Origin: Clostridiaceae bacterium | Lineage (GTDB): Bacteria > Bacillota > Clostridia > Peptostreptococcales > T1SED10-28 | Assembly: GCA_003554105.1 (NCBI GenBank) | Contig: PWFQ01000006.1 | Location: forward strand, 67,036-131,035 | Length of the DNA: 64,000 nt | Direction: 5' to 3' | Part shown: piece by piece, positions 1 through 64,000 of the stretch | How positions within the stretch are numbered: position 1 is the first letter of the stretch | How the letters are laid out: every line of letters begins with the position of its first letter | Made by a program: the position numbers and the translations under genes | Notes under the pieces: model-generated | The model's input: the letters and a program-made list of their open reading frames with translations, nothing else | Told to the model about the DNA's origin: nothing | Databases searched by the model: none

Positions 1-458
1 CCGGTAAGCTCCACACGCTTCAATTTTCCGAGATAATTTTCCTTGATCAGGTTTTCCGCTTTTTTAACAGCCCGGGTATAGACAAGGGGAAAATGCAGGG
101 CATTGATAATGCCCTTACCGTAGGCTTTAGTATAAAGCTCCCGGGCTTCCTTGGTGGAGTTTGCCAGGGGTTTTTCGCAAAAGAAAGCTTTTTCCGCTTC
201 AATAATCTCAAGACCGATGGCATGATGCAGCTTCGGGGGAACTGCTAAGTATACCAGGTCTACCAGGGGATTGGATAAAATTTCATGATAATGCTCAACA
301 GCAGTTAACCCGTAGCTCTTAGAGATTTCCTGTAACCGCTCCTGGTTTTTATCAGTAATTTGAATGATGCGAAATCGGGAATGTTGATTAAAAACTTTCA
401 CCAAACGTTCACCAACAATTCCTACACCGATAATCCCTACATTATACACATTTTTCAT
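1..458 (-). CDS. Gfo/Idh/MocA family oxidoreductase, N-terminal part only
   Basis: NAD(P)-dependent oxidoreductase of the Gfo/Idh/MocA family, probably acting on a sugar, inositol or related polyol; the substrate cannot be told. Reading the reverse strand from the ATG at 458 gives a Rossmann start with the motif GIIGVGIVGERLV at residues 8-20, and the family EKP motif (FFCEKPLANS) near residue 110. About 152 codons are present and the gene runs off the left edge, so the C-terminal substrate domain is missing. A ribosome site (GGAGAGG) lies just upstream. It is divergent from the MocR-type regulator at 624, which probably controls it. Confidence 0.85.
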   Translation of the reverse strand, partial: MKNVYNVGIIGVGIVGERLVKVFNQHSRFRIIQITDKNQERLQEISKSYGLTAVEHYHEILSNPLVDLVYLAVPPKLHHAIGLEIIEAEKAFFCEKPLANSTKEARELYTKAYGKGIINALHFPLVYTRAVKKAENLIKENYLGKLKRVELT

Positions 459-488
459 AAAATGCACCTCTCCTTCATTTATATTTTG

Positions 489-506
489 ATGTAGTTGGAA
501 CTACAT
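489..506. promoter_or_regulatory. Palindromic operator candidate between divergent genes
   Basis: Perfect inverted repeat ATGTAGTT-GG-AACTACAT. A second inverted repeat, AATATTC with GAATATT (507-513 and 523-529, 9-base spacer), follows directly. The first palindrome overlaps the -10 and start region of the promoter reading left into the oxidoreductase gene. MocR/GabR-type regulators usually bind in the gap between their own gene and a divergent target, so this is the likely binding site. That assignment is inference. Confidence 0.6.
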
Positions 507-533
507 AATATTCAAATATTTAGAATATTCCAA
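505..533 (-). promoter_or_regulatory. Sigma-A type promoter for the oxidoreductase gene
   Basis: On the reverse strand: -35 TTGGAA (533-528), 17-base spacer, -10 TATTAT (510-505). Transcription would start near 498, inside the 489-506 palindrome, which is a layout suited to repression by a bound regulator. Confidence 0.55.
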
Positions 534-623
534 CCAAATGCAAACTTACTTCATATATAACCGAAAGCCGAGGATTTAAACAAGGGTTGAAAAATAAAAT
601 CCCGAAGAGAAAGGAGGGTTCCA

Positions 624-2024
624 ATGGATGGCAGATGGATCATAGAGTTGGACAGAAAAGAGAAAAAATATCTTTATCAACAATTGGCAGAGGCGATCAG
701 GAGAGAAATTGATACCCGTAGTCTCGAGGAGGGAGAACCGCTTCCTTCAATAAAAAGACTGGCAAAGGAGCTGAAGATCAATCCGGCCACAGTGGTTAAA
801 GCCTATGAAGTCCTTGAAAAGGAGGGATATATTGAAAAAAAACTGGGAAGCGGTTCCTTTGTGAAAGACAGAGAGACGCAAATTTTGAACTTCGCCAGCG
901 GAACTCCATCCTATGACTTTTTTCCCGTGGAGGATTTTAAGAAAATCATTAACGATGTCATGGATAATGATGGCGCACGCGCTTTTGAGTATACTGAAGG
1001 TCAGGGTGACCGGGCTCTGAGAGTCGCTTTGAAAAACTACATTCAAAAATACAATATCCATACCAATGAAGACCATATTCATGTCATCTCCGGGGCGCAG
1101 CAGGGGATTGATATTATTGTAAAGGCCCTTGTTGACCAGGGGGAAAAGGTCATGATCGAAAAACCCTCTTATACTGGAGCAATCGGAGCATTCCGGTCCA
1201 GAGGCGCATCTCTGATTGAGGTGCCGATTAAAAATGACGGATTGGACCTGAAATACCTGGAAAGCATACTGGTGGAAGAGGTTCCGAAATTACTCTATGT
1301 GATGCCGAATTTTCAAAATCCCACCGGAACGTCCTACAGCACTTATCAGAAACATCGTCTTCTGGAACTGGCGGAAAAATACGGGTTTTATATTTTGGAG
1401 GATGATTATCTCAGTGATCTCAGTTTCTATTCAAAGGATTCGAGAACTTTAAAAAGTCTGGATCGCCATCATAAAGTCATTTATATCAAAAGCTTTTCAA
1501 AGATTTTTATGCCGGGTCTTCGACTTGGGTTTCTAGTGGTTCCTGAGGAATTGCAGGAGGCTATTCTGGAGGCGAAGCTGATTTCCGATATCTCCACTTC
1601 CGGATTGCTGCAAAGGGCATTGAAAGAGTATATGGAAAGAGGAATGTGGGAGAGGCATATCGAGCGATTAAAAACCATGTACAGCAGGAGATTCGACTTG
1701 GCACTGGACCTTATCCGCAGAGAATTCCCGGAGGAAGTTGTTTTTAAAGCACCGAAGGGCGGATTGAACTTTTGGTTTCAACTGCCTAAAACCTTTGATT
1801 TCACAAAGTTTGTTAAGGACTTGGAGGAACAGGGGATTCGCATCGCCAGGGGAGAATATTTCTTTCTTACGCCTCCTGAGGAACCGTCCTTTCGGTTTAG
1901 CATTGCGAATGTGGATGAGGAAGGGATTCGATGGGGAATCCTCTTTATGGCGGAGCTGTTACGGAAAGCTTTTCGGCGGAAAGGAAGGATTGAAGACCGG
2001 GAAAAGCAGGATTTAATTCTTTAA
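624..2024 (+). CDS. MocR-type GntR transcription regulator with aminotransferase-like domain
   Basis: Transcription factor of the MocR (GntR/aminotransferase class I) family, 466 residues, normal for the family. Residues about 8-75 are a GntR winged helix (LYQQLAEAIR, LPSIKRLAKELKINPATVVKAY). Residues about 100-450 are a fold-type I aminotransferase domain; SFSK in the segment KVIYIKSFSKIFMPG holds the lysine expected to bind pyridoxal phosphate, and NFQNPTG and DDYLSDL are also family motifs. Start: ATG with AAGGAGGG upstream. Family members such as GabR and PdxR sense an amino compound or a B6 vitamer and often control a divergent gene. The effector is unknown. Confidence 0.93.
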   Translation: MDGRWIIELDRKEKKYLYQQLAEAIRREIDTRSLEEGEPLPSIKRLAKELKINPATVVKAYEVLEKEGYIEKKLGSGSFVKDRETQILNFASGTPSYDFFPVEDFKKIINDVMDNDGARAFEYTEGQGDRALRVALKNYIQKYNIHTNEDHIHVISGAQQGIDIIVKALVDQGEKVMIEKPSYTGAIGAFRSRGASLIEVPIKNDGLDLKYLESILVEEVPKLLYVMPNFQNPTGTSYSTYQKHRLLELAEKYGFYILEDDYLSDLSFYSKDSRTLKSLDRHHKVIYIKSFSKIFMPGLRLGFLVVPEELQEAILEAKLISDISTSGLLQRALKEYMERGMWERHIERLKTMYSRRFDLALDLIRREFPEEVVFKAPKGGLNFWFQLPKTFDFTKFVKDLEEQGIRIARGEYFFLTPPEEPSFRFSIANVDEEGIRWGILFMAELLRKAFRRKGRIEDREKQDLIL

Positions 2025-2071
2025 ATTCGGGTAAAGATGATAAAGAGTGAGTAAATTAGCGGGGTGATAGA

Positions 2072-2614
2072 ATGAAAATTTATACAAAAGGCGGAGACAA
2101 AGGCAAGACCAGTCTCTACGATCAGACTCGGGTAGACAAAGATTCAATCCGGGTGGAGAGTTACGGAACCATTGATGAACTGAACTCCTCCATCGGTTTT
2201 GCAAGAAGCTTTATCAAGGACGAAAAGATTCGTGAGATCCTTTATCGAATCCAGAGAAGCCTCTTTGATGTTGCAGGAGAGCTTGCAACAATGAAGCCCG
2301 AGGAATTTCCGGAAAAAATTACGGAAAAAGATATTAAAGAGCTGGAAACATTGATCGATGAATACCTGGATCATATGACCAAGGAAGAAAAGTCCATGTT
2401 CATTATTCCCGGAAGCAACAGAGAGAGTGGTGCCCTTCACGTGGCAAGAACCGTTTGCCGCAGGGGTGAAAGACGAATGATCACTTTGAAGAGGGAAAGC
2501 CCGGTGAGAGATGATCTGATTAAGTACATTAACCGGTTATCCGATCTTCTTTACACCTTGGCCCGTTTTATGGAGACGCAGCTAAGTTATGTGGATTTTA
2601 AGGGGAGAGAATAG
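2072..2614 (+). CDS. PduO-type cob(I)alamin adenosyltransferase
   Basis: Transfers the adenosyl group of ATP to cob(I)alamin to make coenzyme B12, in the cytosol. The N-terminus carries the PduO/MMAB signature YTKGGDKGKTSL (residues 4-15), followed by GTIDELNSSIGFARSF; the C-terminal part holds ARTVCRRGERRM. Length 180 residues is normal for the single-domain form. It begins 47 bases after the MocR-type gene and ends in a strong terminator. No other cobalamin gene is nearby, so it probably serves adenosylcobalamin enzymes encoded elsewhere. Confidence 0.93.
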   Translation: MKIYTKGGDKGKTSLYDQTRVDKDSIRVESYGTIDELNSSIGFARSFIKDEKIREILYRIQRSLFDVAGELATMKPEEFPEKITEKDIKELETLIDEYLDHMTKEEKSMFIIPGSNRESGALHVARTVCRRGERRMITLKRESPVRDDLIKYINRLSDLLYTLARFMETQLSYVDFKGRE

Positions 2615-2656
2615 ATCAGAACGCTCAGCTATCGGCTGAGCGTTTCTGATTTTATT
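2615..2656 (+). terminator. Intrinsic terminator after the adenosyltransferase gene
   Basis: Stem CGCTCAGC/GCTGAGCG (2622-2629 with 2635-2642), extended outward by ATCAGAA with TTCTGAT around one bulged T, then TTTTATT. Confidence 0.85.
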
Positions 2657-2681
2657 GCGGTTTTTCAGGTTCTTTGAGTTT

Positions 2682-3920
2682 TTATGTGTAAAGGATGTAA
2701 TCATCGTTAAAAGATGCAAAATCCTTGCGTTCCTTGAAGCCACGATCCTTATTCTGAAAATAATACTGGATAATCTCTGCAGCAAGGGGAGCAATATCCC
2801 GACGGTTTGTGATTTCATCCAATGTGAAAAATCGGGCATCGGTATTTTCAAAGCCGTCCGCCTTTGGTGAACCTCCTAGATAATCCATCTTAAACACAAT
2901 ATAACAATCCACAACCTCTGTAGTGGAATTGGAACGAATGGCGATAATATCGGTGGCCTCCGCTTTTATCTGAGTTTCCTCAAAGACTTCACGTTCAACT
3001 CCGTGATTGAGTTTTTCTCCTTTTTCAAGATGTCCACCGGGCATCAGCCACATCCCTTTTAAACGACCGTAATTCTGCTTGACCATCAGAACTTTATCTT
3101 CCACTTCGATCAGTCCTCCCACACCGATAAAGTTGTTGGTGTAGACCCACTTATTATAGGCAAACTCATGAACCACGGATAAATCGTTGCGCTGTTCCTT
3201 TTCCCGCTTTACCCGGTCCAGGTCGATGCTTACACTGTGAAGTCCTTCATTCTCTCCTCCTTCGAAAAGAATTTCCCCTTTGGGATCGATAACAAGGGAA
3301 TGACCGAAATATCCTTCTCCCACCCGGTTAACCGCAATGACGTATACCTGATTTTCGATGGCCCGGGCCTTTAACAGAGTGACCCAATGCTCATAAAGGG
3401 GAATGGGAAACTGGGCAACCAGGAAAATCATTTCAGAACCTTTAAGGGAGATGCCGCGGAAAATTTCAGGAAACCGCAGATCATAGCAATTGGTCACTCC
3501 AAAGGAAAGCTTTTGGTCGAAAAACCGTGGGATGCGGTCTCCGCGATCAAATATTTGACCTTCCAAATTGTTTTGAGAAACCAGGTGCATTTTCCAATAG
3601 CTGCCCTGTACTGTTCCGTTCCGGTTAATGACAAATGTTGTATTGAAAAGGCGGTCTCCCGTACTTTGGGGAACGCTGCCTCCTATGACAACCGCTTTAT
3701 GTTTAAGTGCCAGCTGCTGTAAGAAACGGAGGGGTTTTTTGTATGCTTCTCCATGGGCCTTCATATTTTTGAAATCAAAGTCCACAGACCACATCTCCGG
3801 GAGGATGATAAAATCCGTTGAGTTCACATTTTGAAGAAGCGAGCGGACTTTCTCCTTGTTTTTCTGGAAATTCCCCTTAGCGATATCCATCTGGACTAAA
3901 TGGAGTTGAATTCGATTCAT
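2682..3920 (-). CDS. Carbon-nitrogen hydrolase (nitrilase superfamily) fused to a Nudix hydrolase
   Basis: Two catalytic domains in one 412-residue chain. Residues 1-255 are a nitrilase-superfamily amidase with the Glu-Lys-Cys triad visible: E42 in ILPEMW, K110 in SYWKMHL and C145 in VTNCYDLRFPE. That arrangement resembles omega-amidase (NIT2/YafV) proteins. Residues about 264-395 are a Nudix domain with Nudix box GGHLEKGEKLNHGVEREVFEET starting at residue 295; the usual Gly near the box end is Gln. Start: ATG at 3920 with AAGGAAGG upstream; a longer upstream reading has no ribosome site. Substrates are unknown; the fusion suggests one cleans up a by-product of the other pathway, which is inference. 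Confidence 0.85.
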   Translation of the reverse strand: MNRIQLHLVQMDIAKGNFQKNKEKVRSLLQNVNSTDFIILPEMWSVDFDFKNMKAHGEAYKKPLRFLQQLALKHKAVVIGGSVPQSTGDRLFNTTFVINRNGTVQGSYWKMHLVSQNNLEGQIFDRGDRIPRFFDQKLSFGVTNCYDLRFPEIFRGISLKGSEMIFLVAQFPIPLYEHWVTLLKARAIENQVYVIAVNRVGEGYFGHSLVIDPKGEILFEGGENEGLHSVSIDLDRVKREKEQRNDLSVVHEFAYNKWVYTNNFIGVGGLIEVEDKVLMVKQNYGRLKGMWLMPGGHLEKGEKLNHGVEREVFEETQIKAEATDIIAIRSNSTTEVVDCYIVFKMDYLGGSPKADGFENTDARFFTLDEITNRRDIAPLAAEIIQYYFQNKDRGFKERKDFASFNDDYILYT

Positions 3921-3959
3921 CGGAAACACCTTCCTTTTCAATGAAGATTGTATTTTCTC

Positions 3960-3988
3960 TTGCCTTGTGTTATAAAAGATTCTATAGG
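3960..3988 (+). promoter_or_regulatory. Possible promoter for hemZ
   Basis: TTGCCT (3960-3965), 17-base spacer, TATAGG (3983-3988); both hexamers match consensus at only four of six positions. A small stem CCCTCT/AGAGGG (3993-3998 with 4009-4014) lies in the would-be leader. Confidence 0.3.
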
Positions 3989-4045
3989 ATTTCCCTCTCT
4001 TTTTCAATAGAGGGATCCATTGAAGGATTGAAAAGGAGAGTTAAA

Positions 4046-5539
4046 ATGATTTATGTAGGATTAAAGGGCCATCGAAACGTCTATGATACGAGGGAACTGA
4101 CAAAGGTTTTTGTTGATAAGGTCAAAATACTGACTGACGGTGAAGATCCCAAAAACATGCCGGACTATATCGAATCCCGACTGAAGATAAATAAATCAGA
4201 TGAGTTCGCAGTTGTTGAAGGGTTCATCGCGGGGAAGAAAAAGCGGGGGATACGGAGGGTCAATGAGGCTTCTCGGAATTTGCCGGAGCCTCTCCGTGAA
4301 GAGATGCTGGACAAAAATCGGAGGGATGCCCTTCGATCCGCCCTCTTTGAAGTTCTGTCAACCCTTACAGGGAAAAAGCCGCCATGGGGAGTCCTGACCG
4401 GGATTCGTCCGGTGAAAATCGTGCAAAACTTCATTGACGGGGGGAAAACCGAATTCGAGATATATAAAGAGCTGACAGAAAATAAATATCTGGCAAAGGA
4501 AAAAGCACAGCTGCTTATTGGGATCGCAGGGAAAGAGAGACAATTGATTTATCCCCTGGATGAGAAGGGACTGAATTTTTATGTCAGCATACCTTTTTGC
4601 CCCAGTCGCTGCAGATATTGTTCTTTCCCTTCCAACGACCTTCATCGACAGGAGGGGGAAGTGGATCGTTACCTGTTTGCCCTGAAAAAGGAATTGAATA
4701 CCACAATTGATCGTATTAATGAAAAAGGCCTCAAGGTGAATACGATTTATATTGGAGGTGGAACTCCAAGTGTTTTGAGTGCTGAACAGTTTGAGTCATT
4801 ATTTGCCACTTTAAAAAAGCTGAAAGGATATGAAAATCTCAAAGAAATTACGGTGGAAGCGGGACGACCGGACACTTTTAGTCTGCCTATGCTGAAAGCA
4901 CTGAAAGAAAATGGCGTACAGCGGATCAGTCTCAATCCTCAAACCATGAATCAGGAGACTCTGATTCTTATCGGCAGGAATCATACCCCGGAGGAAATCT
5001 ATAAGGCTTATGAAATGGGGGGGCAGGTGGGTTTTTCTTCGGTGAATATGGATCTGATCGTTGGATTGCCGGGAGAGACCATCAAATCCCTGGAAAAAAC
5101 CCTTAAGGACATCAATAAAATGCAGCCGGAAAACTTAACGGTCCACACTCTGGCGATTAAAACCAGCTCGTACTTCAAACGAAACGAGCACCTCATCACT
5201 CAAAGCGAGGAAGAGGTGCTGAAAATGCTGGATTATGTCAGGGAGTTCACTCTCAGGGAGTCCTATGAAGCCTATTATATGTATCGGCAGAAAAATATGC
5301 TGGGAAATTTTGAGAACGTAGGGTATAGCAAAACAGGATATGAATCTCTCTATAACATGAAAATCATGGCGGAAAAAGAAACAATACTGGGATTTGGTGC
5401 CGGCGCGGTGACCAAAATTGTTGAATCGAAAGGGCTTCGGATTCACCGCCGGCCAAACGTAAAAGGATTGGGTCACTACCTGCAAAGGGTTGATGAAGTC
5501 ATCCTTGAAAAGCAAAAGATTCTCAATGAGTTCTTTTAG
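4046..5539 (+). CDS. hemZ: Radical SAM coproporphyrinogen dehydrogenase-like protein HemZ
   Basis: Oxygen-independent coproporphyrinogen III oxidase family, a step of heme synthesis; 497 residues matches the HemZ subfamily, which has a long N-terminal extension (about 165 residues here) before the radical SAM barrel. The iron-sulfur motif is CPSRCRYC, in IPFCPSRCRYCSFPSND, followed by IYIGGGTPS, typical of HemN-like enzymes. Start chosen at ATG 4046 because AAAAGGAGAG lies seven bases upstream. The HemN family includes members not active on coproporphyrinogen, and no other heme gene is near, so the exact reaction is less certain than the family. It converges with the next gene with a four-base overlap of stop codons. 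Confidence 0.85.
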   Translation: MIYVGLKGHRNVYDTRELTKVFVDKVKILTDGEDPKNMPDYIESRLKINKSDEFAVVEGFIAGKKKRGIRRVNEASRNLPEPLREEMLDKNRRDALRSALFEVLSTLTGKKPPWGVLTGIRPVKIVQNFIDGGKTEFEIYKELTENKYLAKEKAQLLIGIAGKERQLIYPLDEKGLNFYVSIPFCPSRCRYCSFPSNDLHRQEGEVDRYLFALKKELNTTIDRINEKGLKVNTIYIGGGTPSVLSAEQFESLFATLKKLKGYENLKEITVEAGRPDTFSLPMLKALKENGVQRISLNPQTMNQETLILIGRNHTPEEIYKAYEMGGQVGFSSVNMDLIVGLPGETIKSLEKTLKDINKMQPENLTVHTLAIKTSSYFKRNEHLITQSEEEVLKMLDYVREFTLRESYEAYYMYRQKNMLGNFENVGYSKTGYESLYNMKIMAEKETILGFGAGAVTKIVESKGLRIHRRPNVKGLGHYLQRVDEVILEKQKILNEFF

Positions 5540-6837
5540 GCATGAGGATCTTCAAGTAGTTCATCAAGAACTCTTCCGTCTGCATTAGGCAAGGGAAGGT
5601 TAAGGATTTCAGCGATGGTGGGTGCGATATCGATGATTCTCATTTCTTCAACAGAGGCCCCTTTTTTGAAGGAGGGTCCCGTAGCTAGGAAGAGTGATCG
5701 GTAGCCTTCCTTGTCGGGATGATAGCCATGTACTGCAACGCTCACCTTATTTTCGGGGTCCTTCTCCACAGGAGAATATAGAGGCAGATCCCAATCGGGT
5801 GTAAAGGAATAACCTTTTTTTCCTTCAAGAATCAGGGAAAAACCGTTTTGAAGGTGAAGATCGGAAAAATCTTTAGGACGATAGATCCGCTCAATTCCAG
5901 AAGAGGAGTCTGTCACAAGACGATGAATTTCCTCATAAACTTCATCTGTGAAGGAGGGATTTTCCTTTTCGTTGATGTAAATATGGCAGGAACCCTCACA
6001 GGAATGGGCCCAGACCCGCCAGCTATCCAAGGTTCCTTCCTGATTAAAGGTCAACCATCCTTTTTTGTGAAAATGGGAATTGATGTTTATATTTTGATGG
6101 ATATCCAGGAAGCCGTGGTCACCGAAGATGATGATATCCGTTGAAGAAAGCTCTCTTTTACTCTTAAGCAGGTTAAGCAGGTCGCCCAAATGGGAATCCA
6201 ATCGCTCTAGAGCCTTTCGGCTTTCATCACTGTCGGTTCCATAATAATGGCGATGGGTATCCACATCCGCCAGGTGGACAAGGACAAAATCCAAATCTTT
6301 TTTAGAGATCAGGTCAAGGACAGATTTCATGGTAAAGACGTCGAGTTCGGGATGTTCTGTTCCTCTTCGATACTTACCGTATTTTTGGTTGATGCTGAGA
6401 AGAAAGAGGGGAGAACCGTGGATAAGGGAGAGGAGGATCTGGTTTTTTTTCTTTTTCGGATCCCAGATTTCCGGAATGTTATAATTTTGAGGACCCCTGG
6501 CGGTGACAGGCCAAAGGAATGTTGCGGTCTTCAACCCTTTTTCCTTTGCCAGACCCAGCAATGTAGGGGATTGGAGGTGTTTGTATTGCCAGTACCAGTC
6601 CGGTTTGCGATCTCCGGGGGTGGGAATATAGTTGGAAGTGATTCCATGCTTATCGGGGTGAACTCCGGTGATCACTGACGCATGGGTTGTATAGGTATGA
6701 CTCGGGTAGACCCCTTTAACCGTCTTTCCCAGTGCACAGCCGGAAAGAAGCTTGGAAAAATGGGGAAGCTTCTCAATAATGGATCGATCGGAAGCATGCA
6801 GTGCGTCAAAGGACAAAAGGATGACTTTCTTTTTCAT
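5536..6837 (-). CDS. Alkaline phosphatase superfamily protein, nucleotide pyrophosphatase/phosphodiesterase type
   Basis: Metal-dependent phosphodiesterase of the NPP/type I phosphodiesterase group, 433 residues. Metal and nucleophile positions are visible: D11 in LLSFDALH, the probable nucleophile T48 in YPSHTYTTHASVITG, then DVDTHRHYYG, IIFGDHGF and a late HGYHPD. No signal peptide or membrane segment is seen, so it is likely cytosolic, unlike many secreted relatives. Start: ATG 6837 with AAGGAGTGG upstream. Substrate unknown; nucleotide, phosphonate or phospholipid esters are all possible in this family. Confidence 0.85.
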   Translation of the reverse strand: MKKKVILLSFDALHASDRSIIEKLPHFSKLLSGCALGKTVKGVYPSHTYTTHASVITGVHPDKHGITSNYIPTPGDRKPDWYWQYKHLQSPTLLGLAKEKGLKTATFLWPVTARGPQNYNIPEIWDPKKKKNQILLSLIHGSPLFLLSINQKYGKYRRGTEHPELDVFTMKSVLDLISKKDLDFVLVHLADVDTHRHYYGTDSDESRKALERLDSHLGDLLNLLKSKRELSSTDIIIFGDHGFLDIHQNININSHFHKKGWLTFNQEGTLDSWRVWAHSCEGSCHIYINEKENPSFTDEVYEEIHRLVTDSSSGIERIYRPKDFSDLHLQNGFSLILEGKKGYSFTPDWDLPLYSPVEKDPENKVSVAVHGYHPDKEGYRSLFLATGPSFKKGASVEEMRIIDIAPTIAEILNLPLPNADGRVLDELLEDPHA

Positions 6838-6914
6838 GGTTTCCACTCCTTGGATTAATGTTTTTGTTTCTAAGAGTATTTTACCCAAGATTTCAAAAAA
6901 GATGCTAAAAACCT

Positions 6915-6941
6915 TTGAAAAATCGTAAAAAGTGTTATAAT
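6915..6941 (+). promoter_or_regulatory. Extended -10 promoter for the small membrane protein gene
   Basis: TGTTATAAT (6933-6941), a TGn extended -10 with a perfect TATAAT; a weak TTGAAA (6915-6920) sits 15 bases ahead. It lies 70 bases before the next ATG and reads away from the reverse-strand phosphodiesterase gene. Confidence 0.6.
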
Positions 6942-7011
6942 GGAACAAGTTCACAAGAATGAATGAACCCTCAAAGTTGATGGAATCACAAAAGAAGAAA
7001 GGAAGATCAAG

Positions 7012-7380
7012 ATGATTGATCTATTGATAAGGCTTGGAGGAATCCTTCTTATTGGAAGTTTTATTGGTTACATTGCAACGGTTCTGAAGGAAAAAGCCTA
7101 TCTCCGTAATAATACGGTATTCATTAACAAGGACAATGTTAATCCCGCTGATCTCAAAAAGATTCACTCAAAGCATTTTAAACTGGGGAACCGGGAAATA
7201 ATGGCGGGAGACGAAATTAAAGTGAAGTTAAAGGACCGGAAAAAAGTCAAGGGGATTGTTCTCGGCCTTGATGAGGAAAAAGAAAACATCATTCTTATGG
7301 AATCCAAGGGTGTTAAAAGTTTAGAGGTTCAGTCCATTGAAAAATTAAAAATTGCCAGCAAATATGGTAAATTTTTCTAA
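7012..7380 (+). CDS. Small membrane-anchored protein of unknown function
   Basis: 122 residues, not recognised. Residues about 4-25 (LIRLGGILLIGSFIGYIATVL) form one membrane helix with little before it, so the rest probably faces the cytosol. The remainder is lysine-rich and looks like a small beta domain: GDEIKVKLKDRKKVKGIVLGLDEEKENI resembles an SH3- or Sm-like barrel pattern, but this is only an impression. It has its own promoter, an AAAGGAAG ribosome site and its own terminator, so it is probably a real single-gene unit. Confidence 0.7.
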   Translation: MIDLLIRLGGILLIGSFIGYIATVLKEKAYLRNNTVFINKDNVNPADLKKIHSKHFKLGNREIMAGDEIKVKLKDRKKVKGIVLGLDEEKENIILMESKGVKSLEVQSIEKLKIASKYGKFF

Positions 7381-7390
7381 AAAACCCCTA

Positions 7391-7427
7391 AAACCGCTTT
7401 TTTATCGAAAAAAAAGCGGTTTTTTTG
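7391..7427 (+). terminator. Intrinsic terminator after the small membrane protein gene
   Basis: Stem AAACCGCTTTTTT with AAAAAAAAGCGGTTT around ATCG, followed by a run of T. The A-rich left arm means it could also work in the other direction. Confidence 0.9.
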
Positions 7428-7495
7428 TAAAAAAACCAAAAAACAAGAAGGATTTTTAAAATCGATGGAGAATAGAAGTAGTATGGAATTGGAAC

Positions 7496-7513
7496 GGAGG
7501 GGAGGAATCCTCC
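7496..7513 (+). promoter_or_regulatory. Ribosome site inside a small self-complementary sequence
   Basis: Two tandem GGAGG copies (7496-7500 and 7501-7505); the second belongs to GGAGGAATCCTCC (7501-7513), which can fold on itself as GGAG-GAATC-CTCC and hide the ribosome site one base before the ATG at 7515. It could tune translation of the following gene. Confidence 0.4.
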
Positions 7514-7514
7514 T

Positions 7515-8432
7515 ATGACAGAAGAAAATCAGAAGACCTTAAGTCTCTTAAAACGTCGGAAAAGAAAAAAACGAATCCGCCGTTTGATTGTGATTCTTGG
7601 TATTCTTCTTTTTATCTTTTCGAAGTCGGCACCTGTATTAATGGGAACCGCTGAAGAATATCACCGGGTCGAATTAAGAAAGATGGCGGATATAAAGGGA
7701 ATTGACGGTTTCATTTTCAGAGAGGAAGAGGTGCTTTCAACCCACCTGCCCACAGTGCAGGTGGAATTAGGCCGCAGGGTTCCTGCTAACACTACTGTGG
7801 GCACCCAGGTTTCCACACCTTATGCAGGTGTCGTGGAATGGGGTGTGGATGGTCTGGAAGAGTTTCGATCATTGGAAGACTTACTCAAAGGAAATCTTCC
7901 GGATAGAGAGGAATTACAAAGGGTACTGGAGGATTCTTCTCTAAAACGACCTCATGGGGTTCGACTGATTACCGGTTATCAATGGGGTTTTCTGGGAGAA
8001 ATTCCTGAAGCTGATGCGATAGGCATGACGGAAGGGCAAAGTGTACGTCTTCGAAAAGAATCTGAGGAACTCCGCGGTACAATCCGTGTACTGGAGAACA
8101 TAGGTGACCGAGTGAAAATACTCGTTACCAGCAGAGAAGTGTTCTCCGGACTCTATAAAGAACGACAAATGTCGATGGAGATTCAAACGAGAGAATTCGA
8201 AGGACTTTGGATTCCCGATGGTGCCATTCTGGATCGGGAGCATGAACCTTACGTGATTCAACAGAGTATCGGGGGGAAAAAGGAAGTTCCGGTGAGGATT
8301 CTTTTGGAGAACGAAGAAGGAGCCCTGGTGCAGAGGGGAAGTTTTACAGATCCGGAAGGAAATCGGATCCCAACATTATCCCTCTACGATGAAATTCTTC
8401 TGAATCCAAGGCAGGACAACGGGGAGGAATGA
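7515..8432 (+). CDS. HlyD-like membrane-anchored protein at the head of the division cluster
   Basis: 305 residues. A very basic N-terminus (residues 13-23) is followed by one membrane helix (about 24-40), then an extracellular part. The segment VPANTTVGTQVSTPYAGVVEW resembles the lipoyl-like half motif of HlyD/periplasmic adaptor proteins, and a second barrel-like region lies near GMTEGQSVRLRKESEELRGTI. Proteins of this kind are often found just upstream of ylmE-sepF in Clostridia. No transporter partner is adjacent, so a role in the envelope near the division site is as likely as efflux. Both ideas are inference. Confidence 0.65.
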   Translation: MTEENQKTLSLLKRRKRKKRIRRLIVILGILLFIFSKSAPVLMGTAEEYHRVELRKMADIKGIDGFIFREEEVLSTHLPTVQVELGRRVPANTTVGTQVSTPYAGVVEWGVDGLEEFRSLEDLLKGNLPDREELQRVLEDSSLKRPHGVRLITGYQWGFLGEIPEADAIGMTEGQSVRLRKESEELRGTIRVLENIGDRVKILVTSREVFSGLYKERQMSMEIQTREFEGLWIPDGAILDREHEPYVIQQSIGGKKEVPVRILLENEEGALVQRGSFTDPEGNRIPTLSLYDEILLNPRQDNGEE

Positions 8433-8435
8433 CAG

Positions 8436-9128
8436 ATGGATGAAGAAATCAAAAAAAACTTACTTGATATTCAACAACGAATCCGGGAAGCAAATCCTGA
8501 CGGCAAAGAAATAGAAGTTGTGGGAGTGACCAAAACCCACGAGGCTTCTGTCATAAAAGCAGCTTTGAAAGCAGGGATTGATCATATCGGGGAAAACAAG
8601 GTTCAGGAATTTCTCGATAAATACGAAGAGATCCATGAATCACATCCCGAGATCAAGTGGCACATGGTTGGACATTTGCAACGGAACAAAGTAAAGTATA
8701 TAGTGGGAAAAACCACATTAATCCATTCCCTGGACTCCCTCCGGCTGGCAAAGGAAATTAATAAACGGGGAAAAGGTGAAGGAATCAAAGTGAACACCCT
8801 GTTGCAGGTGAACGTGGCAAAGGAAGATTCCAAATTCGGTCTTTTTTTAGAGGATATACCCTCTTTTATAAAAGAGATAGATGAGTTTCAAGGCTTAAAA
8901 ATCCAAGGTTTGATGACCATGGCACCCTTTTACGAGGACGTGGAAAAAACCAGGGATTGCTTTAAAAGACTAAAAGAGTTATTTGAGGCTTTAAAAAAAC
9001 GTCCGCAAAACAACGTTGAGATGAAGTATTTATCGATGGGGATGACCAATGACTTTGAGGTTGCAGTTGAGGAAGGATCGAACATGGTTCGGCTGGGGAG
9101 AACGCTGTTCGGAAAACGGGGATCGTGA
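8436..9128 (+). CDS. ylmE: YggS/YlmE family pyridoxal phosphate homeostasis protein
   Basis: PLP-binding protein of the YggS/PLPBP family, which buffers pyridoxal phosphate and affects amino acid pools. 230 residues, normal. The PLP lysine sits in VVGVTKTH near the N-terminus; IGENKVQEF, WHMVGHLQRNK and LSMGMTNDFEVAVEEGSNMVRLGR are family landmarks. It begins three bases after the HlyD-like gene and leads directly to sepF, the usual place of this gene in Gram-positive bacteria. Confidence 0.95.
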   Translation: MDEEIKKNLLDIQQRIREANPDGKEIEVVGVTKTHEASVIKAALKAGIDHIGENKVQEFLDKYEEIHESHPEIKWHMVGHLQRNKVKYIVGKTTLIHSLDSLRLAKEINKRGKGEGIKVNTLLQVNVAKEDSKFGLFLEDIPSFIKEIDEFQGLKIQGLMTMAPFYEDVEKTRDCFKRLKELFEALKKRPQNNVEMKYLSMGMTNDFEVAVEEGSNMVRLGRTLFGKRGS

Positions 9129-9156
9129 AAGTGAACTTAAATTAGGAGGTATGGAC

Positions 9157-9594
9157 ATGGCAGAAAAAATCATTGAAAAAATGAAGTACTTTGTTGGAAT
9201 GGATGAAGAAGAGCCCATGGAGGAGCAGGATTTTGAAGAAGAATTCGAGGTTGATTCGAAGATGACGAAATCGAAAAACAAGAAAGTGTATAATCTTCAT
9301 AAGAATGAGCAGATCAATGTAATTATTTATGAGCCCCAGGATTTTGAAGAAGCCTCAATAATTGTGGACAATCTGAAAAGTCGAAAGCCGGTCATTGTAA
9401 ATCTGGAAGATGTTGAAACAGAACTTGCAAAGAAATTTTTTGATTTTCTAAGCGGTGCGGTATATGCCCTTGACGGAAACATTCAAAAGGTTTCTGCATC
9501 GATTTTTATTCTTGCACCCAGCAACGTTGAATTGACCGGTGCAGGAGGACATGACGAGTTTAAAGGAAAAGGTGCTTTTCCCTGGCAAAAATAG
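9157..9594 (+). CDS. sepF: Cell division protein SepF
   Basis: Cytosolic division factor that bundles FtsZ filaments and ties them to the membrane. 145 residues: an N-terminal amphipathic helix (AEKIIEKMKYFVG), an acidic linker, then the conserved SepF domain (INVIIYEPQDFEEA, VIVNLEDVE, FDFLSGAVYALDGNIQKVSASIF in part). Start chosen at the ATG at 9157: AGGAGG at 9144-9149 is seven bases away, while the ATG at 9151 is too close. It lies between ylmE and ylmG as in Bacillus. Confidence 0.96.
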   Translation: MAEKIIEKMKYFVGMDEEEPMEEQDFEEEFEVDSKMTKSKNKKVYNLHKNEQINVIIYEPQDFEEASIIVDNLKSRKPVIVNLEDVETELAKKFFDFLSGAVYALDGNIQKVSASIFILAPSNVELTGAGGHDEFKGKGAFPWQK

Positions 9595-9625
9595 AAATTG
9601 ACACAATACAAGGAGATGTATCCCA

Positions 9626-9910
9626 TTGTTAAATCAAGCAGAAGTATTAGCTGCACTGGATTATTTAAGAAGCATTATCAGTTTTCTCATCCTGGCACGG
9701 ATTCTCATGTCATGGATCAACCCCAATCCCGACAGTCCTATTGTCGCATTTCTTCATAGTATCACGGAGCCGATTTTAGGACCCATCCGTTCATTGATCT
9801 ATAATGTGTTTAAGTATCAGGGGATGCTGGACTTTTCCCCGATAGTTGCAATCCTGCTATTAAATGTTGTGTTTTCATTTTTACGGAATTTTGTAAGGAT
9901 GGTTTTGTAA
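9626..9910 (+). CDS. ylmG: YggT family membrane protein YlmG
   Basis: Small membrane protein of the YggT family, 94 residues, with two hydrophobic segments (about 14-32 and 70-92) and the conserved loop RILMSWINPNPDSPI and TEPILGPIR. The family is linked to division and envelope organisation, but its biochemical role is not settled. The start is TTG at 9626, with AGGAG ten bases upstream. Neighbours sepF and ylmH fix its identity. Confidence 0.92.
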   Translation: MLNQAEVLAALDYLRSIISFLILARILMSWINPNPDSPIVAFLHSITEPILGPIRSLIYNVFKYQGMLDFSPIVAILLLNVVFSFLRNFVRMVL

Positions 9911-9923
9911 CGGGAGGGATGAC

Positions 9924-10709
9924 GTGATTGACAAAGAACACTTAACAGCACATATTCAGGACCGGGATGTGAAACAGAACGTAATCAAGGCCCTGGACAA
10001 AATCGAAGGAGTACTGAAAAATCACGATATACGCACAACTGATTTTCTGAATCCCTACGAACAGCATGAGGTTCAGGCGGGATTAAATCATTTTTCTGAT
10101 TTAAACTACAGATTAGAAGGTGGTTATCAAGGGGCAGAACGTCAAGTGATAACCATTTTTCATGAGTATCTTCCACCCGGAGAGGTTCCCTTTGGGATTG
10201 ATCTGTTGAAAGTTCGAAACAAGAGTTCCTTCAACACGTTGGGACACCGGGACTATCTGGGTGGTATTCTGGGCTTAGGGATCAAACGTGAAAAAATCGG
10301 TGATCTTTTAGTCCATGAAGACTATGCCCATGTCATTGTTGCCAAGGAGATTTCCGAGTATCTTGTGTTCCATTTGGAGAAGGTGGCCAACGCTCCCGTG
10401 GAAGTTTCCCATGACCGGCTTTCCAATCTCTCTCTTCCTGAACAGCAAGGAAAAACCGTGGTGGGAAGTGTGGCTTCCCTCCGATTAGACGGAATTCTTG
10501 CTTTGGGATTCAAGCTCTCTAGGAAAGAAGCCCAGGAAGCAGTTGGCAAGGGTCTTGCAAAAATCAATCATCGGCCAGTTATGAAAACTGCGGAGGAAGT
10601 TGAACTCAAAGATCAGATATCAGTAAAGGGATATGGTCGGTTGACTGTAATGGAACTTGGTAAAACCACACGGTCGGGGAGAATTAAAGTTACGCTGATT
10701 CGACAATAG
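9924..10709 (+). CDS. ylmH: YlmH family RNA-binding protein with S4 domain
   Basis: 261 residues; the C-terminal third (about 180-255) is an S4 RNA-binding domain (RLDGILALGFKLSRKEAQEAVGKG, then INHRPVMKT). The N-terminal two thirds are the YlmH-specific region. Members of this family act in rescue of stalled 50S subunits together with RqcH; the partner rqcH lies only 3 kb downstream here. Start is GTG with GGGAGGG upstream. Confidence 0.93.
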   Translation: MIDKEHLTAHIQDRDVKQNVIKALDKIEGVLKNHDIRTTDFLNPYEQHEVQAGLNHFSDLNYRLEGGYQGAERQVITIFHEYLPPGEVPFGIDLLKVRNKSSFNTLGHRDYLGGILGLGIKREKIGDLLVHEDYAHVIVAKEISEYLVFHLEKVANAPVEVSHDRLSNLSLPEQQGKTVVGSVASLRLDGILALGFKLSRKEAQEAVGKGLAKINHRPVMKTAEEVELKDQISVKGYGRLTVMELGKTTRSGRIKVTLIRQ

Positions 10710-10729
10710 AAATCCGGAGGAGGTCTATT

Positions 10730-11191
10730 ATGATTACACCCTTAGATATTGAAAAAAAGGAATTCAGCAAAGGTGTACGAGGTTACAAGGAACGGGAAGT
10801 CGAGGATTTTCTCAACGAGGTGCTCATCGATTATGAGAAAATCTATAACGAAAACTCCAAACTCAAGGAAGAAATTCAGCGAATGAAGGATGCAATGGAG
10901 AAATACAAAAACATCGAGGAAACACTAAAAAGCACCCTGGTGATTGCACAGAGCACCGCAGAGGAAGTGAAGAGAAATGCCAGTAAAGAGGCTGAACTGA
11001 TTATCGGAAAAGCCGAGGCGAAAGCGGAGCATCTTCTCAGGGATTCTAAACGACAGGCCGATAAAATCCAACAGGAACATGAGGAAGCCAGAAAGAGCAT
11101 GAATCTTTTCAAAGTTCGATGTAAAACCCTTCTGGAATCACAACTCAGTACATTCCTAGATGCTGATCTTAACGAAGATGAAGAAATTTAA
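10730..11191 (+). CDS. divIVA: DivIVA domain protein
   Basis: Coiled-coil protein that gathers at curved membrane (poles and septum) and recruits division and polarity factors. 153 residues: the DivIVA N-terminal motif (TPLDIEKKEFSKGVRGYKERE, with the VRGY and DFLNEV signature) then a long charged coiled coil (residues about 35-130). Good ribosome site GGAGGAGG. It closes the division operon and is followed by a terminator. Confidence 0.95.
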   Translation: MITPLDIEKKEFSKGVRGYKEREVEDFLNEVLIDYEKIYNENSKLKEEIQRMKDAMEKYKNIEETLKSTLVIAQSTAEEVKRNASKEAELIIGKAEAKAEHLLRDSKRQADKIQQEHEEARKSMNLFKVRCKTLLESQLSTFLDADLNEDEEI

Positions 11192-11193
11192 GG

Positions 11194-11228
11194 AATCCCC
11201 AAATTCCCAATGAAGGGGATTTTTTTTG
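11194..11228 (+). terminator. Intrinsic terminator after divIVA
   Basis: AATCCCC (11194-11200) pairs with GGGGATT (11215-11221) around a 14-base loop, and the stem runs into a tract of eight T. No clear promoter is seen before the next gene, so some read-through into mtnN is likely. Confidence 0.75.
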
Positions 11229-11256
11229 GAAAAGTATAGAGAAAGGAAGGATATTC

Positions 11257-11958
11257 ATGTTACAATATGGAATCATCGGAGCAATGGATGAAGAGGTCGA
11301 TGCTCTTAAAGAAGAGATGCTTGTTAAGAAAGAGCATAGGATTGCAGGGCTGGATTTTTTTGTTGGGGAACTGGCAAATTGCCCCATGGTTCTTGTGCGT
11401 TCGGGAATCGGGAAGGTAAATGCCGCCCTCTGTGCCCAGATTCTCATCAGTGAATTTAAAGTAAAAAACATTATCAATACCGGTGTTGCCGGTGCCATCG
11501 ATGAATCTTTAAATATATTGGATTTAGTTGTTTCCACTGAGCTGCAACAATATGATGTGGATACATCGAAGTTCGGATTCGAGGTGGGAGTGATCCCCCG
11601 GATGGAAACCTCCATTTTCCCGGCGGATGCCACCCTGATTGACCTCGCAGAAAAGCATGGGAATAGCCTTTTCGGCGGGGATGTGGTGAAAAAGGGAAAA
11701 ATTGTGACGGGAGACACTTTTGTCAGCTCATCGGAACAGAAGGAGCAACTGGAGAAAACCTTTTCAGCCATGGCAACGGAAATGGAAGGGGCCGCAATAG
11801 CCCATGTGTGTTATATGAATCAGGTTCCCTTCGTGGTGATTCGGAGTATGTCCGATAAGGCAGACGGATCCGCCGGTATGCATTACTCAAGCTTCGTTAT
11901 GGAGGCTGCAAACCGTTCCAAGGATTTGGTCAAAGCCATATTAGGTGATGCCTGTTAA
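11257..11958 (+). CDS. mtnN: 5'-methylthioadenosine/S-adenosylhomocysteine nucleosidase
   Basis: Cleaves adenine from methylthioadenosine and S-adenosylhomocysteine, in methionine salvage and the activated methyl cycle. 233 residues, normal. Landmarks: IGAMDEEVDALKE (catalytic Glu), VRSGIGKVNAAL, NTGVAGAID, TEMEGAAIAHVCY and SMSDKAD with the catalytic Asp. In Bacillus the space between divIVA and lspA holds ileS; here this gene takes that place. Confidence 0.97.
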   Translation: MLQYGIIGAMDEEVDALKEEMLVKKEHRIAGLDFFVGELANCPMVLVRSGIGKVNAALCAQILISEFKVKNIINTGVAGAIDESLNILDLVVSTELQQYDVDTSKFGFEVGVIPRMETSIFPADATLIDLAEKHGNSLFGGDVVKKGKIVTGDTFVSSSEQKEQLEKTFSAMATEMEGAAIAHVCYMNQVPFVVIRSMSDKADGSAGMHYSSFVMEAANRSKDLVKAILGDAC

Positions 11959-11964
11959 GAAGGC

Positions 11965-12432
11965 GTGAGGAGGAAGGACATTTTGATAGTCTTAGTAATT
12001 ATCGGGATATTGGCATTGGATATTGCAACAAAGTATTGGGCCTTTCATTATCTTCAACCGGTGGGCTCAATACCAGTCATCGAAAACATCTTTCATCTGA
12101 CCTATGTTGAAAATCCCGGGGCAGCCTTCGGTATTTTACAGGATCAGCGATGGGTGTTTATCATCGCCACGGTTTTAACCCTTGGGTTTATTGTGTGGTT
12201 TTTGCGGAATATGGATCCTGATATTAAACTTTTGCGTTGGGGCCTGGCATTGATCGTAGCAGGAGCTATAGGAAACCTGATCGATCGTATTCTTCTAGGG
12301 TATGTGATCGACTTTTTGGATTTTCGGGTTTGGCCCGTCTTTAATGTGGCGGATATCTCTGTTGTTGTGGGAACGGGACTTACCATTCTGGTCATTCTAT
12401 TTTACGACCGGGTGCTGGAAAAGGGGTTATAG
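11965..12432 (+). CDS. lspA: Lipoprotein signal peptidase (signal peptidase II)
   Basis: Membrane aspartyl protease that removes signal peptides from lipid-modified prolipoproteins. 155 residues with four hydrophobic segments. Catalytic boxes are visible: VENPGAAFGIL and FNVADISVVVG with the second Asp; a first Asp-containing region is ALDIATKYW. Two starts are possible: GTG 11965, used here, which adds a basic MRRK end, or TTG 11983, which is better placed behind AGGAGG (11968-11973). The ribosome site favours the second; the positive-inside rule favours the first. Confidence 0.95.
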   Translation: MRRKDILIVLVIIGILALDIATKYWAFHYLQPVGSIPVIENIFHLTYVENPGAAFGILQDQRWVFIIATVLTLGFIVWFLRNMDPDIKLLRWGLALIVAGAIGNLIDRILLGYVIDFLDFRVWPVFNVADISVVVGTGLTILVILFYDRVLEKGL

Positions 12433-12435
12433 AGT

Positions 12436-13885
<1,450 letters not shown>

Positions 13886-13892
13886 AATAAAA

Positions 13893-13939
13893 AAAGGCAA
13901 AAGAAAGGAGATCACGAGGGATCTCCTTTCTTTATTTTT
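13893..13939. terminator. Bidirectional terminator between pyrR and rqcH
   Basis: Perfect 14-base stem AAAGAAAGGAGATC (13900-13913) with GATCTCCTTTCTTT (13920-13933) around ACGAGG; ATTTTTG follows on the plus strand and a run of seven T follows on the reverse strand. The rqcH stop codon lies inside the stem. Confidence 0.92.
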
Positions 13940-15681
13940 GAGACGTTTTCTTCCAGAGCATCCACAAGGATGGTGGAGAACTCTTCGTAGGTGACCATGC
14001 CCGGCTTTGAGCCTTTGGGACTTTTTACGTATTTCCTCTTGGTGTAGTCCACGGGGATCTTTGTGGCGTTCCGATCCCTGCTGTAATAGGCTGCAAGTGT
14101 TGCCGCTTCGAGAAGAGATTCGTTTGAGGGCTCCTTCCCTCCTGTGATCAGTGCGACATGGGAGCCCGCTTGATCTTTTATATGAAACCAGTAATCTTCC
14201 CGACCGGCGATTTTAAAGGTGATGTTTTCGTTTTGACGGTTGTTTTTGCCCACAAAGATCGGATAGCCTTCAACACTTTCAAACCGAAGGGGTTGAGAAG
14301 GCCGTTGCCGTTTATCCTCTTTTTTTCGTTTTTTTCGAAGATACCCTTCCTTTTCCAATTCATCCCGGATCTCCTGAAAATCATCCAAACTCTGGGTGTG
14401 ATCGATGGAAGTGAGAACTCCTTGCAGATAGCTGATCTCGTTTTTAGTTATACGCTGCTGTTTTTTGATCTCTATCAAGGCAATTTTTGCTTTATGATAA
14501 CGCTTATAAAACCGTTGGGCATTAGCTGCCGGAGACAGCTGAGGATTGAGCGCAATGGAAACCTCCCCCTGGTTTTCGTCATAAAAATTAATTGCCTTCA
14601 GAACACGATCGCCTTTGCTCAGCCTGTGAAGATTTGCCATGACCAAATCTCCCTTAATTTTGTGTTCTTCTGCTCCCTGGGCCTGCTGGTATTCTTTTTC
14701 CAGCTTTCCGTATTTATTTGAGAGACGGTGGATTTTACGCTGTATGGACTTCCGCAAATCCTGGGATTTTTGCTTTAAGCGTTCCTTGTGGTCCTTTGTT
14801 TCATAAAAATACTCTAAAAGCCCACTGATGTGATCAAAGGGTTTTTTCTCATAGAGCTCCAAATGGTCAAGGGGATAAACTCCGAAGGCTTTTGGTTTCC
14901 CTTTTAAAAGATATACCACAGGCTCTTTCTTCTTCTCTTTTAAGAACTCCATCAGTGCCTTAAACTCCTGATACAGTTCATAAAGCTCATGATCTTGAAG
15001 GTCCTTTACCAAGAGGGTTTCCGATAACCCGCTACGGTGAATCAGTTCCCGTGAGATCAGGGGAGAAAAACCGATGAGGTTGGTGAAAACACCTCGAATC
15101 AGATCTTCATTGGGGCTTTGATGGAGAATCTCCTTAAATGCAAGAATCGATGAGACGTTAAAGGGGCTCACCTGTTCTCCAATGGGAGGATGGACATAGG
15201 GAAGACCCGGAAGAACCTGGCGAAAAGAGCTTACTTCAAAGCCCACCCGTTTGATGCTGTCCAGGATCTTATTTTCACTTCCCTCCACTAAAAGAATATT
15301 GCTGTGCTTTCCCATCATTTCGATGATCAGTTCGGTCTTTCTCATGACATTCAGTTCATCATAGGATTCCACAATGATTTTTATAACCCGGTCGAAATGA
15401 GGCTGCTGAAAATCGATGATCCTGCCATTTTGAAGGGATTTTCGAAGAAGCATCACAAAACTCGGGGCTTTTTCAGGATTGGGCTTTGTCTTTTCCGTAA
15501 GATGAATTCTTGGATAATTGCTGTTGGCGGAAAGCAGCAGCCGGTAATTTTTTTTATGATGACGAATGACCAGATGAATCTCGTCCTTTTCCGGTTGGAA
15601 AACCTTATTGATTTTTCCTCCGATTAATTCCTGTTTCAGCTCTTCCGTAATGGAGTAGAGTAACGTTCCGTCCAGTGCCAT
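13912..15681 (-). CDS. rqcH: RqcH (NFACT family) ribosome quality control protein
   Basis: Binds the 50S subunit carrying a stalled nascent chain and adds C-terminal alanine tails that mark it for proteolysis; also annotated as fibronectin-binding protein (FbpA). 589 residues: NFACT-N (starts MALDGTLLYSITEELKQEL; includes NSNYPRIHL), helical coiled coils around 280-420, and NFACT-R near the C-terminus (VGKNNRQNENITFK, DYWFHIKDQAGSHVAL). Start at ATG 15681 with TAGGAGG upstream; the open frame continues further but has no ribosome site there and would overlap the dapF promoter. Confidence 0.95.
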   Translation of the reverse strand: MALDGTLLYSITEELKQELIGGKINKVFQPEKDEIHLVIRHHKKNYRLLLSANSNYPRIHLTEKTKPNPEKAPSFVMLLRKSLQNGRIIDFQQPHFDRVIKIIVESYDELNVMRKTELIIEMMGKHSNILLVEGSENKILDSIKRVGFEVSSFRQVLPGLPYVHPPIGEQVSPFNVSSILAFKEILHQSPNEDLIRGVFTNLIGFSPLISRELIHRSGLSETLLVKDLQDHELYELYQEFKALMEFLKEKKKEPVVYLLKGKPKAFGVYPLDHLELYEKKPFDHISGLLEYFYETKDHKERLKQKSQDLRKSIQRKIHRLSNKYGKLEKEYQQAQGAEEHKIKGDLVMANLHRLSKGDRVLKAINFYDENQGEVSIALNPQLSPAANAQRFYKRYHKAKIALIEIKKQQRITKNEISYLQGVLTSIDHTQSLDDFQEIRDELEKEGYLRKKRKKEDKRQRPSQPLRFESVEGYPIFVGKNNRQNENITFKIAGREDYWFHIKDQAGSHVALITGGKEPSNESLLEAATLAAYYSRDRNATKIPVDYTKRKYVKSPKGSKPGMVTYEEFSTILVDALEENVSKIKKGDPS

Positions 15682-15777
15682 GGTCAACCTCCTACTTTTC
15701 TTCTGGTATGGAATAAATATAGCACAAAAGCCGATGATTCGCAAAAATGAAAGGGAGTGGTGTAAAGGGAAAAGATT

Positions 15778-15786
15778 TGTTATAAT
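15778..15786 (+). promoter_or_regulatory. Extended -10 promoter before dapF
   Basis: TGTTATAAT: TGn followed by perfect TATAAT, 47 bases before the dapF ATG, with no convincing -35. It probably starts the dapF-to-metallopeptidase transcript. Confidence 0.55.
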
Positions 15787-15832
15787 GATTGAAAGCATCA
15801 AGGAAAAAAACGATGAAAACAGGAGAAAAACC

Positions 15833-16654
15833 ATGGAAATCCCTTTTTGGAAGTTGGAAGGCATAGGAAATGATTTTATTGTTGTAAAGGAAAGAGACAT
15901 TTCAATGGTTGAAGATGAGTCTTCCTTTGTCAAGGAGGTTTGTCATCGACGGTTGGGGCTCGGTGCTGACGGTTTGATGGTGGTAAAGGAATCGGAAGTT
16001 GCCGATGTTAAAATGCGTTACTATAATCAGGACGGCTCAAGAGCCGATCTTTGCGGGAACGGACTCCGCTGTTTTGCAAAGTATGTGTACGATCAGGGAA
16101 TTGTCAGTACCAAAGAATTTCAGGTGGAAACCTCTGCAGGAATTAAGGATATCGAAATTACCGAAGGAGAGCCGGGAGAGGGAATCACTGAAATAAAAAT
16201 CCTTATGGGAGACTATACTCTGGATTTTCTCAGGAAACGATTCTCCTATGACGGAATGGATTTCGAAGCATCTTCCTGTATTATGGGGGTGCCCCATTTA
16301 GTCATCTGGAAGGATGTTTTAAACCTGGAGGAGGTCTCCAGGGTGGGTCCGGTTTTTGAAAAAGACCCTTCCTTCCCTCAGGGAACCAATGTAAACTTTG
16401 CCAGAGTTGTGGACGAATCTTTCATCGAAGTCATTACCTGGGAGAGGGGCTGCGGTAAAACCCTGGGATGCGGAACCGGAGTCACTGCTGTTGCTGTTTT
16501 AGCCAATGAATTGGGAAAAACCCATCGAAGGATGGCGGTTAAATCCCCCGGGGGACTTTTATTCATTGAAATCACCCCGATTGAAAATAAAATATTTATG
16601 ACGGGACCCGCTAGGAAAATCGGAGAGGGTCGATACTTACCGAAGCAAGGATGA
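15833..16654 (+). CDS. dapF: Diaminopimelate epimerase
   Basis: Converts LL- to meso-diaminopimelate for lysine and peptidoglycan synthesis. 273 residues. Both catalytic cysteines are visible: NQDGSRADLCGNGLRCFAKY in the first half and GCGKTLGCGTGVTAVAV in the second; the start reads FWKLEGIGNDFIVV, typical of the family. Start chosen at ATG 15833 with AGGAG ten bases upstream rather than the longer open frame that overlaps rqcH. First gene of a probable long operon. Confidence 0.97.
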   Translation: MEIPFWKLEGIGNDFIVVKERDISMVEDESSFVKEVCHRRLGLGADGLMVVKESEVADVKMRYYNQDGSRADLCGNGLRCFAKYVYDQGIVSTKEFQVETSAGIKDIEITEGEPGEGITEIKILMGDYTLDFLRKRFSYDGMDFEASSCIMGVPHLVIWKDVLNLEEVSRVGPVFEKDPSFPQGTNVNFARVVDESFIEVITWERGCGKTLGCGTGVTAVAVLANELGKTHRRMAVKSPGGLLFIEITPIENKIFMTGPARKIGEGRYLPKQG

Positions 16655-16684
16655 ATAAAGACAGATTACAGGAGGGATTAAATC

Positions 16685-17566
16685 ATGATCTATAGTATGA
16701 CAGGCTTTGGGCGGGGAGAAGTACAGGTGGAGAACAAAGTGTTTTCCGTTGAGGGAAAGACAGTTAATCATCGGTATCTGGATATCAGCATCCGTATGCC
16801 TAAGCGCTACATCTACATGGAGGAAATTCTTCGAAAGCGCATAAAGGAGTCCATAAATCGGGGCAAGGTAGATCTTTTTATTAACATTGAAACCGTTGGA
16901 GAGGCCGAAGGGGAAGTGGTCATGGATCTGAATCTGGCAAAGGACTATCATGCCGCTCTGGAAAAGATCGGAGCCGCCCTTCATTTGCAAAATGAGGTCA
17001 GTGCATTGCAGATCAGCCGTTTTCCTGAAGTAATCAGCTTGAAAAGCAAGGAAGAAAACGAGGAGCTGGTGGAAAAAGGGCTGACAGAGGCAATTGAAGA
17101 GGCCCTTAAGCAAATTATGTCCATGAGAGAACAGGAGGGACTTCGCACAAAAGAGGATTTGAAGGATCGTCTTGAGGAAGTGGAAGAAGCATGGAAGATG
17201 ATTGAAGGCTTTGCACCACAACAGGTTGAATCCTATAGAGAACGGCTTATGGAGAGGATTCAGGAACTTACGGAAAACGGAATGGAGATTGATGAGGATC
17301 GGATTCATTCCGAGGTCGTGTATTTTGCGGATAAAAGCAATATCAACGAAGAGCTTGTCCGTTTAAAGAGTCACACTCAACAATTTCTTCAATCCATGGA
17401 AAAAACTGAACCGATGGGAAGAAAGTTGGATTTTCTGATTCAGGAGATGAACCGGGAGATTAATACAATTTCTTCAAAATCCCATACCGTAGAAATTTCC
17501 AATGAGGTAGTAACATTAAAAAGCGCCCTGGAAAAGATGCGGGAACAGGTTCAAAATATTGAATAG
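16685..17566 (+). CDS. yicC: YicC/YloC family endoribonuclease
   Basis: 293 residues of the YicC family, whose E. coli member is an endoribonuclease acting on RNA including small RNAs. The N-terminal signature [12 protein letters not shown] is followed by [15 protein letters not shown]; the C-terminal DUF1732 region reads [19 protein letters not shown]. Good GGAGGG ribosome site. It precedes remA and gmk, as yloC does in Bacillus. Confidence 0.95.
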
Positions 17567-17580
17567 AAGGGAAGAGTTCG

Positions 17581-17874
17581 ATGAATGGAGGATTAATCAA
17601 TATCGGGTTCGGGAACATTGTGGCGGCCAATCGGATTGTGGCAATTGTCAGCCCCGAATCAGCCCCGATTAAGCGGATGATTCAGGAAGCAAGAGAACGG
17701 GGAATGCTGGTTGATGCAACCTATGGCAGAAGAACCCGGGGAGTAATCATCACAGACAGTGAACATATTATTTTGTCAGCAGTACAGCCGGAAACAGTGG
17801 CCCATCGATTAGGGGAAAAAGAAGCACGGGGGATGGTAATCTCTCAGGAAATGGAAAGTGAAGAGAACTCCTAG
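17581..17874 (+). CDS. remA: Extracellular matrix/biofilm regulator RemA (DUF370)
   Basis: Small DNA-binding regulator, 97 residues; in Bacillus RemA activates matrix genes and some osmoprotection genes. Signature: [52 protein letters not shown]. Conserved placement between yicC and gmk. Its targets in this organism are unknown. Confidence 0.95.
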
Positions 17875-17912
17875 GCCGAAAGTGATTCGGACGAGACAGA
17901 AAGAGGGATGAT

Positions 17913-18518
17913 ATGAAGCAAAAAGGCTTGTTAATTGTGATTTCCGGTCCGTCTGGGGCGGGAAAGGGAACAATCTGTAGAGCACTGATTGAAAAACGTC
18001 CAAAAATCCATGTGTCGGTTTCAGCCACTACAAGAAACCCCAGAAAGGGAGAAGAGGATGGAATCAACTACTACTTTCTTTCGAAGGAGACATTTGAGTT
18101 CCGAATCCAACGGGAGGAGTTTCTTGAGTATGCCCGGGTCTACGACAATTATTACGGGACTCCGAAAAAGAATGTGCTTAAACGGTTGGAAAAAGGAGAG
18201 GACGTTCTTTTGGAAATCGATACGGAAGGAGCTCTTCAAGTAAAGGAGCAGTTCCCGGAAGGTGTGTTGATTTTTATTCTGCCCCCGAAACTGGAGGATC
18301 TCAAAAGCAGAATCAAAGGACGGGGCACAGAAACAGAAGCGGACATAAAAAAGCGGCTTGATTGTGCAAAGGAAGAAATTCAGCGGATCCATGAATATCA
18401 TTATGGAGTTGTAAATGATGATGTGGATCGTGCTACAAGGGATGTTGAAGCAATTCTGCGATCTGAAAAATTGAAGACGAACCGGAATTATCAGGAAATA
18501 ATTCACCAATATTTGTAA
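17913..18518 (+). CDS. gmk: Guanylate kinase
   Basis: Phosphorylates GMP to GDP with ATP. 201 residues. P-loop ISGPSGAGKGTICRAL near residue 10-25, the GMP-binding segment SVSATTRNPRKGEEDGINYYF, and the lid region GRGTETEADIKKRL. Ribosome site GAGGGATGAT before the ATG. The remA-gmk-rpoZ order is conserved in Bacillota. Confidence 0.97.
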   Translation: MKQKGLLIVISGPSGAGKGTICRALIEKRPKIHVSVSATTRNPRKGEEDGINYYFLSKETFEFRIQREEFLEYARVYDNYYGTPKKNVLKRLEKGEDVLLEIDTEGALQVKEQFPEGVLIFILPPKLEDLKSRIKGRGTETEADIKKRLDCAKEEIQRIHEYHYGVVNDDVDRATRDVEAILRSEKLKTNRNYQEIIHQYL

Positions 18519-18564
18519 TACGTCGAATGCGATAACAAGAAACATAAAATGAGGAGTGAAAGCC

Positions 18565-18768
18565 ATGTTAAACCCATCAGTCAATGATTTGGTAAAAAAG
18601 GTCGGAAGCAAATATACACTGGTTATTCTTGCAGCAAAGAGAGCACGGGAACTGAATGTAGGTGCGATTCCAACAATTGATACAGAGAGCAACGAGAAAT
18701 CGGTATCTATAGCAACCAGAGAAATCATGGAAGGAAAAATCCACTATACCGTCATTGAAGAAGAGTAG
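18565..18768 (+). CDS. rpoZ: RNA polymerase omega subunit
   Basis: Small subunit that helps assemble beta-prime into RNA polymerase. 67 residues, with the family core DLVKKVGSKYTLVILAAKRARELN. Start taken at ATG 18565, eight bases after GAGGAG; an in-frame GTG at 18556 overlaps the ribosome site and is unlikely. Confidence 0.95.
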   Translation: MLNPSVNDLVKKVGSKYTLVILAAKRARELNVGAIPTIDTESNEKSVSIATREIMEGKIHYTVIEEE

Positions 18769-18776
18769 GTGATAAG

Positions 18777-20009
18777 ATGAAATTAAAAGGGAAAAACGTG
18801 GTACTGGGAGTCACCGGAGGAATTGCAGCATATAAGGCCTGTGAGATTATCAGTCAACTGAAAAAGTTAGGAGCATCAATTGATGTGATCATGACCCGAT
18901 CCGCCACTGAGTTCGTCACCCCCTATACGTTTCAATCTTTAACAGGAAACTCCGTCATTGTGAATATGTTTGAAAGTCCCAAATACTGGGATATGGAGCA
19001 TATTTCACTTGCCCAAAAGTCGGATTTGATTTTGGTTGCTCCCGCAACAGCAAATCTTATGGGAAAGGTTGCCAACGGGATTGCGGATGATATGCTCTCC
19101 ACAACGATTATGGCATCCGACAAGCCGGTGGTTTTTGCCCCCGCCATGAATACAAAAATGTATGAAAATCCGGTGGTGCAAAAAAACCTGAAAACATTGG
19201 AAAAACTGGGGTATCATTTTGTAGATCCTAAGGGTGGAATTCTTGCATGTGGTGACGAGGGAAAAGGAAAATTGCAGGATGTTGAAATCATTGTGGAGAA
19301 AGTGAAGGAAATTCTGACAAGAAATAGTGAAGAACCGGAGAAAGACCTGGAAGGTCTCACCTTTCTGGTCACCGCCGGTCCTACGCGAGAGATTATTGAT
19401 CCCGTACGGTTCTTAAGCAATCATTCAACGGGAAAGATGGGATATGAAGTGGCAAGGGCAGCAGTAAATCGGGGAGCTAAAGTGATTCTACTCTCAGGAC
19501 CCAGCACTTTGGAAGTGCCATTCGGTGTGGAACTTATCCGGGTTGAGACTGCTGTGGAAATGTACGATGAAGCAATGAGACTGTATGATGAAATTGATGT
19601 TCTGGTGAAAACCGCTGCAGTATCTGATTATCGCCCGAAGGAAATAGCAAAAGAGAAGATGAAAAAAGGGGAGCGGAATGAGGAAATTGAGCTGACCCTG
19701 ATTCGAAATCCGGACATTCTCCTAGAGCTGGGGAAACGAAAGGGTGCAAATAAAATTCATGTGGGATTTGCAGCGGAAACCCATAATGTATTGGAGTATG
19801 GGAAGGATAAACTAAAACGGAAAAACCTGGACTTTCTTGTGGCCAATGACGTGACTGAAGAGGGCGCAGGTTTTGCCCATGATACGAATAGAGTCCATTA
19901 TATTCATAAAAACGGTGAAATGACCTCCAGCGAAACATTAAAAAAAGAGGTCATTGCCCAGGAAATTCTCGACCGCATAATGATTGAACGGAAAACCAAG
20001 GGGATTTAG
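18777..20009 (+). CDS. coaBC: Bifunctional phosphopantothenoylcysteine decarboxylase/phosphopantothenate-cysteine ligase
   Basis: Two steps of coenzyme A synthesis in one 410-residue protein. CoaC half (about 1-185): flavin-binding GVTGGIAAYKACE, PAMNTKMYENP and the cysteine lid GILACGDEGKGKL. CoaB half (about 190-405): VTAGPTREIIDPVRFLSNHS and KTAAVSDYRPKE with the ligase lysine. Begins eight bases after rpoZ. coaD, the next-but-one step in the pathway, lies at 37910. Confidence 0.97.
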   Translation: MKLKGKNVVLGVTGGIAAYKACEIISQLKKLGASIDVIMTRSATEFVTPYTFQSLTGNSVIVNMFESPKYWDMEHISLAQKSDLILVAPATANLMGKVANGIADDMLSTTIMASDKPVVFAPAMNTKMYENPVVQKNLKTLEKLGYHFVDPKGGILACGDEGKGKLQDVEIIVEKVKEILTRNSEEPEKDLEGLTFLVTAGPTREIIDPVRFLSNHSTGKMGYEVARAAVNRGAKVILLSGPSTLEVPFGVELIRVETAVEMYDEAMRLYDEIDVLVKTAAVSDYRPKEIAKEKMKKGERNEEIELTLIRNPDILLELGKRKGANKIHVGFAAETHNVLEYGKDKLKRKNLDFLVANDVTEEGAGFAHDTNRVHYIHKNGEMTSSETLKKEVIAQEILDRIMIERKTKGI

Positions 20010-20020
20010 GAGGGACTTAT

Positions 20021-22285
20021 GTGAGGATTGCCAAAATCGTAATTGATCAAAATACCCATCAGATTGACCGGGCCTATGACTATGCAATCCCTGAATCAAT
20101 AGAGGATGAAGTCATGGAAGGTTCAGTTGTCGAAGTTCCCTTTGGACAGGGTAATCGAAAACATCGGGGTTACGTTCTGGCAGTTACAGAGACGGAAAAG
20201 CCGAAATACCGGTTGAAAAAGATCAACGGGGGGGTCCGGAAGGTACCACCCTTCTCTAAAGAGCAAATCCGGCTGATTCTCTGGATGAGAAAAGAGTATG
20301 CCTGCCGATTGATTGAAGCGATCCATTCAGTGGGCCCCCCAAAAGCCTATGGGAAGGTGAAAGAGCCTGAAGAAACCTGGGTTGAGTTAAGAGTTCCAAA
20401 AGCGGGGATCCAAGGAGAAATTCAGCTGTTGCCCGGTCAAGCTACCGCCCAAAAAAAAATTCTTCAATATCTGGAGGAACGGGGGAAATCTCAATGGAAA
20501 AGGATGGAAAAGGATTTAGAGGTAGGGATTGGGTCAGTAAAAACTTTGGAGAAAAAAGGTCTCATCGGAGTTATAAAAGTCAGCACACCCTTTCCTGAGC
20601 TCATGTCTGATCCTGAGGAAATAGAACCTCAACTGATGTTGAGCGAGGAACAACAGAATGCTCTTGTGCATTTACGAAAGGGGCTGAAAGAAGGGAACGC
20701 CCCCCGGTCGTATCTCCTTCATGGAATTACGGGCAGCGGAAAAACGGAAATCTATCTGGATTTGATGGGCGAGGTTGTAGAGAAGGGCAAAACAGGGATT
20801 TTGCTTGTTCCTGAAATATCCCTTACACCACAGATGCTTGGAAGGTTTACGGAACGTTTCGGAAAGCAGGTTGCGCTGTTCCACAGTTCATTGTCGATGA
20901 AACAGCGCTATGGACAATGGAAAAAGGTGGAGGAAGGAACTGCAAGAATTGTGATCGGAGCACGGTCGGCTATTTTTGCACCCCTGAAAAACCTGGGTCT
21001 GATTATCCTGGATGAGGAGCATGAGACCACCTATAAGTCGGAGCAAAGTCCGAAGTATCATGCCAGAGAAATTGCAGAATACCGATCAAAACAGGAAGGC
21101 GCTCTGCTGCTATTAGGTTCGGCAACCCCTTCCATGGAAAGTTATTATAAAGCGGAAAAGGGAGAATTGTTTCGAATCACCCTGAAGAAAAGACCCACCA
21201 TGCACCAGCTGCCAAAGGTGAAACTGGTGGATATGAAGGAAGAACTGAACCGGGGGAACAGGGATATGCTCTCTGCCGTTCTAAAAGAGAAAATACATGA
21301 TCGCCTGGAGAAAAACGAACAGGTGATTTTATTCTTAAATCGCCGGGGATATGCCAGCTATATCACATGTAGAAAGTGTGGATATGTTCAAACCTGTGGA
21401 AACTGTGATGTCACAATGACTTATCATCGAAAAAATCATCAGGTCATGTGCCATTACTGCGGGAAAAAATCCCATCCCATTGAGGTGTGTCCCGAGTGTG
21501 AAAATGAAAAAATGAGGAAAGTGGGTTCCGGAACTCAACGTCTTGAGGAGAGTATTCAAGGGAGCTTCCCCAAAGCGAAAATCGGGCGATTGGATACGGA
21601 TGCCCTGAATGAACAGGGGAGCCATGAAAAAATCCTGGAAGCCTTTCAATCCCGGGAAGTGGAGATTCTTATTGGAACCCAGATGATTGCAAAGGGTTTG
21701 GATTTTCCCAATGTCACTTTGGTTGGGATCCTCTCCGGAGACAACAGCCTTCATCTTCCGGATTTTCGTGCATCGGAGCGGACGTTTCAATTGCTGACCC
21801 AGGTATCGGGAAGAGCTGGAAGAGGGACCGAACAGGGAGAAGTGATTCTGCAAACCTATAAACCTGATCATTACAGTATCCGGGCTGCTCTGGAACAAAA
21901 CTATGAGACCTTCTACCGGCAGGAGATTATGATGAGGGAGTTATTTAACTACCCTCCCTTCAAGGAGCTTTTTATGATCAACTTTATGGGAAATGAGGAA
22001 TCAGTGGTTGCTGAAACGGCTAACCGTGTGGCGGAAGTTATTCAGTATATTTTAAAGAGTGAAAACGAGAAATTGGATGTGGATGAAGTGGTTTTGGGTC
22101 CGAATCCATCGGTGATCTCAAAGATTAACCGAAATTACCGCTACCGTTTAATGCTTAAGGACGTAGGTGTTTCCAAAAGCTTATTGAAAAAAGTGATAAA
22201 ATATGTTTGTATTAATAAAAGGAATAAATATGTACCCCAGGAGGTACATCTCAGTATTGATTTTAACCCCTACCATTTGATGTAA
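20021..22285 (+). CDS. priA: Primosomal replication restart helicase PriA
   Basis: Rebuilds stalled replication forks. 754 residues, normal: N-terminal DNA-binding domain (1-105), Walker A GITGSGKTE at 235-243, a DEEH box near 331, and a zinc region with paired cysteines (CRKCGYVQTCGNC, CHYCGKK, CPECE) around 450-495, followed by the helicase C-terminal motifs (GTQMIAKGLDFP, QVSGRAGRG). Start is GTG behind AGGAGGGA. Confidence 0.97.
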   Translation: MRIAKIVIDQNTHQIDRAYDYAIPESIEDEVMEGSVVEVPFGQGNRKHRGYVLAVTETEKPKYRLKKINGGVRKVPPFSKEQIRLILWMRKEYACRLIEAIHSVGPPKAYGKVKEPEETWVELRVPKAGIQGEIQLLPGQATAQKKILQYLEERGKSQWKRMEKDLEVGIGSVKTLEKKGLIGVIKVSTPFPELMSDPEEIEPQLMLSEEQQNALVHLRKGLKEGNAPRSYLLHGITGSGKTEIYLDLMGEVVEKGKTGILLVPEISLTPQMLGRFTERFGKQVALFHSSLSMKQRYGQWKKVEEGTARIVIGARSAIFAPLKNLGLIILDEEHETTYKSEQSPKYHAREIAEYRSKQEGALLLLGSATPSMESYYKAEKGELFRITLKKRPTMHQLPKVKLVDMKEELNRGNRDMLSAVLKEKIHDRLEKNEQVILFLNRRGYASYITCRKCGYVQTCGNCDVTMTYHRKNHQVMCHYCGKKSHPIEVCPECENEKMRKVGSGTQRLEESIQGSFPKAKIGRLDTDALNEQGSHEKILEAFQSREVEILIGTQMIAKGLDFPNVTLVGILSGDNSLHLPDFRASERTFQLLTQVSGRAGRGTEQGEVILQTYKPDHYSIRAALEQNYETFYRQEIMMRELFNYPPFKELFMINFMGNEESVVAETANRVAEVIQYILKSENEKLDVDEVVLGPNPSVISKINRNYRYRLMLKDVGVSKSLLKKVIKYVCINKRNKYVPQEVHLSIDFNPYHLM

Positions 22286-22297
22286 GGAGGAAAAGGA

Positions 22298-22747
22298 ATG
22301 GCAATTAGGAATATAAGAAAGGACGAGGACCCCATCCTTCGGAAAAAATCCAAGGTGGTCATGGAGATTGATGAGAGGGTTTTAACCCTTTTGGATGATA
22401 TGGCGGACACGATGTACGATGCAGAGGGCGTAGGTCTTGCAGCACCCCAGGTCGGGGTTTTGAAAAGAGTGATTGTGGTGGATATCGGTTACGGTCTTTT
22501 TGAGGTTATCAACCCGGAAATTGTGGAAGAAGAGGGAGAACAGATCGGAGAAGAGGGATGCTTAAGCTTGCCCGGAAAAAACGGGGACGTATGCCGTCCA
22601 CGGAAAATCACTGTTGCAGGACTTAACCGAAAGGGTGAGAAGATAAGAATTCAAGGAGAAGATCTTATGGCCAGAGCTCTGTGTCACGAAATTGATCATT
22701 TAAACGGCGTACTGTTTACCGATCTTATCGTCGAAGAGGAAGAGTAA
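22298..22747 (+). CDS. def: Peptide deformylase
   Basis: Removes the formyl group from new proteins. 149 residues with all three metal-site motifs: [19 protein letters not shown] and CHEIDHLNG. Good AAGGAGG ribosome site, followed immediately by fmt, which encodes the enzyme that adds the formyl group to initiator tRNA. Confidence 0.98.
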
Positions 22748-22760
22748 AGTGGGTGAGAAG

Positions 22761-23705
22761 ATGAAAGTCGTTTTTATGGGAACACCGGAATTTGCATGCC
22801 CGACTCTGAAGGCTCTCATTGAGGAGGAAGAATTTCAAATTCTGGAGGTATATACCCAGCCGGACCGGAGAAAGGGACGGGGAAAAAAAGTACAGGCTCC
22901 TCCTGTGAAGGAGTTGGCCCTAAAGCACGGACTTAAAGTGGTTCAACCGGAATCCTTAAGAGAAAAAGAGGTCGCAGAGCATCTTAAAACCCTGAAGGCG
23001 GAGGTTTTTGTGGTGGTGGCCTATGGTCAGATTCTGACCGAGGAGCATCTCTCAATTCCCCGATACGGAGCTATAAATGTTCACGCTTCCTTATTACCGA
23101 AGTATCGGGGAGCGGCCCCGATTCACTGGGCCCTTATCAACGGAGAAACCACCACGGGAATCACGACCATGCAGATGGATGCAGGGCTGGATACCGGTGA
23201 TATGTTGATGAAAAGGGAAATAGAAATCGGGAAAAATGAAACACTGGGTGAGCTTCATGACCGTCTTTCCCTGCTTGGAGCCGAGACATTGATTAAGACC
23301 TTAAAAGACATTCAGAAGGGAGCCGTTGTAAAAACTCCCCAAAAGGAGGGGGATTCCAGCTATGCACCGAAAATCTCCAAGGAGACTGAAGCCATTGACT
23401 GGAAGCGGAGAGCCGATGAAATCCACAACCTGGTAAGAGGATTAAACCCCTTTCCAAAAGCGGAAACCACTTATAGGGGACAACGGATGAAGGTGCTGAA
23501 AACCGAAGTGAAGGAAGGAAACAGAAGGGGCACACCGGGAAAAATCGTCGAAGTTTCTCCCGAAGGGATCCTGGTTGAAACCGGCAGCGGAGTTCTTCGT
23601 ATTACATCTCTTCAGATGAGTGGGAAAAAAGCCATGAGTGTGAAGGAATACTTAGCAGGAAACACGATTGAAAAGGATCGCATTCTGGGTGATTTCGATG
23701 GATAA
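22761..23705 (+). CDS. fmt: Methionyl-tRNA formyltransferase
   Basis: Formylates Met-tRNA for initiation using 10-formyltetrahydrofolate. 314 residues: N-terminal hydrolase-like domain (VVFMGTPEFACPTL, INVHASLLPKYRGAAPIHWA with the catalytic Asn-His pair) and a C-terminal tRNA-binding domain from about residue 205. Start taken at ATG 22761; an upstream in-frame GTG at 22749 adds four residues and has no better ribosome site. Confidence 0.97.
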   Translation: MKVVFMGTPEFACPTLKALIEEEEFQILEVYTQPDRRKGRGKKVQAPPVKELALKHGLKVVQPESLREKEVAEHLKTLKAEVFVVVAYGQILTEEHLSIPRYGAINVHASLLPKYRGAAPIHWALINGETTTGITTMQMDAGLDTGDMLMKREIEIGKNETLGELHDRLSLLGAETLIKTLKDIQKGAVVKTPQKEGDSSYAPKISKETEAIDWKRRADEIHNLVRGLNPFPKAETTYRGQRMKVLKTEVKEGNRRGTPGKIVEVSPEGILVETGSGVLRITSLQMSGKKAMSVKEYLAGNTIEKDRILGDFDG

Positions 23706-24471
23706 TTTTGCGGGAAGTCTGAAAAAAACTATGGGACTGTTGGGCTTGCTGATCATTCTGGGAGTCCTTATTATTAGCATGGGAGTGTGGCTTAGAAATG
23801 CGGAGGCATCTATTTTTCTGATAGTTCTTCCATGGTTGCTTATTCTAAGCATTGCAGGTCTGCTTACATTAACTTTTTTGATGATTTATGCTATAATGAT
23901 GCTCAGAATTGATCGTAGAGTATTGCCATCTCTGATTAAACCCGTGGAAGTATCCCTAAGAGTCCTCTACCCATTCTTGACCCGGGTGGGAAAACCTCTG
24001 GGATATGATAAAAATCTCATCCGAAATGCCTACGCAAAAGTAAATAATCATTTAATCTTAAGTGAGGATTTTCGTTTTATGGCCTCCGATGTGATGATTT
24101 TAACACCCCATTGTCTGCAAAAATCCACCTGTGGTTTACGGGTCACTCAAAACCCTGAACTGTGCCAACGATGTGGGAAATGCAATGTGGACGATCTTTT
24201 ATTTCTTGTTGAAAAGTACGGGATAAAACTGGCTATTGCCACTGGTGGAACTTTGGCCAGAAGAAAAATCAGGGAGCTTAAGCCCAAGGCAATTGTCGCA
24301 GTAGCCTGTGAAAGGGATTTGATCAGCGGATTACAGGATGTGCGGGGAATTCCGGTACTGGCAGTGGTGAATCGACGTCCGGAAGGACCGTGTATTAATA
24401 CAGAAATGGATATCGAAGAGGTGGAAAAAAGCATTCGCCACTTCCTCGATCATGGAGAAAATGAGGAGTGA
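23698..24471 (+). CDS. DUF116 membrane protein with cysteine cluster
   Basis: 257 residues of the DUF116 family; function unknown. Two or three hydrophobic segments (about 12-30 and 38-68) are followed by a soluble part with a cysteine-rich stretch, HCLQKSTCGLRV then LCQRCGKCNV, which suggests metal or iron-sulfur binding, and later the conserved AIATGGTLARRKI and VACERDLISGLQD. It starts at ATG 23698, overlapping the end of fmt by eight bases, so it is translated with that operon. Often found beside fmt/def in Clostridia. Confidence 0.85.
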   Translation: MDNFAGSLKKTMGLLGLLIILGVLIISMGVWLRNAEASIFLIVLPWLLILSIAGLLTLTFLMIYAIMMLRIDRRVLPSLIKPVEVSLRVLYPFLTRVGKPLGYDKNLIRNAYAKVNNHLILSEDFRFMASDVMILTPHCLQKSTCGLRVTQNPELCQRCGKCNVDDLLFLVEKYGIKLAIATGGTLARRKIRELKPKAIVAVACERDLISGLQDVRGIPVLAVVNRRPEGPCINTEMDIEEVEKSIRHFLDHGENEE

Positions 24472-24476
24472 TAGAG

Positions 24477-25175
24477 ATGATGCCGATTTATGATTTGCAG
24501 TCAATGTGGTTATTGATTCCAGCGATTCTTTTTACTTTGTATGCCCAAAGCAAGGTGAAATCGACCTTTAAAAAATACCTGAGGGTGCCGTCGAAAAGAG
24601 GATACTCGGGTTATGATGTGGCAAGGGATATATTAGATCGAAACGGACTTCGTGATATTGCAGTCGAACGATCCAGTGGAAGTTTAAGTGATCATTATGA
24701 TCCGAGAAAGAGAGTTGTCCGTCTTTCACCGGAGGTGCATCAGGGCCGTTCCATGGCATCTGTTGCAGTTGCCGCCCATGAAGTGGGACATGCATTGCAG
24801 CATGCGGGAGGCTATGTGCCTCTGGTCATTCGAAACAACTTTGTTCTGCCGATTGCCAGCTTCGGTTCGAAGACCGCCTGGATTTTTATTTTCGGAGGAC
24901 TTTTCTTTCAAATTCAGTTGTTTGGTGTTGATCTGCTGGACCTGGGAATTCTCCTTTTTGCAGCGGCAGTTCTTTTCCAAGTTGTAACTCTGCCGGTAGA
25001 GTTTAATGCAAGCACAAGGGCGATAGCACTTCTTGGTGATTACGGCTACGTGGAAGAATCCGAGCTGCCCGGTGCGAAAAAAGTGCTGAATGCAGCGGCT
25101 CTGACTTATGTTGCGGCAATGGCTGCGGCAGTTCTGCAATTGCTGCGGTTAATTATGATACGAAACCGACGATAA
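24477..25175 (+). CDS. Zinc-dependent membrane metallopeptidase (YugP type)
   Basis: 232 residues. The zinc motif HEVGH is at residues 101-105 (VAAHEVGHALQHA). Hydrophobic segments: about 9-24, two in the region 115-170, and one near the C-terminus (TYVAAMAAAVLQLLRLIMI). The VEFNAS stretch near 180 is typical of this family and may supply the third ligand Glu. Start at ATG 24477, eight bases after GAGGAG; overlaps no other gene. Biological substrate unknown. Last gene before a strong terminator. Confidence 0.88.
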   Translation: MMPIYDLQSMWLLIPAILFTLYAQSKVKSTFKKYLRVPSKRGYSGYDVARDILDRNGLRDIAVERSSGSLSDHYDPRKRVVRLSPEVHQGRSMASVAVAAHEVGHALQHAGGYVPLVIRNNFVLPIASFGSKTAWIFIFGGLFFQIQLFGVDLLDLGILLFAAAVLFQVVTLPVEFNASTRAIALLGDYGYVEESELPGAKKVLNAAALTYVAAMAAAVLQLLRLIMIRNRR

Positions 25176-25206
25176 GAAAAGGCGAGGAATCGCCTTTTCT
25201 TTTATA
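25174..25206 (+). terminator. Intrinsic terminator closing the dapF operon
   Basis: AAGAAAAGGCGA (25174-25185) pairs with TCGCCTTTTCTT (25190-25201) around GGAA, then TTTA. The stop codon of the metallopeptidase gene touches the left arm. Confidence 0.88.
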
Positions 25207-25271
25207 CATAGGGATAATGAAAGACTGAAGCATCAGCAGGAGCAAATCAGGAATACAGGAGGTTGAAGAGC

Positions 25272-26621
25272 ATGAATCCAAGGAAATCCGCCTTTCGGGT
25301 CATTCGAAAGGTTCTGGTCGAAGGGGCTTATTCAAATCTGGCCACAGCAGAGGAATTATCGAAGGGAGAAATGTCGGAAAAGGATAAAAATCTTTTTGTT
25401 GAGATTGTTTACGGAACCATAGAGCGATTATTAACAGTAAATTACGTCATCGGTCAGTTCTCGAAGATCAAGATTCGTAAAATGGACGATAATACCCGGG
25501 TAATCTTACAGATGAGTGCCTATCAGCTTCTATTTCTGGACCGGGTTCCGGATTATGCAGTGATTAATGAAGCGGTAAAGTTGGCTAAAGTAGTCAGTAA
25601 ACGGTCGGAGAAGTTTATTAATGGGGTTCTTCGCACCATTGCAAGAGAAAAGGGAGAAATAGAGTGGCCGGATCGGTCCGCGGGAACGGTAAAATACTTA
25701 TCGATTCATTATTCCTACCCGGATTGGCTTGTAAAGACCCTTCTTGAAGAATATTCTCCGGATTTTCTGGAAGAGCTTTTTGCCAATCATATGGAAAAGC
25801 CGAAGCTCTATCTCAGGGTGAACTCCTTAAAGGGGAACCGGGATGTGATGATTGAAGAACTTAAGAATCTTGGAATTGAAGGACTCCCGGTGGAAGGGTT
25901 TGAAGAGGCTATTGAGCTTCGAGGCGCATTTGATCTGGCTGAAATTCCGGGAATTAAAGAGGGGAAAGCCATGATTCAGGATTTAAGCTCCATGCTGGTC
26001 GCCTACGTTCTTGATCCGATTCCGGGACAGTATGTGATGGATCTTTGTGCAGCTCCCGGAGGGAAAACTCTTCATATGGGAGAGAAAATGAAGAATCAGG
26101 GGCGAATTATTGCCAGAGATGTCTTCTCCCATAAAGTGGAACTTATAAAAAAACGACAGGAACTTCACGGGCTTGATATTATTCATGGTGAGATCCATAA
26201 CGGCTTACTCTTTGACCCCAAATCGGAAGAGATCGCGGATCATGTTCTTGTGGATGCTCCCTGCAGCGGAGTGGGAGTAATCGGAAGGAAGCCGGAAATC
26301 AAGTATCGGTTGGAGAAAAAACATTTGGAGGAGCTTCCGAAAACTCAGATCCGGATTCTTAACAATGGAGGGAGCTATGTAAAAAAAGGCGGATTTCTCA
26401 TCTACAGCACATGTACGATTTTGAAGGAGGAGAACCAGGCTCTGACGGAACGGTTTCTAAATGAAAATCCGGATTTTCAAAGTGTTGATCTTAGAAAACG
26501 GGAAGATCTTGCGGGCATTGTACCGAGTGACGGATTTACCGAAAAGGGAGAAATTCTTCTTTTACCTCCCCGGCATGGGATGGACGGGTTTTACATCCGC
26601 TGTTTTAAAAAAAATGGATAA
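25272..26621 (+). CDS. rsmB: 16S rRNA (cytosine-967-C5)-methyltransferase RsmB
   Basis: Methylates 16S rRNA using S-adenosylmethionine. 449 residues: a NusB-like N-terminal domain (about 1-135; VEIVYGTIERLLTVNYVI), then the RNA m5C methyltransferase domain with DLCAAPGGKTLHMGEKM, VDAPCSGVGVIGRKP and the catalytic cysteine in YSTCTILKEEN. Start at ATG 25272 behind AGGAGG; an in-frame TTG nine bases earlier abuts the ribosome site. First gene of the rsmB-thiN group. Confidence 0.96.
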   Translation: MNPRKSAFRVIRKVLVEGAYSNLATAEELSKGEMSEKDKNLFVEIVYGTIERLLTVNYVIGQFSKIKIRKMDDNTRVILQMSAYQLLFLDRVPDYAVINEAVKLAKVVSKRSEKFINGVLRTIAREKGEIEWPDRSAGTVKYLSIHYSYPDWLVKTLLEEYSPDFLEELFANHMEKPKLYLRVNSLKGNRDVMIEELKNLGIEGLPVEGFEEAIELRGAFDLAEIPGIKEGKAMIQDLSSMLVAYVLDPIPGQYVMDLCAAPGGKTLHMGEKMKNQGRIIARDVFSHKVELIKKRQELHGLDIIHGEIHNGLLFDPKSEEIADHVLVDAPCSGVGVIGRKPEIKYRLEKKHLEELPKTQIRILNNGGSYVKKGGFLIYSTCTILKEENQALTERFLNENPDFQSVDLRKREDLAGIVPSDGFTEKGEILLLPPRHGMDGFYIRCFKKNG

Positions 26622-26670
26622 TCGAACATTGATATAGTACAATATTGAATATGCAGGAAGGAGGGTGGAC

Positions 26671-27705
26671 ATGTCTAAGGAAAAAGCGGACTTGCTTTCT
26701 CTGACAGAGGGAGAATTACAGGATTGGTTTCAAAAGATGGGAGAGAAGAAGTTTCGGGGTTCCCAGGTTTTTGAATGGGTTCAAAAAGGACACAAGTCTA
26801 TCGATGAAATGACCATCCTTTCCAAAAGTTTAAGGGACGATCTGAAAAAACAGATGAAGGTCGCGGAGTTAAGGATCTATAAACGGTTTCAGTCATCCAT
26901 GGATGAGACCGTTAAATATCTTTTTGATTTGGAGGACGGAAACCGGATCGAAGCGGTATTGATGAAGTATCGGCACGGATACAGTCTTTGCATCTCTACA
27001 CAGGTTGGATGCGCCATGGGCTGTAAATTTTGCGCATCCACCAGGGGAGGACTCATTAGGCACCTGACTGCGGGGGAAATGATCGATCAGATTCATTTGG
27101 TAAACCGGGATAAAGGAATTACCATTTCCAACGTGGTCTTGATGGGAATTGGAGAACCTCTTCATAATTTTGATCAGGTTCACAGGTTTTTAGAGAATGT
27201 GAACCATAAGAAGGGGCTGAACATCAGTTATCGGAAAGTGACCCTCTCCACATGCGGTCTCGTTCCGGAAATTCGTCAACTGGGAGAGTTGGCAATCCCC
27301 ATCAATCTGGCGATTTCACTTCACGCTCCCTCAGATGAAAAGAGACGGGAGATCATGCCTATTGCAAAGAAATATACCATCGAGGAAGTGCTCCGGGCAT
27401 GCAGGGAATATATAAAAAGCACCAATCGGCGCATTACCTTCGAATATGCCTTGGTAAAGGACTTTAATGACCAACGGGAGGATGCAGAGGCACTGGCAAA
27501 GCGATTAAAAGGTATGCTGTGTCATGTGAACCTGATCCCCGTTAATCCTATCGATCAGGGGAGTTTCGAAAAACCCTATGAAAAAAGAATTAAAGCTTTT
27601 GAGCAGATTCTAGAAAAACATCGAATCCCGGTGACGGTTCGAAGAGAACTGGGACAGGATATCGATGCAGCCTGCGGTCAATTGCGAAATCAACATCAAT
27701 CATGA
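26671..27705 (+). CDS. rlmN: 23S rRNA/tRNA adenine C2-methyltransferase RlmN
   Basis: Radical SAM enzyme methylating A2503 of 23S rRNA and A37 of some tRNAs. 344 residues: the iron-sulfur motif is CAMGCKFCAS, with GIGEPLHNFDQV and a C-terminal DAACGQL cysteine that is the methyl-relay residue in this family. The sequence does not carry the features I would need to call it Cfr. ATG 26671 is six bases after AGGAAGGAGGG. Confidence 0.96.
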   Translation: MSKEKADLLSLTEGELQDWFQKMGEKKFRGSQVFEWVQKGHKSIDEMTILSKSLRDDLKKQMKVAELRIYKRFQSSMDETVKYLFDLEDGNRIEAVLMKYRHGYSLCISTQVGCAMGCKFCASTRGGLIRHLTAGEMIDQIHLVNRDKGITISNVVLMGIGEPLHNFDQVHRFLENVNHKKGLNISYRKVTLSTCGLVPEIRQLGELAIPINLAISLHAPSDEKRREIMPIAKKYTIEEVLRACREYIKSTNRRITFEYALVKDFNDQREDAEALAKRLKGMLCHVNLIPVNPIDQGSFEKPYEKRIKAFEQILEKHRIPVTVRRELGQDIDAACGQLRNQHQS

Positions 27706-27723
27706 TTTTTGGGAGGTTCAAAA

Positions 27724-28491
27724 ATGAAAGGAATTGGAAAATCCCATATCGGGAAGGTTCGTAAGAAAAATGAAGATGCCTACTCATACTCCAATGGGAA
27801 GCCCTGTTACTATATTGTGGCTGACGGTATGGGCGGACATAAGGCAGGTTCAACAGCAAGCCATTATGCAGTGGAGGCGCTAACAGACCATCTGGAGAAG
27901 TATCTCGCAGAGGACCTTTCTGTAAGGGAAGTGGAGGGTATTCTCTACCAGGGTATGACCACTGCCAATAAAACCCTTTTTGATATGTCCCTTGAGGATG
28001 AAGACTATAACGGGATGGGAACAACCTTGACCGCCTGTATCCCCGTGAAGGATGAAAAACAGGTGATTATCGGTCATATCGGAGACTCCAGGGCATATCT
28101 TTATGACGGCACAGAATTGCAGCAACTGACGAAGGATCACTCCCTTGTCGAGGAAATGGTACGAAAGGGAGAGATTACGGAGGAAGAGGCTTTGGTCCAT
28201 CCGAAGCGGAATATCATCACGCGGGCCTTAGGGACTGCTGAAGAAAACCAGTATGACATCTTTTCGGTATCTTTTTCTTTCCGGGAAGATCATCGATTGA
28301 TTCTTTGTACTGACGGTTTGACCAATTATGTATCCCAGGAGGAAATAGGAAGATTTCTCAGAGAAGAGAAAGATCCGGAAACCCTCGCAGAAGAATTGGT
28401 GAAGCTTGCCAATGAACGGGGAGGACAGGACAACATTACCGTTCTTGTCTTCCATGGGGAAGTAAGGGGGGACGAGAGCGATGATCGGTAA
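27724..28491 (+). CDS. prpC: PP2C-type serine/threonine phosphatase (Stp1/PrpC)
   Basis: Reverses phosphorylation by the PASTA kinase encoded next to it. 255 residues with the PP2C motifs: KKNEDAYSY, VADGMGGHKAGSTAS, GHIGDSRAYLY, CTDGLTNY and GGQDNITVLV, which supply the metal-binding aspartates. Start ATG 27724 behind GGGAGG. It overlaps prkC by 11 bases, so the pair is translationally coupled. Confidence 0.96.
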   Translation: MKGIGKSHIGKVRKKNEDAYSYSNGKPCYYIVADGMGGHKAGSTASHYAVEALTDHLEKYLAEDLSVREVEGILYQGMTTANKTLFDMSLEDEDYNGMGTTLTACIPVKDEKQVIIGHIGDSRAYLYDGTELQQLTKDHSLVEEMVRKGEITEEEALVHPKRNIITRALGTAEENQYDIFSVSFSFREDHRLILCTDGLTNYVSQEEIGRFLREEKDPETLAEELVKLANERGGQDNITVLVFHGEVRGDESDDR

Positions 28492-30412
28492 AATATTAGG
28501 AGATCGTTACGAAATCATTGAAAAAGTCGGGATCGGTGGAATGGCAGTGGTCTACAAGGCCAAATGCCGTCTTCTTAACCGTTATGTGGGAATAAAGGTT
28601 TTACGGCCGGAGTTTACGGAGGATGAGGACCTGGTACGAAAGTTTAAACGGGAATCCCAGGCTGCAGCCAGTCTTTCCCATCCGAATATTGTCAACGTCT
28701 ATGATGTAGGCCAATGGGAAGACACCTTTTATATTGTGATGGAATACATTGAAGGAGTCACACTAAAAGACTACATTGAAGAAAGAGGAAGCCTCGGTGA
28801 ACGTCAAGCTCTGAACATCGGAAAGCAAATTGCAAAAGGATTGAAGCACGCCCATCTTAACGGGATTATTCATAGAGATATCAAGCCTCATAACATCCTG
28901 ATTAAGAAAGAAGAGGACGGCAGGATCATGGCAAAGGTGACGGATTTCGGCATCGCTCTTGCGACCACCTCTTCAACATTGACGAATACAGGAAGTATTG
29001 TGGGATCTGTGCATTATTTCTCCCCTGAACAGGGTCGGGGAGGATATGTTGATGAAAAATCCGATCTGTATTCTCTGGGAATTGTAATGTATCAAATGGT
29101 AACTGGAAGGGTCCCCTTTAATGCCAAAACACCGATTGCCATTGCTTTGAAGCATTCTCAACAGCAACCGGTCCCCCCGCGGGATTATAATGAAAATATT
29201 AGTGAAGAATTGGAAGCGATCATTTTAAAACTTTTGGAAAAAGAGCAATCCATGAGGTATCAGAATGCGGAGTCTCTTATACAGGATCTGGTCAGTATGG
29301 AAGAGGAAGGGAAGGATCTGCAGGGACTTCATGCCAGAATGAATCCCCACGACGCCTCCACACAGGTGATGGGAAAAAATGAGGAAAAGCCCTATCACAC
29401 AAAGGTAAAAAAGGCAAGAAGAGAAGAAGGGAAAAAGAAGGAAGGACCCTCCAAAGCTTCAATTATTGCCATTGTCCTTGCTGTGATCATTATCATTGGT
29501 GGAGGATTTGGACTGGGGTATGCCTATGTCAGAGGTCTTCTTGGGGGAGTGGAGGAAGTTGAAGTTCCTGAAGTTATCGGAATGGAGCTGGAGGAAGCGA
29601 TTGAAACTCTTGAGACGAATAATCTTCTCTATGAGATAAGCGAAATCTATCACCCTGAAGTTCCTGAAAATATTGTGGTTTCCCAACGGCCGGGAACCGG
29701 AAGAATGGTCCTGGCGGAAAGCACTGTGGAGCTCCAGGTAAGCATTGGTCCTGAAATGGTCCTTGTTCCAAACCTCGTTCGGGAGAAATTGATGGATGCA
29801 GAATTGATTCTGCGGGAAGCGGGATTGATCCTCGGAGAAGTGACCTATGAGGAAAGTGATTTTCCTGAAGGGGTTATCCTCTCGCAAAGTCCTGATTTCC
29901 GGGAGGAAGTGCGTAACGGCTCAGCCATCGATATTGTCGTCAGTGAAGGAATGCCAACGCTGATGCCTGATTTAAGCGGTTTGACCCGTATCGAAGCCGA
30001 GAGAATTATTCGTTCCATCGGTTTGATTCCTGGAGAAATCACCGAGGAGAATCATGAAGAAGTTCCCATGGGAAGAGTCATCAGTCAAAGCATCCCCGGA
30101 GAATCAGAAGTGGAAGCCGACGAAATCGTGGATTTTGTCTTGAGTCTGGGTCCCGAAGAGGAAGAAGTGGTGCCTGAGGAAATAACGAAGGAGATTGAAA
30201 TTTCTCTGGCTGAGTTTGAGGGCGTTGTTGTAGTTGAAGTGTTTGAGGTCATTTCTGCGACGAATCAGAGAAGAATTCACAGGGAAGAGTATGATACTGA
30301 AGATGTCAGCATCGTTCGTATTCCCTTTACTGCAGAGGAAGGCTCAGGTGAAAAAATCTTTGATGTGGAAATTGACGGTGCCTTTTATGATGAGGTGAAA
30401 CTTGAATTTTAG
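28481..30412 (+). CDS. prkC: PASTA-domain serine/threonine protein kinase PrkC
   Basis: Membrane kinase that senses peptidoglycan fragments and controls growth, division or germination. 643 residues: kinase 1-270 (glycine loop VGIGGMAVVYKA, K39, HRD 131-133, DFG 155-157, activation loop SPEQGRGG), basic juxtamembrane 300-325, membrane helix about 326-347, then three PASTA repeats at about 358-423, 426-489 and 491-557. An extra C-terminal region (558-643) after an acidic linker has a beta-rich look and is not a PASTA repeat; I do not recognise it. Follows prpC. Confidence 0.96.
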   Translation: MIGKILGDRYEIIEKVGIGGMAVVYKAKCRLLNRYVGIKVLRPEFTEDEDLVRKFKRESQAAASLSHPNIVNVYDVGQWEDTFYIVMEYIEGVTLKDYIEERGSLGERQALNIGKQIAKGLKHAHLNGIIHRDIKPHNILIKKEEDGRIMAKVTDFGIALATTSSTLTNTGSIVGSVHYFSPEQGRGGYVDEKSDLYSLGIVMYQMVTGRVPFNAKTPIAIALKHSQQQPVPPRDYNENISEELEAIILKLLEKEQSMRYQNAESLIQDLVSMEEEGKDLQGLHARMNPHDASTQVMGKNEEKPYHTKVKKARREEGKKKEGPSKASIIAIVLAVIIIIGGGFGLGYAYVRGLLGGVEEVEVPEVIGMELEEAIETLETNNLLYEISEIYHPEVPENIVVSQRPGTGRMVLAESTVELQVSIGPEMVLVPNLVREKLMDAELILREAGLILGEVTYEESDFPEGVILSQSPDFREEVRNGSAIDIVVSEGMPTLMPDLSGLTRIEAERIIRSIGLIPGEITEENHEEVPMGRVISQSIPGESEVEADEIVDFVLSLGPEEEEVVPEEITKEIEISLAEFEGVVVVEVFEVISATNQRRIHREEYDTEDVSIVRIPFTAEEGSGEKIFDVEIDGAFYDEVKLEF

Positions 30413-30425
30413 TGGGGGGTAAAGG

Positions 30426-31322
30426 ATGGAAAAAGGGAAGATCATCAAAGCCATCAGCGGATTTTTCTATGTGAAAACCGAAAAGGGGCTTTACGAGTGT
30501 AAGGGAAGAGGAATTCTTCGAAAAGAGAAAATAAGACCCCTTGTGGGGGATATGGTGGAGATCTCCGTGAAAGAGGGAGATAAGAAGGAAGGTATCGTTG
30601 AGAAGGTGCTTCCCCGAAAAAATCAGCTGCTACGGCCTGAAATCGTCAATGTGGATCAGGTGATTATCGTTCTTTCCTCCAAAAACCCCAGTCCATCACT
30701 CATGCTGACCGATAAGATTATCTCTTTGGGGGAACGGCAAGGACTTTCCGTTGTTCTCTGTCTTAACAAGGCGGATCTTTTGGAAAAGGAGGATCTTCTG
30801 ATTGTTGAGATGAAGAAGATTTATGAACCGGTGGGCTACCCCATTGTATTGACCAGCACAAAAAAAGCGATGGGAATTGAAGATTTATCCCGGGAGCTGA
30901 AGGGAAAGGTATCGGTATTTGCAGGACCATCGGGAGTGGGAAAATCCAGTCTGCTGAATGCAATCAAGCCTGGACTTTCCCTGAAAACCGGAGAGGTTAG
31001 CGAGAGAATCCAGCGGGGAAAACATACCACGAGGCATACGGAACTGATGGAGATCTGGGAAGACGGCTGGGTGGCGGATACACCGGGTTTTGGTCATCTT
31101 GATATTGATGAGATTCCCAGAGAAGACCTGCGTTTTACCTTCCGGGATTTTTTAGAACCGATGGAGGAGTGTAAATTTCTGTCCTGTCTCCATTTAAAAG
31201 AGCCAAACTGCGGTGTGAAAAAAGCGGTAAAAGAAGGACGGATTGCAAAAAAACGCTATGAACATTATGAGCATTTTATGATGAACTATGAGACAAAACC
31301 TTGGAAAAGGAGTGGAATGTAA
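30426..31322 (+). CDS. rsgA: Ribosome small-subunit-dependent GTPase RsgA
   Basis: Circularly permuted GTPase that helps mature the 30S subunit. 298 residues: an OB-like N-terminal domain (1-70), NKAD before the P-loop (permuted order), P-loop AGPSGVGKSSLLNAI, DTPGFG, then a zinc-binding C-terminus with CKFLSCLHLKEPNC. Conserved order prkC-rsgA-rpe as in Bacillus yloQ. The stop codon shares one base with the rpe start (TAATG). Confidence 0.96.
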   Translation: MEKGKIIKAISGFFYVKTEKGLYECKGRGILRKEKIRPLVGDMVEISVKEGDKKEGIVEKVLPRKNQLLRPEIVNVDQVIIVLSSKNPSPSLMLTDKIISLGERQGLSVVLCLNKADLLEKEDLLIVEMKKIYEPVGYPIVLTSTKKAMGIEDLSRELKGKVSVFAGPSGVGKSSLLNAIKPGLSLKTGEVSERIQRGKHTTRHTELMEIWEDGWVADTPGFGHLDIDEIPREDLRFTFRDFLEPMEECKFLSCLHLKEPNCGVKKAVKEGRIAKKRYEHYEHFMMNYETKPWKRSGM

Positions 31323-31987
31323 TGAAAATTGCACCATCCATTTTATCAGCGGATTTCGGAAATCTCCTGAGGGATGTCAGGGAAGTGGAAAAGGCGGGTT
31401 GTGAATATCTTCATATTGATGTCATGGACGGTCACTTTGTGCCCAACATCACCATCGGACCATTAGTGGTAAAAGCTCTGAAGGGAAAAGTGGATATGAT
31501 TTTTGATGTTCACTTGATGATCGAAAACCCGGAGAAATACATTGATGAGTTTGCAAAAAGCGGTGCAGACATCATTACAATTCATCAGGAAGCGACTCCC
31601 CATCTGCATCGGGGAATTCAGATGATCAGGAATCATGGAATAAAAGCGGGGGTATCCCTGAATCCTGCCACACCGGTAGAAACGTTGGAATACATTCTCC
31701 CCGATGTGGACATGGTTTTGATTATGTCTGTGAATCCAGGATTTGGAGGACAGAAGTATATTCCTGAAATGACGAAAAAAATCCGGAAAATGAAAGAGAT
31801 GATCCTTAAAATCAACCCGGAAGTCTCCATCCAGGTGGATGGCGGAATTAAGCCGGAAAATGTGCGTGAAGTCGTAAAAGCCGGCGGGGAGATTATTGTA
31901 GCAGGATCAGCTATTTTCAATAAAGAGAATATCCATCAAGCAGTTCATGACCTCAGGGTGGCCGGTGAAGGCGGAGGATCAAAATGA
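31322..31987 (+). CDS. rpe: Ribulose-phosphate 3-epimerase
   Basis: Interconverts ribulose 5-phosphate and xylulose 5-phosphate in the pentose phosphate pathway. 221 residues of TIM-barrel type: start KIAPSILSADFGNL, metal ligands in HIDVMDGHFVPNI and VHLMIENP, VNPGFGGQKYIPE and VDGGIKPENV. Start at ATG 31322 behind AAGGAGTGG; overlaps thiN by four bases (ATGA). Confidence 0.97.
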   Translation: MKIAPSILSADFGNLLRDVREVEKAGCEYLHIDVMDGHFVPNITIGPLVVKALKGKVDMIFDVHLMIENPEKYIDEFAKSGADIITIHQEATPHLHRGIQMIRNHGIKAGVSLNPATPVETLEYILPDVDMVLIMSVNPGFGGQKYIPEMTKKIRKMKEMILKINPEVSIQVDGGIKPENVREVVKAGGEIIVAGSAIFNKENIHQAVHDLRVAGEGGGSK

Positions 31988-32619
31988 AATGTGTAATCGT
32001 TACCAATGGGCAGATTGATGATTATCAGTGGTTGAAGAAGCAGGTGGAATCTGCAGACATCCTTTTGTGTGCTGACGGTGCTGCAAAACACTTAATGAAC
32101 ATTGACGTTTATCCGGATTGTATTCTGGGAGATTTTGACTCCATTGATCAGGAGTCCATGGAGTGGATTCGAAAGAAGAAAATCAGTGAAGAGCATTTTC
32201 CCCCAAAAAAGGATGTGACCGATACCGATATTGCCATCGATTACGCGTTAAGTTATCAGCCGGAAGAAATCATTATTTTGGGTGCCCTTGGTACCCGAAT
32301 GGATCATACTTTGGGGAATCTCTATCTTTTGGAGAAGTATCGAAACTCTGTTGAGTCACTTATCATCATGAATCCACAGAATATGATATCACTTATTGAA
32401 GGATCACTGAATATTCAACATCAGAAGAATACAATCGCGTCGATCATACCAATCTCAGAAAAGCTTGAGGGTATAACCCTGGAAGGGTTTGAGTACCCTT
32501 TACAGGAGGGCACGCTGATCCGTGGAGATTCCAAAGGAATCAGCAATCGTATCGTTGAAGAGAACGCAAAGGTATGTATCGAAAAAGGCATAGGGTTTTT
32601 CATTCTGGCATGGGAGTAA
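31984..32619 (+). CDS. thiN: Thiamine pyrophosphokinase
   Basis: Makes thiamine diphosphate from thiamine and ATP. 211 residues; CADGAAKHLMNIDVYPDCI, LGDFDSID and KDVTDTDIAIDYAL are the catalytic-domain motifs, and ALGTRMDHTLGN follows. The C-terminal domain has TLIRGDSKGISN. Coupled to rpe by an ATGA overlap; last gene of the group. Confidence 0.95.
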   Translation: MKCVIVTNGQIDDYQWLKKQVESADILLCADGAAKHLMNIDVYPDCILGDFDSIDQESMEWIRKKKISEEHFPPKKDVTDTDIAIDYALSYQPEEIIILGALGTRMDHTLGNLYLLEKYRNSVESLIIMNPQNMISLIEGSLNIQHQKNTIASIIPISEKLEGITLEGFEYPLQEGTLIRGDSKGISNRIVEENAKVCIEKGIGFFILAWE

Positions 32620-32631
32620 CTTCCTTGAAAA

Positions 32632-32744
32632 AGTGCAAAAAAAAACCCGACGGGTAGACCTACCGGGTAATTCTTCTTTGAAACATCGGGTACAATAAGG
32701 ATTTCAAAAAGCCTGCTATAAGTGATAGAAGGCTTTTTTGCACT
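32632..32744. repeat. Long-range inverted repeat enclosing two hairpins
   Basis: AGTGCAAAAAA (32632-32642) and TTTTTTGCACT (32734-32744) are exact reverse complements. Inside are a GC-rich hairpin (ACCCG/CGGGT with GGTA-GACC-TACC, about 32646-32669) and the terminator at 32706-32739. The outer right arm overlaps the T tract of that terminator. The whole lies between convergent thiN and rpmB. Confidence 0.6.
32706..32739. terminator. Bidirectional terminator between thiN and rpmB
   Basis: AAAAAGCCT (32706-32714) pairs with AGGCTTTTT around an inner CTAT-AAGTG-ATAG stem; T run on the plus strand and AAAAA on the left give a T run on the reverse strand too. It serves both convergent genes. Confidence 0.9.
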
Positions 32745-32759
32745 CTTGACTTATAAAGA

Positions 32760-32951
32760 TTATAATGCCCGCTGCACTCTACCGGATCGTAGGCATCGCG
32801 TACACACCCGAATCCTTCTGGGTGAACCGTCGATGATTGCCTTTACTCTTCGCAAGTTCGGCGCCCATTTTCTCTTGTTGTGATTAACAGCGTGGCTTAC
32901 TCTATGTCCTGATACAACTCCTTTATTGCAAACTGCACAAACCTTAGCCAT
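32760..32951 (-). CDS. rpmB: 50S ribosomal protein L28
   Basis: Large-subunit protein, 63 residues. It has paired cysteines (CAVC near the N-terminus, CTRC near the C-terminus) so it is the zinc-binding form; core GHRVSHAVNHNKRKWAPNL. Start at ATG 32951 behind GGAGGAGG; a longer in-frame start upstream overlaps that ribosome site. The gene stands alone between thiN and the Asp23-like gene as in Bacillus. Confidence 0.97.
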   Translation of the reverse strand: MAKVCAVCNKGVVSGHRVSHAVNHNKRKWAPNLRRVKAIIDGSPRRIRVCTRCLRSGRVQRAL

Positions 32952-32997
32952 TATATACACCTCCTCCAAGGGTTGTCTAAACCTTTAAAACACTATA

Positions 32998-33026
32998 ATG
33001 TTATCATATGAAACAGGGTTTGGCAA
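32998..33026 (-). promoter_or_regulatory. Probable promoter for rpmB
   Basis: Reverse strand: TTGCCA (33026-33021), 17-base spacer ending TGA, then TAACAT (33003-32998), which gives a TGn extended -10. The start would be about 40 bases before the rpmB ATG. Confidence 0.45.
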
Positions 33027-33103
33027 GCTTTTTCTTTTAAAGAATTGAACGAGGAAGCATCCTCCATTCATTAAAGCCCGGGGAAGGAAAATTTTTTCCC
33101 ATG

Positions 33104-33132
33104 TTGCACTATTGGTGTCCTTATTATAAAAT
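33104..33132 (+). promoter_or_regulatory. Possible promoter for the Asp23-fakA pair
   Basis: TTGCAC (33104-33109), 17 bases, TAAAAT (33127-33132), in an AT-rich stretch 93 bases before the ATG at 33225. Confidence 0.4.
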
Positions 33133-33224
33133 AAAGAATAGACCACTTGCATAGAGATCAGAAAACATGATGAGTAGAAAAATAGAGAAGGATCGGTATG
33201 CATAAAAAAGAAGGAGGTTTACGC

Positions 33225-33581
33225 ATGTCTGGAAAAATTATGAGCCAATATGGTGAAATCGTGATTGATGATCAAGTACTGGCTACGATTGCGGGAAATG
33301 CTGCCATGGAGTGCTACGGTCTGGTGGGTATGGCTGCAAAGTCTGCTGCCGGAGGATTTGCTGAATTACTGAAAAGGGAGCATTCAGGAAAGGGTGTTAA
33401 AATCACCACGAAGGATAATCTGATCACCATCGATTTGTTTATTATTGTAGAGTTCGGAACGAAAATTTCTGTTGTTGCCAATAATATCATTGAGAAAGTA
33501 AAATACAATATTGAAAACCTGACGGGAATGAAAGTCGACAAAGTGAATATTCACGTACAGGGAATCCGAGTAGAAAAATAG
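33225..33581 (+). CDS. Asp23/Gls24 family envelope stress protein (YloU)
   Basis: 118 residues of the Asp23/Gls24 (DUF322) family: YGEIVIDDQVLATIAGNAAMEC, GLVGM, then a C-terminal VNIHVQGIRV. Family members sit at the membrane and are tied to envelope stress or lipid metabolism. Start ATG 33225 is seven bases after AAGGAGG. It is followed directly by the fatty acid kinase-like gene, the standard yloU-yloV pair. Confidence 0.94.
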   Translation: MSGKIMSQYGEIVIDDQVLATIAGNAAMECYGLVGMAAKSAAGGFAELLKREHSGKGVKITTKDNLITIDLFIIVEFGTKISVVANNIIEKVKYNIENLTGMKVDKVNIHVQGIRVEK

Positions 33582-33596
33582 GAAGGAGGGATCAGT

Positions 33597-35207
33597 GTGG
33601 CAACCGAACAGATAACTGGTCCATTGTTGAAAGATATGATATTGTCCGGTGGACAGGCACTTGAAAAAAATAAAGGGATTGTGGATGAACTGAATGTTTT
33701 CCCTGTCCCTGACGGAGATACGGGAACAAATATGTCCCTGACCATGCAATCCGCCATCCGTGAGGTAAAGGCATTAAAGGGAGAATCCGTAGAAGAAATC
33801 GCCGATGCGGCAGCCAACGGCTCCTTAATGGGAGCCCGGGGAAATTCAGGAGTAATCCTTTCCCAGTTGCTTCGGGGATTTGCAAAAGGAGTCAAGGGAA
33901 AAGAGACATTGACCACCGCTGATCTGGCAGAGGCCTTGAAAATGGGCTCTGATACCGCATATAAAGCAGTAATGAAGCCGGTGGAGGGAACAATTCTTAC
34001 CGTCGCAAGGGAAAGTGCGGAGTACGCAGTGAAGCTTGCGAAGAAGGAAAAAGATATAGAGGATTTTCTTGAAAAAGTCATCTATCAAGCGGAAAACACC
34101 TTGCAGCGGACCCCTGATATGTTGGATGTGCTTAAGGAAGCCGGTGTAGTTGATTCCGGAGGAAAGGGATTGATCTACATTTACCTTGGTATTTTAGGAG
34201 CTCTACGGGGAGAAACCCCTTCAAGTGAGGACTTTGACATTATCAACCGTACGGTGGAGCACGTTCATGAAATGAATGTGTCGGGAGAGCTTGAGTTCGG
34301 TTACTGTACAGAATTTATCATTCATGGAGAGGGAAACGAGCCTGAAGACTTCCGGGAAGAAATTAAGGACGAGGGAGATTCCCTTCTGGTGGTGGGAAAT
34401 GAAAAACTCATCAAAGTTCATATTCATACCAATAATCCGGGGAAGGTCATGGAAAAGGCCATGGAACTGGGATCCCTGTCAGACATTAAAATCGATAATA
34501 TGCGAATGCAGCTTGATAGCAGAAAGCTCTCGAAAAAAGAAGACAAGGAAAAGGATTACGGGTTCATCACCGTATCCATGGGGGACGGAATTGAAAAAAT
34601 CTTCAAGGACTTCAATGTGGATTACGTGATTAAAGGCGGACAGACCATGAACCCCAGCACGGAGGATTTCATGAAGGCCATTGATGAGGTCAATGCCAAG
34701 AACATTTTTATTCTTCCCAATAACAGCAACATTATCATGGCAGCCAACCAAGCACGGGAACTGGCGAAGAAAAATGTTCTTGTGGTACCGACTAAAACCG
34801 TTCCTCAGGGGATTGCCGCAATGATCGGTTTCAACCCCGGGAACAGCCCGGAAGAGAACCTGACGGAAATGACGGAAATGATGGAAGAGCTCTCAACGGG
34901 ACAGGTAACCTATGCAGTCCGGGATACCGTGGTCAATCATAAGAAGATTAAAAAGGGGAATATCTTAGGTCTCGGTGACGGCAAGATTCAATCCGTAGGG
35001 AAGAATGTTGAAAAGGTAGCTCTTGAGCTACTGGAGAATCTGGTGAATGAGGACCATGAGATCATCACTCTATTCTATGGTGATGAAATTGAGGAAAAAG
35101 CAGCAAACAAATTGAAGGAAAAGATTGAAAAGCGTTTTGATGAGTGTGAAGTGGAAATGTATTATGGAGGCCAACCTCTCTATTATTATCTGCTTTCTGT
35201 TGAATAA
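33597..35207 (+). CDS. fakA: DAK2-domain protein, fatty acid kinase subunit FakA (YloV)
   Basis: ATP-binding subunit that phosphorylates fatty acids held by FakB. 536 residues: an N-terminal Dak phosphatase-like (DAK2) domain with NVFPVPDGDTGTNMSLTM and GSLMGARGNSGVILSQLLRG, a middle domain (GELEFGYCTEFIIHG), and a C-terminal DegV-like region (NIFILPNNSNIIMAANQA). Start GTG behind GGAAGGAGGG. FakB is not in this window. Acyl phosphate made here feeds PlsX/PlsY, and plsX is at 43178. Confidence 0.92.
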   Translation: MATEQITGPLLKDMILSGGQALEKNKGIVDELNVFPVPDGDTGTNMSLTMQSAIREVKALKGESVEEIADAAANGSLMGARGNSGVILSQLLRGFAKGVKGKETLTTADLAEALKMGSDTAYKAVMKPVEGTILTVARESAEYAVKLAKKEKDIEDFLEKVIYQAENTLQRTPDMLDVLKEAGVVDSGGKGLIYIYLGILGALRGETPSSEDFDIINRTVEHVHEMNVSGELEFGYCTEFIIHGEGNEPEDFREEIKDEGDSLLVVGNEKLIKVHIHTNNPGKVMEKAMELGSLSDIKIDNMRMQLDSRKLSKKEDKEKDYGFITVSMGDGIEKIFKDFNVDYVIKGGQTMNPSTEDFMKAIDEVNAKNIFILPNNSNIIMAANQARELAKKNVLVVPTKTVPQGIAAMIGFNPGNSPEENLTEMTEMMEELSTGQVTYAVRDTVVNHKKIKKGNILGLGDGKIQSVGKNVEKVALELLENLVNEDHEIITLFYGDEIEEKAANKLKEKIEKRFDECEVEMYYGGQPLYYYLLSVE

Positions 35208-35238
35208 GAAACAGTTAAACTGTTTCTTATTCTTTTTC
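35202..35238 (+). terminator. Intrinsic terminator after fakA
   Basis: Perfect 14-base stem GAATAAGAAACAGT (35202-35215) with ACTGTTTCTTATTC (35219-35232), loop TAA, then TTTTT. The fakA stop codon lies inside the left arm. Confidence 0.92.
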
Positions 35239-35272
35239 ATCGTCTAAAAATCCGAGAAGGGGGAAGAAACCC

Positions 35273-37327
35273 ATGGACTTTCTTGATGAATCGGTGGATG
35301 TGGTCCAGGGGGTGGGACCGAAGAAAAAAGAATCCCTGGAGAAAATGGGGATCCGATCACTAGGTGATCTTCTCTACCACTTTCCCCGTTCCTATGAGGA
35401 CAGAAGAACCATTAAAACCCTCTCTCTGGTGGAAGAGGGAGATAAAGTGTCCATATCCCTTAGTATTATTCCGCTGAAAAAAAAAGGACGATATGGAAAA
35501 GTTAAAGGATTTACCCAGGTCATCGGAGAAGATTCCACAGGAAGAATCCTGTTGACCTTTTTTAATCAGCCCTATTTACATAAACGGTTGAAGGAAGGGA
35601 TGAGAGTCGTTACCTTCGGCGAGATTAAACGGGGGCCCCGGGGATTGGAGATGATCAATCCCGATTTTTACGACGCTGAGGAAGAAATCAAAGAAAAAAT
35701 TCTCCCAATCTATCCCTTGGGAAACGCCTTGACTCAGAAAGATTTTCGGCGCTTTATCTTTTGGGTGCTGAATGAATTAAAAGAAAGAGAAAACAGTGAT
35801 TTGCAGTATGACCCTCTTCCACGTCAAGTGATAGAGAAAAACAAACTGTGGTATTGGGCACCCGCCTTATGGGGAGTCCATTATCCCCGGGAGGAAAAGG
35901 AACTGCGGGTTGCAAAATATCGACTGGTCTATGAGGAGTTCTTCCATTTGATGGTAACACTCGGTTACGCTAAGGGAAGAGTAAAAGAGGAGGAAGGATA
36001 CGCCTATAAGGTTTTTCATAAATCTGAGGAATTCCTGGACCGGCTTCCTTTTTCCCTTACGAACCATCAGAAAAAAGTAATTCAGGAGGTTTTTCGGGAT
36101 TTGAAAAAGAAAACTCCGATGAATCGAATAATTCAAGGGGATGTGGGTTCAGGGAAAACCGCGGTTGCCATGGCGGCATTGGCTGCAACGGTGGAAAACG
36201 GTTATCAGGCAGGGTTTATGGTGCCCACCGAGGTTTTGGCAAAACAACACTATTTAACCCTGACAAAAATGATGAACTCTTTGAATTGCAACGTGGGTCT
36301 TTTGATCGGAAGCATGAGACCGAAGGAAAAAAAAGAGATCAAGGCAGCCCTTTTATCAGGAGAGATTGATCTTCTCATCGGAACCCATGCCCTCATCACA
36401 GAAGATGTGAAGTTTAAAAATCTCGCCTTTGTCATTACCGATGAACAGCACCGTTTCGGTGTCCGGCAGCGAAAAAGCCTGGGAGGGAAAGGGAAAAACC
36501 CCCACACACTGGTCATGAGCGCAACACCGATTCCAAGAACTTTAGCACTGATTCTATACGGTGACCTGGAGGTTTCCACTATAGAAGGGCTTCCCCCGGG
36601 ACGAAAATCCATCTCTACAAGGCTTGTGGAGTCCGGGAATCGAAAACCCGTTTACGAAGAAATAAAAAAATCTCTGGATCAGGGAAGACAGACCTATGTG
36701 ATCTGCCCCTTGATCGAAGAGTCGGAAACCATGGATCTCAACGCGGCGGTAAGCCTCTATGGAGAATTAACCGAAAATCTGCTAAAAGACTATAAAATTG
36801 GACTTTTACATGGTAAAATGACATATAATGAGAAGGATAGAGTGATGAAGGATTTTCAGGAAAATCGCCTGAATGTTCTTGTTTCCACAACCGTTATCGA
36901 AGTGGGGGTGGATGTTCCCAATGCCACGGTCATGGTCATTGAGAACAGCGAACGCTTCGGCCTGGCTCAATTGCATCAGTTGCGGGGAAGGATCGGTAGA
37001 GGTGAACATGCATCCACCTGTTATCTTATTCATGACGGGAAAAATGAACGGAGTCTGGAGCGTCTGAAGATGATGGAGGAAAGTCAGGACGGATTCAAGA
37101 TCGCGGAAAAGGATTTGGAGCTTCGGGGGCCGGGAGAATTTTTCGGACTCCGGCAACATGGAGTCTATTCCTTGAAGATCGGAAATTTTATCCGACATCG
37201 GAAGATTTTAAAAAAAGCCCAGGAGGACGTAAAGGAAGTGTTGAAAGAGGACCCGAAGCTGGCTCACCCTCAAAATCTCAGCCTGCGAACGTTCATTGAG
37301 GCGCGTTTGAGAAACTACGGAGGATAG
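35273..37327 (+). CDS. recG: ATP-dependent DNA helicase RecG
   Basis: Regresses and branch-migrates replication forks and Holliday junctions. 684 residues: OB/wedge domain (about 1-150, starting VQGVGPKKKESLEKMGI), Walker A GDVGSGKT at 289-296, DEQHRFGV as motif II, SATPIPRTLAL, and the C-terminal QLRGRIGRGE and TRG-like region. ATG 35273 follows a purine-rich ribosome site. First gene of the recG-coaD group. Confidence 0.97.
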   Translation: MDFLDESVDVVQGVGPKKKESLEKMGIRSLGDLLYHFPRSYEDRRTIKTLSLVEEGDKVSISLSIIPLKKKGRYGKVKGFTQVIGEDSTGRILLTFFNQPYLHKRLKEGMRVVTFGEIKRGPRGLEMINPDFYDAEEEIKEKILPIYPLGNALTQKDFRRFIFWVLNELKERENSDLQYDPLPRQVIEKNKLWYWAPALWGVHYPREEKELRVAKYRLVYEEFFHLMVTLGYAKGRVKEEEGYAYKVFHKSEEFLDRLPFSLTNHQKKVIQEVFRDLKKKTPMNRIIQGDVGSGKTAVAMAALAATVENGYQAGFMVPTEVLAKQHYLTLTKMMNSLNCNVGLLIGSMRPKEKKEIKAALLSGEIDLLIGTHALITEDVKFKNLAFVITDEQHRFGVRQRKSLGGKGKNPHTLVMSATPIPRTLALILYGDLEVSTIEGLPPGRKSISTRLVESGNRKPVYEEIKKSLDQGRQTYVICPLIEESETMDLNAAVSLYGELTENLLKDYKIGLLHGKMTYNEKDRVMKDFQENRLNVLVSTTVIEVGVDVPNATVMVIENSERFGLAQLHQLRGRIGRGEHASTCYLIHDGKNERSLERLKMMEESQDGFKIAEKDLELRGPGEFFGLRQHGVYSLKIGNFIRHRKILKKAQEDVKEVLKEDPKLAHPQNLSLRTFIEARLRNYGG

Positions 37328-37336
37328 GAGAGATCT

Positions 37337-37885
37337 ATGAGAGTCATTGGAGGAATCGCAAAGGGACAACCCTTAAAATCTATTCCGGGAAAAAAGACAA
37401 GACCCACAACCGATCGTGTAAAGGAATCCATGTTTAATCTGATTCAGCAACATCTCCATGATCGACGGATTCTTGATCTTTTTGCAGGAAGCGGTGCCCT
37501 TGGAATTGAAAGCCTCTCCAGAGGCGCTGAATCTTGTTGTTTCGTCGATGAAAATAGGGGTAGTATTTTAACAATCAGGGAAAACCTGAAAAAAACCAAA
37601 TTTCATGATCATGCCGCAGTGATCCAAATGGATTATCTTCTTGCCCTGGACCACTTAAGCACTAAAAAAGTGGAATTTGACGTGATTTTTTTGGATCCCC
37701 CTTATGAGCGGGAGTTTGTTAAGAGTGCAGTGGATGAAATCATCAGCAGGGATCTTCTCACTGATGGGGGCATCATTGTTGTTGAACAGGATAAAAGGGA
37801 ACAAGCCCTTGAGGAGGGAAAGGGTATTACCCTTTGGAAAGAGAGGACCTACGGGAATACAACCCTTCGGATATATACCCGCTAG
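37337..37885 (+). CDS. rsmD: 16S rRNA (guanine-966-N2)-methyltransferase RsmD
   Basis: Methylates G966 of 16S rRNA. 182 residues: LFAGSGALGIESLSRGAE is the S-adenosylmethionine site and LDPPYE the catalytic DPPY box; the N-terminus RVIGGIAKGQPLKS and RPTTDRVKESMFN are family hallmarks. Immediately precedes coaD, the usual pairing. Confidence 0.96.
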   Translation: MRVIGGIAKGQPLKSIPGKKTRPTTDRVKESMFNLIQQHLHDRRILDLFAGSGALGIESLSRGAESCCFVDENRGSILTIRENLKKTKFHDHAAVIQMDYLLALDHLSTKKVEFDVIFLDPPYEREFVKSAVDEIISRDLLTDGGIIVVEQDKREQALEEGKGITLWKERTYGNTTLRIYTR

Positions 37886-37909
37886 GTTCAAATCACTGGA
37901 GGTGCAGAC

Positions 37910-38401
37910 ATGAAAATCGGAGTCTATCCGGGAAGCTTTGACCCCATTACCAACGGACACCTTGATATTATAGAAAGGGGTTCGAAAATCTGTGAAAAGC
38001 TGATTGTGGCGGTTCTTGATAATCAAAGCAAAAGTGCATTGTTTACCGTGGAAGAAAGGGTGGGAATGATTGAAGAGACGGTTAAGGGAATGGATAATGT
38101 GGAAATCGATTATTTTTCCGGGCTGCTTATTGATTACGCCAAGGAAAAAAATGCGGATGCAATTATAAAAGGACTTCGGGCGGTATCGGATTTTGAGTAT
38201 GAGTTTCAGATGGCATTAATGAATAAAAAGCTTTCTGAAGAAGTGGAAACTCTTTTTCTGATGACCAGCAACAAGCATTCCTATCTGAGCTCAAGCATTA
38301 TTAAGGAAGTAGCACACTTTGGCGGCTGCATTGAAGGCTTAGTCCCTGAAGTGGTTAAACAGAGAATACTCAATAAACTGCAGAAAAGCGAAAAACAATA
38401 A
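37910..38401 (+). CDS. coaD: Phosphopantetheine adenylyltransferase
   Basis: Fourth step of coenzyme A synthesis: transfers AMP to 4'-phosphopantetheine. 163 residues. Nucleotidyltransferase motif [16 protein letters not shown] at the N-terminus, [17 protein letters not shown] and the ISSTIIKE-like [11 protein letters not shown] near the end. Good CTGGAGGTG ribosome site. Confidence 0.97.
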
Positions 38402-38415
38402 AGGGGGATCAATCA

Positions 38416-38865
38416 ATGGAAGTATTACGGCTTCTCGACATGTTGGAAGATTTAATTGAAGAGAGTTCTTCAATTCCTTTTGCTCAAAAAGCAATGGTGG
38501 ACAGGGAAGAGGTATTGGAGCTTGTCAAGGAAATTCGACTTCAAATGCCTGATGAAGTAAAACAGGCAAAATGGATCAAAGAAGAGCGACAGAGAATCCT
38601 TGCCGAAGCCCAGGAGGATGCGGAAAATATCATTGAGGAAGCGAATAAGCATATCAGTTCCCTGGTGGATGAAAACGAAGTGGCAAAAATGGCGAAACAA
38701 CGGGGAGAGGAAATCGTCCAGCAAGCTCAGGAGAGTGCGAAGGAAATGCGTCTAGGAGCCCGGGATTACGCCGATGATCTTCTTGAAGGCGTGGAAGAAA
38801 ATCTGGTGGATCTTTTAAGAACACTGCAAAAGAATCGAAGAGAATTAAAGGGCATGGACGAATAG
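38416..38865 (+). CDS. Coiled-coil protein resembling ATP synthase b/E-type stalk subunits
   Basis: 149 residues, mainly alpha-helical and strongly charged. Residues about 45-135 form one long coiled coil with a pattern like V-type subunit H/E or F-type subunit b (EERQRILAEAQEDAENIIEEAN). No membrane anchor is visible. Proteins of this sort are found next to coaD and ylbM in many Clostridia and are annotated only by similarity. Role unknown; a division or membrane-scaffold job like DivIVA is a guess. Followed by a terminator. Confidence 0.75.
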   Translation: MEVLRLLDMLEDLIEESSSIPFAQKAMVDREEVLELVKEIRLQMPDEVKQAKWIKEERQRILAEAQEDAENIIEEANKHISSLVDENEVAKMAKQRGEEIVQQAQESAKEMRLGARDYADDLLEGVEENLVDLLRTLQKNRRELKGMDE

Positions 38866-38880
38866 TCCGGCCCTTTTTTA
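38847..38880 (+). terminator. Intrinsic terminator after the coiled-coil gene
   Basis: AAAGGGC (38847-38853) and GGAC (38856-38859) pair with GTCC (38865-38868) and GCCCTTT around GAATA, then T residues. The gene's stop codon is in the loop region. The reverse-strand tmcAL ends 17 bases further. Confidence 0.8.
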
Positions 38881-38896
38881 ATAGACCTTCTCGATC

Positions 38897-40147
38897 TTAT
38901 TTCGTTTTAACATAAGGGGTGACATAGTATTCGCAGTTTGGGTGGAGGGCCTCTTTGTTGGGCATTCCAAGAACATATAAGCGGGAGCTCCGGGCATCAA
39001 TTTCGAGCATACGCCTCTGAGCCCCGTTGCGGGGTGTGAACTTTCCAAAGTTTGTAATGACGGGAAGATCCGCCTTTTTTTTCATGATTTTCAAGAGCTC
39101 CCGCCCCTTATGATTGAAGGCGAGAAGCCGAAGATACTGAGGTCCACCCTGCTCTTGAAAAAGAGTGTAGTCGGTTTTTTTCAAATCCAGCAGAACGTGC
39201 ATCAGAATACGCTGGAGGCGTGTGTAGGTGTAGCGCTTGCTTTTCACTTCAGAGAGAAGTGCTTCAATTGAGCTGCAGCGATTTGCGGATTTCAGGATAC
39301 GGTTCTCCAAACCCTGCTCCACATCGAAAAAAAGTGAAAGTTCTTCTCCGGTGGTTCTTCTTAACAGTGCCAACAGGATTTGTTCGAAGGAAGAGATGGA
39401 AACCGGACCCAAGCCCAGTTCGATTCCCTCGAGAATCTCCGTGTAGGTGGTAGCGGGAACGACAGATCTCAACTCCTTCAAAGGGCTGCCCGTTTCCATA
39501 TGATGGCGGATGGCTGTTGCACTGGCAATATTTTCATGAAAGGTTTTATCATGGTAACGGCTTTGAACTCGTTGTATGGTGTGACCCCTGATGGAACTGC
39601 GGGTTTGATGAAGGGCTTTCATGTATTCGATCCCCAAAATATTATTGGGATTTCTCAGAAGTTCCCCCAGGGCTTTCCTTTTGGCACTCTGCGAAAAGTG
39701 ATCTTCAAGTGCAATTCTTCGGGCGACGGGATAGAGCAGACCATGCTTCATCTCTGTCTTAATTCTGTTTTCCAGGGATTTGGGAGGATCGGATAAAAGT
39801 TCACCGATAAGTCGAAGGTCGTCGATCTTTCCCGCCTCCGAACCGAAAACGAGGTCGGTGACAACTCCGGTTCCGTTGAGGAGCTGTACGGCTCCATAGG
39901 CAAAAAACTCCGCTGTGGAGCAGGAATAGGGAGTGGGGATTTCAATCACCAGGTCCACACCTCCATGCACTGCCATTTTCCCTCTCAGCCATTTATCAAA
40001 AAGAGCGGGTTCTCCCCGTTGAAGGAAATGACCGCTCATGACCGCAACCGTGTAGTCGCATCCCGAAAGTTCTGCGGATTTCTCCACATGATAATGATGA
40101 CCGTTATGAAAGGGGTTATATTCCGTTACAAGACCTAAAACTTTCAC
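38897..40147 (-). CDS. tmcAL: tRNA(Met) cytidine acetate ligase TmcAL (YlbM)
   Basis: Makes N4-acetylcytidine at the wobble base of elongator tRNA(Met) from acetate and ATP. 416 residues: the nucleotidyltransferase motif LVTEYNPFHNGHHYH, MSGHFLQRGEPALFDKWLR, and VIEIPTPYSCSTAEFFA are characteristic. The start is taken as GTG 40147, eight bases after GGAGG; an upstream in-frame GTG at 40156 lies inside the ribosome site. The acetate kinase gene is divergent next door, but the enzyme uses free acetate so no link is implied. Confidence 0.95.
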   Translation of the reverse strand: MKVLGLVTEYNPFHNGHHYHVEKSAELSGCDYTVAVMSGHFLQRGEPALFDKWLRGKMAVHGGVDLVIEIPTPYSCSTAEFFAYGAVQLLNGTGVVTDLVFGSEAGKIDDLRLIGELLSDPPKSLENRIKTEMKHGLLYPVARRIALEDHFSQSAKRKALGELLRNPNNILGIEYMKALHQTRSSIRGHTIQRVQSRYHDKTFHENIASATAIRHHMETGSPLKELRSVVPATTYTEILEGIELGLGPVSISSFEQILLALLRRTTGEELSLFFDVEQGLENRILKSANRCSSIEALLSEVKSKRYTYTRLQRILMHVLLDLKKTDYTLFQEQGGPQYLRLLAFNHKGRELLKIMKKKADLPVITNFGKFTPRNGAQRRMLEIDARSSRLYVLGMPNKEALHPNCEYYVTPYVKTK

Positions 40148-40177
40148 GATGAACACCTCCTGAAAACCTTTGAAACG

Positions 40178-40186
40178 ATTATAACA
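40178..40186 (-). promoter_or_regulatory. Extended -10 promoter for tmcAL
   Basis: On the reverse strand TGTTATAAT (40186-40178), a perfect TATAAT with TGn; no good -35 is visible. About 30 bases before the GTG start. Confidence 0.5.
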
Positions 40187-40224
40187 TATGAAGAAAAAAA
40201 ACCATATAAAATCCTTTAATCTCC

Positions 40225-40253
40225 TTGATAAAATACGGCAAATGGATTATGAT
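40225..40253 (+). promoter_or_regulatory. Promoter for ackA
   Basis: TTGATA (40225-40230), 17-base spacer, TATGAT (40248-40253); each hexamer is one base off consensus at most two positions. Start would be near 40260, giving a 75-base leader. Confidence 0.7.
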
Positions 40254-40334
40254 TAATACTGTTAAGCGGGAAATGGGTAAATATTTATCAATGTAAACAA
40301 TAGAAAAACGAAATTTGAGGAGGATGTGGATTTT

Positions 40335-41525
40335 ATGAAAATTTTAGTGTTAAACTGTGGAAGCTCATCGCTGAAGTATCAGTTAATTAACATGGAAGAT
40401 GAATCAGTTTTGGCGAAGGGCATCGCAGAGCGGATCGGAATTGATCATTCCTTTGTAAAGCATGAATCGGAAGGAAACGGAAAAGTTGTGATCGAGGAAG
40501 CGATGAAGGACCATAAAGATGCAATTCGACTGGTGCTTGAGGCACTCTTGGATGAAAATCATGGTGCAATCAAGACAATGGATGAAATCAGAGCAGTAGG
40601 TCACAGAGTGGTACATGCCGGCGAGATGTTTTCAGGTTCTGTTGTCATCAACCAGGAAGTCATCGATGCTCTTGAAGAGTGTTCAGCATTGGCACCCCTT
40701 CACAATCCTCCGAATCTCATGGGAATCTATGCATGTCAGGAAATTCTTCCTGGAACACCCATGGTCGGGGTATTCGATACTGCATTCCATCAAACAATGC
40801 CTGCTGATTCCTACACCTATGCACTTCCCTATGAGTATTATGAAAAGTATAAAATCAGACGGTACGGCTTTCACGGAACGTCTCATAAATATGTAGCACT
40901 GAAGGCTGCGGAAATCCTGGGCAAGCCCGTTGAAGAGTTAAAGATGGTTACCTGTCATCTTGGAAACGGAGCGAGTATTGCTGCAGTGGACGGTGGAAAG
41001 TCCATCGACACATCCATGGGATTCACACCTCTTGAAGGATTGGTGATGGGAACCCGATGCGGAGATATTGATCCTGCCATTACGACTTTCCTGATGGAAA
41101 AAGAAAATCTCAATTATAAAGAATTGAACAACGTGATGAACAAAAAATCCGGAGTACTTGGAATTTCCGGAGTATCCAGTGACTTTAGAGACATTGAAGA
41201 GGAAGCTGAAAAAGGCAATGAAAGAGCTCAACTTGCCCTTGATGTCTATCACAAACGTGTGAAGAAGTATATCGGTGCCTACGCTGCTGAAATGGGCGGT
41301 TTGGATGCAGTGGTGTTCACAGCAGGACTCGGAGAAAATTCCAAGACCAGCCGGGCGGAAATGTGTAAAGGACTGGAATTCCTGGGGATCAAAATTGATG
41401 ATCAGAAAAACGATGTGCGTGGAAAAGAAGCCATCGTATCAACCGATGATTCCAGGACCAAAGTTCTTTTGATTCCCACCAACGAGGAATTAGCCATTGC
41501 AAGAGAGACACGAAGTTTAGTTTAA
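40335..41525 (+). CDS. ackA: Acetate kinase
   Basis: Makes ATP and acetate from acetyl phosphate, in the main fermentative route. 396 residues. Motifs: [12 protein letters not shown] at the start, [44 protein letters not shown]-type CHLGNGAS, and [19 protein letters not shown]. Start taken at ATG 40335 after GAGGAGG. Phosphotransacetylase (pta), often upstream in Clostridia, is not adjacent; the gene before is reverse-strand tmcAL. Confidence 0.98.
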
Positions 41526-41548
41526 TCGATTCAGACAATGAACTATAC

Positions 41549-41587
41549 GGCGAAGCCCTGCAGAAGAAATGGGGGCTTCGCCTTTTC
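41549..41587 (+). terminator. Intrinsic terminator after ackA
   Basis: GGCGAAGCCC (41549-41558) pairs with GGGCTTCGCC (41573-41582) around a 14-base loop, then TTTT. Confidence 0.88.
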
Positions 41588-41621
41588 AAAGATTTCCTTT
41601 TTTTCTGTCAAAGAAAGGTAC

Positions 41622-41650
41622 TTGACAATAGGGGATATCCTTTGTATAAT
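41622..41650 (+). promoter_or_regulatory. Perfect consensus sigma-A promoter for yceD-rpmF
   Basis: TTGACA (41622-41627), exactly 17 bases, TATAAT (41645-41650): both hexamers are exact consensus. Start falls about 25 bases before the yceD ATG at 41682. Confidence 0.92.
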
Positions 41651-41681
41651 CAAATTTGTCATCATTCAAAGGTGGGTTAAT

Positions 41682-42215
41682 ATGAAAGTAAACGTGCGAA
41701 AAATGAAAGAAGAGGTGAAAGACGCCCGGGAGGTGGAGTTCACCGTTGCCCTCAAGTCGATATCAGACTTTCGGCAAACCGAGATCCTTGAGCCCATGGA
41801 GGTGAAAGGAACCTTTTATCTGACGGAAGACGGTGTGTTCTTGCATCTTGAGACCGAAGCGAAACTGAGAATACGATGCAGTCGTTGTCTGGACCCCTTT
41901 GAAACAAAGCTTAATCTCCGTCTTGATGGAGAAGTTGTGACCTTGGCCGTGGCCGATGAGCGGGATCTGGAAGAGGATGTTTTCCCCATGGAGGGAGAGA
42001 TCATTGATCTGGAAGCCCTTATCCTGGAAGAGTTAGTAATGAAAGTTCCGATGAAACCATTATGTGACAAGAATTGCAAAGGTATTTGTGACACATGCGG
42101 TGGCGATTTAAATGAAAAAGGGTGTCAATGCGAACCAAAGGATCCGAAAGAGGATAGTGATCCGGCCGTGGACCCGCGGCTGGCGAAGTTGAAGAGCCTG
42201 TTGAAAGAAGATTAA
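41682..42215 (+). CDS. yceD: YceD (DUF177) family zinc protein
   Basis: 178 residues. The YceD family is tied to 23S rRNA accumulation; it almost always precedes rpmF. The central CSRCLDPFE and the C-terminal cluster [16 protein letters not shown] followed by KGCQC suggest zinc binding. Start at ATG 41682 with AAAGGTGGG upstream; the open frame extends far upstream across the terminator and promoter, so the long form is not used. Confidence 0.92.
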
Positions 42216-42229
42216 GGAGGTGTAAGGTC

Positions 42230-42409
42230 ATGGCGGTACCAAAGCGTAAAACCAGTAAGTCAAAAACTAAAATGCGAAGAGCTTCAAATTTTAAGTTAGC
42301 CCCTGCGGGATATGTAAATTGCCCGAATTGCGGAGAAACAAAGTTACCCCATAGAGTATGTTCCGATTGTGGACACTATAAAGGTAAAGAAGTGATTAAA
42401 ACTGAATAG
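42230..42409 (+). CDS. rpmF: 50S ribosomal protein L32
   Basis: Large-subunit protein of 59 residues: [17 protein letters not shown] at the N-terminus and four cysteines as CPNC and CSDC that bind zinc. Strong AAGGAGGTG ribosome site. It shares the yceD transcript and ends at a terminator before fapR. Confidence 0.97.
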
Positions 42410-42423
42410 GATAAACTGAAAAG

Positions 42424-42456
42424 ATAGTAATGTGATGCATGCATTACTATTTTTTT
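42424..42456 (+). terminator. Intrinsic terminator after rpmF
   Basis: ATAGTAATG (42424-42432) pairs with CATTACTAT (42442-42450), then TTTTTT. It separates yceD-rpmF from the fapR operon. Confidence 0.88.
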
Positions 42457-42476
42457 ATGTTTTTCAAAAGAAAAGA

Positions 42477-42505
42477 TTGATTTTTGAAAGGGAATCTTAT
42501 ATACT
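42477..42505 (+). promoter_or_regulatory. fapR operon promoter
   Basis: TTGATT (42477-42482), 17-base spacer, TATACT (42500-42505). Start near 42512 coincides with the FapR operator. Confidence 0.8.
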
Positions 42506-42510
42506 GTTTT

Positions 42511-42540
42511 TATGACTAGGTACTAATTATTAGTACTAAG
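42511..42540. promoter_or_regulatory. FapR operator
   Basis: Contains the perfect inverted repeat GTACTAAT-T-ATTAGTAC (42520-42536); read on the reverse strand it gives ATTAGTACCTAGTC, close to the FapR box known from Bacillus (TTAGTACCTAGTCT). It sits over the transcription start of the fapR promoter, so FapR should repress its own operon when malonyl-CoA is low. Confidence 0.88.
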
Positions 42541-42559
42541 ACAGGGGTGAAGCTTTGAA

Positions 42560-43150
42560 ATGGCAGGGAATAACAGGATTTCAAAGAAAGACCGGCAGGA
42601 GAAATTGAAGGATGTCATGAAAGAGGACCCCTTCAAAAATGATGAAGAGCTGGCGAAGGATTTTGGTGTAAGCATTCAAACCATCCGCCTGGACCGTATG
42701 GAGCTGGGAATTCCTGAACTGCGGGAACGTTTCCGGAATGCAGCCGAAGGAAACTATGATAAAGTCCGATCCATGGTGGGAGCGGAGATCGTGGGAGAAC
42801 TCATCGATCTTACCCTGGGAGAGCAGGGAATTTCCATTCTGGAACCCAACGAGGAAATGGTCTTTAAGAAGACCAATATTGTTCGGGGACATCATATTTT
42901 CTCTCAGGCGGAATCCCTTGCTATGGCAGTAATTGACGCAGATGTAGCATTGACCGGTGTTGCTAATATTAAATATCTTCGACCGGTCTATTTGGGAGAT
43001 AAACTCGTGGCAAAGGCGGAGCCCGTGAGAGTTCGGGGAAATAAGCATTTTGTCCATGTGAAAATCAGTGTAAAGCAGAGACAGGTATTCCGTGGAAAAT
43101 TCATTCTTGTCAGTCTCAGTATGGACATGGATGATGAAGATTCGGAATAA
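42560..43150 (+). CDS. fapR: Fatty acid and phospholipid synthesis repressor FapR
   Basis: Repressor of lipid synthesis genes released by malonyl-CoA. 196 residues: N-terminal DeoR-like helix-turn-helix (about 5-65; [25 protein letters not shown]), linker helix, then a hot-dog fold effector domain (about 95-190; [35 protein letters not shown]). Gene order fapR-plsX-fab is standard. Its own operator lies 20-50 bases upstream. Confidence 0.96.
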
Positions 43151-43177
43151 AGAAGTCAACACACGGAGGTGGGAAGA

Positions 43178-44167
43178 GTGAGAATCGCAGTTGATGCAAT
43201 GGGTGGAGACCACGCACCGGAAGCAACGGTGGAGGGGACCGTCGAAGCTCTGAAGGAATATAGGGATATCTCGGTGATTTTAACCGGTGATAAAGAAATG
43301 ATAAAAAAAGAGTTACAAAAATATGACTATCCGAAGGAACGTCTGGAAATCATTCATTGCAGTGAGAAGATCCAAACTGAAGATCAACCGGTAAAAGCTA
43401 TTCGAAGAAAAAAAGATTCTTCAATGGTAGTTGCCCTTCGTCTCGTGAAAGAGGGACAGGCGGATGCAGTTGTATCTGCGGGAAACACCGGAGCGTTGAT
43501 GGCGGGAGGTCTTTTTATTTTGGGAAGGATCAAAGGAATTGACCGGCCTGCACTGGCTCCCGTTTATCCCCATTCCGGGGGATACTCCGTTATGATTGAC
43601 GGAGGAGCCAATTCCGAATGTAAGGCAAAGAACCTTGAACAATTCGGAATAATGGGAAGCATTTATTCAGAGCAGATCCTGGGGATTGACCGCCCTAAAG
43701 TCTCTCTTGTAAACGTGGGAGAGGAAAAAGGAAAAGGAAACGAATTAGTCAAGGAAGCCTACGAGCTTCTTGAAAACAGTGACCTGAATTTCCAAGGAAA
43801 TATTGAAGCAAGAGATATCCCCCGGGGAAAAACTGACGTCATCGTTTGTGACGGTTTCACAGGGAATGTGATATTAAAGCTCACGGAAGGGGTTGCCATT
43901 ACCTTGTTTGATCTTCTCAAGGAGAAGTTCACTGCATCCGTTCCGAGAAAGCTGGCAGCGATAATTTTAAAACCGGGTTTGCGGGAGATTAAAAAGGCGT
44001 ATGATTATACGGAAGAAGGAGGCGCTCCCTTCGTAGGAGTAAAAGGAGTGCTCATCAAAGCCCATGGAAGCTCTAACGGAAAGGCCTTTAAAAATGCCAT
44101 TCGAAAGGGAAGACTCTTTGTTGAGAAGGATATTGTGGGTAAGATCGAGAGCAGTGTAGAAGACTAG
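43178..44167 (+). CDS. plsX: Phosphate acyltransferase PlsX
   Basis: Makes acyl phosphate from acyl-ACP, first step in phospholipid assembly with PlsY. 329 residues; starts [19 protein letters not shown], later [18 protein letters not shown]-type segment and [16 protein letters not shown]. Start taken at GTG 43178, eight bases after GGAGGTG; an in-frame GTG at 43169 lies within the ribosome site. plsY is not in this window. Confidence 0.96.
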
Positions 44168-44170
44168 GAG

Positions 44171-45181
44171 ATGATGAATTTGAATTACATCAAAAGTGTA
44201 GGCATCGTTGGTACCGGAAGAGCTTTGCCCGATAAGATTGTAACAAACAAAGATTTGGAGCAGAAGGTGGATACCACAGATGAATGGATCCGGAGCCGGA
44301 CAGGAATCGGGAGTCGAAGAGTTGCCGACGAAAACACCGCAACCTCGGACTTGGCAACGGAGGCTGCAAAAAAAGCCCTTGAGGACGCTGGAATAAGTGT
44401 CGATGAGATCGATACGATTATTGTTGCAACTGTCACACCGGATATGGCATTCCCTTCCACTGCATGTATTGTACAAAAGAATCTGGGGGCGGACCGGGCC
44501 TTTGCCTTTGATATCGGAGCTGCGTGTTCGGGATTTGTATATGCCCTTTCGGTAGCGGAAAACTTAATTAAAGGAAACATGGCGAAAAATGCACTGGTGA
44601 TCGGTGCTGAAACCCTTAGCAAGATTATAAACTGGGAGGATCGTAACACATGCGTCCTTTTCGGAGACGGAGCCGGCGCAGTAGTGGTAAAAGAAGTGGA
44701 AGAGGGATATGGAATTCAGGGGATCACCCTGGGCTCTAACGGTGCAAAGGGAGAAGTGCTTCGACAGCCCGCAGGGGGGTCAAGGATTCCTGCAAGCATC
44801 GAATCTGTTCAAAATAAGCTCCACTTCATTGCCATGGACGGCAATGAAGTCTTTAAATTTGCGGTTCGGGTCATGGGCCAGTCTTCACTGGAAACCATCA
44901 AAAAAAGCGGACTTGATCTGGAGGATGTGGACTTTTTCATCCCCCACCAAGCGAACATTCGAATTATCGATGCTGCTGCAAAACGGCTGAAGCTTCCAAA
45001 AGAGAAAGTATATGTAAATCTTCATAAATATGGAAATCTTTCTGCGGCTTCCATTCCCGTAGCTCTTGATGAAGCGGTGAAGGAAGGAAAACTTCAAAAA
45101 GGTGACAATATGGTGCTGGTTGCCTTCGGTGGAGGACTGACCTGGGGTTCCGCAGTGGTAAAATGGTCAAAAGAGGTGTAG
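44171..45181 (+). CDS. fabH: 3-oxoacyl-ACP synthase III (FabH)
   Basis: Starts fatty acid synthesis by joining acetyl- or branched acyl-CoA to malonyl-ACP. 336 residues with the Cys-His-Asn triad: IGAACSGFVYALSVA, FIPHQANIRI and HKYGNLSAASIPVAL. N-terminus GIVGTGRALPDKIVTN. Starts four bases after plsX. Confidence 0.97.
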   Translation: MMNLNYIKSVGIVGTGRALPDKIVTNKDLEQKVDTTDEWIRSRTGIGSRRVADENTATSDLATEAAKKALEDAGISVDEIDTIIVATVTPDMAFPSTACIVQKNLGADRAFAFDIGAACSGFVYALSVAENLIKGNMAKNALVIGAETLSKIINWEDRNTCVLFGDGAGAVVVKEVEEGYGIQGITLGSNGAKGEVLRQPAGGSRIPASIESVQNKLHFIAMDGNEVFKFAVRVMGQSSLETIKKSGLDLEDVDFFIPHQANIRIIDAAAKRLKLPKEKVYVNLHKYGNLSAASIPVALDEAVKEGKLQKGDNMVLVAFGGGLTWGSAVVKWSKEV

Positions 45182-45184
45182 ACA

Positions 45185-46132
45185 ATGAAAACGAGATTAA
45201 CGGAATTATTAAATATTGAAGCTCCCATTATACAGGGAGGAATGGCCTGGGTAGCCGATGCTCAACTGGCAGCAGCTGTGTCGGAGGCAGGAGGTCTTGG
45301 TATTATTGCAGGAGGCAATGCTCCCAAGGAAGTAATTAGGGAGGAAATCCGAAAGGCAAAGGAACTGACAGAGAAAATCTTTGGTGTCAATGTGATGCTT
45401 CTTTCTCCCTTTGTGGATGATATTATCGATCTGGTGATTGAAGAGGAAATCCCCGTGATCACAACGGGTGCAGGAAATCCGGGCAAGTATATGGATCGGT
45501 TGAAAGCTGCAAAAATCAAGGTTCTTCCTGTGGTTCCCTCTGTGGCTTTAGCCAGAAGAATGGAAAAAATCGGAGCCCATGCAGTGATTGTGGAAGGAAC
45601 CGAGGCCGGAGGACACATCGGTGAAGTGACTACAATGGCCCTGACCCCGCAAGTGGCTGATGCAGTGACTATTCCTGTGGTTGCAGCGGGAGGGATTGCA
45701 GACGGCAGAGGACTCCTGGCAGCCCTTAGCCTTGGGGCTGAAGGTGTGCAGGTGGGAACTCGGTTTATCTGTTCCACCGAGTGTACGGTCCATGAAAAGT
45801 ATAAAGAGAAGGTCTTATCGGCAAAGGATCGGGACGCCATTGTTACGGCAAGAAGCACCGGACATCCGGTACGGGTTCTGCGGAATCAGTTCACGAAGGC
45901 ATTTCTGAGGATGGAGAAAGACCTGATGTCTCCGGAAGATTTGGAAAAAGCCGGAGTGGGAAAGCTTCGAATGGCGGTTGTGGATGGAGACACTGAAGGC
46001 GGATCCGTCATGGCAGGTCAGGTGGCCGGGCTTGTGAATAAAGTCTGTTCCTGCAGAGAAATTATTGAAGAAATGGTAGCGACAGCGGATGAAACCTATG
46101 AGCGTTTAGCATCAAAAATCAAGGAGGGTTAA
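45185..46132 (+). CDS. fabK: Enoyl-ACP reductase II (FabK), FMN-dependent
   Basis: Reduces trans-2-enoyl-ACP, the last step of each elongation cycle, using FMN and NAD(P)H. 315 residues of the 2-nitropropane dioxygenase-like fold: PIIQGGMAWVADAQLAAAVSEAGGLGIIAGG, GTEAGGHIGEVTTMALTPQVADAV and GGIADGRGLLAALSLGAEGVQVGTRF in part. FabK rather than FabI predicts low triclosan sensitivity (known for the family). No fabI in window. Confidence 0.95.
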   Translation: MKTRLTELLNIEAPIIQGGMAWVADAQLAAAVSEAGGLGIIAGGNAPKEVIREEIRKAKELTEKIFGVNVMLLSPFVDDIIDLVIEEEIPVITTGAGNPGKYMDRLKAAKIKVLPVVPSVALARRMEKIGAHAVIVEGTEAGGHIGEVTTMALTPQVADAVTIPVVAAGGIADGRGLLAALSLGAEGVQVGTRFICSTECTVHEKYKEKVLSAKDRDAIVTARSTGHPVRVLRNQFTKAFLRMEKDLMSPEDLEKAGVGKLRMAVVDGDTEGGSVMAGQVAGLVNKVCSCREIIEEMVATADETYERLASKIKEG

Positions 46133-46134
46133 CC

Positions 46135-47085
46135 ATGGGAAAAGTGGCATTTGTATTTCCCGGTCAGGGAGCACAGTATCCCGGAATGGGTAAAGAATTT
46201 TATCAAAACTTTAAAATCGCAAGAGAGGTTTACGAGGCGGCAAGTGACGTACTCCACATGGATATGGCTGCTCTCTGTTTTGAAGGCGAAGAGCATGAAC
46301 TGAAAAAAACGGAAAATACTCAACCTGCAATCCTTACAACCAGTATTGCAATGCTCGAGGTTCTTCGTCAGGAGGGACTGCAGTGTGATGTGACAGCCGG
46401 GCTCAGCCTTGGTGAATATGCATCTTTGGTTTCTTCCGAAGTTCTGGATTTCGAAGAGGCGGTGGCTCTGGTCCAAAAACGGGGAAAATATATGCAGGAA
46501 GCTGTTCCTGAAGGTGTTGGCACCATGGCGGCGATTCTCGGATTGGAAAAAGAAGTTCTCCAACGCTGTATTATGGAAGCATCCTCAGAGGGAGTTGTGG
46601 AAGTGGCCAATTACAACAGTCCTTCTCAAATCGTGATTTCAGGAGAGCGAAAGGCGGTTAAAAAAGCCGTAAACCTGGCAACTGAAAAGGGAGCGAAAAA
46701 AGCGGTAATCCTCCCCGTAAGTGCACCCTTTCACTGCAGACTTTTACAGCCAGCGGGACTAAAGCTGGAAAAGGATTTAATGAATGTAAGAATCGGATAT
46801 CCAAGAATCCCTGTCGTAACAAATGTTACGGGGAGGATGATTGAAGATGAAAGCGAGATCCGTCCTGGTCTTGTTAAGCAGGTCAGCCAATCGGTACGGT
46901 GGCAGGAATCCATTGAGTTAATGCTTAACGAGGAAGTGGACACCTTCATTGAAATCGGGCCGGGGAAATCTCTCAGCGGATTTATTAAGCGAATTGCGAA
47001 AAATGAAAAAAAACAGATTCATGCCATGAATGTGGAAAAACTTGAAGACTTTAATCAGCTTATTAACCGGGTTCAGGTTTATTAA
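46135..47085 (+). CDS. fabD: Malonyl-CoA:ACP transacylase
   Basis: Moves malonyl from CoA to ACP. 316 residues: FPGQGAQYPGMGKEF at the N-terminus, catalytic serine in AGLSLGEYASL, histidine in SAPFHCRLL, and IEIGPGKSLSGFIKRI near the end. AAGGAGGG ribosome site three bases after fabK. Confidence 0.97.
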   Translation: MGKVAFVFPGQGAQYPGMGKEFYQNFKIAREVYEAASDVLHMDMAALCFEGEEHELKKTENTQPAILTTSIAMLEVLRQEGLQCDVTAGLSLGEYASLVSSEVLDFEEAVALVQKRGKYMQEAVPEGVGTMAAILGLEKEVLQRCIMEASSEGVVEVANYNSPSQIVISGERKAVKKAVNLATEKGAKKAVILPVSAPFHCRLLQPAGLKLEKDLMNVRIGYPRIPVVTNVTGRMIEDESEIRPGLVKQVSQSVRWQESIELMLNEEVDTFIEIGPGKSLSGFIKRIAKNEKKQIHAMNVEKLEDFNQLINRVQVY

Positions 47086-47112
47086 GATCCGGTTGGATAA
47101 AGGAGGCGCAAG

Positions 47113-47856
47113 ATGAAATTAGTGGGAAAAAATGCATTAGTGACCGGAGGATCAAGGGGAATCGGTAGAGCAATTGCCCTGTTCCTTGCCAAAGAAGGTG
47201 CCAATGTGGCAATCAATTATGCCGGAAACCGGGAAAAGGCGGAAGAAGTGGTAAAGGAAATTGAAGCTTTGGGAGTAAAGGCGATTGCCATTCAAGGGAA
47301 TGTCACAGACTCAAAAGCAGTGGATGAAATGATCAAGACCTATGATGAAAAATTTGAAACCCTTGATATTCTGGTAAACAATGCGGGAATTACCAAGGAC
47401 AACCTTTTGATTCGTATGAAGGAGGAGGACTGGGAATCCGTCATGGATGTCAATCTCAAAGGGGTCTTCCTGATGACAAAGGGCGTGGCTCGAAAAATGA
47501 TGAAGCAAAAGGCCGGACGGATTATCAATCTCTCGTCAGTAGTGGGAGTGATGGGAAATCCCGGGCAGGGAAATTACTGTGCATCAAAGGCAGGAGTCAT
47601 CGGATTTACAAAATCCATCGCAAAGGAACTGGGTGGCAAGAATGTGACAGTGAATGCCATTGCACCGGGATTTATTGAAACCGATATGACCGATGTCCTT
47701 CCTGAAAAAGTTAAAGAGGAAATGCTGAGAAATGTACCCCTTAAGCGGGCGGGTAAACCTGAGGATGTGGCTAAGCTCGTAGGTTTTCTGGGAAGTGACG
47801 ATGCCGGGTACATTACCGGGCAAGTGATTCATGTGGATGGCGGTATGGCCATGTAA
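47113..47856 (+). CDS. fabG: 3-oxoacyl-ACP reductase
   Basis: Reduces beta-ketoacyl-ACP with NADPH. 247 residues of the SDR family: NADPH loop [24 protein letters not shown], catalytic serine in [22 protein letters not shown] (Tyr-x3-Lys), and the C-terminal [21 protein letters not shown]. Follows fabD after 27 bases with AAGGAGG. Confidence 0.97.
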
Positions 47857-47878
47857 ATGGCGTAATCATAGAATTTAA

Positions 47879-48142
<264 letters not shown>

Positions 48143-48150
48143 TCATCCAT

Positions 48151-48174
48151 AGCCCCCATGAGGGGCTTTCTTTT
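48151..48174 (+). terminator. Weak terminator-like hairpin between acpP and fabF
   Basis: AGCCCC-CATGA-GGGGCT followed by TTCTTTT; a six-base stem, so read-through is likely. It may keep acpP transcript above fabF. Confidence 0.5.
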
Positions 48175-48223
48175 CTGAAAAAAGGAACTGGAGAGAAAAC
48201 TGAAACCGAAAGGAGCATTGCCC

Positions 48224-49462
48224 TTGAAAAAACGAGTTGTGGTAACGGGTTTGGGATGCATCACACCACTGGGAAACGGCAAGGATGTATTTTGGAAGGC
48301 CCTGCTGGAAGGAAAGTCCGGAATCGGAGAAATCACCAAATTTGATGCGGCGGAGTTTCCGACGAAAATTGCCGCGGAGGTAAAGGATTTCCAAGCGGAA
48401 GAGTATATGGATAAAAAAGAGGCACGGAAGATGGATCTCTTTGTGCAATATGCGGTTGCGGGATCAAAGCTTGCAATCGATGACAGTGGTCTTGATTTGA
48501 ACTCTGTGGAAAAGGAGAGCTTCGGTGTGATTATGGGCTCTGGAATTGGCGGAATTTCAACCCTGGAGGACCAGCATCAGAAGATGATGGAGAAAGGACC
48601 GAGAAGAATCAGTCCCTTCTTTATTCCCATGATGATCGCCAATATGGCCTCGGGACAGGTGTCAATGAGTTTTGGCGCTAAAGGCCCAAATACTACAGTG
48701 GTGACCGCCTGTGCTTCAGCCACAAATGCTATCGGAGAGGCTTTTAAGGTCATTGAACGGGGAGACGCCAAGGTGATGATTACAGGTGGGACGGAAGCAT
48801 CCATTACTCCTTTATCGATCGGCGGTTTCTGCTCAATGAAGGCAATGTCCACTCACAATGAAGATCCCCAAAAGGCTAGCAGACCCTTTGATAAAAACCG
48901 GGACGGTTTTGTCATGGGTGAAGGAAGCGGGATTTTAATCCTGGAAGAGTTGGGCCACGCACTTCAGCGAGGCGCCACAATCTATGGAGAAGTAGCGGGA
49001 TACGGAATGAGCGCAGATGCTCATCATATTACTGCCCCTGCTCCGGAAGGAGAAGGTGGACAAAGGGCAATGAAGAATGCCTTAAATGACGGAAACATAG
49101 GAATCGAAGAGGTAGACTATATCAATGCCCATGGAACCAGTACACCCTATAACGATCAGTTTGAGACCATGGCCATTAAGGCAGTATTTAAGGAACACAG
49201 TAAGAAAATTGCGGTCAGTTCAACGAAGTCCATGACCGGACACCTTTTAGGTGCAGCGGGAGGAATCGAAGCGATCGCCTCTGTGATGGCCATAAAAGAG
49301 GGTTGGGTGCCTCCAACCATGAATTATGAGACCCCCGATGAAGAATGTGATCTGGATTATGTACCGAATCAGGCGCGACAGATGGACGTGCGGGTGGCTC
49401 TATCCAACTCCTTAGGGTTCGGCGGTCACAATGCAACCATTCTTTTCAAGAAATACGAGTAA
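48224..49462 (+). CDS. fabF: 3-oxoacyl-ACP synthase II (FabF)
   Basis: Elongating condensing enzyme. 412 residues with catalytic cysteine in [14 protein letters not shown], histidines in [11 protein letters not shown] and [15 protein letters not shown]. Start taken as TTG 48224, eight bases after AAAGGAG; a TTG at 48218 lies too near. Last lipid gene of the run; fabZ and acc genes do not follow. Confidence 0.97.
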
Positions 49463-49508
49463 TACGATTGATCCATTGAAGGATCTGATTTTCACATACT
49501 CCTCAAAG

Positions 49509-49548
49509 AGTCGCCGGGATGATTTTCCACCGGCGGCTTTTGCTTTTT
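49509..49548 (+). terminator. Intrinsic terminator after fabF
   Basis: AGTCGCCGG (49509-49517) pairs with CCGGCGGCT (49530-49538) with one T-G wobble, then TTTGCTTTTT. Confidence 0.88.
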
Positions 49549-49572
49549 GCCTTAGAATCCAGATGGGATATA

Positions 49573-49581
49573 TGGTATACT
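49573..49581 (+). promoter_or_regulatory. Extended -10 promoter before rnc
   Basis: TGGTATACT: TGn then TATACT, 33 bases before the rnc ATG; a weak TTAGAA (49552-49557) is 18 bases ahead. Confidence 0.5.
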
Positions 49582-49613
49582 AAAGGATAGATTATTCAGG
49601 GAGGAGAAGGGGA

Positions 49614-50342
49614 ATGACAGGAGTAAAAATCGGTTCAAAAAGAAAAAAAGAGTTACAAAAGCTTCAAAAAACCATCGGGTATTTATTTAATAATGAATCC
49701 CTTTTAAATCAATCTCTGGTCCATCGGTCTTATGCCAATGAACAAAGCACATTGGAAGTTTATGATAACGAACGGCTGGAGTTTTTGGGAGATTCGATCC
49801 TGGGAATGATTGTAAGTAATTTTTTATTTAATGAATACCGGAAGCTCTCCGAGGGAGAACTCAGTAAATATCGTGCGAAAATCGTTTGTGAAGAATCTCT
49901 TGCGGAGATCGGGAAAGCATTCCATTTGGGAGAATATGTTCTCCTTGGGAAGGGGGAGCGTTCAAACGGAGGCAAAACCAGGAATTCCATTCTGGCCGAT
50001 ACCCTTGAGGCTTTGATCGGTGCAATGTATTTGGATGGAGGGATGGCTCCGGTGCAGCGCTTTGTTCTTCAATGTTTTTTCAGCGAGGGACGGTTTGAAA
50101 AGGTTCCTGAAGATTTGAAGGATCATAAAACCATGTTACAGGAAATTGTCCAGAAAAACGGGAAGGAGCCCATTGCCTATCATGTGGTCAGGGAGTGGGG
50201 ACCGGATCACGATAAACGATTTGAAGTCCAGGTACTTGTAGGGGGAAAAGTCATCGGGACGGGTACGGGGAAAACGAAAAAAGAAGCGGAGCAGCAGGCA
50301 GCTTTTAAGGGGATCCGGGGGATTTCCAAGGAAACGGAGTGA
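49614..50342 (+). CDS. rnc: Ribonuclease III
   Basis: Cleaves double-stranded RNA in rRNA processing. 242 residues: endonuclease domain with signature NERLEFLGDSILGMIVS and DTLEALIGAMYLDGG (metal-binding acidic residues), then a double-stranded RNA-binding domain (about 168-237; GTGKTKKEAEQQAA). GGGAGGAGAAGG ribosome site. Heads rnc-smc-ftsY as in Bacillus. Confidence 0.97.
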   Translation: MTGVKIGSKRKKELQKLQKTIGYLFNNESLLNQSLVHRSYANEQSTLEVYDNERLEFLGDSILGMIVSNFLFNEYRKLSEGELSKYRAKIVCEESLAEIGKAFHLGEYVLLGKGERSNGGKTRNSILADTLEALIGAMYLDGGMAPVQRFVLQCFFSEGRFEKVPEDLKDHKTMLQEIVQKNGKEPIAYHVVREWGPDHDKRFEVQVLVGGKVIGTGTGKTKKEAEQQAAFKGIRGISKETE

Positions 50343-50349
50343 GGGAGTA

Positions 50350-53300
50350 GTGTATTTAAAACGACTGGAGTTAAAAGGGTTTAAATCCTTTGCAAGCAAA
50401 ATTGTCATGGACCTTGAAACCGGTGTCACCGGAGTTGTGGGCCCGAACGGCAGTGGAAAAAGCAACATCTCCGACGGGATTAAATGGGTGCTGGGAGAAC
50501 AAAGTGCTAAAACCCTGCGGGGAGCAAAGATGGAGGATGTGATTTTTTCCGGAACCGAGAAGACAAAAGCTCTGGGAATGGCGGAAGTCTCCATTGTTCT
50601 GGACAATGAGGACGGAGGTCTTCCCATTGATTACGGGGAAGTCAAGGTCACCCGAAGAGCATACCGGTCCGGTGAAAATGAATATCTTATTAATCAAAGT
50701 CCCTGTCGACTGAAGGATGTCCGGGAGCTTTTTATGGATACGGGAATCGGAAAAGACGGTTATTCCATCGTAGGCCAGGGGAAAATCGACGAGATCCTCA
50801 GCCATAAGGCGGAGGACAGGAGACGGGTCATTGAAGAGGCCGTAGGAATTGTTAAATACAAGACCCGAAAGGAAGAGGCCCAACGGAAGTTAAAGGGGAC
50901 GGAGGAAAATTTAAGCCGGGTTGCGGACATTCTCAGGGAACTGGAAAATCGCATTGAACCTCTGAAGGAACAAAAGGAGAAGGCGGAAACCTACCAAAGG
51001 ATCTATAAAAAACTGAAATTGGCAGAGATTCATTACTCCATCGAGGAGATCGGAAAGTCCAAGGAAAAAATTGAGCAGATCCTTACTCTGGAAGAAGCCC
51101 TCAAGGAAGAGAAAAGCGGAGTTGAAGACGAACTCCGGAGTCTTGTTGGAAAGCGGGAAGAACTTCAAGAGGAGATTGAAGCCCGGGAGGAAGAGATCAA
51201 TCATAATCAGCGATTCTATTACGAGAAAAAAGAGGAGCTTCAACGGGAGAGAGGAAATGAAAAACTCCTGGAGGGCGAAGAGGAACACCTGAAAGCCCAG
51301 CAAAAACGGGATAAGGAACAAATTCGCAGCTGTGAAAACCGTATTTGTGAAATCGAAAATGAAATTCAACAAGTGGAACAAGCTTTAAAAACCCTTGGAG
51401 AGGAAAAGGGGGAACTTCTTAAAGAGCTCTCCCATGACGAGGAAATCTACGATGGGGTGCAGGAGAAGGCAAGAAAAAAAGGCGAAGGTGTGGAACGGGC
51501 AAAAGGTGAAATTATTGAAGATATGAACCGTTTATCCGACTGGAAGGTGGATCTCGCCAATCTCACCAGCCTGGAAAAATCACTGAGAGAAAGGGAAGTG
51601 ACCCTCCGGGATCGACAGGAGAAAAACCGGGAACGGATTCGTCGACAACGGAAGGAGATCGGCGGAATACTTAAAGAAAAGGACGAAAAAGGATCCCTGC
51701 ATCAGAAGGTAAAAGAGAATCTTGAGTCCACCTTGTCATTAATGAGAGACCGGGAGAAGGAAACTTCCCGAAGGGAAAAGGAACTGAACATCAGAATTAA
51801 CGGACGGGAAACGAAAAAGCAGGAAATTCGTTTTCTCCGGGGTCTGGAGGAAAACAAGGAAGGATTTCAACGCAGTGTCAAGACTCTTTTGAAGGAAAGT
51901 GAAAAAGATCAGTCCTTAAAGAAAGGTCTTTACGGTGCCGTGGGGGATCTGATTAAAGTTCCCAGGGGATATGAAGTGGCCATTGAAACTGCTCTGGGAT
52001 ATGCAGTACAGAACCTGGTTGTGGAGGATGAGGACGCGGGGAAAAAGCTGATTAACTACTGCAAAAACCGGAAACTTGGGAAGATAACCGTTCTTCCCCG
52101 GACAACCATTGGGAAAAAAGGGCTGCAACCCAGGGAAAAAGAAGTACTTTGCAAGTATCCCGAAGCCAAAGTTGCCGGTGAGATTACTGAGTATCCCGGG
52201 AAATTAGCAGGGATCTTTTCAAATCTCCTGGGACGGGTGGTGATTGTCCCCACTCTGGAGGACGCCATTCCCCTGGCAAAGGAACTGAAGCATCGAACGA
52301 AGATCGTGACATATGAAGGAGATTTAATGAATACCGGGGGCTCCATGACCGGAGGAAGCCAAGGGGGGAAATCTCAGGGAATATTAAGTCGTAAGGGAAA
52401 ACTGACCACACTGATTAAAGAATATCGATTGGATCAGGAATGGATCAGTGAGAAGGATCAGGAATTACAGAAAGTCAAGGTGCAGTTGCAGGAAGAAGAA
52501 GAGAAAAAGGACCTTCTTGAAGAAGAACTGCAGGAAATTGTCATTGAGCTTGCCAAACTCCGGGAGCAACTGCAGCAAAAAGAGGAGGCGCTGAAATCCT
52601 TCGATGAGGAAGAGCATTCCATGGAAGAGGAGATTATCCAGCTCCGTGAGACTGCCAAGAACAATCAAGGGGAATATCAGGGGCTGGAAGTGAAGATTAA
52701 GGAACTGGAAGTCTCATTGGGAAGTAATCGTGAAAAAATCCAGGAACAGGAAAAGGCACTCCAGGAAGAGGCCCGCAGAATGGAAATCCTTCGGGAAAGC
52801 ATCCAGGAAAAGCGGGTGGCAAAGGCTTCCTATGAGGAAAAGGAACAAAGCGGAACCAGGGAAATTCAATCTCTGAAGGGAGAAATTCAACGGCAGGAGG
52901 ACGATATTCAACTGTACAGGGAAAATCTGAGGAAGGCAGAGGATAAAAAGCTGGAAATTCATGAAAGAAAACAGCAACTGACCCGCCTGAAACAGGAGAT
53001 TGAAGAGACCCTTGAAAAAACCCGAGAAGAGCACAAAATTATGGAAGAGGGAAAGAAAAACCTCTCAGAAAAGGAGAAAAACCTGGTCAGCGAAGAAAAG
53101 CTTCTGGAATCCCGTGTTAGAGAGATCTCTGAAAAAATAAGCCATCAACAGATGAAATCCGCAAAGATTGAAGTGCAACTGGAAAATCTGTATCAAAATC
53201 TCTGGGAGCGCTATGAAATGAGCTATGCCCAGGGTCTTAGCTATCTGGAGGGAAAAGAGGGACGGTTGAGTCAAAGGGAGATGCAAAAGCTCAAGCAGGA

Positions 53301-53925
53301 GATCAAAGCTCTGGGCCATGTAAATCTTGATTCCATACTGGAATATCAGGAAACCATGGAACGCTTTGAATTTCTCGGTAAGCAGCATAAGGATCTCATG
53401 GAAGGAAAAAAGAGCCTTCTGAAAATCATCCGGGAAATGGAACTGACAATGTCTTTGGAGTTTATCGAAGGAATTCAGGAGATCCGAAGGAAGTTCAATG
53501 AAACCTTTACACGTCTCTTTGGAGGAGGGAAGGCGGATTTGGTGCTGGAGGATGAAGAGGATCCTTTGAATACGGGAATTAATATTGTGGCCCGTCCACC
53601 GGGGAAAAAGCTCCAGAATCTTTCCCTTCTTTCCGGGGGGGAAAGGTCGTTGACGGCAATTGCACTGCTTTTTGCCATTCTGGAGATTAAGCCCAGTCCC
53701 TTCTGTGTCCTGGATGAAATTGAAGCGGCACTGGATGAAAGCAATGTGGGCCGATTTGCCAAGTTCCTGAAGGAACTGGCGGAAGAAACCCAGTTCATTG
53801 TTGTCACCCACCGAAAGGGAACCATGGAAGCTGCGGATGTACTTTACGGTGTGACCATGGAAAAGGAAGGGGTCTCCAAGCTGGTTTCCGTAAAAATTCA
53901 GGACTATGTGGAGGAAGAAACCTAA
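50350..53925 (+). CDS. smc: Chromosome segregation SMC protein
   Basis: Condensin ATPase for chromosome organisation. 1191 residues, normal. Walker A GPNGSGKSNISDG at 31-43, long coiled coils about 170-500 and 680-1000, hinge about 515-665 (GAVGDLIKVPRGYEVAIE, glycine-rich GGSMTGGSQGGK), ABC signature LSGGERSLTAIAL and Walker B FCVLDEIEAALDE near the end. Start is GTG with GAGGGAG upstream. ScpA and ScpB partners are not in the window. Confidence 0.97.
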   Translation: MYLKRLELKGFKSFASKIVMDLETGVTGVVGPNGSGKSNISDGIKWVLGEQSAKTLRGAKMEDVIFSGTEKTKALGMAEVSIVLDNEDGGLPIDYGEVKVTRRAYRSGENEYLINQSPCRLKDVRELFMDTGIGKDGYSIVGQGKIDEILSHKAEDRRRVIEEAVGIVKYKTRKEEAQRKLKGTEENLSRVADILRELENRIEPLKEQKEKAETYQRIYKKLKLAEIHYSIEEIGKSKEKIEQILTLEEALKEEKSGVEDELRSLVGKREELQEEIEAREEEINHNQRFYYEKKEELQRERGNEKLLEGEEEHLKAQQKRDKEQIRSCENRICEIENEIQQVEQALKTLGEEKGELLKELSHDEEIYDGVQEKARKKGEGVERAKGEIIEDMNRLSDWKVDLANLTSLEKSLREREVTLRDRQEKNRERIRRQRKEIGGILKEKDEKGSLHQKVKENLESTLSLMRDREKETSRREKELNIRINGRETKKQEIRFLRGLEENKEGFQRSVKTLLKESEKDQSLKKGLYGAVGDLIKVPRGYEVAIETALGYAVQNLVVEDEDAGKKLINYCKNRKLGKITVLPRTTIGKKGLQPREKEVLCKYPEAKVAGEITEYPGKLAGIFSNLLGRVVIVPTLEDAIPLAKELKHRTKIVTYEGDLMNTGGSMTGGSQGGKSQGILSRKGKLTTLIKEYRLDQEWISEKDQELQKVKVQLQEEEEKKDLLEEELQEIVIELAKLREQLQQKEEALKSFDEEEHSMEEEIIQLRETAKNNQGEYQGLEVKIKELEVSLGSNREKIQEQEKALQEEARRMEILRESIQEKRVAKASYEEKEQSGTREIQSLKGEIQRQEDDIQLYRENLRKAEDKKLEIHERKQQLTRLKQEIEETLEKTREEHKIMEEGKKNLSEKEKNLVSEEKLLESRVREISEKISHQQMKSAKIEVQLENLYQNLWERYEMSYAQGLSYLEGKEGRLSQREMQKLKQEIKALGHVNLDSILEYQETMERFEFLGKQHKDLMEGKKSLLKIIREMELTMSLEFIEGIQEIRRKFNETFTRLFGGGKADLVLEDEEDPLNTGINIVARPPGKKLQNLSLLSGGERSLTAIALLFAILEIKPSPFCVLDEIEAALDESNVGRFAKFLKELAEETQFIVVTHRKGTMEAADVLYGVTMEKEGVSKLVSVKIQDYVEEET

Positions 53926-53985
53926 AAGAGACCGGATAAAATAAAACCACCAGCAGCCAAAGCATGAGAAGATGGAGGGAAGGAT

Positions 53986-54993
53986 ATGTTAAAAGACTGG
54001 TTCAGCGGAAAGAACGAAGAGGAAACAAAGGATGAGAAAAACGAACTCTCAAAAGAGGAAGATCAGGGGACGGGAGGCTTCTTCGGACGACTGAAGGAGG
54101 GTTTGACCAAAACCAAAAAAGGCATTACCGATCGGGTGGACGATTTGGTGAAGTCCTATACAAAGATCGATGAGGATCTTTTTGAGGAACTGGAGGAAAT
54201 ACTAATTTCCGCCGATATCGGAGTAAATACCACTATGGAAGTGATTGATGATCTCAGAGAACGGGTGAAGGAGAACAAAGTGACGGATCCCGGAGAGATC
54301 AAAGGACTTTTGAAAGCAATCTTGATCGAGGTACTGGAGGAGATTGCGGAGCCTCAACTGAATATCGGCACGAAACCCTCTCTGATTATGGTCGTGGGTG
54401 TAAATGGTGTTGGAAAAACAACTTCCATCGGAAAAATTGCCCACCATCTGAAGAAAGAGGGAAAAAATGTTCTTCTTGCAGCAGGAGACACCTTCCGGGC
54501 GGGAGCCATTGATCAGTTGAAAATCTGGGGAGACCGGTCGGAGATCGATGTGATTGCCCACGCTGAGGGATCGGATTCCGCCGCCGTGATCTACGATGCC
54601 ATCCACGCAGCGAAGTCCCGAAAAATGGATGTGTTGATTTGTGATACGGCAGGGCGTCTGCATAATAAAAAAAATCTCATGAATGAACTGGGCAAGGTTT
54701 TTAAAATTGTCAATCGGGAGTGGGAAGGACTTGCAATGGAATCTTTGCTTGTGGTGGATGCCACGACGGGACAAAATGCGATTCAGCAGGCAAAGGTGTT
54801 TAAGGAAGTGACAAAGATCTCCGGGCTGGTTCTGACAAAGCTTGATGGAACTGCCAAAGGTGGAATCGTGATAGCCCTCAGCAGGGAACTGAAAATTCCG
54901 GTAAAATTAATTGGAGTAGGAGAGAAGATCGATGATCTTCAACCCTTTGATCCGAAAGCTTTTGTGGATGCTCTGTTCGACGACGGAAAGTAA
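53986..54993 (+). CDS. ftsY: Signal recognition particle receptor FtsY
   Basis: Membrane-side GTPase that receives the SRP-ribosome complex. 335 residues: a charged N-terminal A region (1-45), N domain (45-125), then the G domain with P-loop GVNGVGKTTS at 138-147, DTAGRLHNKKNLMNEL, TKLDGTAKGG and GVGEKIDDLQPFDP. Ffh, its partner, is at 55478. Confidence 0.97.
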   Translation: MLKDWFSGKNEEETKDEKNELSKEEDQGTGGFFGRLKEGLTKTKKGITDRVDDLVKSYTKIDEDLFEELEEILISADIGVNTTMEVIDDLRERVKENKVTDPGEIKGLLKAILIEVLEEIAEPQLNIGTKPSLIMVVGVNGVGKTTSIGKIAHHLKKEGKNVLLAAGDTFRAGAIDQLKIWGDRSEIDVIAHAEGSDSAAVIYDAIHAAKSRKMDVLICDTAGRLHNKKNLMNELGKVFKIVNREWEGLAMESLLVVDATTGQNAIQQAKVFKEVTKISGLVLTKLDGTAKGGIVIALSRELKIPVKLIGVGEKIDDLQPFDPKAFVDALFDDGK

Positions 54994-54996
54994 CAG

Positions 54997-55028
54997 CGGG
55001 GATAGGAGATAGGAAACTCCCGTTTTTT
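54997..55028 (+). terminator. Possible terminator after ftsY
   Basis: CGGG (54997-55000) with CCCG (55019-55022) and an inner GGAG/CTCC pairing, then TTTTTT. The stem is short and broken, so strength is uncertain; a strong promoter follows. Confidence 0.45.
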
Positions 55029-55039
55029 CGGTTTTCTTG

Positions 55040-55068
55040 TTGACAGGGAAGGGATCTTCCTGTATACT
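55040..55068 (+). promoter_or_regulatory. Promoter for ylxM-ffh
   Basis: TTGACA (55040-55045), 17-base spacer, TATACT (55063-55068). The spacer carries a near-palindrome ACAGGGAAGGGATCTTCCTGT (arms ACAGG and CCTGT, AAG and CTT) that could be a regulator site. Confidence 0.85.
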
Positions 55069-55118
55069 TTTTTCTGTAAAGGAAACAAGCTTTACAAATT
55101 ATGACGGGACGGGATACC

Positions 55119-55448
55119 ATGATCGAGAAAAAACTTGAAGTGGCAATGCTGTATGATATTTATCATCCTCTTTTGACTGATACACAAAAAAACATCATGG
55201 ATCTTTACTATAACCATGACTTATCCCTGACTGAAATTGCCGAAGAGGTGGGAGTTTCCCGCCAAGCGGTGTATGACCATCTGAAGCGGACGGAAAAGCT
55301 GCTTTGCGATTATGAAGAGAAACTGAAGATCCGGGAAGGAGAATCCCGGCGCTCCCGTCTGATCAAAGAGGCGACCAGTAACTTGGAGAGTCTGAAAGAA
55401 AATCGGGAGACGATTATTAAGATCAAGGAAATTTTAGAGCAACTATAA
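55119..55448 (+). CDS. ylxM: YlxM family SRP-associated helix-turn-helix protein
   Basis: 109 residues; a sigma-70 region 4-like helix-turn-helix (about 25-60; [20 protein letters not shown] then [13 protein letters not shown]) followed by a charged helix. YlxM is coded with ffh in Bacillota and binds SRP in some species. The ATG at 55119 gives the usual N-terminus [15 protein letters not shown]; an ATG at 55101 adds six residues. Neither has a strong ribosome site. Confidence 0.9.
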
Positions 55449-55477
55449 ACCGACAACCAAACTAGAGGTGTTGAAGA

Positions 55478-56818
55478 ATGATTTTTGAAGGTCTATCGGA
55501 AAAACTGCAAAATACCTTCAGTAAGCTGAAGGGTAAAGGAAAATTGAATGAGAAAGACGTCAATGCCGCCATGAGGGAAGTAAAAATGGCTCTCTTGGAA
55601 GCCGACGTGAATTTTAAAATTGTAAAGGATTTCATCAATCGGGTAAAAGAGCGTTCAATCGGCGATGAAGTGCTGGAAAGCCTGACTCCGGGTCAGCATG
55701 TGATTAAGATTGTCCGGGACGAATTGACCCGTCTGATGGGAGAAACCCAAAGCAAGATCGAGTTCGGAAGCAAGCCTCCTACCGTCATCATGATGGCAGG
55801 ACTGCAGGGTGCGGGAAAGACCACGACCTGTGGAAAGCTGGCTTTGCATTTGAAAAAGCAGGGAAAACGGCCGTTGATGGTGGCCTGCGATATTTACCGT
55901 CCTGCAGCCATCAATCAATTGGAGACCGTAGGAAAAGGAGTGGATGTTCCCGTCTTTTCCATGGGAGACAAGGAAAAGCCGGTAAATATTGCTAAAGCTG
56001 CCTTAGAGCATGCCCGGAAAAACGGAAACGATGTTATGATCATCGATACCGCCGGCCGACTGCATATTGATACTGATTTAATGGACGAGTTGCGACAGAT
56101 CGACCGGGAATTGAACCCGAATGAAAAACTGCTGGTGGTTGACTCCATGACAGGGCAGGATGCAGTAAATGTGGCCAAGGAGTTTAACGAATCCCTGGAA
56201 ATTACCGGAGTGATTCTGACCAAGCTCGATGGAGATACCCGTGGTGGAGCAGCCCTTTCCATTCGAGGTGTGACAAACAAACCCATCAAGTTTGTGGGAA
56301 TGGGGGAAAAGCTTGACGAGCTGGAAGCTTTCCACCCCGATCGGATGGCATCCCGAATTCTGGGCATGGGAGACATGCTGAGCCTTATTGAAAAGGCTGA
56401 AGCCTCCATCGATCAGAAAAAAGCCAAAGAGCTGCAGGAAAAAATGCGAACCCAGCAGTTTACCTTTGAGGATTTTCTTGAGCAGCTGGAGCAGATCAAG
56501 AACATGGGATCCATCGGAGATATGCTGAACATGATCCCCGGAATGGGTGGCAAGCAGATGAAAAATCTGCAGGTGGATGAAAAAGAACTGGTGTATATTG
56601 AAGCCATTATCCAATCCATGACCCCGGATGAGCGGGTAAACCCAAGTATTATCAACGGAAGCCGAAGAAAGCGCATCGCCGCGGGATCCGGTACAACAGT
56701 GCAGAGAGTGAACAAACTGATCAAGCAGTTTGAACAGACCCGGAAGATGATGAAGCAGTTCGGCAATATGGATAAGCTAAAGAAAAAAGGCAAGATGAAC
56801 ATGCCTTTCTTTGGATAA
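55478..56818 (+). CDS. ffh: Signal recognition particle protein Ffh
   Basis: SRP54 GTPase that binds signal sequences with SRP RNA. 446 residues: N domain 1-90, G domain with P-loop GLQGAGKTTT at 108-117, DTAGRLHIDTDLMDEL, TKLDGDTRGG and GMGEKLDELEAFHP, then a methionine-rich M domain (about 330-440; MLNMIPGMGGKQMK, RRKRIAAGSGT). Preceded by ylxM and followed by rpsP. Confidence 0.98.
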   Translation: MIFEGLSEKLQNTFSKLKGKGKLNEKDVNAAMREVKMALLEADVNFKIVKDFINRVKERSIGDEVLESLTPGQHVIKIVRDELTRLMGETQSKIEFGSKPPTVIMMAGLQGAGKTTTCGKLALHLKKQGKRPLMVACDIYRPAAINQLETVGKGVDVPVFSMGDKEKPVNIAKAALEHARKNGNDVMIIDTAGRLHIDTDLMDELRQIDRELNPNEKLLVVDSMTGQDAVNVAKEFNESLEITGVILTKLDGDTRGGAALSIRGVTNKPIKFVGMGEKLDELEAFHPDRMASRILGMGDMLSLIEKAEASIDQKKAKELQEKMRTQQFTFEDFLEQLEQIKNMGSIGDMLNMIPGMGGKQMKNLQVDEKELVYIEAIIQSMTPDERVNPSIINGSRRKRIAAGSGTTVQRVNKLIKQFEQTRKMMKQFGNMDKLKKKGKMNMPFFG

Positions 56819-56859
56819 ATAAACCAGAATCAAAGTGTGTATTTTAAGGAGGTGAAAAC

Positions 56860-57102
56860 ATGGCTGTAAAAATTCGATTAAAAAGAATGGGTGCAAAGAA
56901 AAGACCTTTTTATAGAATCGTTGTGGCAGATTCCCGATCTCCACGGGACGGTCGGTTCATTGAGGAATTAGGATACTATAATCCCGTATCTGAACCGAAG
57001 GAAATCAAGATTGACGGAGAAAAGGCAAAAGAATGGTTAAGTAAAGGTGCAACACCAACCGATACCGTGAAGTATTTATTCAAGAAAAATGATATTCTGT
57101 AG
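56860..57102 (+). CDS. rpsP: 30S ribosomal protein S16
   Basis: Small-subunit protein of 80 residues with the family start [37 protein letters not shown] in part. Strong AAGGAGGTG ribosome site. Conserved order ffh-rpsP-khpA-rimM-trmD-rplS. Confidence 0.98.
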
Positions 57103-57132
57103 GTTTCCTTCCAAATAAGGAGGTACTAAAAC

Positions 57133-57360
57133 ATGAGCAAATTAGTTGAAATGATTGCAAAAGCCCTGGTGGATTATCCCGATCAGGTTTCCGTCAAGGA
57201 AGTGGAAAAGGATCAGTCCATCATTGTTGAGCTTCGGGTTGCCCCTGAAGACATGGGCAAGGTCATAGGCAAACAGGGACGAATCGCCAAAGCGATCCGC
57301 ACTGTCGTCAAGGCTGCAGCAGTTAAGGAAAACAAGCGAGTGATTGTAGAAATCATCTAA
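57133..57360 (+). CDS. khpA: KH-domain RNA-binding protein KhpA
   Basis: 75 residues with one KH domain; the GxxG loop is GKQG in GKVIGKQGRIAKAIR. In other Gram-positives KhpA works with KhpB (Jag) in RNA binding and cell elongation; KhpB is not in this window. AAGGAGG ribosome site; its stop codon begins the following hairpin. Confidence 0.95.
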   Translation: MSKLVEMIAKALVDYPDQVSVKEVEKDQSIIVELRVAPEDMGKVIGKQGRIAKAIRTVVKAAAVKENKRVIVEII

Positions 57361-57395
57361 GGATTAGGACCCCCTAATCCTTTGTTTCTTTTTCA
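57359..57395 (+). terminator. Hairpin with T-rich tail between khpA and rimM
   Basis: Perfect ten-base stem AAGGATTAGG (57359-57368) with CCTAATCCTT (57373-57382), loop ACCC, then TGTTTCTTTTTC. No new promoter is seen before rimM, so it is probably a partial terminator that sets more rpsP-khpA than rimM-trmD transcript. Confidence 0.7.
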
Positions 57396-57420
57396 CATAA
57401 AAACAAGGGAGGAAATCGGT

Positions 57421-57936
57421 TTGACGGAGAAAATTCGAATTGGACAAATCATCAATACCCATGGAATTCGAGGAGGATTGAAGGTTCGAACCTTCACCGA
57501 TGATCCGGAACGTTTTTATGATCTGGACACCCTCTATGTGGAGGAACCGGGGAAAAAACAGCAGGAGTTCCATGAGATTGAAAAAATTCAAATTCATAAA
57601 GGATTTGTTATCCTCTATCTGAAAGGGTTTGAGAACATCAATGATGTGGAACACTATAAAAACGCCTATCTGTTTATTGACGAAAGTCTGATGAAGACCC
57701 TTGAGGAGGATACCTACTTTATTCGGGATCTGATCGGTTTAAAGGTCTACAGTGAAGAAGAGGGATACCTGGGAATCCTGAAAGATGTGCTCCGGGGAGG
57801 CTCCAACGAGGTCTATGTCATCAGAGGCGAGCAGTATGGAGAAGTCATGATTCCTGCGGTGGGCGAATTCATTAAGATCGTGGATCTGGAGAAGGGTGAA
57901 ATGCATGTTGAACTGATTGAGGGGATGATCGAATGA
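57421..57936 (+). CDS. rimM: Ribosome maturation factor RimM
   Basis: Helps mature the 30S head. 171 residues: N-terminal RimM barrel (IRIGQIINTHGIRGGLKVRTFT, DPERFYDL) and a C-terminal PRC barrel (about 95-168; DLIGLKVYSEEEGYLG, IPAVGEFIKIVDLE). Start taken as TTG 57421, eight bases after AGGGAGG; the longer reading overlaps the terminator hairpin tail and lacks a ribosome site. Coupled to trmD by ATGA. Confidence 0.95.
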   Translation: MTEKIRIGQIINTHGIRGGLKVRTFTDDPERFYDLDTLYVEEPGKKQQEFHEIEKIQIHKGFVILYLKGFENINDVEHYKNAYLFIDESLMKTLEEDTYFIRDLIGLKVYSEEEGYLGILKDVLRGGSNEVYVIRGEQYGEVMIPAVGEFIKIVDLEKGEMHVELIEGMIE

Positions 57937-58661
57937 ACATCCATATCATGACCCTGTTTCCCGAAATGTTTGAAGGACCCATGGGGTCCAGCATGATCAA
58001 GCGGGGACGGGAGGACGGTCTTTTGACCCTTGAGTACTATCATATTCGTGAGTTTTCTAAGAACAAGCACCAGAAGGTGGACGACTACCCCTATGGTGGC
58101 GGTTCGGGAATGGTTATGACGCCTCAGCCAATTATGGATGCCTACCGTCATATAAAAAGCCGGTGCAAAGGGAGCAAGCCCCGGACCATCTACCTTACCC
58201 CGAAGGGAAAGCTTTTTCATCAGGGAATGGCGGAAGAGCTTGCTAAAGAGGAGGAGCTGATTTTTCTCTGTGGCCATTATGAAGGAGTGGATCAGCGGGT
58301 GATTGATGAGATCGTCACTGATGAAGTGTCTATTGGAGATTATGTTTTAACAGGAGGAGAGCTTCCTGCGATGGTGATGATTGATGCCATTGCACGTATG
58401 ATTCCGGGGTTTCTCTCCTGCGATGAAGCCTATGAGGACGAGTCCATCTACTCCGGTCTGTTGGAGTATCCTCAGTATACAAGGCCCCGGGAGTTTGAGG
58501 GGAATAAGGTCCCGGAGGTTCTTCTATCGGGGGATCACGAAAAAGTTCGGCTCTGGAGACGGAAAAAATCCCTGGAGGTTACGGCTGAAAAACGGCCTGA
58601 TCTTTATGAAAAATACTCTTTGTCAAAGGAAGAGGAAAAGCTGCTGAAAAAGAAGAAATAA
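57933..58661 (+). CDS. trmD: tRNA (guanine-37-N1)-methyltransferase TrmD
   Basis: Makes m1G37 in tRNA. 242 residues; knotted SPOUT fold with MTLFPEMFEGPMGSSMIKR, VDDYPYGGGSGMV, LCGHYEGVDQRV and the cofactor knot YVLTGGELPAMVMIDAIARMIPG in part. Starts within the rimM stop codon (ATGA). Confidence 0.98.
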   Translation: MNIHIMTLFPEMFEGPMGSSMIKRGREDGLLTLEYYHIREFSKNKHQKVDDYPYGGGSGMVMTPQPIMDAYRHIKSRCKGSKPRTIYLTPKGKLFHQGMAEELAKEEELIFLCGHYEGVDQRVIDEIVTDEVSIGDYVLTGGELPAMVMIDAIARMIPGFLSCDEAYEDESIYSGLLEYPQYTRPREFEGNKVPEVLLSGDHEKVRLWRRKKSLEVTAEKRPDLYEKYSLSKEEEKLLKKKK

Positions 58662-58664
58662 TCA

Positions 58665-58693
58665 TTGAAGGGCCATGGGCCTTATGATATAAT
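58665..58693 (+). promoter_or_regulatory. Promoter for rplS
   Basis: TTGAAG (58665-58670), 17-base spacer ending TGA, TATAAT (58688-58693): perfect -10 with TGn. Start near 58700. Confidence 0.85.
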
Positions 58694-58699
58694 ATCAGA

Positions 58700-58768
58700 G
58701 TATTAAAGGCGTTCCTCTGGGAATTTAAGCTTCTTTAAGAACGTCTGGTGAGGAAGGAGGTAATTAGC
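58700..58768 (+). ncRNA. Structured rplS (L19) leader
   Basis: A stem GGCGTTC (58708-58714) with GAACGTC (58739-58745), one G-T wobble, encloses a TTAA/TTAA inner pair; the ribosome site AAGGAGG follows at 58754-58760. It has the position and size of known ribosomal-protein L19 leaders, in which L19 is thought to repress its own synthesis. I have not matched it to the Rfam model. Confidence 0.5.
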
Positions 58769-59119
58769 ATGAATTTAATCGATTTGATTGATCAGGAACA
58801 ACTGAAGTCGGAAGTACCGGAATTCGGACCGGGAGACACGGTGCGCGTTGATGTGAAAATCAAGGAAGGTACCCGTGAAAGAGTACAGGCTTTCCAGGGA
58901 ATCGTACTGAAGCGACAAGGTGGAGGAATTAAAGAAACCTTTACGGTAAGACGACTGGCTTACGGGGTGAGCATGGAAAGAACGTTCCCTGTGCATTCAC
59001 CAAAGGTGGTTGGAATCGAAGTTCTGAAACGAGGGAGTGTTCGAAGAGCACGACTCTACTATCTTAAGAACCGGATTGGAAAATCAGCCTACAGAATCAA
59101 AGACAAAGATCAGAATTAA
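58769..59119 (+). CDS. rplS: 50S ribosomal protein L19
   Basis: Large-subunit protein at the subunit interface, 116 residues: [49 protein letters not shown]. Start ATG 58769, eight bases after AAGGAGG; an upstream in-frame start would lie inside the leader stem. Own promoter and terminator. Confidence 0.98.
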
Positions 59120-59125
59120 GAAACG

Positions 59126-59153
59126 GGGACTGGAGACAGTCCCTTATTTTTTT
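59126..59153 (+). terminator. Intrinsic terminator after rplS
   Basis: GGGACTG-GAGA-CAGTCCC (59126-59143), a seven-base perfect stem capped by a GNRA-type tetraloop, then TTATTTTTTT. Confidence 0.92.
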
Positions 59154-59175
59154 CACGAAAGAAGGATGTGATCCA

Positions 59176-60063
59176 ATGAAGATTAAATGGTATCCCGGTC
59201 ATATGAAAAAGACCAAGGATCTGTTAAAGGAACAGTTAAAGCTGGTGGACGTGGTATGGGAACTGATCGATGCCCGAATCCCCAGAAGCAGTAAAAACCC
59301 TGATATCGATGGAATCATCAAGGGCAAACCGAAGATTGTGATTCTCAATAAGAAAGATCTGGCGGATCCTCATATCACCGAGGATTGGATCAATTATTAT
59401 AAAGAGCGGGGAGTCCTGGCAATTCCTATGAACTCCCTTGAAAAAAGCGGTGTGAATCAACTGGTGGCGGAAAGCAAAATAATTCTGGAGGAAAAGTTGA
59501 AAACCCGAAGGGCGAAAGGGTTGAAACGGATTGTGATCCGCGCCATGATCGTTGGCATTCCCAATGTGGGAAAATCCTCAATGATCAATAAATTCGCCAA
59601 TAAAAAGAGCGCAAAAACCGGAAACAAGCCCGGGGTCACCAAGGGAAAACAATGGGTGCGTCTTCAAAAAGACTTGGAAATGCTGGATACTCCCGGGATT
59701 TTATGGCCGAAGCTGGAAGATCAGCAGGGAGCCCTTCACCTGGCCTTTGTGGGAACCATCAAGGATGAGATTATGGACAGGGAAACCCTTGCACTTCGCC
59801 TTGTAGAGACGCTTTTGGAATCCTATAAACCATTGCTTTATGAACGGTATCAGCTGGAAGGATTTTCCTACGTGGAACCCCTGGAGGTTCTCGATGAAAT
59901 CGCCCGGAAGCGGGGCTGCATTCTTCGGGGACAGGAGATTGATTATTTGAGGGTTTCGGATATCCTGCTGGATGAGTTCCGATCGGGTAAAATCGGAAAA
60001 ATCTCCCTGGAAGCACCCATCAGGGATGAGGTCTCAGGGAGGGATTCCCATGGATCGGTGTAA
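59176..60063 (+). CDS. rbgA: Ribosome biogenesis GTPase RbgA (YlqF)
   Basis: Circularly permuted GTPase for late 50S assembly. 295 residues: starts IKWYPGHMKKTKDLLKEQ, then NKKDLAD (G4) ahead of the P-loop GIPNVGKSSMIN (G1) and DTPGILWPK (G3). The C-terminal helical domain is present. It overlaps the next gene by 14 bases. Confidence 0.96.
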   Translation: MKIKWYPGHMKKTKDLLKEQLKLVDVVWELIDARIPRSSKNPDIDGIIKGKPKIVILNKKDLADPHITEDWINYYKERGVLAIPMNSLEKSGVNQLVAESKIILEEKLKTRRAKGLKRIVIRAMIVGIPNVGKSSMINKFANKKSAKTGNKPGVTKGKQWVRLQKDLEMLDTPGILWPKLEDQQGALHLAFVGTIKDEIMDRETLALRLVETLLESYKPLLYERYQLEGFSYVEPLEVLDEIARKRGCILRGQEIDYLRVSDILLDEFRSGKIGKISLEAPIRDEVSGRDSHGSV

Positions 60064-61081
60064 AATCGAGAGGGATCTTCACGAAAAAGGATATGAGAGG
60101 ATTGCCTGCATTGACGAGGTGGGAAGAGGATGCCTTTTCGGTCCGGTCATGGCTGCAGCGGTGATTCTCCCAAAGGATCTTGTTATTGAGGGTGTCAATG
60201 ATTCTAAAAAAATTTCCGAGAAAAAACGGGAAGCATTTTTTCCTGTAATCGAGGAGAAGGCACTGGCCATCGGATACGGAAGGGTGGAGCCTGAGGAGAT
60301 CGATCAAATCAATATCAGAAATGCCACGAAAAAAGCCATGGCAATGGCCGTTGAAAATTTGAAGGATCCCGATGGGAACAAAGTGGTGCCGGATTATGTC
60401 CTGGTGGATGGAGAGAACATTGATCTTCCCTATCCCAGAGAGGGAATTATTCAAGGGGATCAAAAGGTTCAGGGAATCTCCTGTGCTTCAATTATGGCAA
60501 AAGTGGCAAGAGACCGGGAAATGGTGAAGCTTGCTTTGGAGTATCCGGAGTATGGTCTGGAAAAACATAAGGGCTATGGCACAAAGCAGCATCGGGATGC
60601 TCTGGGAAAACTGGGAGCAACGCCTCTGCACCGGAAGACATTTATTTCCCGAATACCCATGGCGGGAGACCTGACCAAGCCTCAAGGGAGTGGGAATGAA
60701 AAGCTCACCGGGGGAAAGAGAGGCAACACCAAACCCCTGGGAGATCTGGGAGAGGCTCTGGCCATGAAACACTTTAAAGAGAAGGGCATGATCATCCTCA
60801 ATGAGAAATACAGGACCCCCTTGGGAGAGATCGATCTTGTGATGAAAGATGGAGAGGAACTGGCCTTTGTGGAAGTAAAAACCCGAAGAAGCGAGGAGTA
60901 CGGTCAGCCCATTGAGGCGGTGACACCGAAAAAAGCGGAAACCATAAAAAAAGTTGCGGAGCTCTATCTTGCTATGGAAAAACAGGCACTGAAAGGGATT
61001 TCAGAAATCCGCTTTGATGTGGTGGAGGTCTACATAAAAAGCCGTCAATATAAAATCATTCATCACCGTCGTATGTTTTAG
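60050..61081 (+). CDS. rnhB: Ribonuclease HII fused to a YraN-type (UPF0102) domain
   Basis: One 343-residue chain with two domains. Residues 1-205 are RNase HII, which removes ribonucleotides from DNA: IDEVGRGCLFGPVMAAAV (D22, E23), VLVDG (D120) and MAKVARDREM (D155). After a Gly/Lys linker (205-226), residues 227-343 are a YraN-type nuclease-like domain: PLGDLGEALAMKHF, GEIDLVMKDG and FVEVKTRRS, i.e. the D-x(n)-ExK pattern of PD-(D/E)xK enzymes (D262, E275, K277). These are separate, often adjacent genes elsewhere. Start ATG 60050 after GGGAGGG. Confidence 0.93.
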   Translation: MDRCKIERDLHEKGYERIACIDEVGRGCLFGPVMAAAVILPKDLVIEGVNDSKKISEKKREAFFPVIEEKALAIGYGRVEPEEIDQINIRNATKKAMAMAVENLKDPDGNKVVPDYVLVDGENIDLPYPREGIIQGDQKVQGISCASIMAKVARDREMVKLALEYPEYGLEKHKGYGTKQHRDALGKLGATPLHRKTFISRIPMAGDLTKPQGSGNEKLTGGKRGNTKPLGDLGEALAMKHFKEKGMIILNEKYRTPLGEIDLVMKDGEELAFVEVKTRRSEEYGQPIEAVTPKKAETIKKVAELYLAMEKQALKGISEIRFDVVEVYIKSRQYKIIHHRRMF

Positions 61082-61100
61082 GTTTATCGAAGGAGAGGGA

Positions 61101-61157
61101 ACAAAAAATCAACCCCTGAAGAAAATGAAATTTTCATTTTCCCGGGGGTTTTTTGTC
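61101..61157. terminator. Bidirectional terminator between the RNase HII-YraN gene and comM
   Basis: AACCCC (61111-61116) with GGGGTT (61145-61150), an inner palindrome GAAAATGAAA/TTTTCATTTTC, and outer ACAAAAAA with TTTTTTGT, giving T runs on both strands. Confidence 0.88.
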
Positions 61158-61161
61158 GTAA

Positions 61162-62691
61162 TCAGGGCTGATAAGCAAAATTCCGATATTGGAGAGCTTC
61201 CAAAATATGACGTTCTTCGATTTCCGGAGTCTCCTCCAGGTCTGCAATGGTCCGACTTACTTTAAGAAGTTTATGATAGCTCCGGGGGGTAAATTTCATT
61301 TGATCGTAGGCTTTTTCCAAAAGGTGTCGGCTGTTATCATTGAGACGCAGAATCTCATCGTTGAGATGAGGAGGGATCCGACTGTTTACCTCAAAGGGGT
61401 ACTCCTGATAACGATGAGCCTGCAGGGTCCGGCCCTTCAGTACATCTTTTGCCATGGTTTCACTGCTAAGACCATCTTTCATCGTGGAATCCTGAAGGTC
61501 ACTGAAGCTTCCCCGGGGGACTTCGATAATCAGATCAATACGGTCTAATAAAGGTCCTGAGAGTTTTTGCTGGTAGCGCAGGATCTCCGGTGCCGAGCAG
61601 GTGCATTCCTTGACAGGATCTCCATAATACCCGCAGGGACAGGGATTCATTGCAGCCACGAAAAGAAAATCTGCAGGGTAGGTATAGGAACGATGGGAGC
61701 GGGAAAGGGTGATTTTATGATCCTCAAGGGGCTGTCGAAGAATCTCAAGGGCCCGTTTGTCAAATTCCGGGAGTTCATCAAGGAACAGAACTCCGTGATG
61801 GGCAAGGGAAATTTCTCCCGGCATGGGTCTTAAACCTCCGCCGGATAAGGAAACGGCAGTGGAGGTATTATGAGGGCTTCGGAAAGGAGGCTGAAGAAGA
61901 AGCCCGGTCTCGTCAAAAAGCTTTCCCGAAATGCTGTAGATCTTTGTGACCTCTATGGATTTTTTTGCGGAAAGAGGCGGAAGAATGGAAGGAATCCGCT
62001 TTGCCGCCATGGATTTGCCCGATCCCGGCGGACCGATCATTAAAACATTGTGAAGACCTGCAGCTGCGATCACCATTCCCCGTTTTAGGGACTCCTGACC
62101 TTTGATTTCAGCGTAATTCGGAAGTGGAAGATCTGTATGAACCGACGGGTTGGAAGGAATAGCCCTCTGCTCATCCCGTATTTCTCCATCCACGATATAG
62201 GTAATCACCGAAGAGAGGTTTTTGAAGCCCAGAACCTCCATCCCATTCACGTTGCCGCCCTCGGGCAGATTCCTATGGGGGATAAGGGCTTTTTTATAGC
62301 CCCGGTTTTTCATTTCCAACAGCATGGGAAGGATTCCGGTGACACCGTTGATTCCACCGTCCAAAGAAAGTTCTCCGATGACAACGGTATCATCCTCCAG
62401 CAGGGGCGGGATTTGCCCGGATCCCTGTAAAATTCCCAGGGCAATGGGAAGGTCGAAATGGGAACCCTCCTTGCGGTTAAAGGCGGGGGCAAGATTAACC
62501 GTGATCCGCTTCATGGGAAACTCATAATCAAGATTTTTAATGGCCGAGCGAACACGGTCCTTGGATTCTTTAACGGAGACCGTGGGAAGCCCCACAATCA
62601 GAACTACAGGCAATCCTAAATCAAGATCCACCTCAACGTTGATGGGATAGACCTCCAAACCTTCGATACAGCAGGATTTAACGATTTCCAT
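61162..62691 (-). CDS. comM: YifB/ComM family Mg-chelatase-like AAA ATPase
   Basis: 509 residues: N-terminal Lon-like (ChlI) domain (about 1-165; EIVKSCCIEGLEVYPINVEVD, VGLPTVSVKESKDRVRSAI), AAA domain with P-loop GPPGSGKSMAAKRIP and Walker B HHGVLFLDELPEF, a zinc-like CPCGYYGDPVKECTC, and a C-terminal Mg chelatase-like domain. Known ComM proteins are helicases that extend branch migration in natural transformation. Start at ATG 62691; an upstream in-frame ATG at 62715 puts the ribosome site inside the gene. Confidence 0.94.
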   Translation of the reverse strand: MEIVKSCCIEGLEVYPINVEVDLDLGLPVVLIVGLPTVSVKESKDRVRSAIKNLDYEFPMKRITVNLAPAFNRKEGSHFDLPIALGILQGSGQIPPLLEDDTVVIGELSLDGGINGVTGILPMLLEMKNRGYKKALIPHRNLPEGGNVNGMEVLGFKNLSSVITYIVDGEIRDEQRAIPSNPSVHTDLPLPNYAEIKGQESLKRGMVIAAAGLHNVLMIGPPGSGKSMAAKRIPSILPPLSAKKSIEVTKIYSISGKLFDETGLLLQPPFRSPHNTSTAVSLSGGGLRPMPGEISLAHHGVLFLDELPEFDKRALEILRQPLEDHKITLSRSHRSYTYPADFLFVAAMNPCPCGYYGDPVKECTCSAPEILRYQQKLSGPLLDRIDLIIEVPRGSFSDLQDSTMKDGLSSETMAKDVLKGRTLQAHRYQEYPFEVNSRIPPHLNDEILRLNDNSRHLLEKAYDQMKFTPRSYHKLLKVSRTIADLEETPEIEERHILEALQYRNFAYQP

Positions 62692-62880
62692 GGACTTACC
62701 CCTCTCCTCTGTCATCTTTTAAGCAAAAATACACCCATAATGTATTCGACACAAAAAAGGAGATCTCCTGCAAAAGTTAATAATCATTGAAGTTCAACCA
62801 TAATAAGGAAATGTTTAAGGGAAATGTCCATTGGGTAAAAAGAGAAGGATTTAACAGTCTTCCTGCATTTAACACATTAT
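62692..62880. other. Intergenic region upstream of comM and the aminomutase promoter
   Basis: No gene seen. It contains a ten-base palindrome GGAGATCTCC (62759-62768), a possible weak comM promoter on the reverse strand (TTGTGT, 17 bases, TATTTT, about 62752-62724), and two direct copies of ATTTAACA at 62849-62856 and 62867-62874, 18 bases apart, just before the -35 of the next promoter. Confidence 0.4.
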
Positions 62881-62909
62881 TTGACAGATAAAAAGGGGTA
62901 TGCTAACAT
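62881..62909 (+). promoter_or_regulatory. Strong promoter upstream of the aminomutase gene
   Basis: TTGACA (62881-62886, perfect), 17-base spacer ending TGC, TAACAT (62904-62909): consensus -35 with TGn extended -10. Start near 62916, so the transcript has about 210 bases before the coding start at 63126. Confidence 0.8.
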
Positions 62910-63018
62910 ATATTTTTATAAGAGTCTATCATACTTCTCCGGGTTTTCTGCGAATATTCATCTCGCTTGCCGTACATTGCAAGAATCCCTATATACATGC
63001 AAAATTCAAACGATTGTA

Positions 63019-63050
63019 AGATTCGTGGCATCTTAGGCCCGATCTTTTTT
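63019..63050 (+). terminator. Intrinsic terminator inside the aminomutase leader
   Basis: AGAT-CG-GGC (with single bulged T at 63023 and 63026) pairs with GCC-CG-ATCT around ATCTTAG, then five T (63046-63050). It lies about 100-135 bases after the predicted start and 76 before the gene. Either an attenuator of the gene or the end of a small RNA. Confidence 0.6.
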
Positions 63051-63125
63051 ACGGATTATTGAAGGTGGATATCCGAGAATATCGCGGAGGGAGCAACCTA
63101 TAGAACTACTAAAGGAGGAGATCAC

Positions 63126-64000
63126 TTGAGCTGCAATACAAGTTCTAAAAGCAGAGAAATTTCATTAAAGCGTGCGGAAGAATTGCATTCCCGCATTGAA
63201 GATTATTTAAAGGTAAAAGATCATATCCCAAAGGGAGCATCGGAGAAGCAGCTAAAAACTTCACTGGAGAAAAAGGAAAAGATGCTGAAGATGTTCAACG
63301 CTACGGAAGAGGACTGGAAGAGCTGGCAGTGGCAGCTGAAAAGCCGAATTTCCGATGTGGATGTTCTAAAGGAGATCATCCGTTTATCCGAGAAGGAAAT
63401 CGAAGACATCCGAAAGGTGGGGGAGAAATTTCGATGGTCCGTCTCTCCCTATTACGCATCTCTGATCGATGACGATAATAAATATTGTCCCGTCAAATTA
63501 ATGTCGATTCCCAGCGGTGTGGAAATTGAAGATCTTGAAGGGGATTCCGACCCAATGGGAGAGGAGTTTACCAACCCTGCAGGGTCCATTACAAGACGTT
63601 ACCCCGATCGCTTGATTATTAACGTGACGAATGAGTGTGCCATGTACTGTCGACATTGTCAACGTCGACGGAACATCGGAGGCATGGATCAGCACCAGCC
63701 TAGAGAAATATTGCAGGAATCCATCGACTATATCCGCGACAATCCGGAAATTCGCGACGTTCTCATTACCGGCGGAGATCCTTTAACCCTTTCGAACAGT
63801 ATGCTGGATTGGCTGTTGAAGGAAGTCACAAGCATTGAAACGGTGGATTATGTCCGTCTGGGAAGCCGTACATTGGTGACAATGCCTCAGCGTGTGGACG
63901 ACGAGTTCATTGAAATGATGGAAAAATATTCACCGGTGTTTATCAACACCCACTTCAATCATCCTCAGGAAATTACCCCGGAAGCAGTTGAAGCATGCCA
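63126..64000 (+). CDS. Glutamate 2,3-aminomutase-like radical SAM enzyme, N-terminal part
   Basis: Lysine/glutamate 2,3-aminomutase family: radical SAM plus pyridoxal phosphate enzymes that move the amino group from carbon 2 to 3, giving beta-amino acids. 291 codons are present before the right edge. Iron-sulfur motif CAMYCRHC (C171, C175, C178) in INVTNECAMYCRHCQRRRNIGG, then DVLITGGDPLTL and RLGSRTLVTMPQRV. The N-terminus (SSKSREISLKRAEELHSRIEDYL, in part) resembles glutamate 2,3-aminomutase of Clostridioides more than lysine aminomutase as I recall it, but the residues that fix substrate lie past the edge. Start is TTG at 63126 with AGGAGG seven bases before. Confidence 0.88.
   Translation, partial: MSCNTSSKSREISLKRAEELHSRIEDYLKVKDHIPKGASEKQLKTSLEKKEKMLKMFNATEEDWKSWQWQLKSRISDVDVLKEIIRLSEKEIEDIRKVGEKFRWSVSPYYASLIDDDNKYCPVKLMSIPSGVEIEDLEGDSDPMGEEFTNPAGSITRRYPDRLIINVTNECAMYCRHCQRRRNIGGMDQHQPREILQESIDYIRDNPEIRDVLITGGDPLTLSNSMLDWLLKEVTSIETVDYVRLGSRTLVTMPQRVDDEFIEMMEKYSPVFINTHFNHPQEITPEAVEAC

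Follow-up and report, generated by a model that had tools for sequence, protein, structure and literature searches.

In some translational riboswitches, a basal helix (P1) competes with an anti-Shine-Dalgarno strand. To our knowledge, the control of beta-glutamate synthesis in bacteria that use this compound as a salt protectant is largely unknown, the known case being the Na+-I riboswitch. Beta-glutamate is a compatible solute (PMC1224877), and the genes eam and ablA are reportedly preceded by Na+-I riboswitches (PMC9337991). A compact eam leader whose base pairs can be tested would add to this another, independent way of controlling an osmolyte pathway by RNA, and would allow a direct search for the ligand.

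The eam locus and its leader

The window, that is, the whole 64,000-nt stretch of DNA that was analysed, was from Clostridiaceae bacterium GCA_003554105.1 (contig PWFQ01000006.1, positions 67,036-131,035 of the forward strand; genome G000, 80% complete). Among five family relatives of this genome, four (G001-G004; G004 is also about 80% complete) contained eam together with its upstream region, whereas in the fifth a contig end cut the locus. The leader comparison thus comprised five sequences, those of the window and G001-G004, four of them from one genus (the sister genus).

The aminomutase gene that the original prediction had placed after the leader was identified as eam, encoding glutamate 2,3-aminomutase: the TTG start was present at 63126, and the best NCBIfam model for the 291 residues inside the window was TIGR04368 (E 2e-135). 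This gene is probably one that makes a salt-protecting compound. Its protein was 86-88% identical between the window and the four relatives. A yifB-like gene (61162-62715, minus strand) was located upstream of eam in divergent orientation, and the contig open reading frames downstream of eam are presumably dprA, topA and codY. Gene order around eam was identical in one sister-genus genome. The following features of the locus were considered.

62881-62909, plus strand: promoter TTGACA-17-TAACAT with extended -10 (TG); 10/12 matches, kept in the four relatives
62915-63125, plus strand: untranslated eam leader of ~210 bases, conserved in relatives; start inferred from the promoter position
62935-62965, plus strand: 5' strand of helix P1, containing CTTCTCC (itself at 62934-62940); 0/500 shuffles, same place in relatives
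62977-63002, plus strand: hairpin B, formed by TTGCA (62977-62981), a 16-nt loop and TGCAA (62998-63002); model match
62996-63011, plus strand: invariant block CATGCAAAATTCAAAC, conserved in relatives
63018-63050, plus strand: terminator-like hairpin followed by U6, enclosed by P1; specific to the window and absent in relatives
63060-63091, plus strand: 3' strand of P1, containing GGAGGGA (63086-63092); predicted to pair with 62935-62965
63114-63120, plus strand: ribosome-binding site GGAGGAG; letters checked
63126-64000 and past the window end, plus strand: eam, TTG start, 424 aa in the contig

The near-consensus promoter was present as it had been described, with TG before the second hexamer, and the form TTGACA-N17-TGCTAA(C/T)AT was common to all five leaders. 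The relatives kept the -35 and -10 elements as well as a block of 26 bases surrounding the start site. Neither the spacer separating yifB from the promoter nor the region 63021-63060 was conserved. Within the otherwise unconserved spacer, a short conserved block was found at 62736-62752, just upstream of the divergent yifB (GTATTCGACA in the window, ATATTCGCC in relatives).

Conserved blocks and the long-range helix P1

Conserved blocks of the five leaders were CTTYTC, TTTTCTRC, TTGCAAGA and CATGCAANATTCAAA, and their spacing was fixed: 10 nt from CTTYTC to TTTTCTRC, 32-33 nt from there to TTGCAAGA and a further 19 nt to CATGCAANATTCAAA. The bases between the last two blocks were free to vary despite the fixed 19-nt offset. 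In the window genome and the four relatives, the block motif occurred in one copy per genome, at eam only. The loop length of hairpin B was constant across the five genomes, and this hairpin was the only part recovered when the sister-genus model was applied to the window (best match, 25 bits). Hairpin B showed no covariation and had a low probability in three leaders. A possible pseudoknot between its pyrimidine-rich loop and the AGAGG/GGAGGG strand was noted by eye as a candidate in all five leaders.

The strongest structural feature was the long-range helix P1, which was absent from the original prediction and encloses the terminator region. In the window, most of its pairs had probabilities of 0.8-0.98. 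The largest long-range contact anywhere in the window leader was matched by none of 500 dinucleotide shuffles; for the relatives, the corresponding contact was matched by 4, 20, 64 and 160 of 500 shuffles, and two of the five leaders were therefore not significant in this zone-free test (64/500 and 160/500). The position of the strongest long-range contact did not differ among the five leaders, and the contact was strong in the window and two relatives. When the zones were fixed, the expected numbers of pairs were 22.5, 14.5, 19.0, 18.7 and 11.9 in the five leaders versus 1.1-1.3 in shuffles, with zones that had been chosen after the folds were seen; for this reason, the zone-free test is the fairer one.

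Comparison of the 5' arm of P1 between the window and relative G2 revealed that 17 of 27 positions were identical and 10 differed. Considering that the 5' arms had diverged yet the contact was kept at the same place, the pairing of P1 appears to outlast sequence change. Because P1 in the window uses a different register from that in the relatives, few pairs could be counted as compensatory. The check for compensatory changes in homologous leaders that had been proposed for the terminator stem found that this stem was absent from them; in P1, RNAalifold with the five leaders gave double changes in 5 of 47 pairs, with a slightly unfavourable covariation term. In the sister genus, six of seven helix changes kept pairing, which was not significant under a stricter null (P 0.13). 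A basal helix closing a domain was conserved in the comparison of the five leaders, and the folding models make RNA structure in the eam leader likely.

The complementarity of CTTCTCC to the ribosome site was confirmed, and since a CTTTTC counterpart occurred at the same place in all relatives, this complementarity may matter. CTTCTCC could pair with either of two sequences, GGAGGGA in the 3' strand of P1 or GGAGGAG of the ribosome site. Forcing the ribosome site onto CTTYTC cost 2.8 kcal/mol in the window and 0, 3.6, 1.1 and 1.4 kcal/mol in the relatives. Because the two computed folds are 0-3.6 kcal/mol apart, a translational switch through partner exchange of CTTYTC is our best guess, with the chances about evenly balanced. 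We only infer this switching, since in ensemble folding the pairing of the ribosome site showed no excess over shuffled leaders and was lower than in shuffles in four of the five.

According to this guess, the domain of ~100 bases that P1 closes, with hairpin B and the invariant CATGCAAAATTCAAAC inside it, might act as the sensor of a small molecule, an ion or a protein. The CTTYTC strand would swap partners. With P1 closed, it would pair in the window with GGAGGGA, so that GGAGGAG of the ribosome site stays free; the alternative fold would have it cover the ribosome site, with less translation from the weak TTG start. The likely physiological input would be salt or nitrogen status, because of the role of beta-glutamate as a compatible solute, and the original suggestion of a salt- or glutamate-responsive RNA remains a reasonable guess in view of this solute and of the Na+-I riboswitches reported before eam elsewhere. 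In the window genome alone, the terminator-like hairpin that the domain contains could provide transcription attenuation as well.

Comparison and folding showed a conserved promoter, invariant blocks at fixed spacing and, in the folding models, P1 closing a domain of ~100 bases. Our leading reading, held with roughly even confidence, is that the mRNA for glutamate 2,3-aminomutase begins with a structured leader RNA acting in cis, with the proposed sensor domain and CTTYTC partner swap. The leader is probably an unrecognised on/off control element, and it was filed as a candidate leader RNA of the cis-regulatory kind, outside any named class.

Alternative explanations of the leader

The main rival to a structured leader RNA is that a transcription factor binds the conserved blocks as DNA operators lying within the transcribed region, the RNA fold being incidental. 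This is unlikely in our estimate, although TTTGCAAG...CATGCAAA form an inverted repeat whose arm centres are about 20 bp apart, and an unchanging 19-nt offset around variable sequence would suit such a site. Other families also had an excess of TTGCATT-like sites upstream of eam (17, versus 19 in other non-coding DNA of ~6x the amount; ratio 5.2, p 3e-6, for a motif picked after those loci had been viewed), and CTTGCAWWT occurred 8 times upstream of eam versus once in ~6x other non-coding DNA. However, the enriched motif was selected after inspection of the same eam loci, and by our own reading the TTGCAT of several families is the -35 hexamer itself, 16-17 nt from TATAAT. A de novo motif search performed no better than on control intergenic DNA, no second copy of the motif was found in the five genomes, and operator sites would not account for a long-range helix that recurs at one position in all five leaders.

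Promoters at other eam loci had features of their own. In five of them, belonging to several families, an unusual -35 box, CTTGCATTT, was located 16-17 nt before TATAAT, and some promoters with this box had a second CTTGCATT 30-40 bp upstream, a copy whose position suggests an activator or operator site at eam.

It is quite unlikely that the leader has no regulatory role and, as a long untranslated region with a stable fold, simply protects the mRNA or keeps translation at a constant level. Such a role would agree with a ribosome site that is not specially hidden, with the ordinary fold energy of the whole leader (z 0.5 for 62915-63053 and -0.2 for 62915-63150) and with the many other clostridial eam genes that have long leaders and no known RNA. 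The invariant, unpaired-looking blocks at fixed spacing, however, exceed the needs of a generic stabiliser. In ten other clostridial eam loci, the leaders seemed to be long, ~150-260 nt after a good promoter, and were strikingly G-poor (G often 7-10%, C 12-15%); no common sequence motif and no Rfam match were found in this set. In two genomes from Lacrimispora and relatives, the stretch of the eam 5' region from GTTGTTTCTT to AGGAGAA was ~200 bases longer than in three congeners, as if an element had been inserted in the leader. In Alkalithermobacter, a raiA RNA was located divergently just upstream of eam (locus L062, 2587-2790, minus strand).

The more specific proposal of a new, narrowly distributed riboswitch class of halophilic clostridia, which would sense salt, an ion, glutamate or beta-glutamate and switch eam translation by having P1 and the ribosome site compete, likewise seems to us quite improbable. 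Outside the family, the leader motif was found neither in samples of the order (~250-300 genomes) nor in samples of the class (391 genomes) when an exact pattern and a covariance model were used, and weak matches at four loci were discarded since they were in coding sequence or lacked the core. The motif was also not found at 91 other eam loci or, in one scan, in viral contigs.

Transcription attenuation, with 63018-63050 as the terminator and GAATC/GATTC as the anti-terminator, is very unlikely. The hairpin is there: the unit of -9.1 kcal/mol with U6, ending at 63050, was equalled by none of 1000 shuffled leaders and is thus rarer than expected by chance in such a leader. The letters of the CTTGC (62966-62970)/GCAAG (62979-62983) pairing and of GAATC (62983-62987), predicted to pair with GATTC, are present as well. 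However, the terminator stem and both pairings were missing from all four relatives, where the core of the hairpin corresponded to a 21-base gap and the region holding it was the least conserved part of the leader. The stem has two bulges, and its probability was just 0.2-0.4 in RNA ending at 63050; the unit ranked about the middle among the hairpin-plus-T units of the window and was missing from an automated terminator scan of it. Because these elements are not common to the family, the attenuator reading is weakened: of the attenuated leader or riboswitch originally predicted, a conserved, structured and possibly regulatory leader was retained, whereas the terminator/anti-terminator mechanism is not supported, both of its parts occurring in the window genome only. 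The alternative of a separate RNA of ~135 bases ending at the terminator is disfavoured, since none of the four relatives has this terminator, which is private to the window genome.

That the leader is a divergent version of a riboswitch class already described (Na+-I, c-di-AMP, lysine or another) is extremely improbable. Some bacteria do have a Na+-I riboswitch ahead of eam (PMC9337991), but there was no Rfam match in the window or relatives, no covariance match to the Na+-I riboswitch (RF03071) in 41 genomes (that of the window and 40 related ones) and no c-di-AMP riboswitch (RF00379) in the window or family. Rfam 15 (4227 families) gave zero matches at gathering score in the window, in agreement with the earlier statement that no lysine, T-box, SAM, c-di-GMP, c-di-AMP or guanidine class was recognised; a relaxed search of the window (E up to 5) gave nothing credible, the best E of 0.2 being far below gathering score. 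The leaders of the four relatives had no Rfam match, and no Rfam family was found on the eam leader at 60 further eam loci.

Three other candidates were rejected. For a leader peptide, the frames LQESLYTCKIQTIVRFVAS and MQNSNDCK... had no ribosome site and varied in length. For CsrA, csrA was found in G001 but not in G000 or G002-G004, of which G000 and G004 are about 80% complete. A CodY box in GGTTTTCTGC... was dropped because it had ~4-5 mismatches in 15 positions by eye.

Comparison with described systems

Like leaders controlled by intrinsic-terminator attenuation, the window leader has a hairpin and a U-run before the gene; unlike in those leaders, the terminator and anti-terminator are not conserved in its relatives. 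The likeness to the Na+-I riboswitch (DUF1646 motif, RF03071) lies in the position before a salt-related aminomutase gene, eam and ablA being osmolyte genes (PMC9337991). However, RF03071 is a 55-position two-helix RNA, to which the window leader had no covariance match. Compared with translational riboswitches, the ribosome site in the window is not measurably hidden in the ensemble and the ligand is hypothetical, whereas the leader shares with them a closed domain, unpaired blocks that are conserved and a strand for which pairing in P1 and pairing with the ribosome site differ little in cost.
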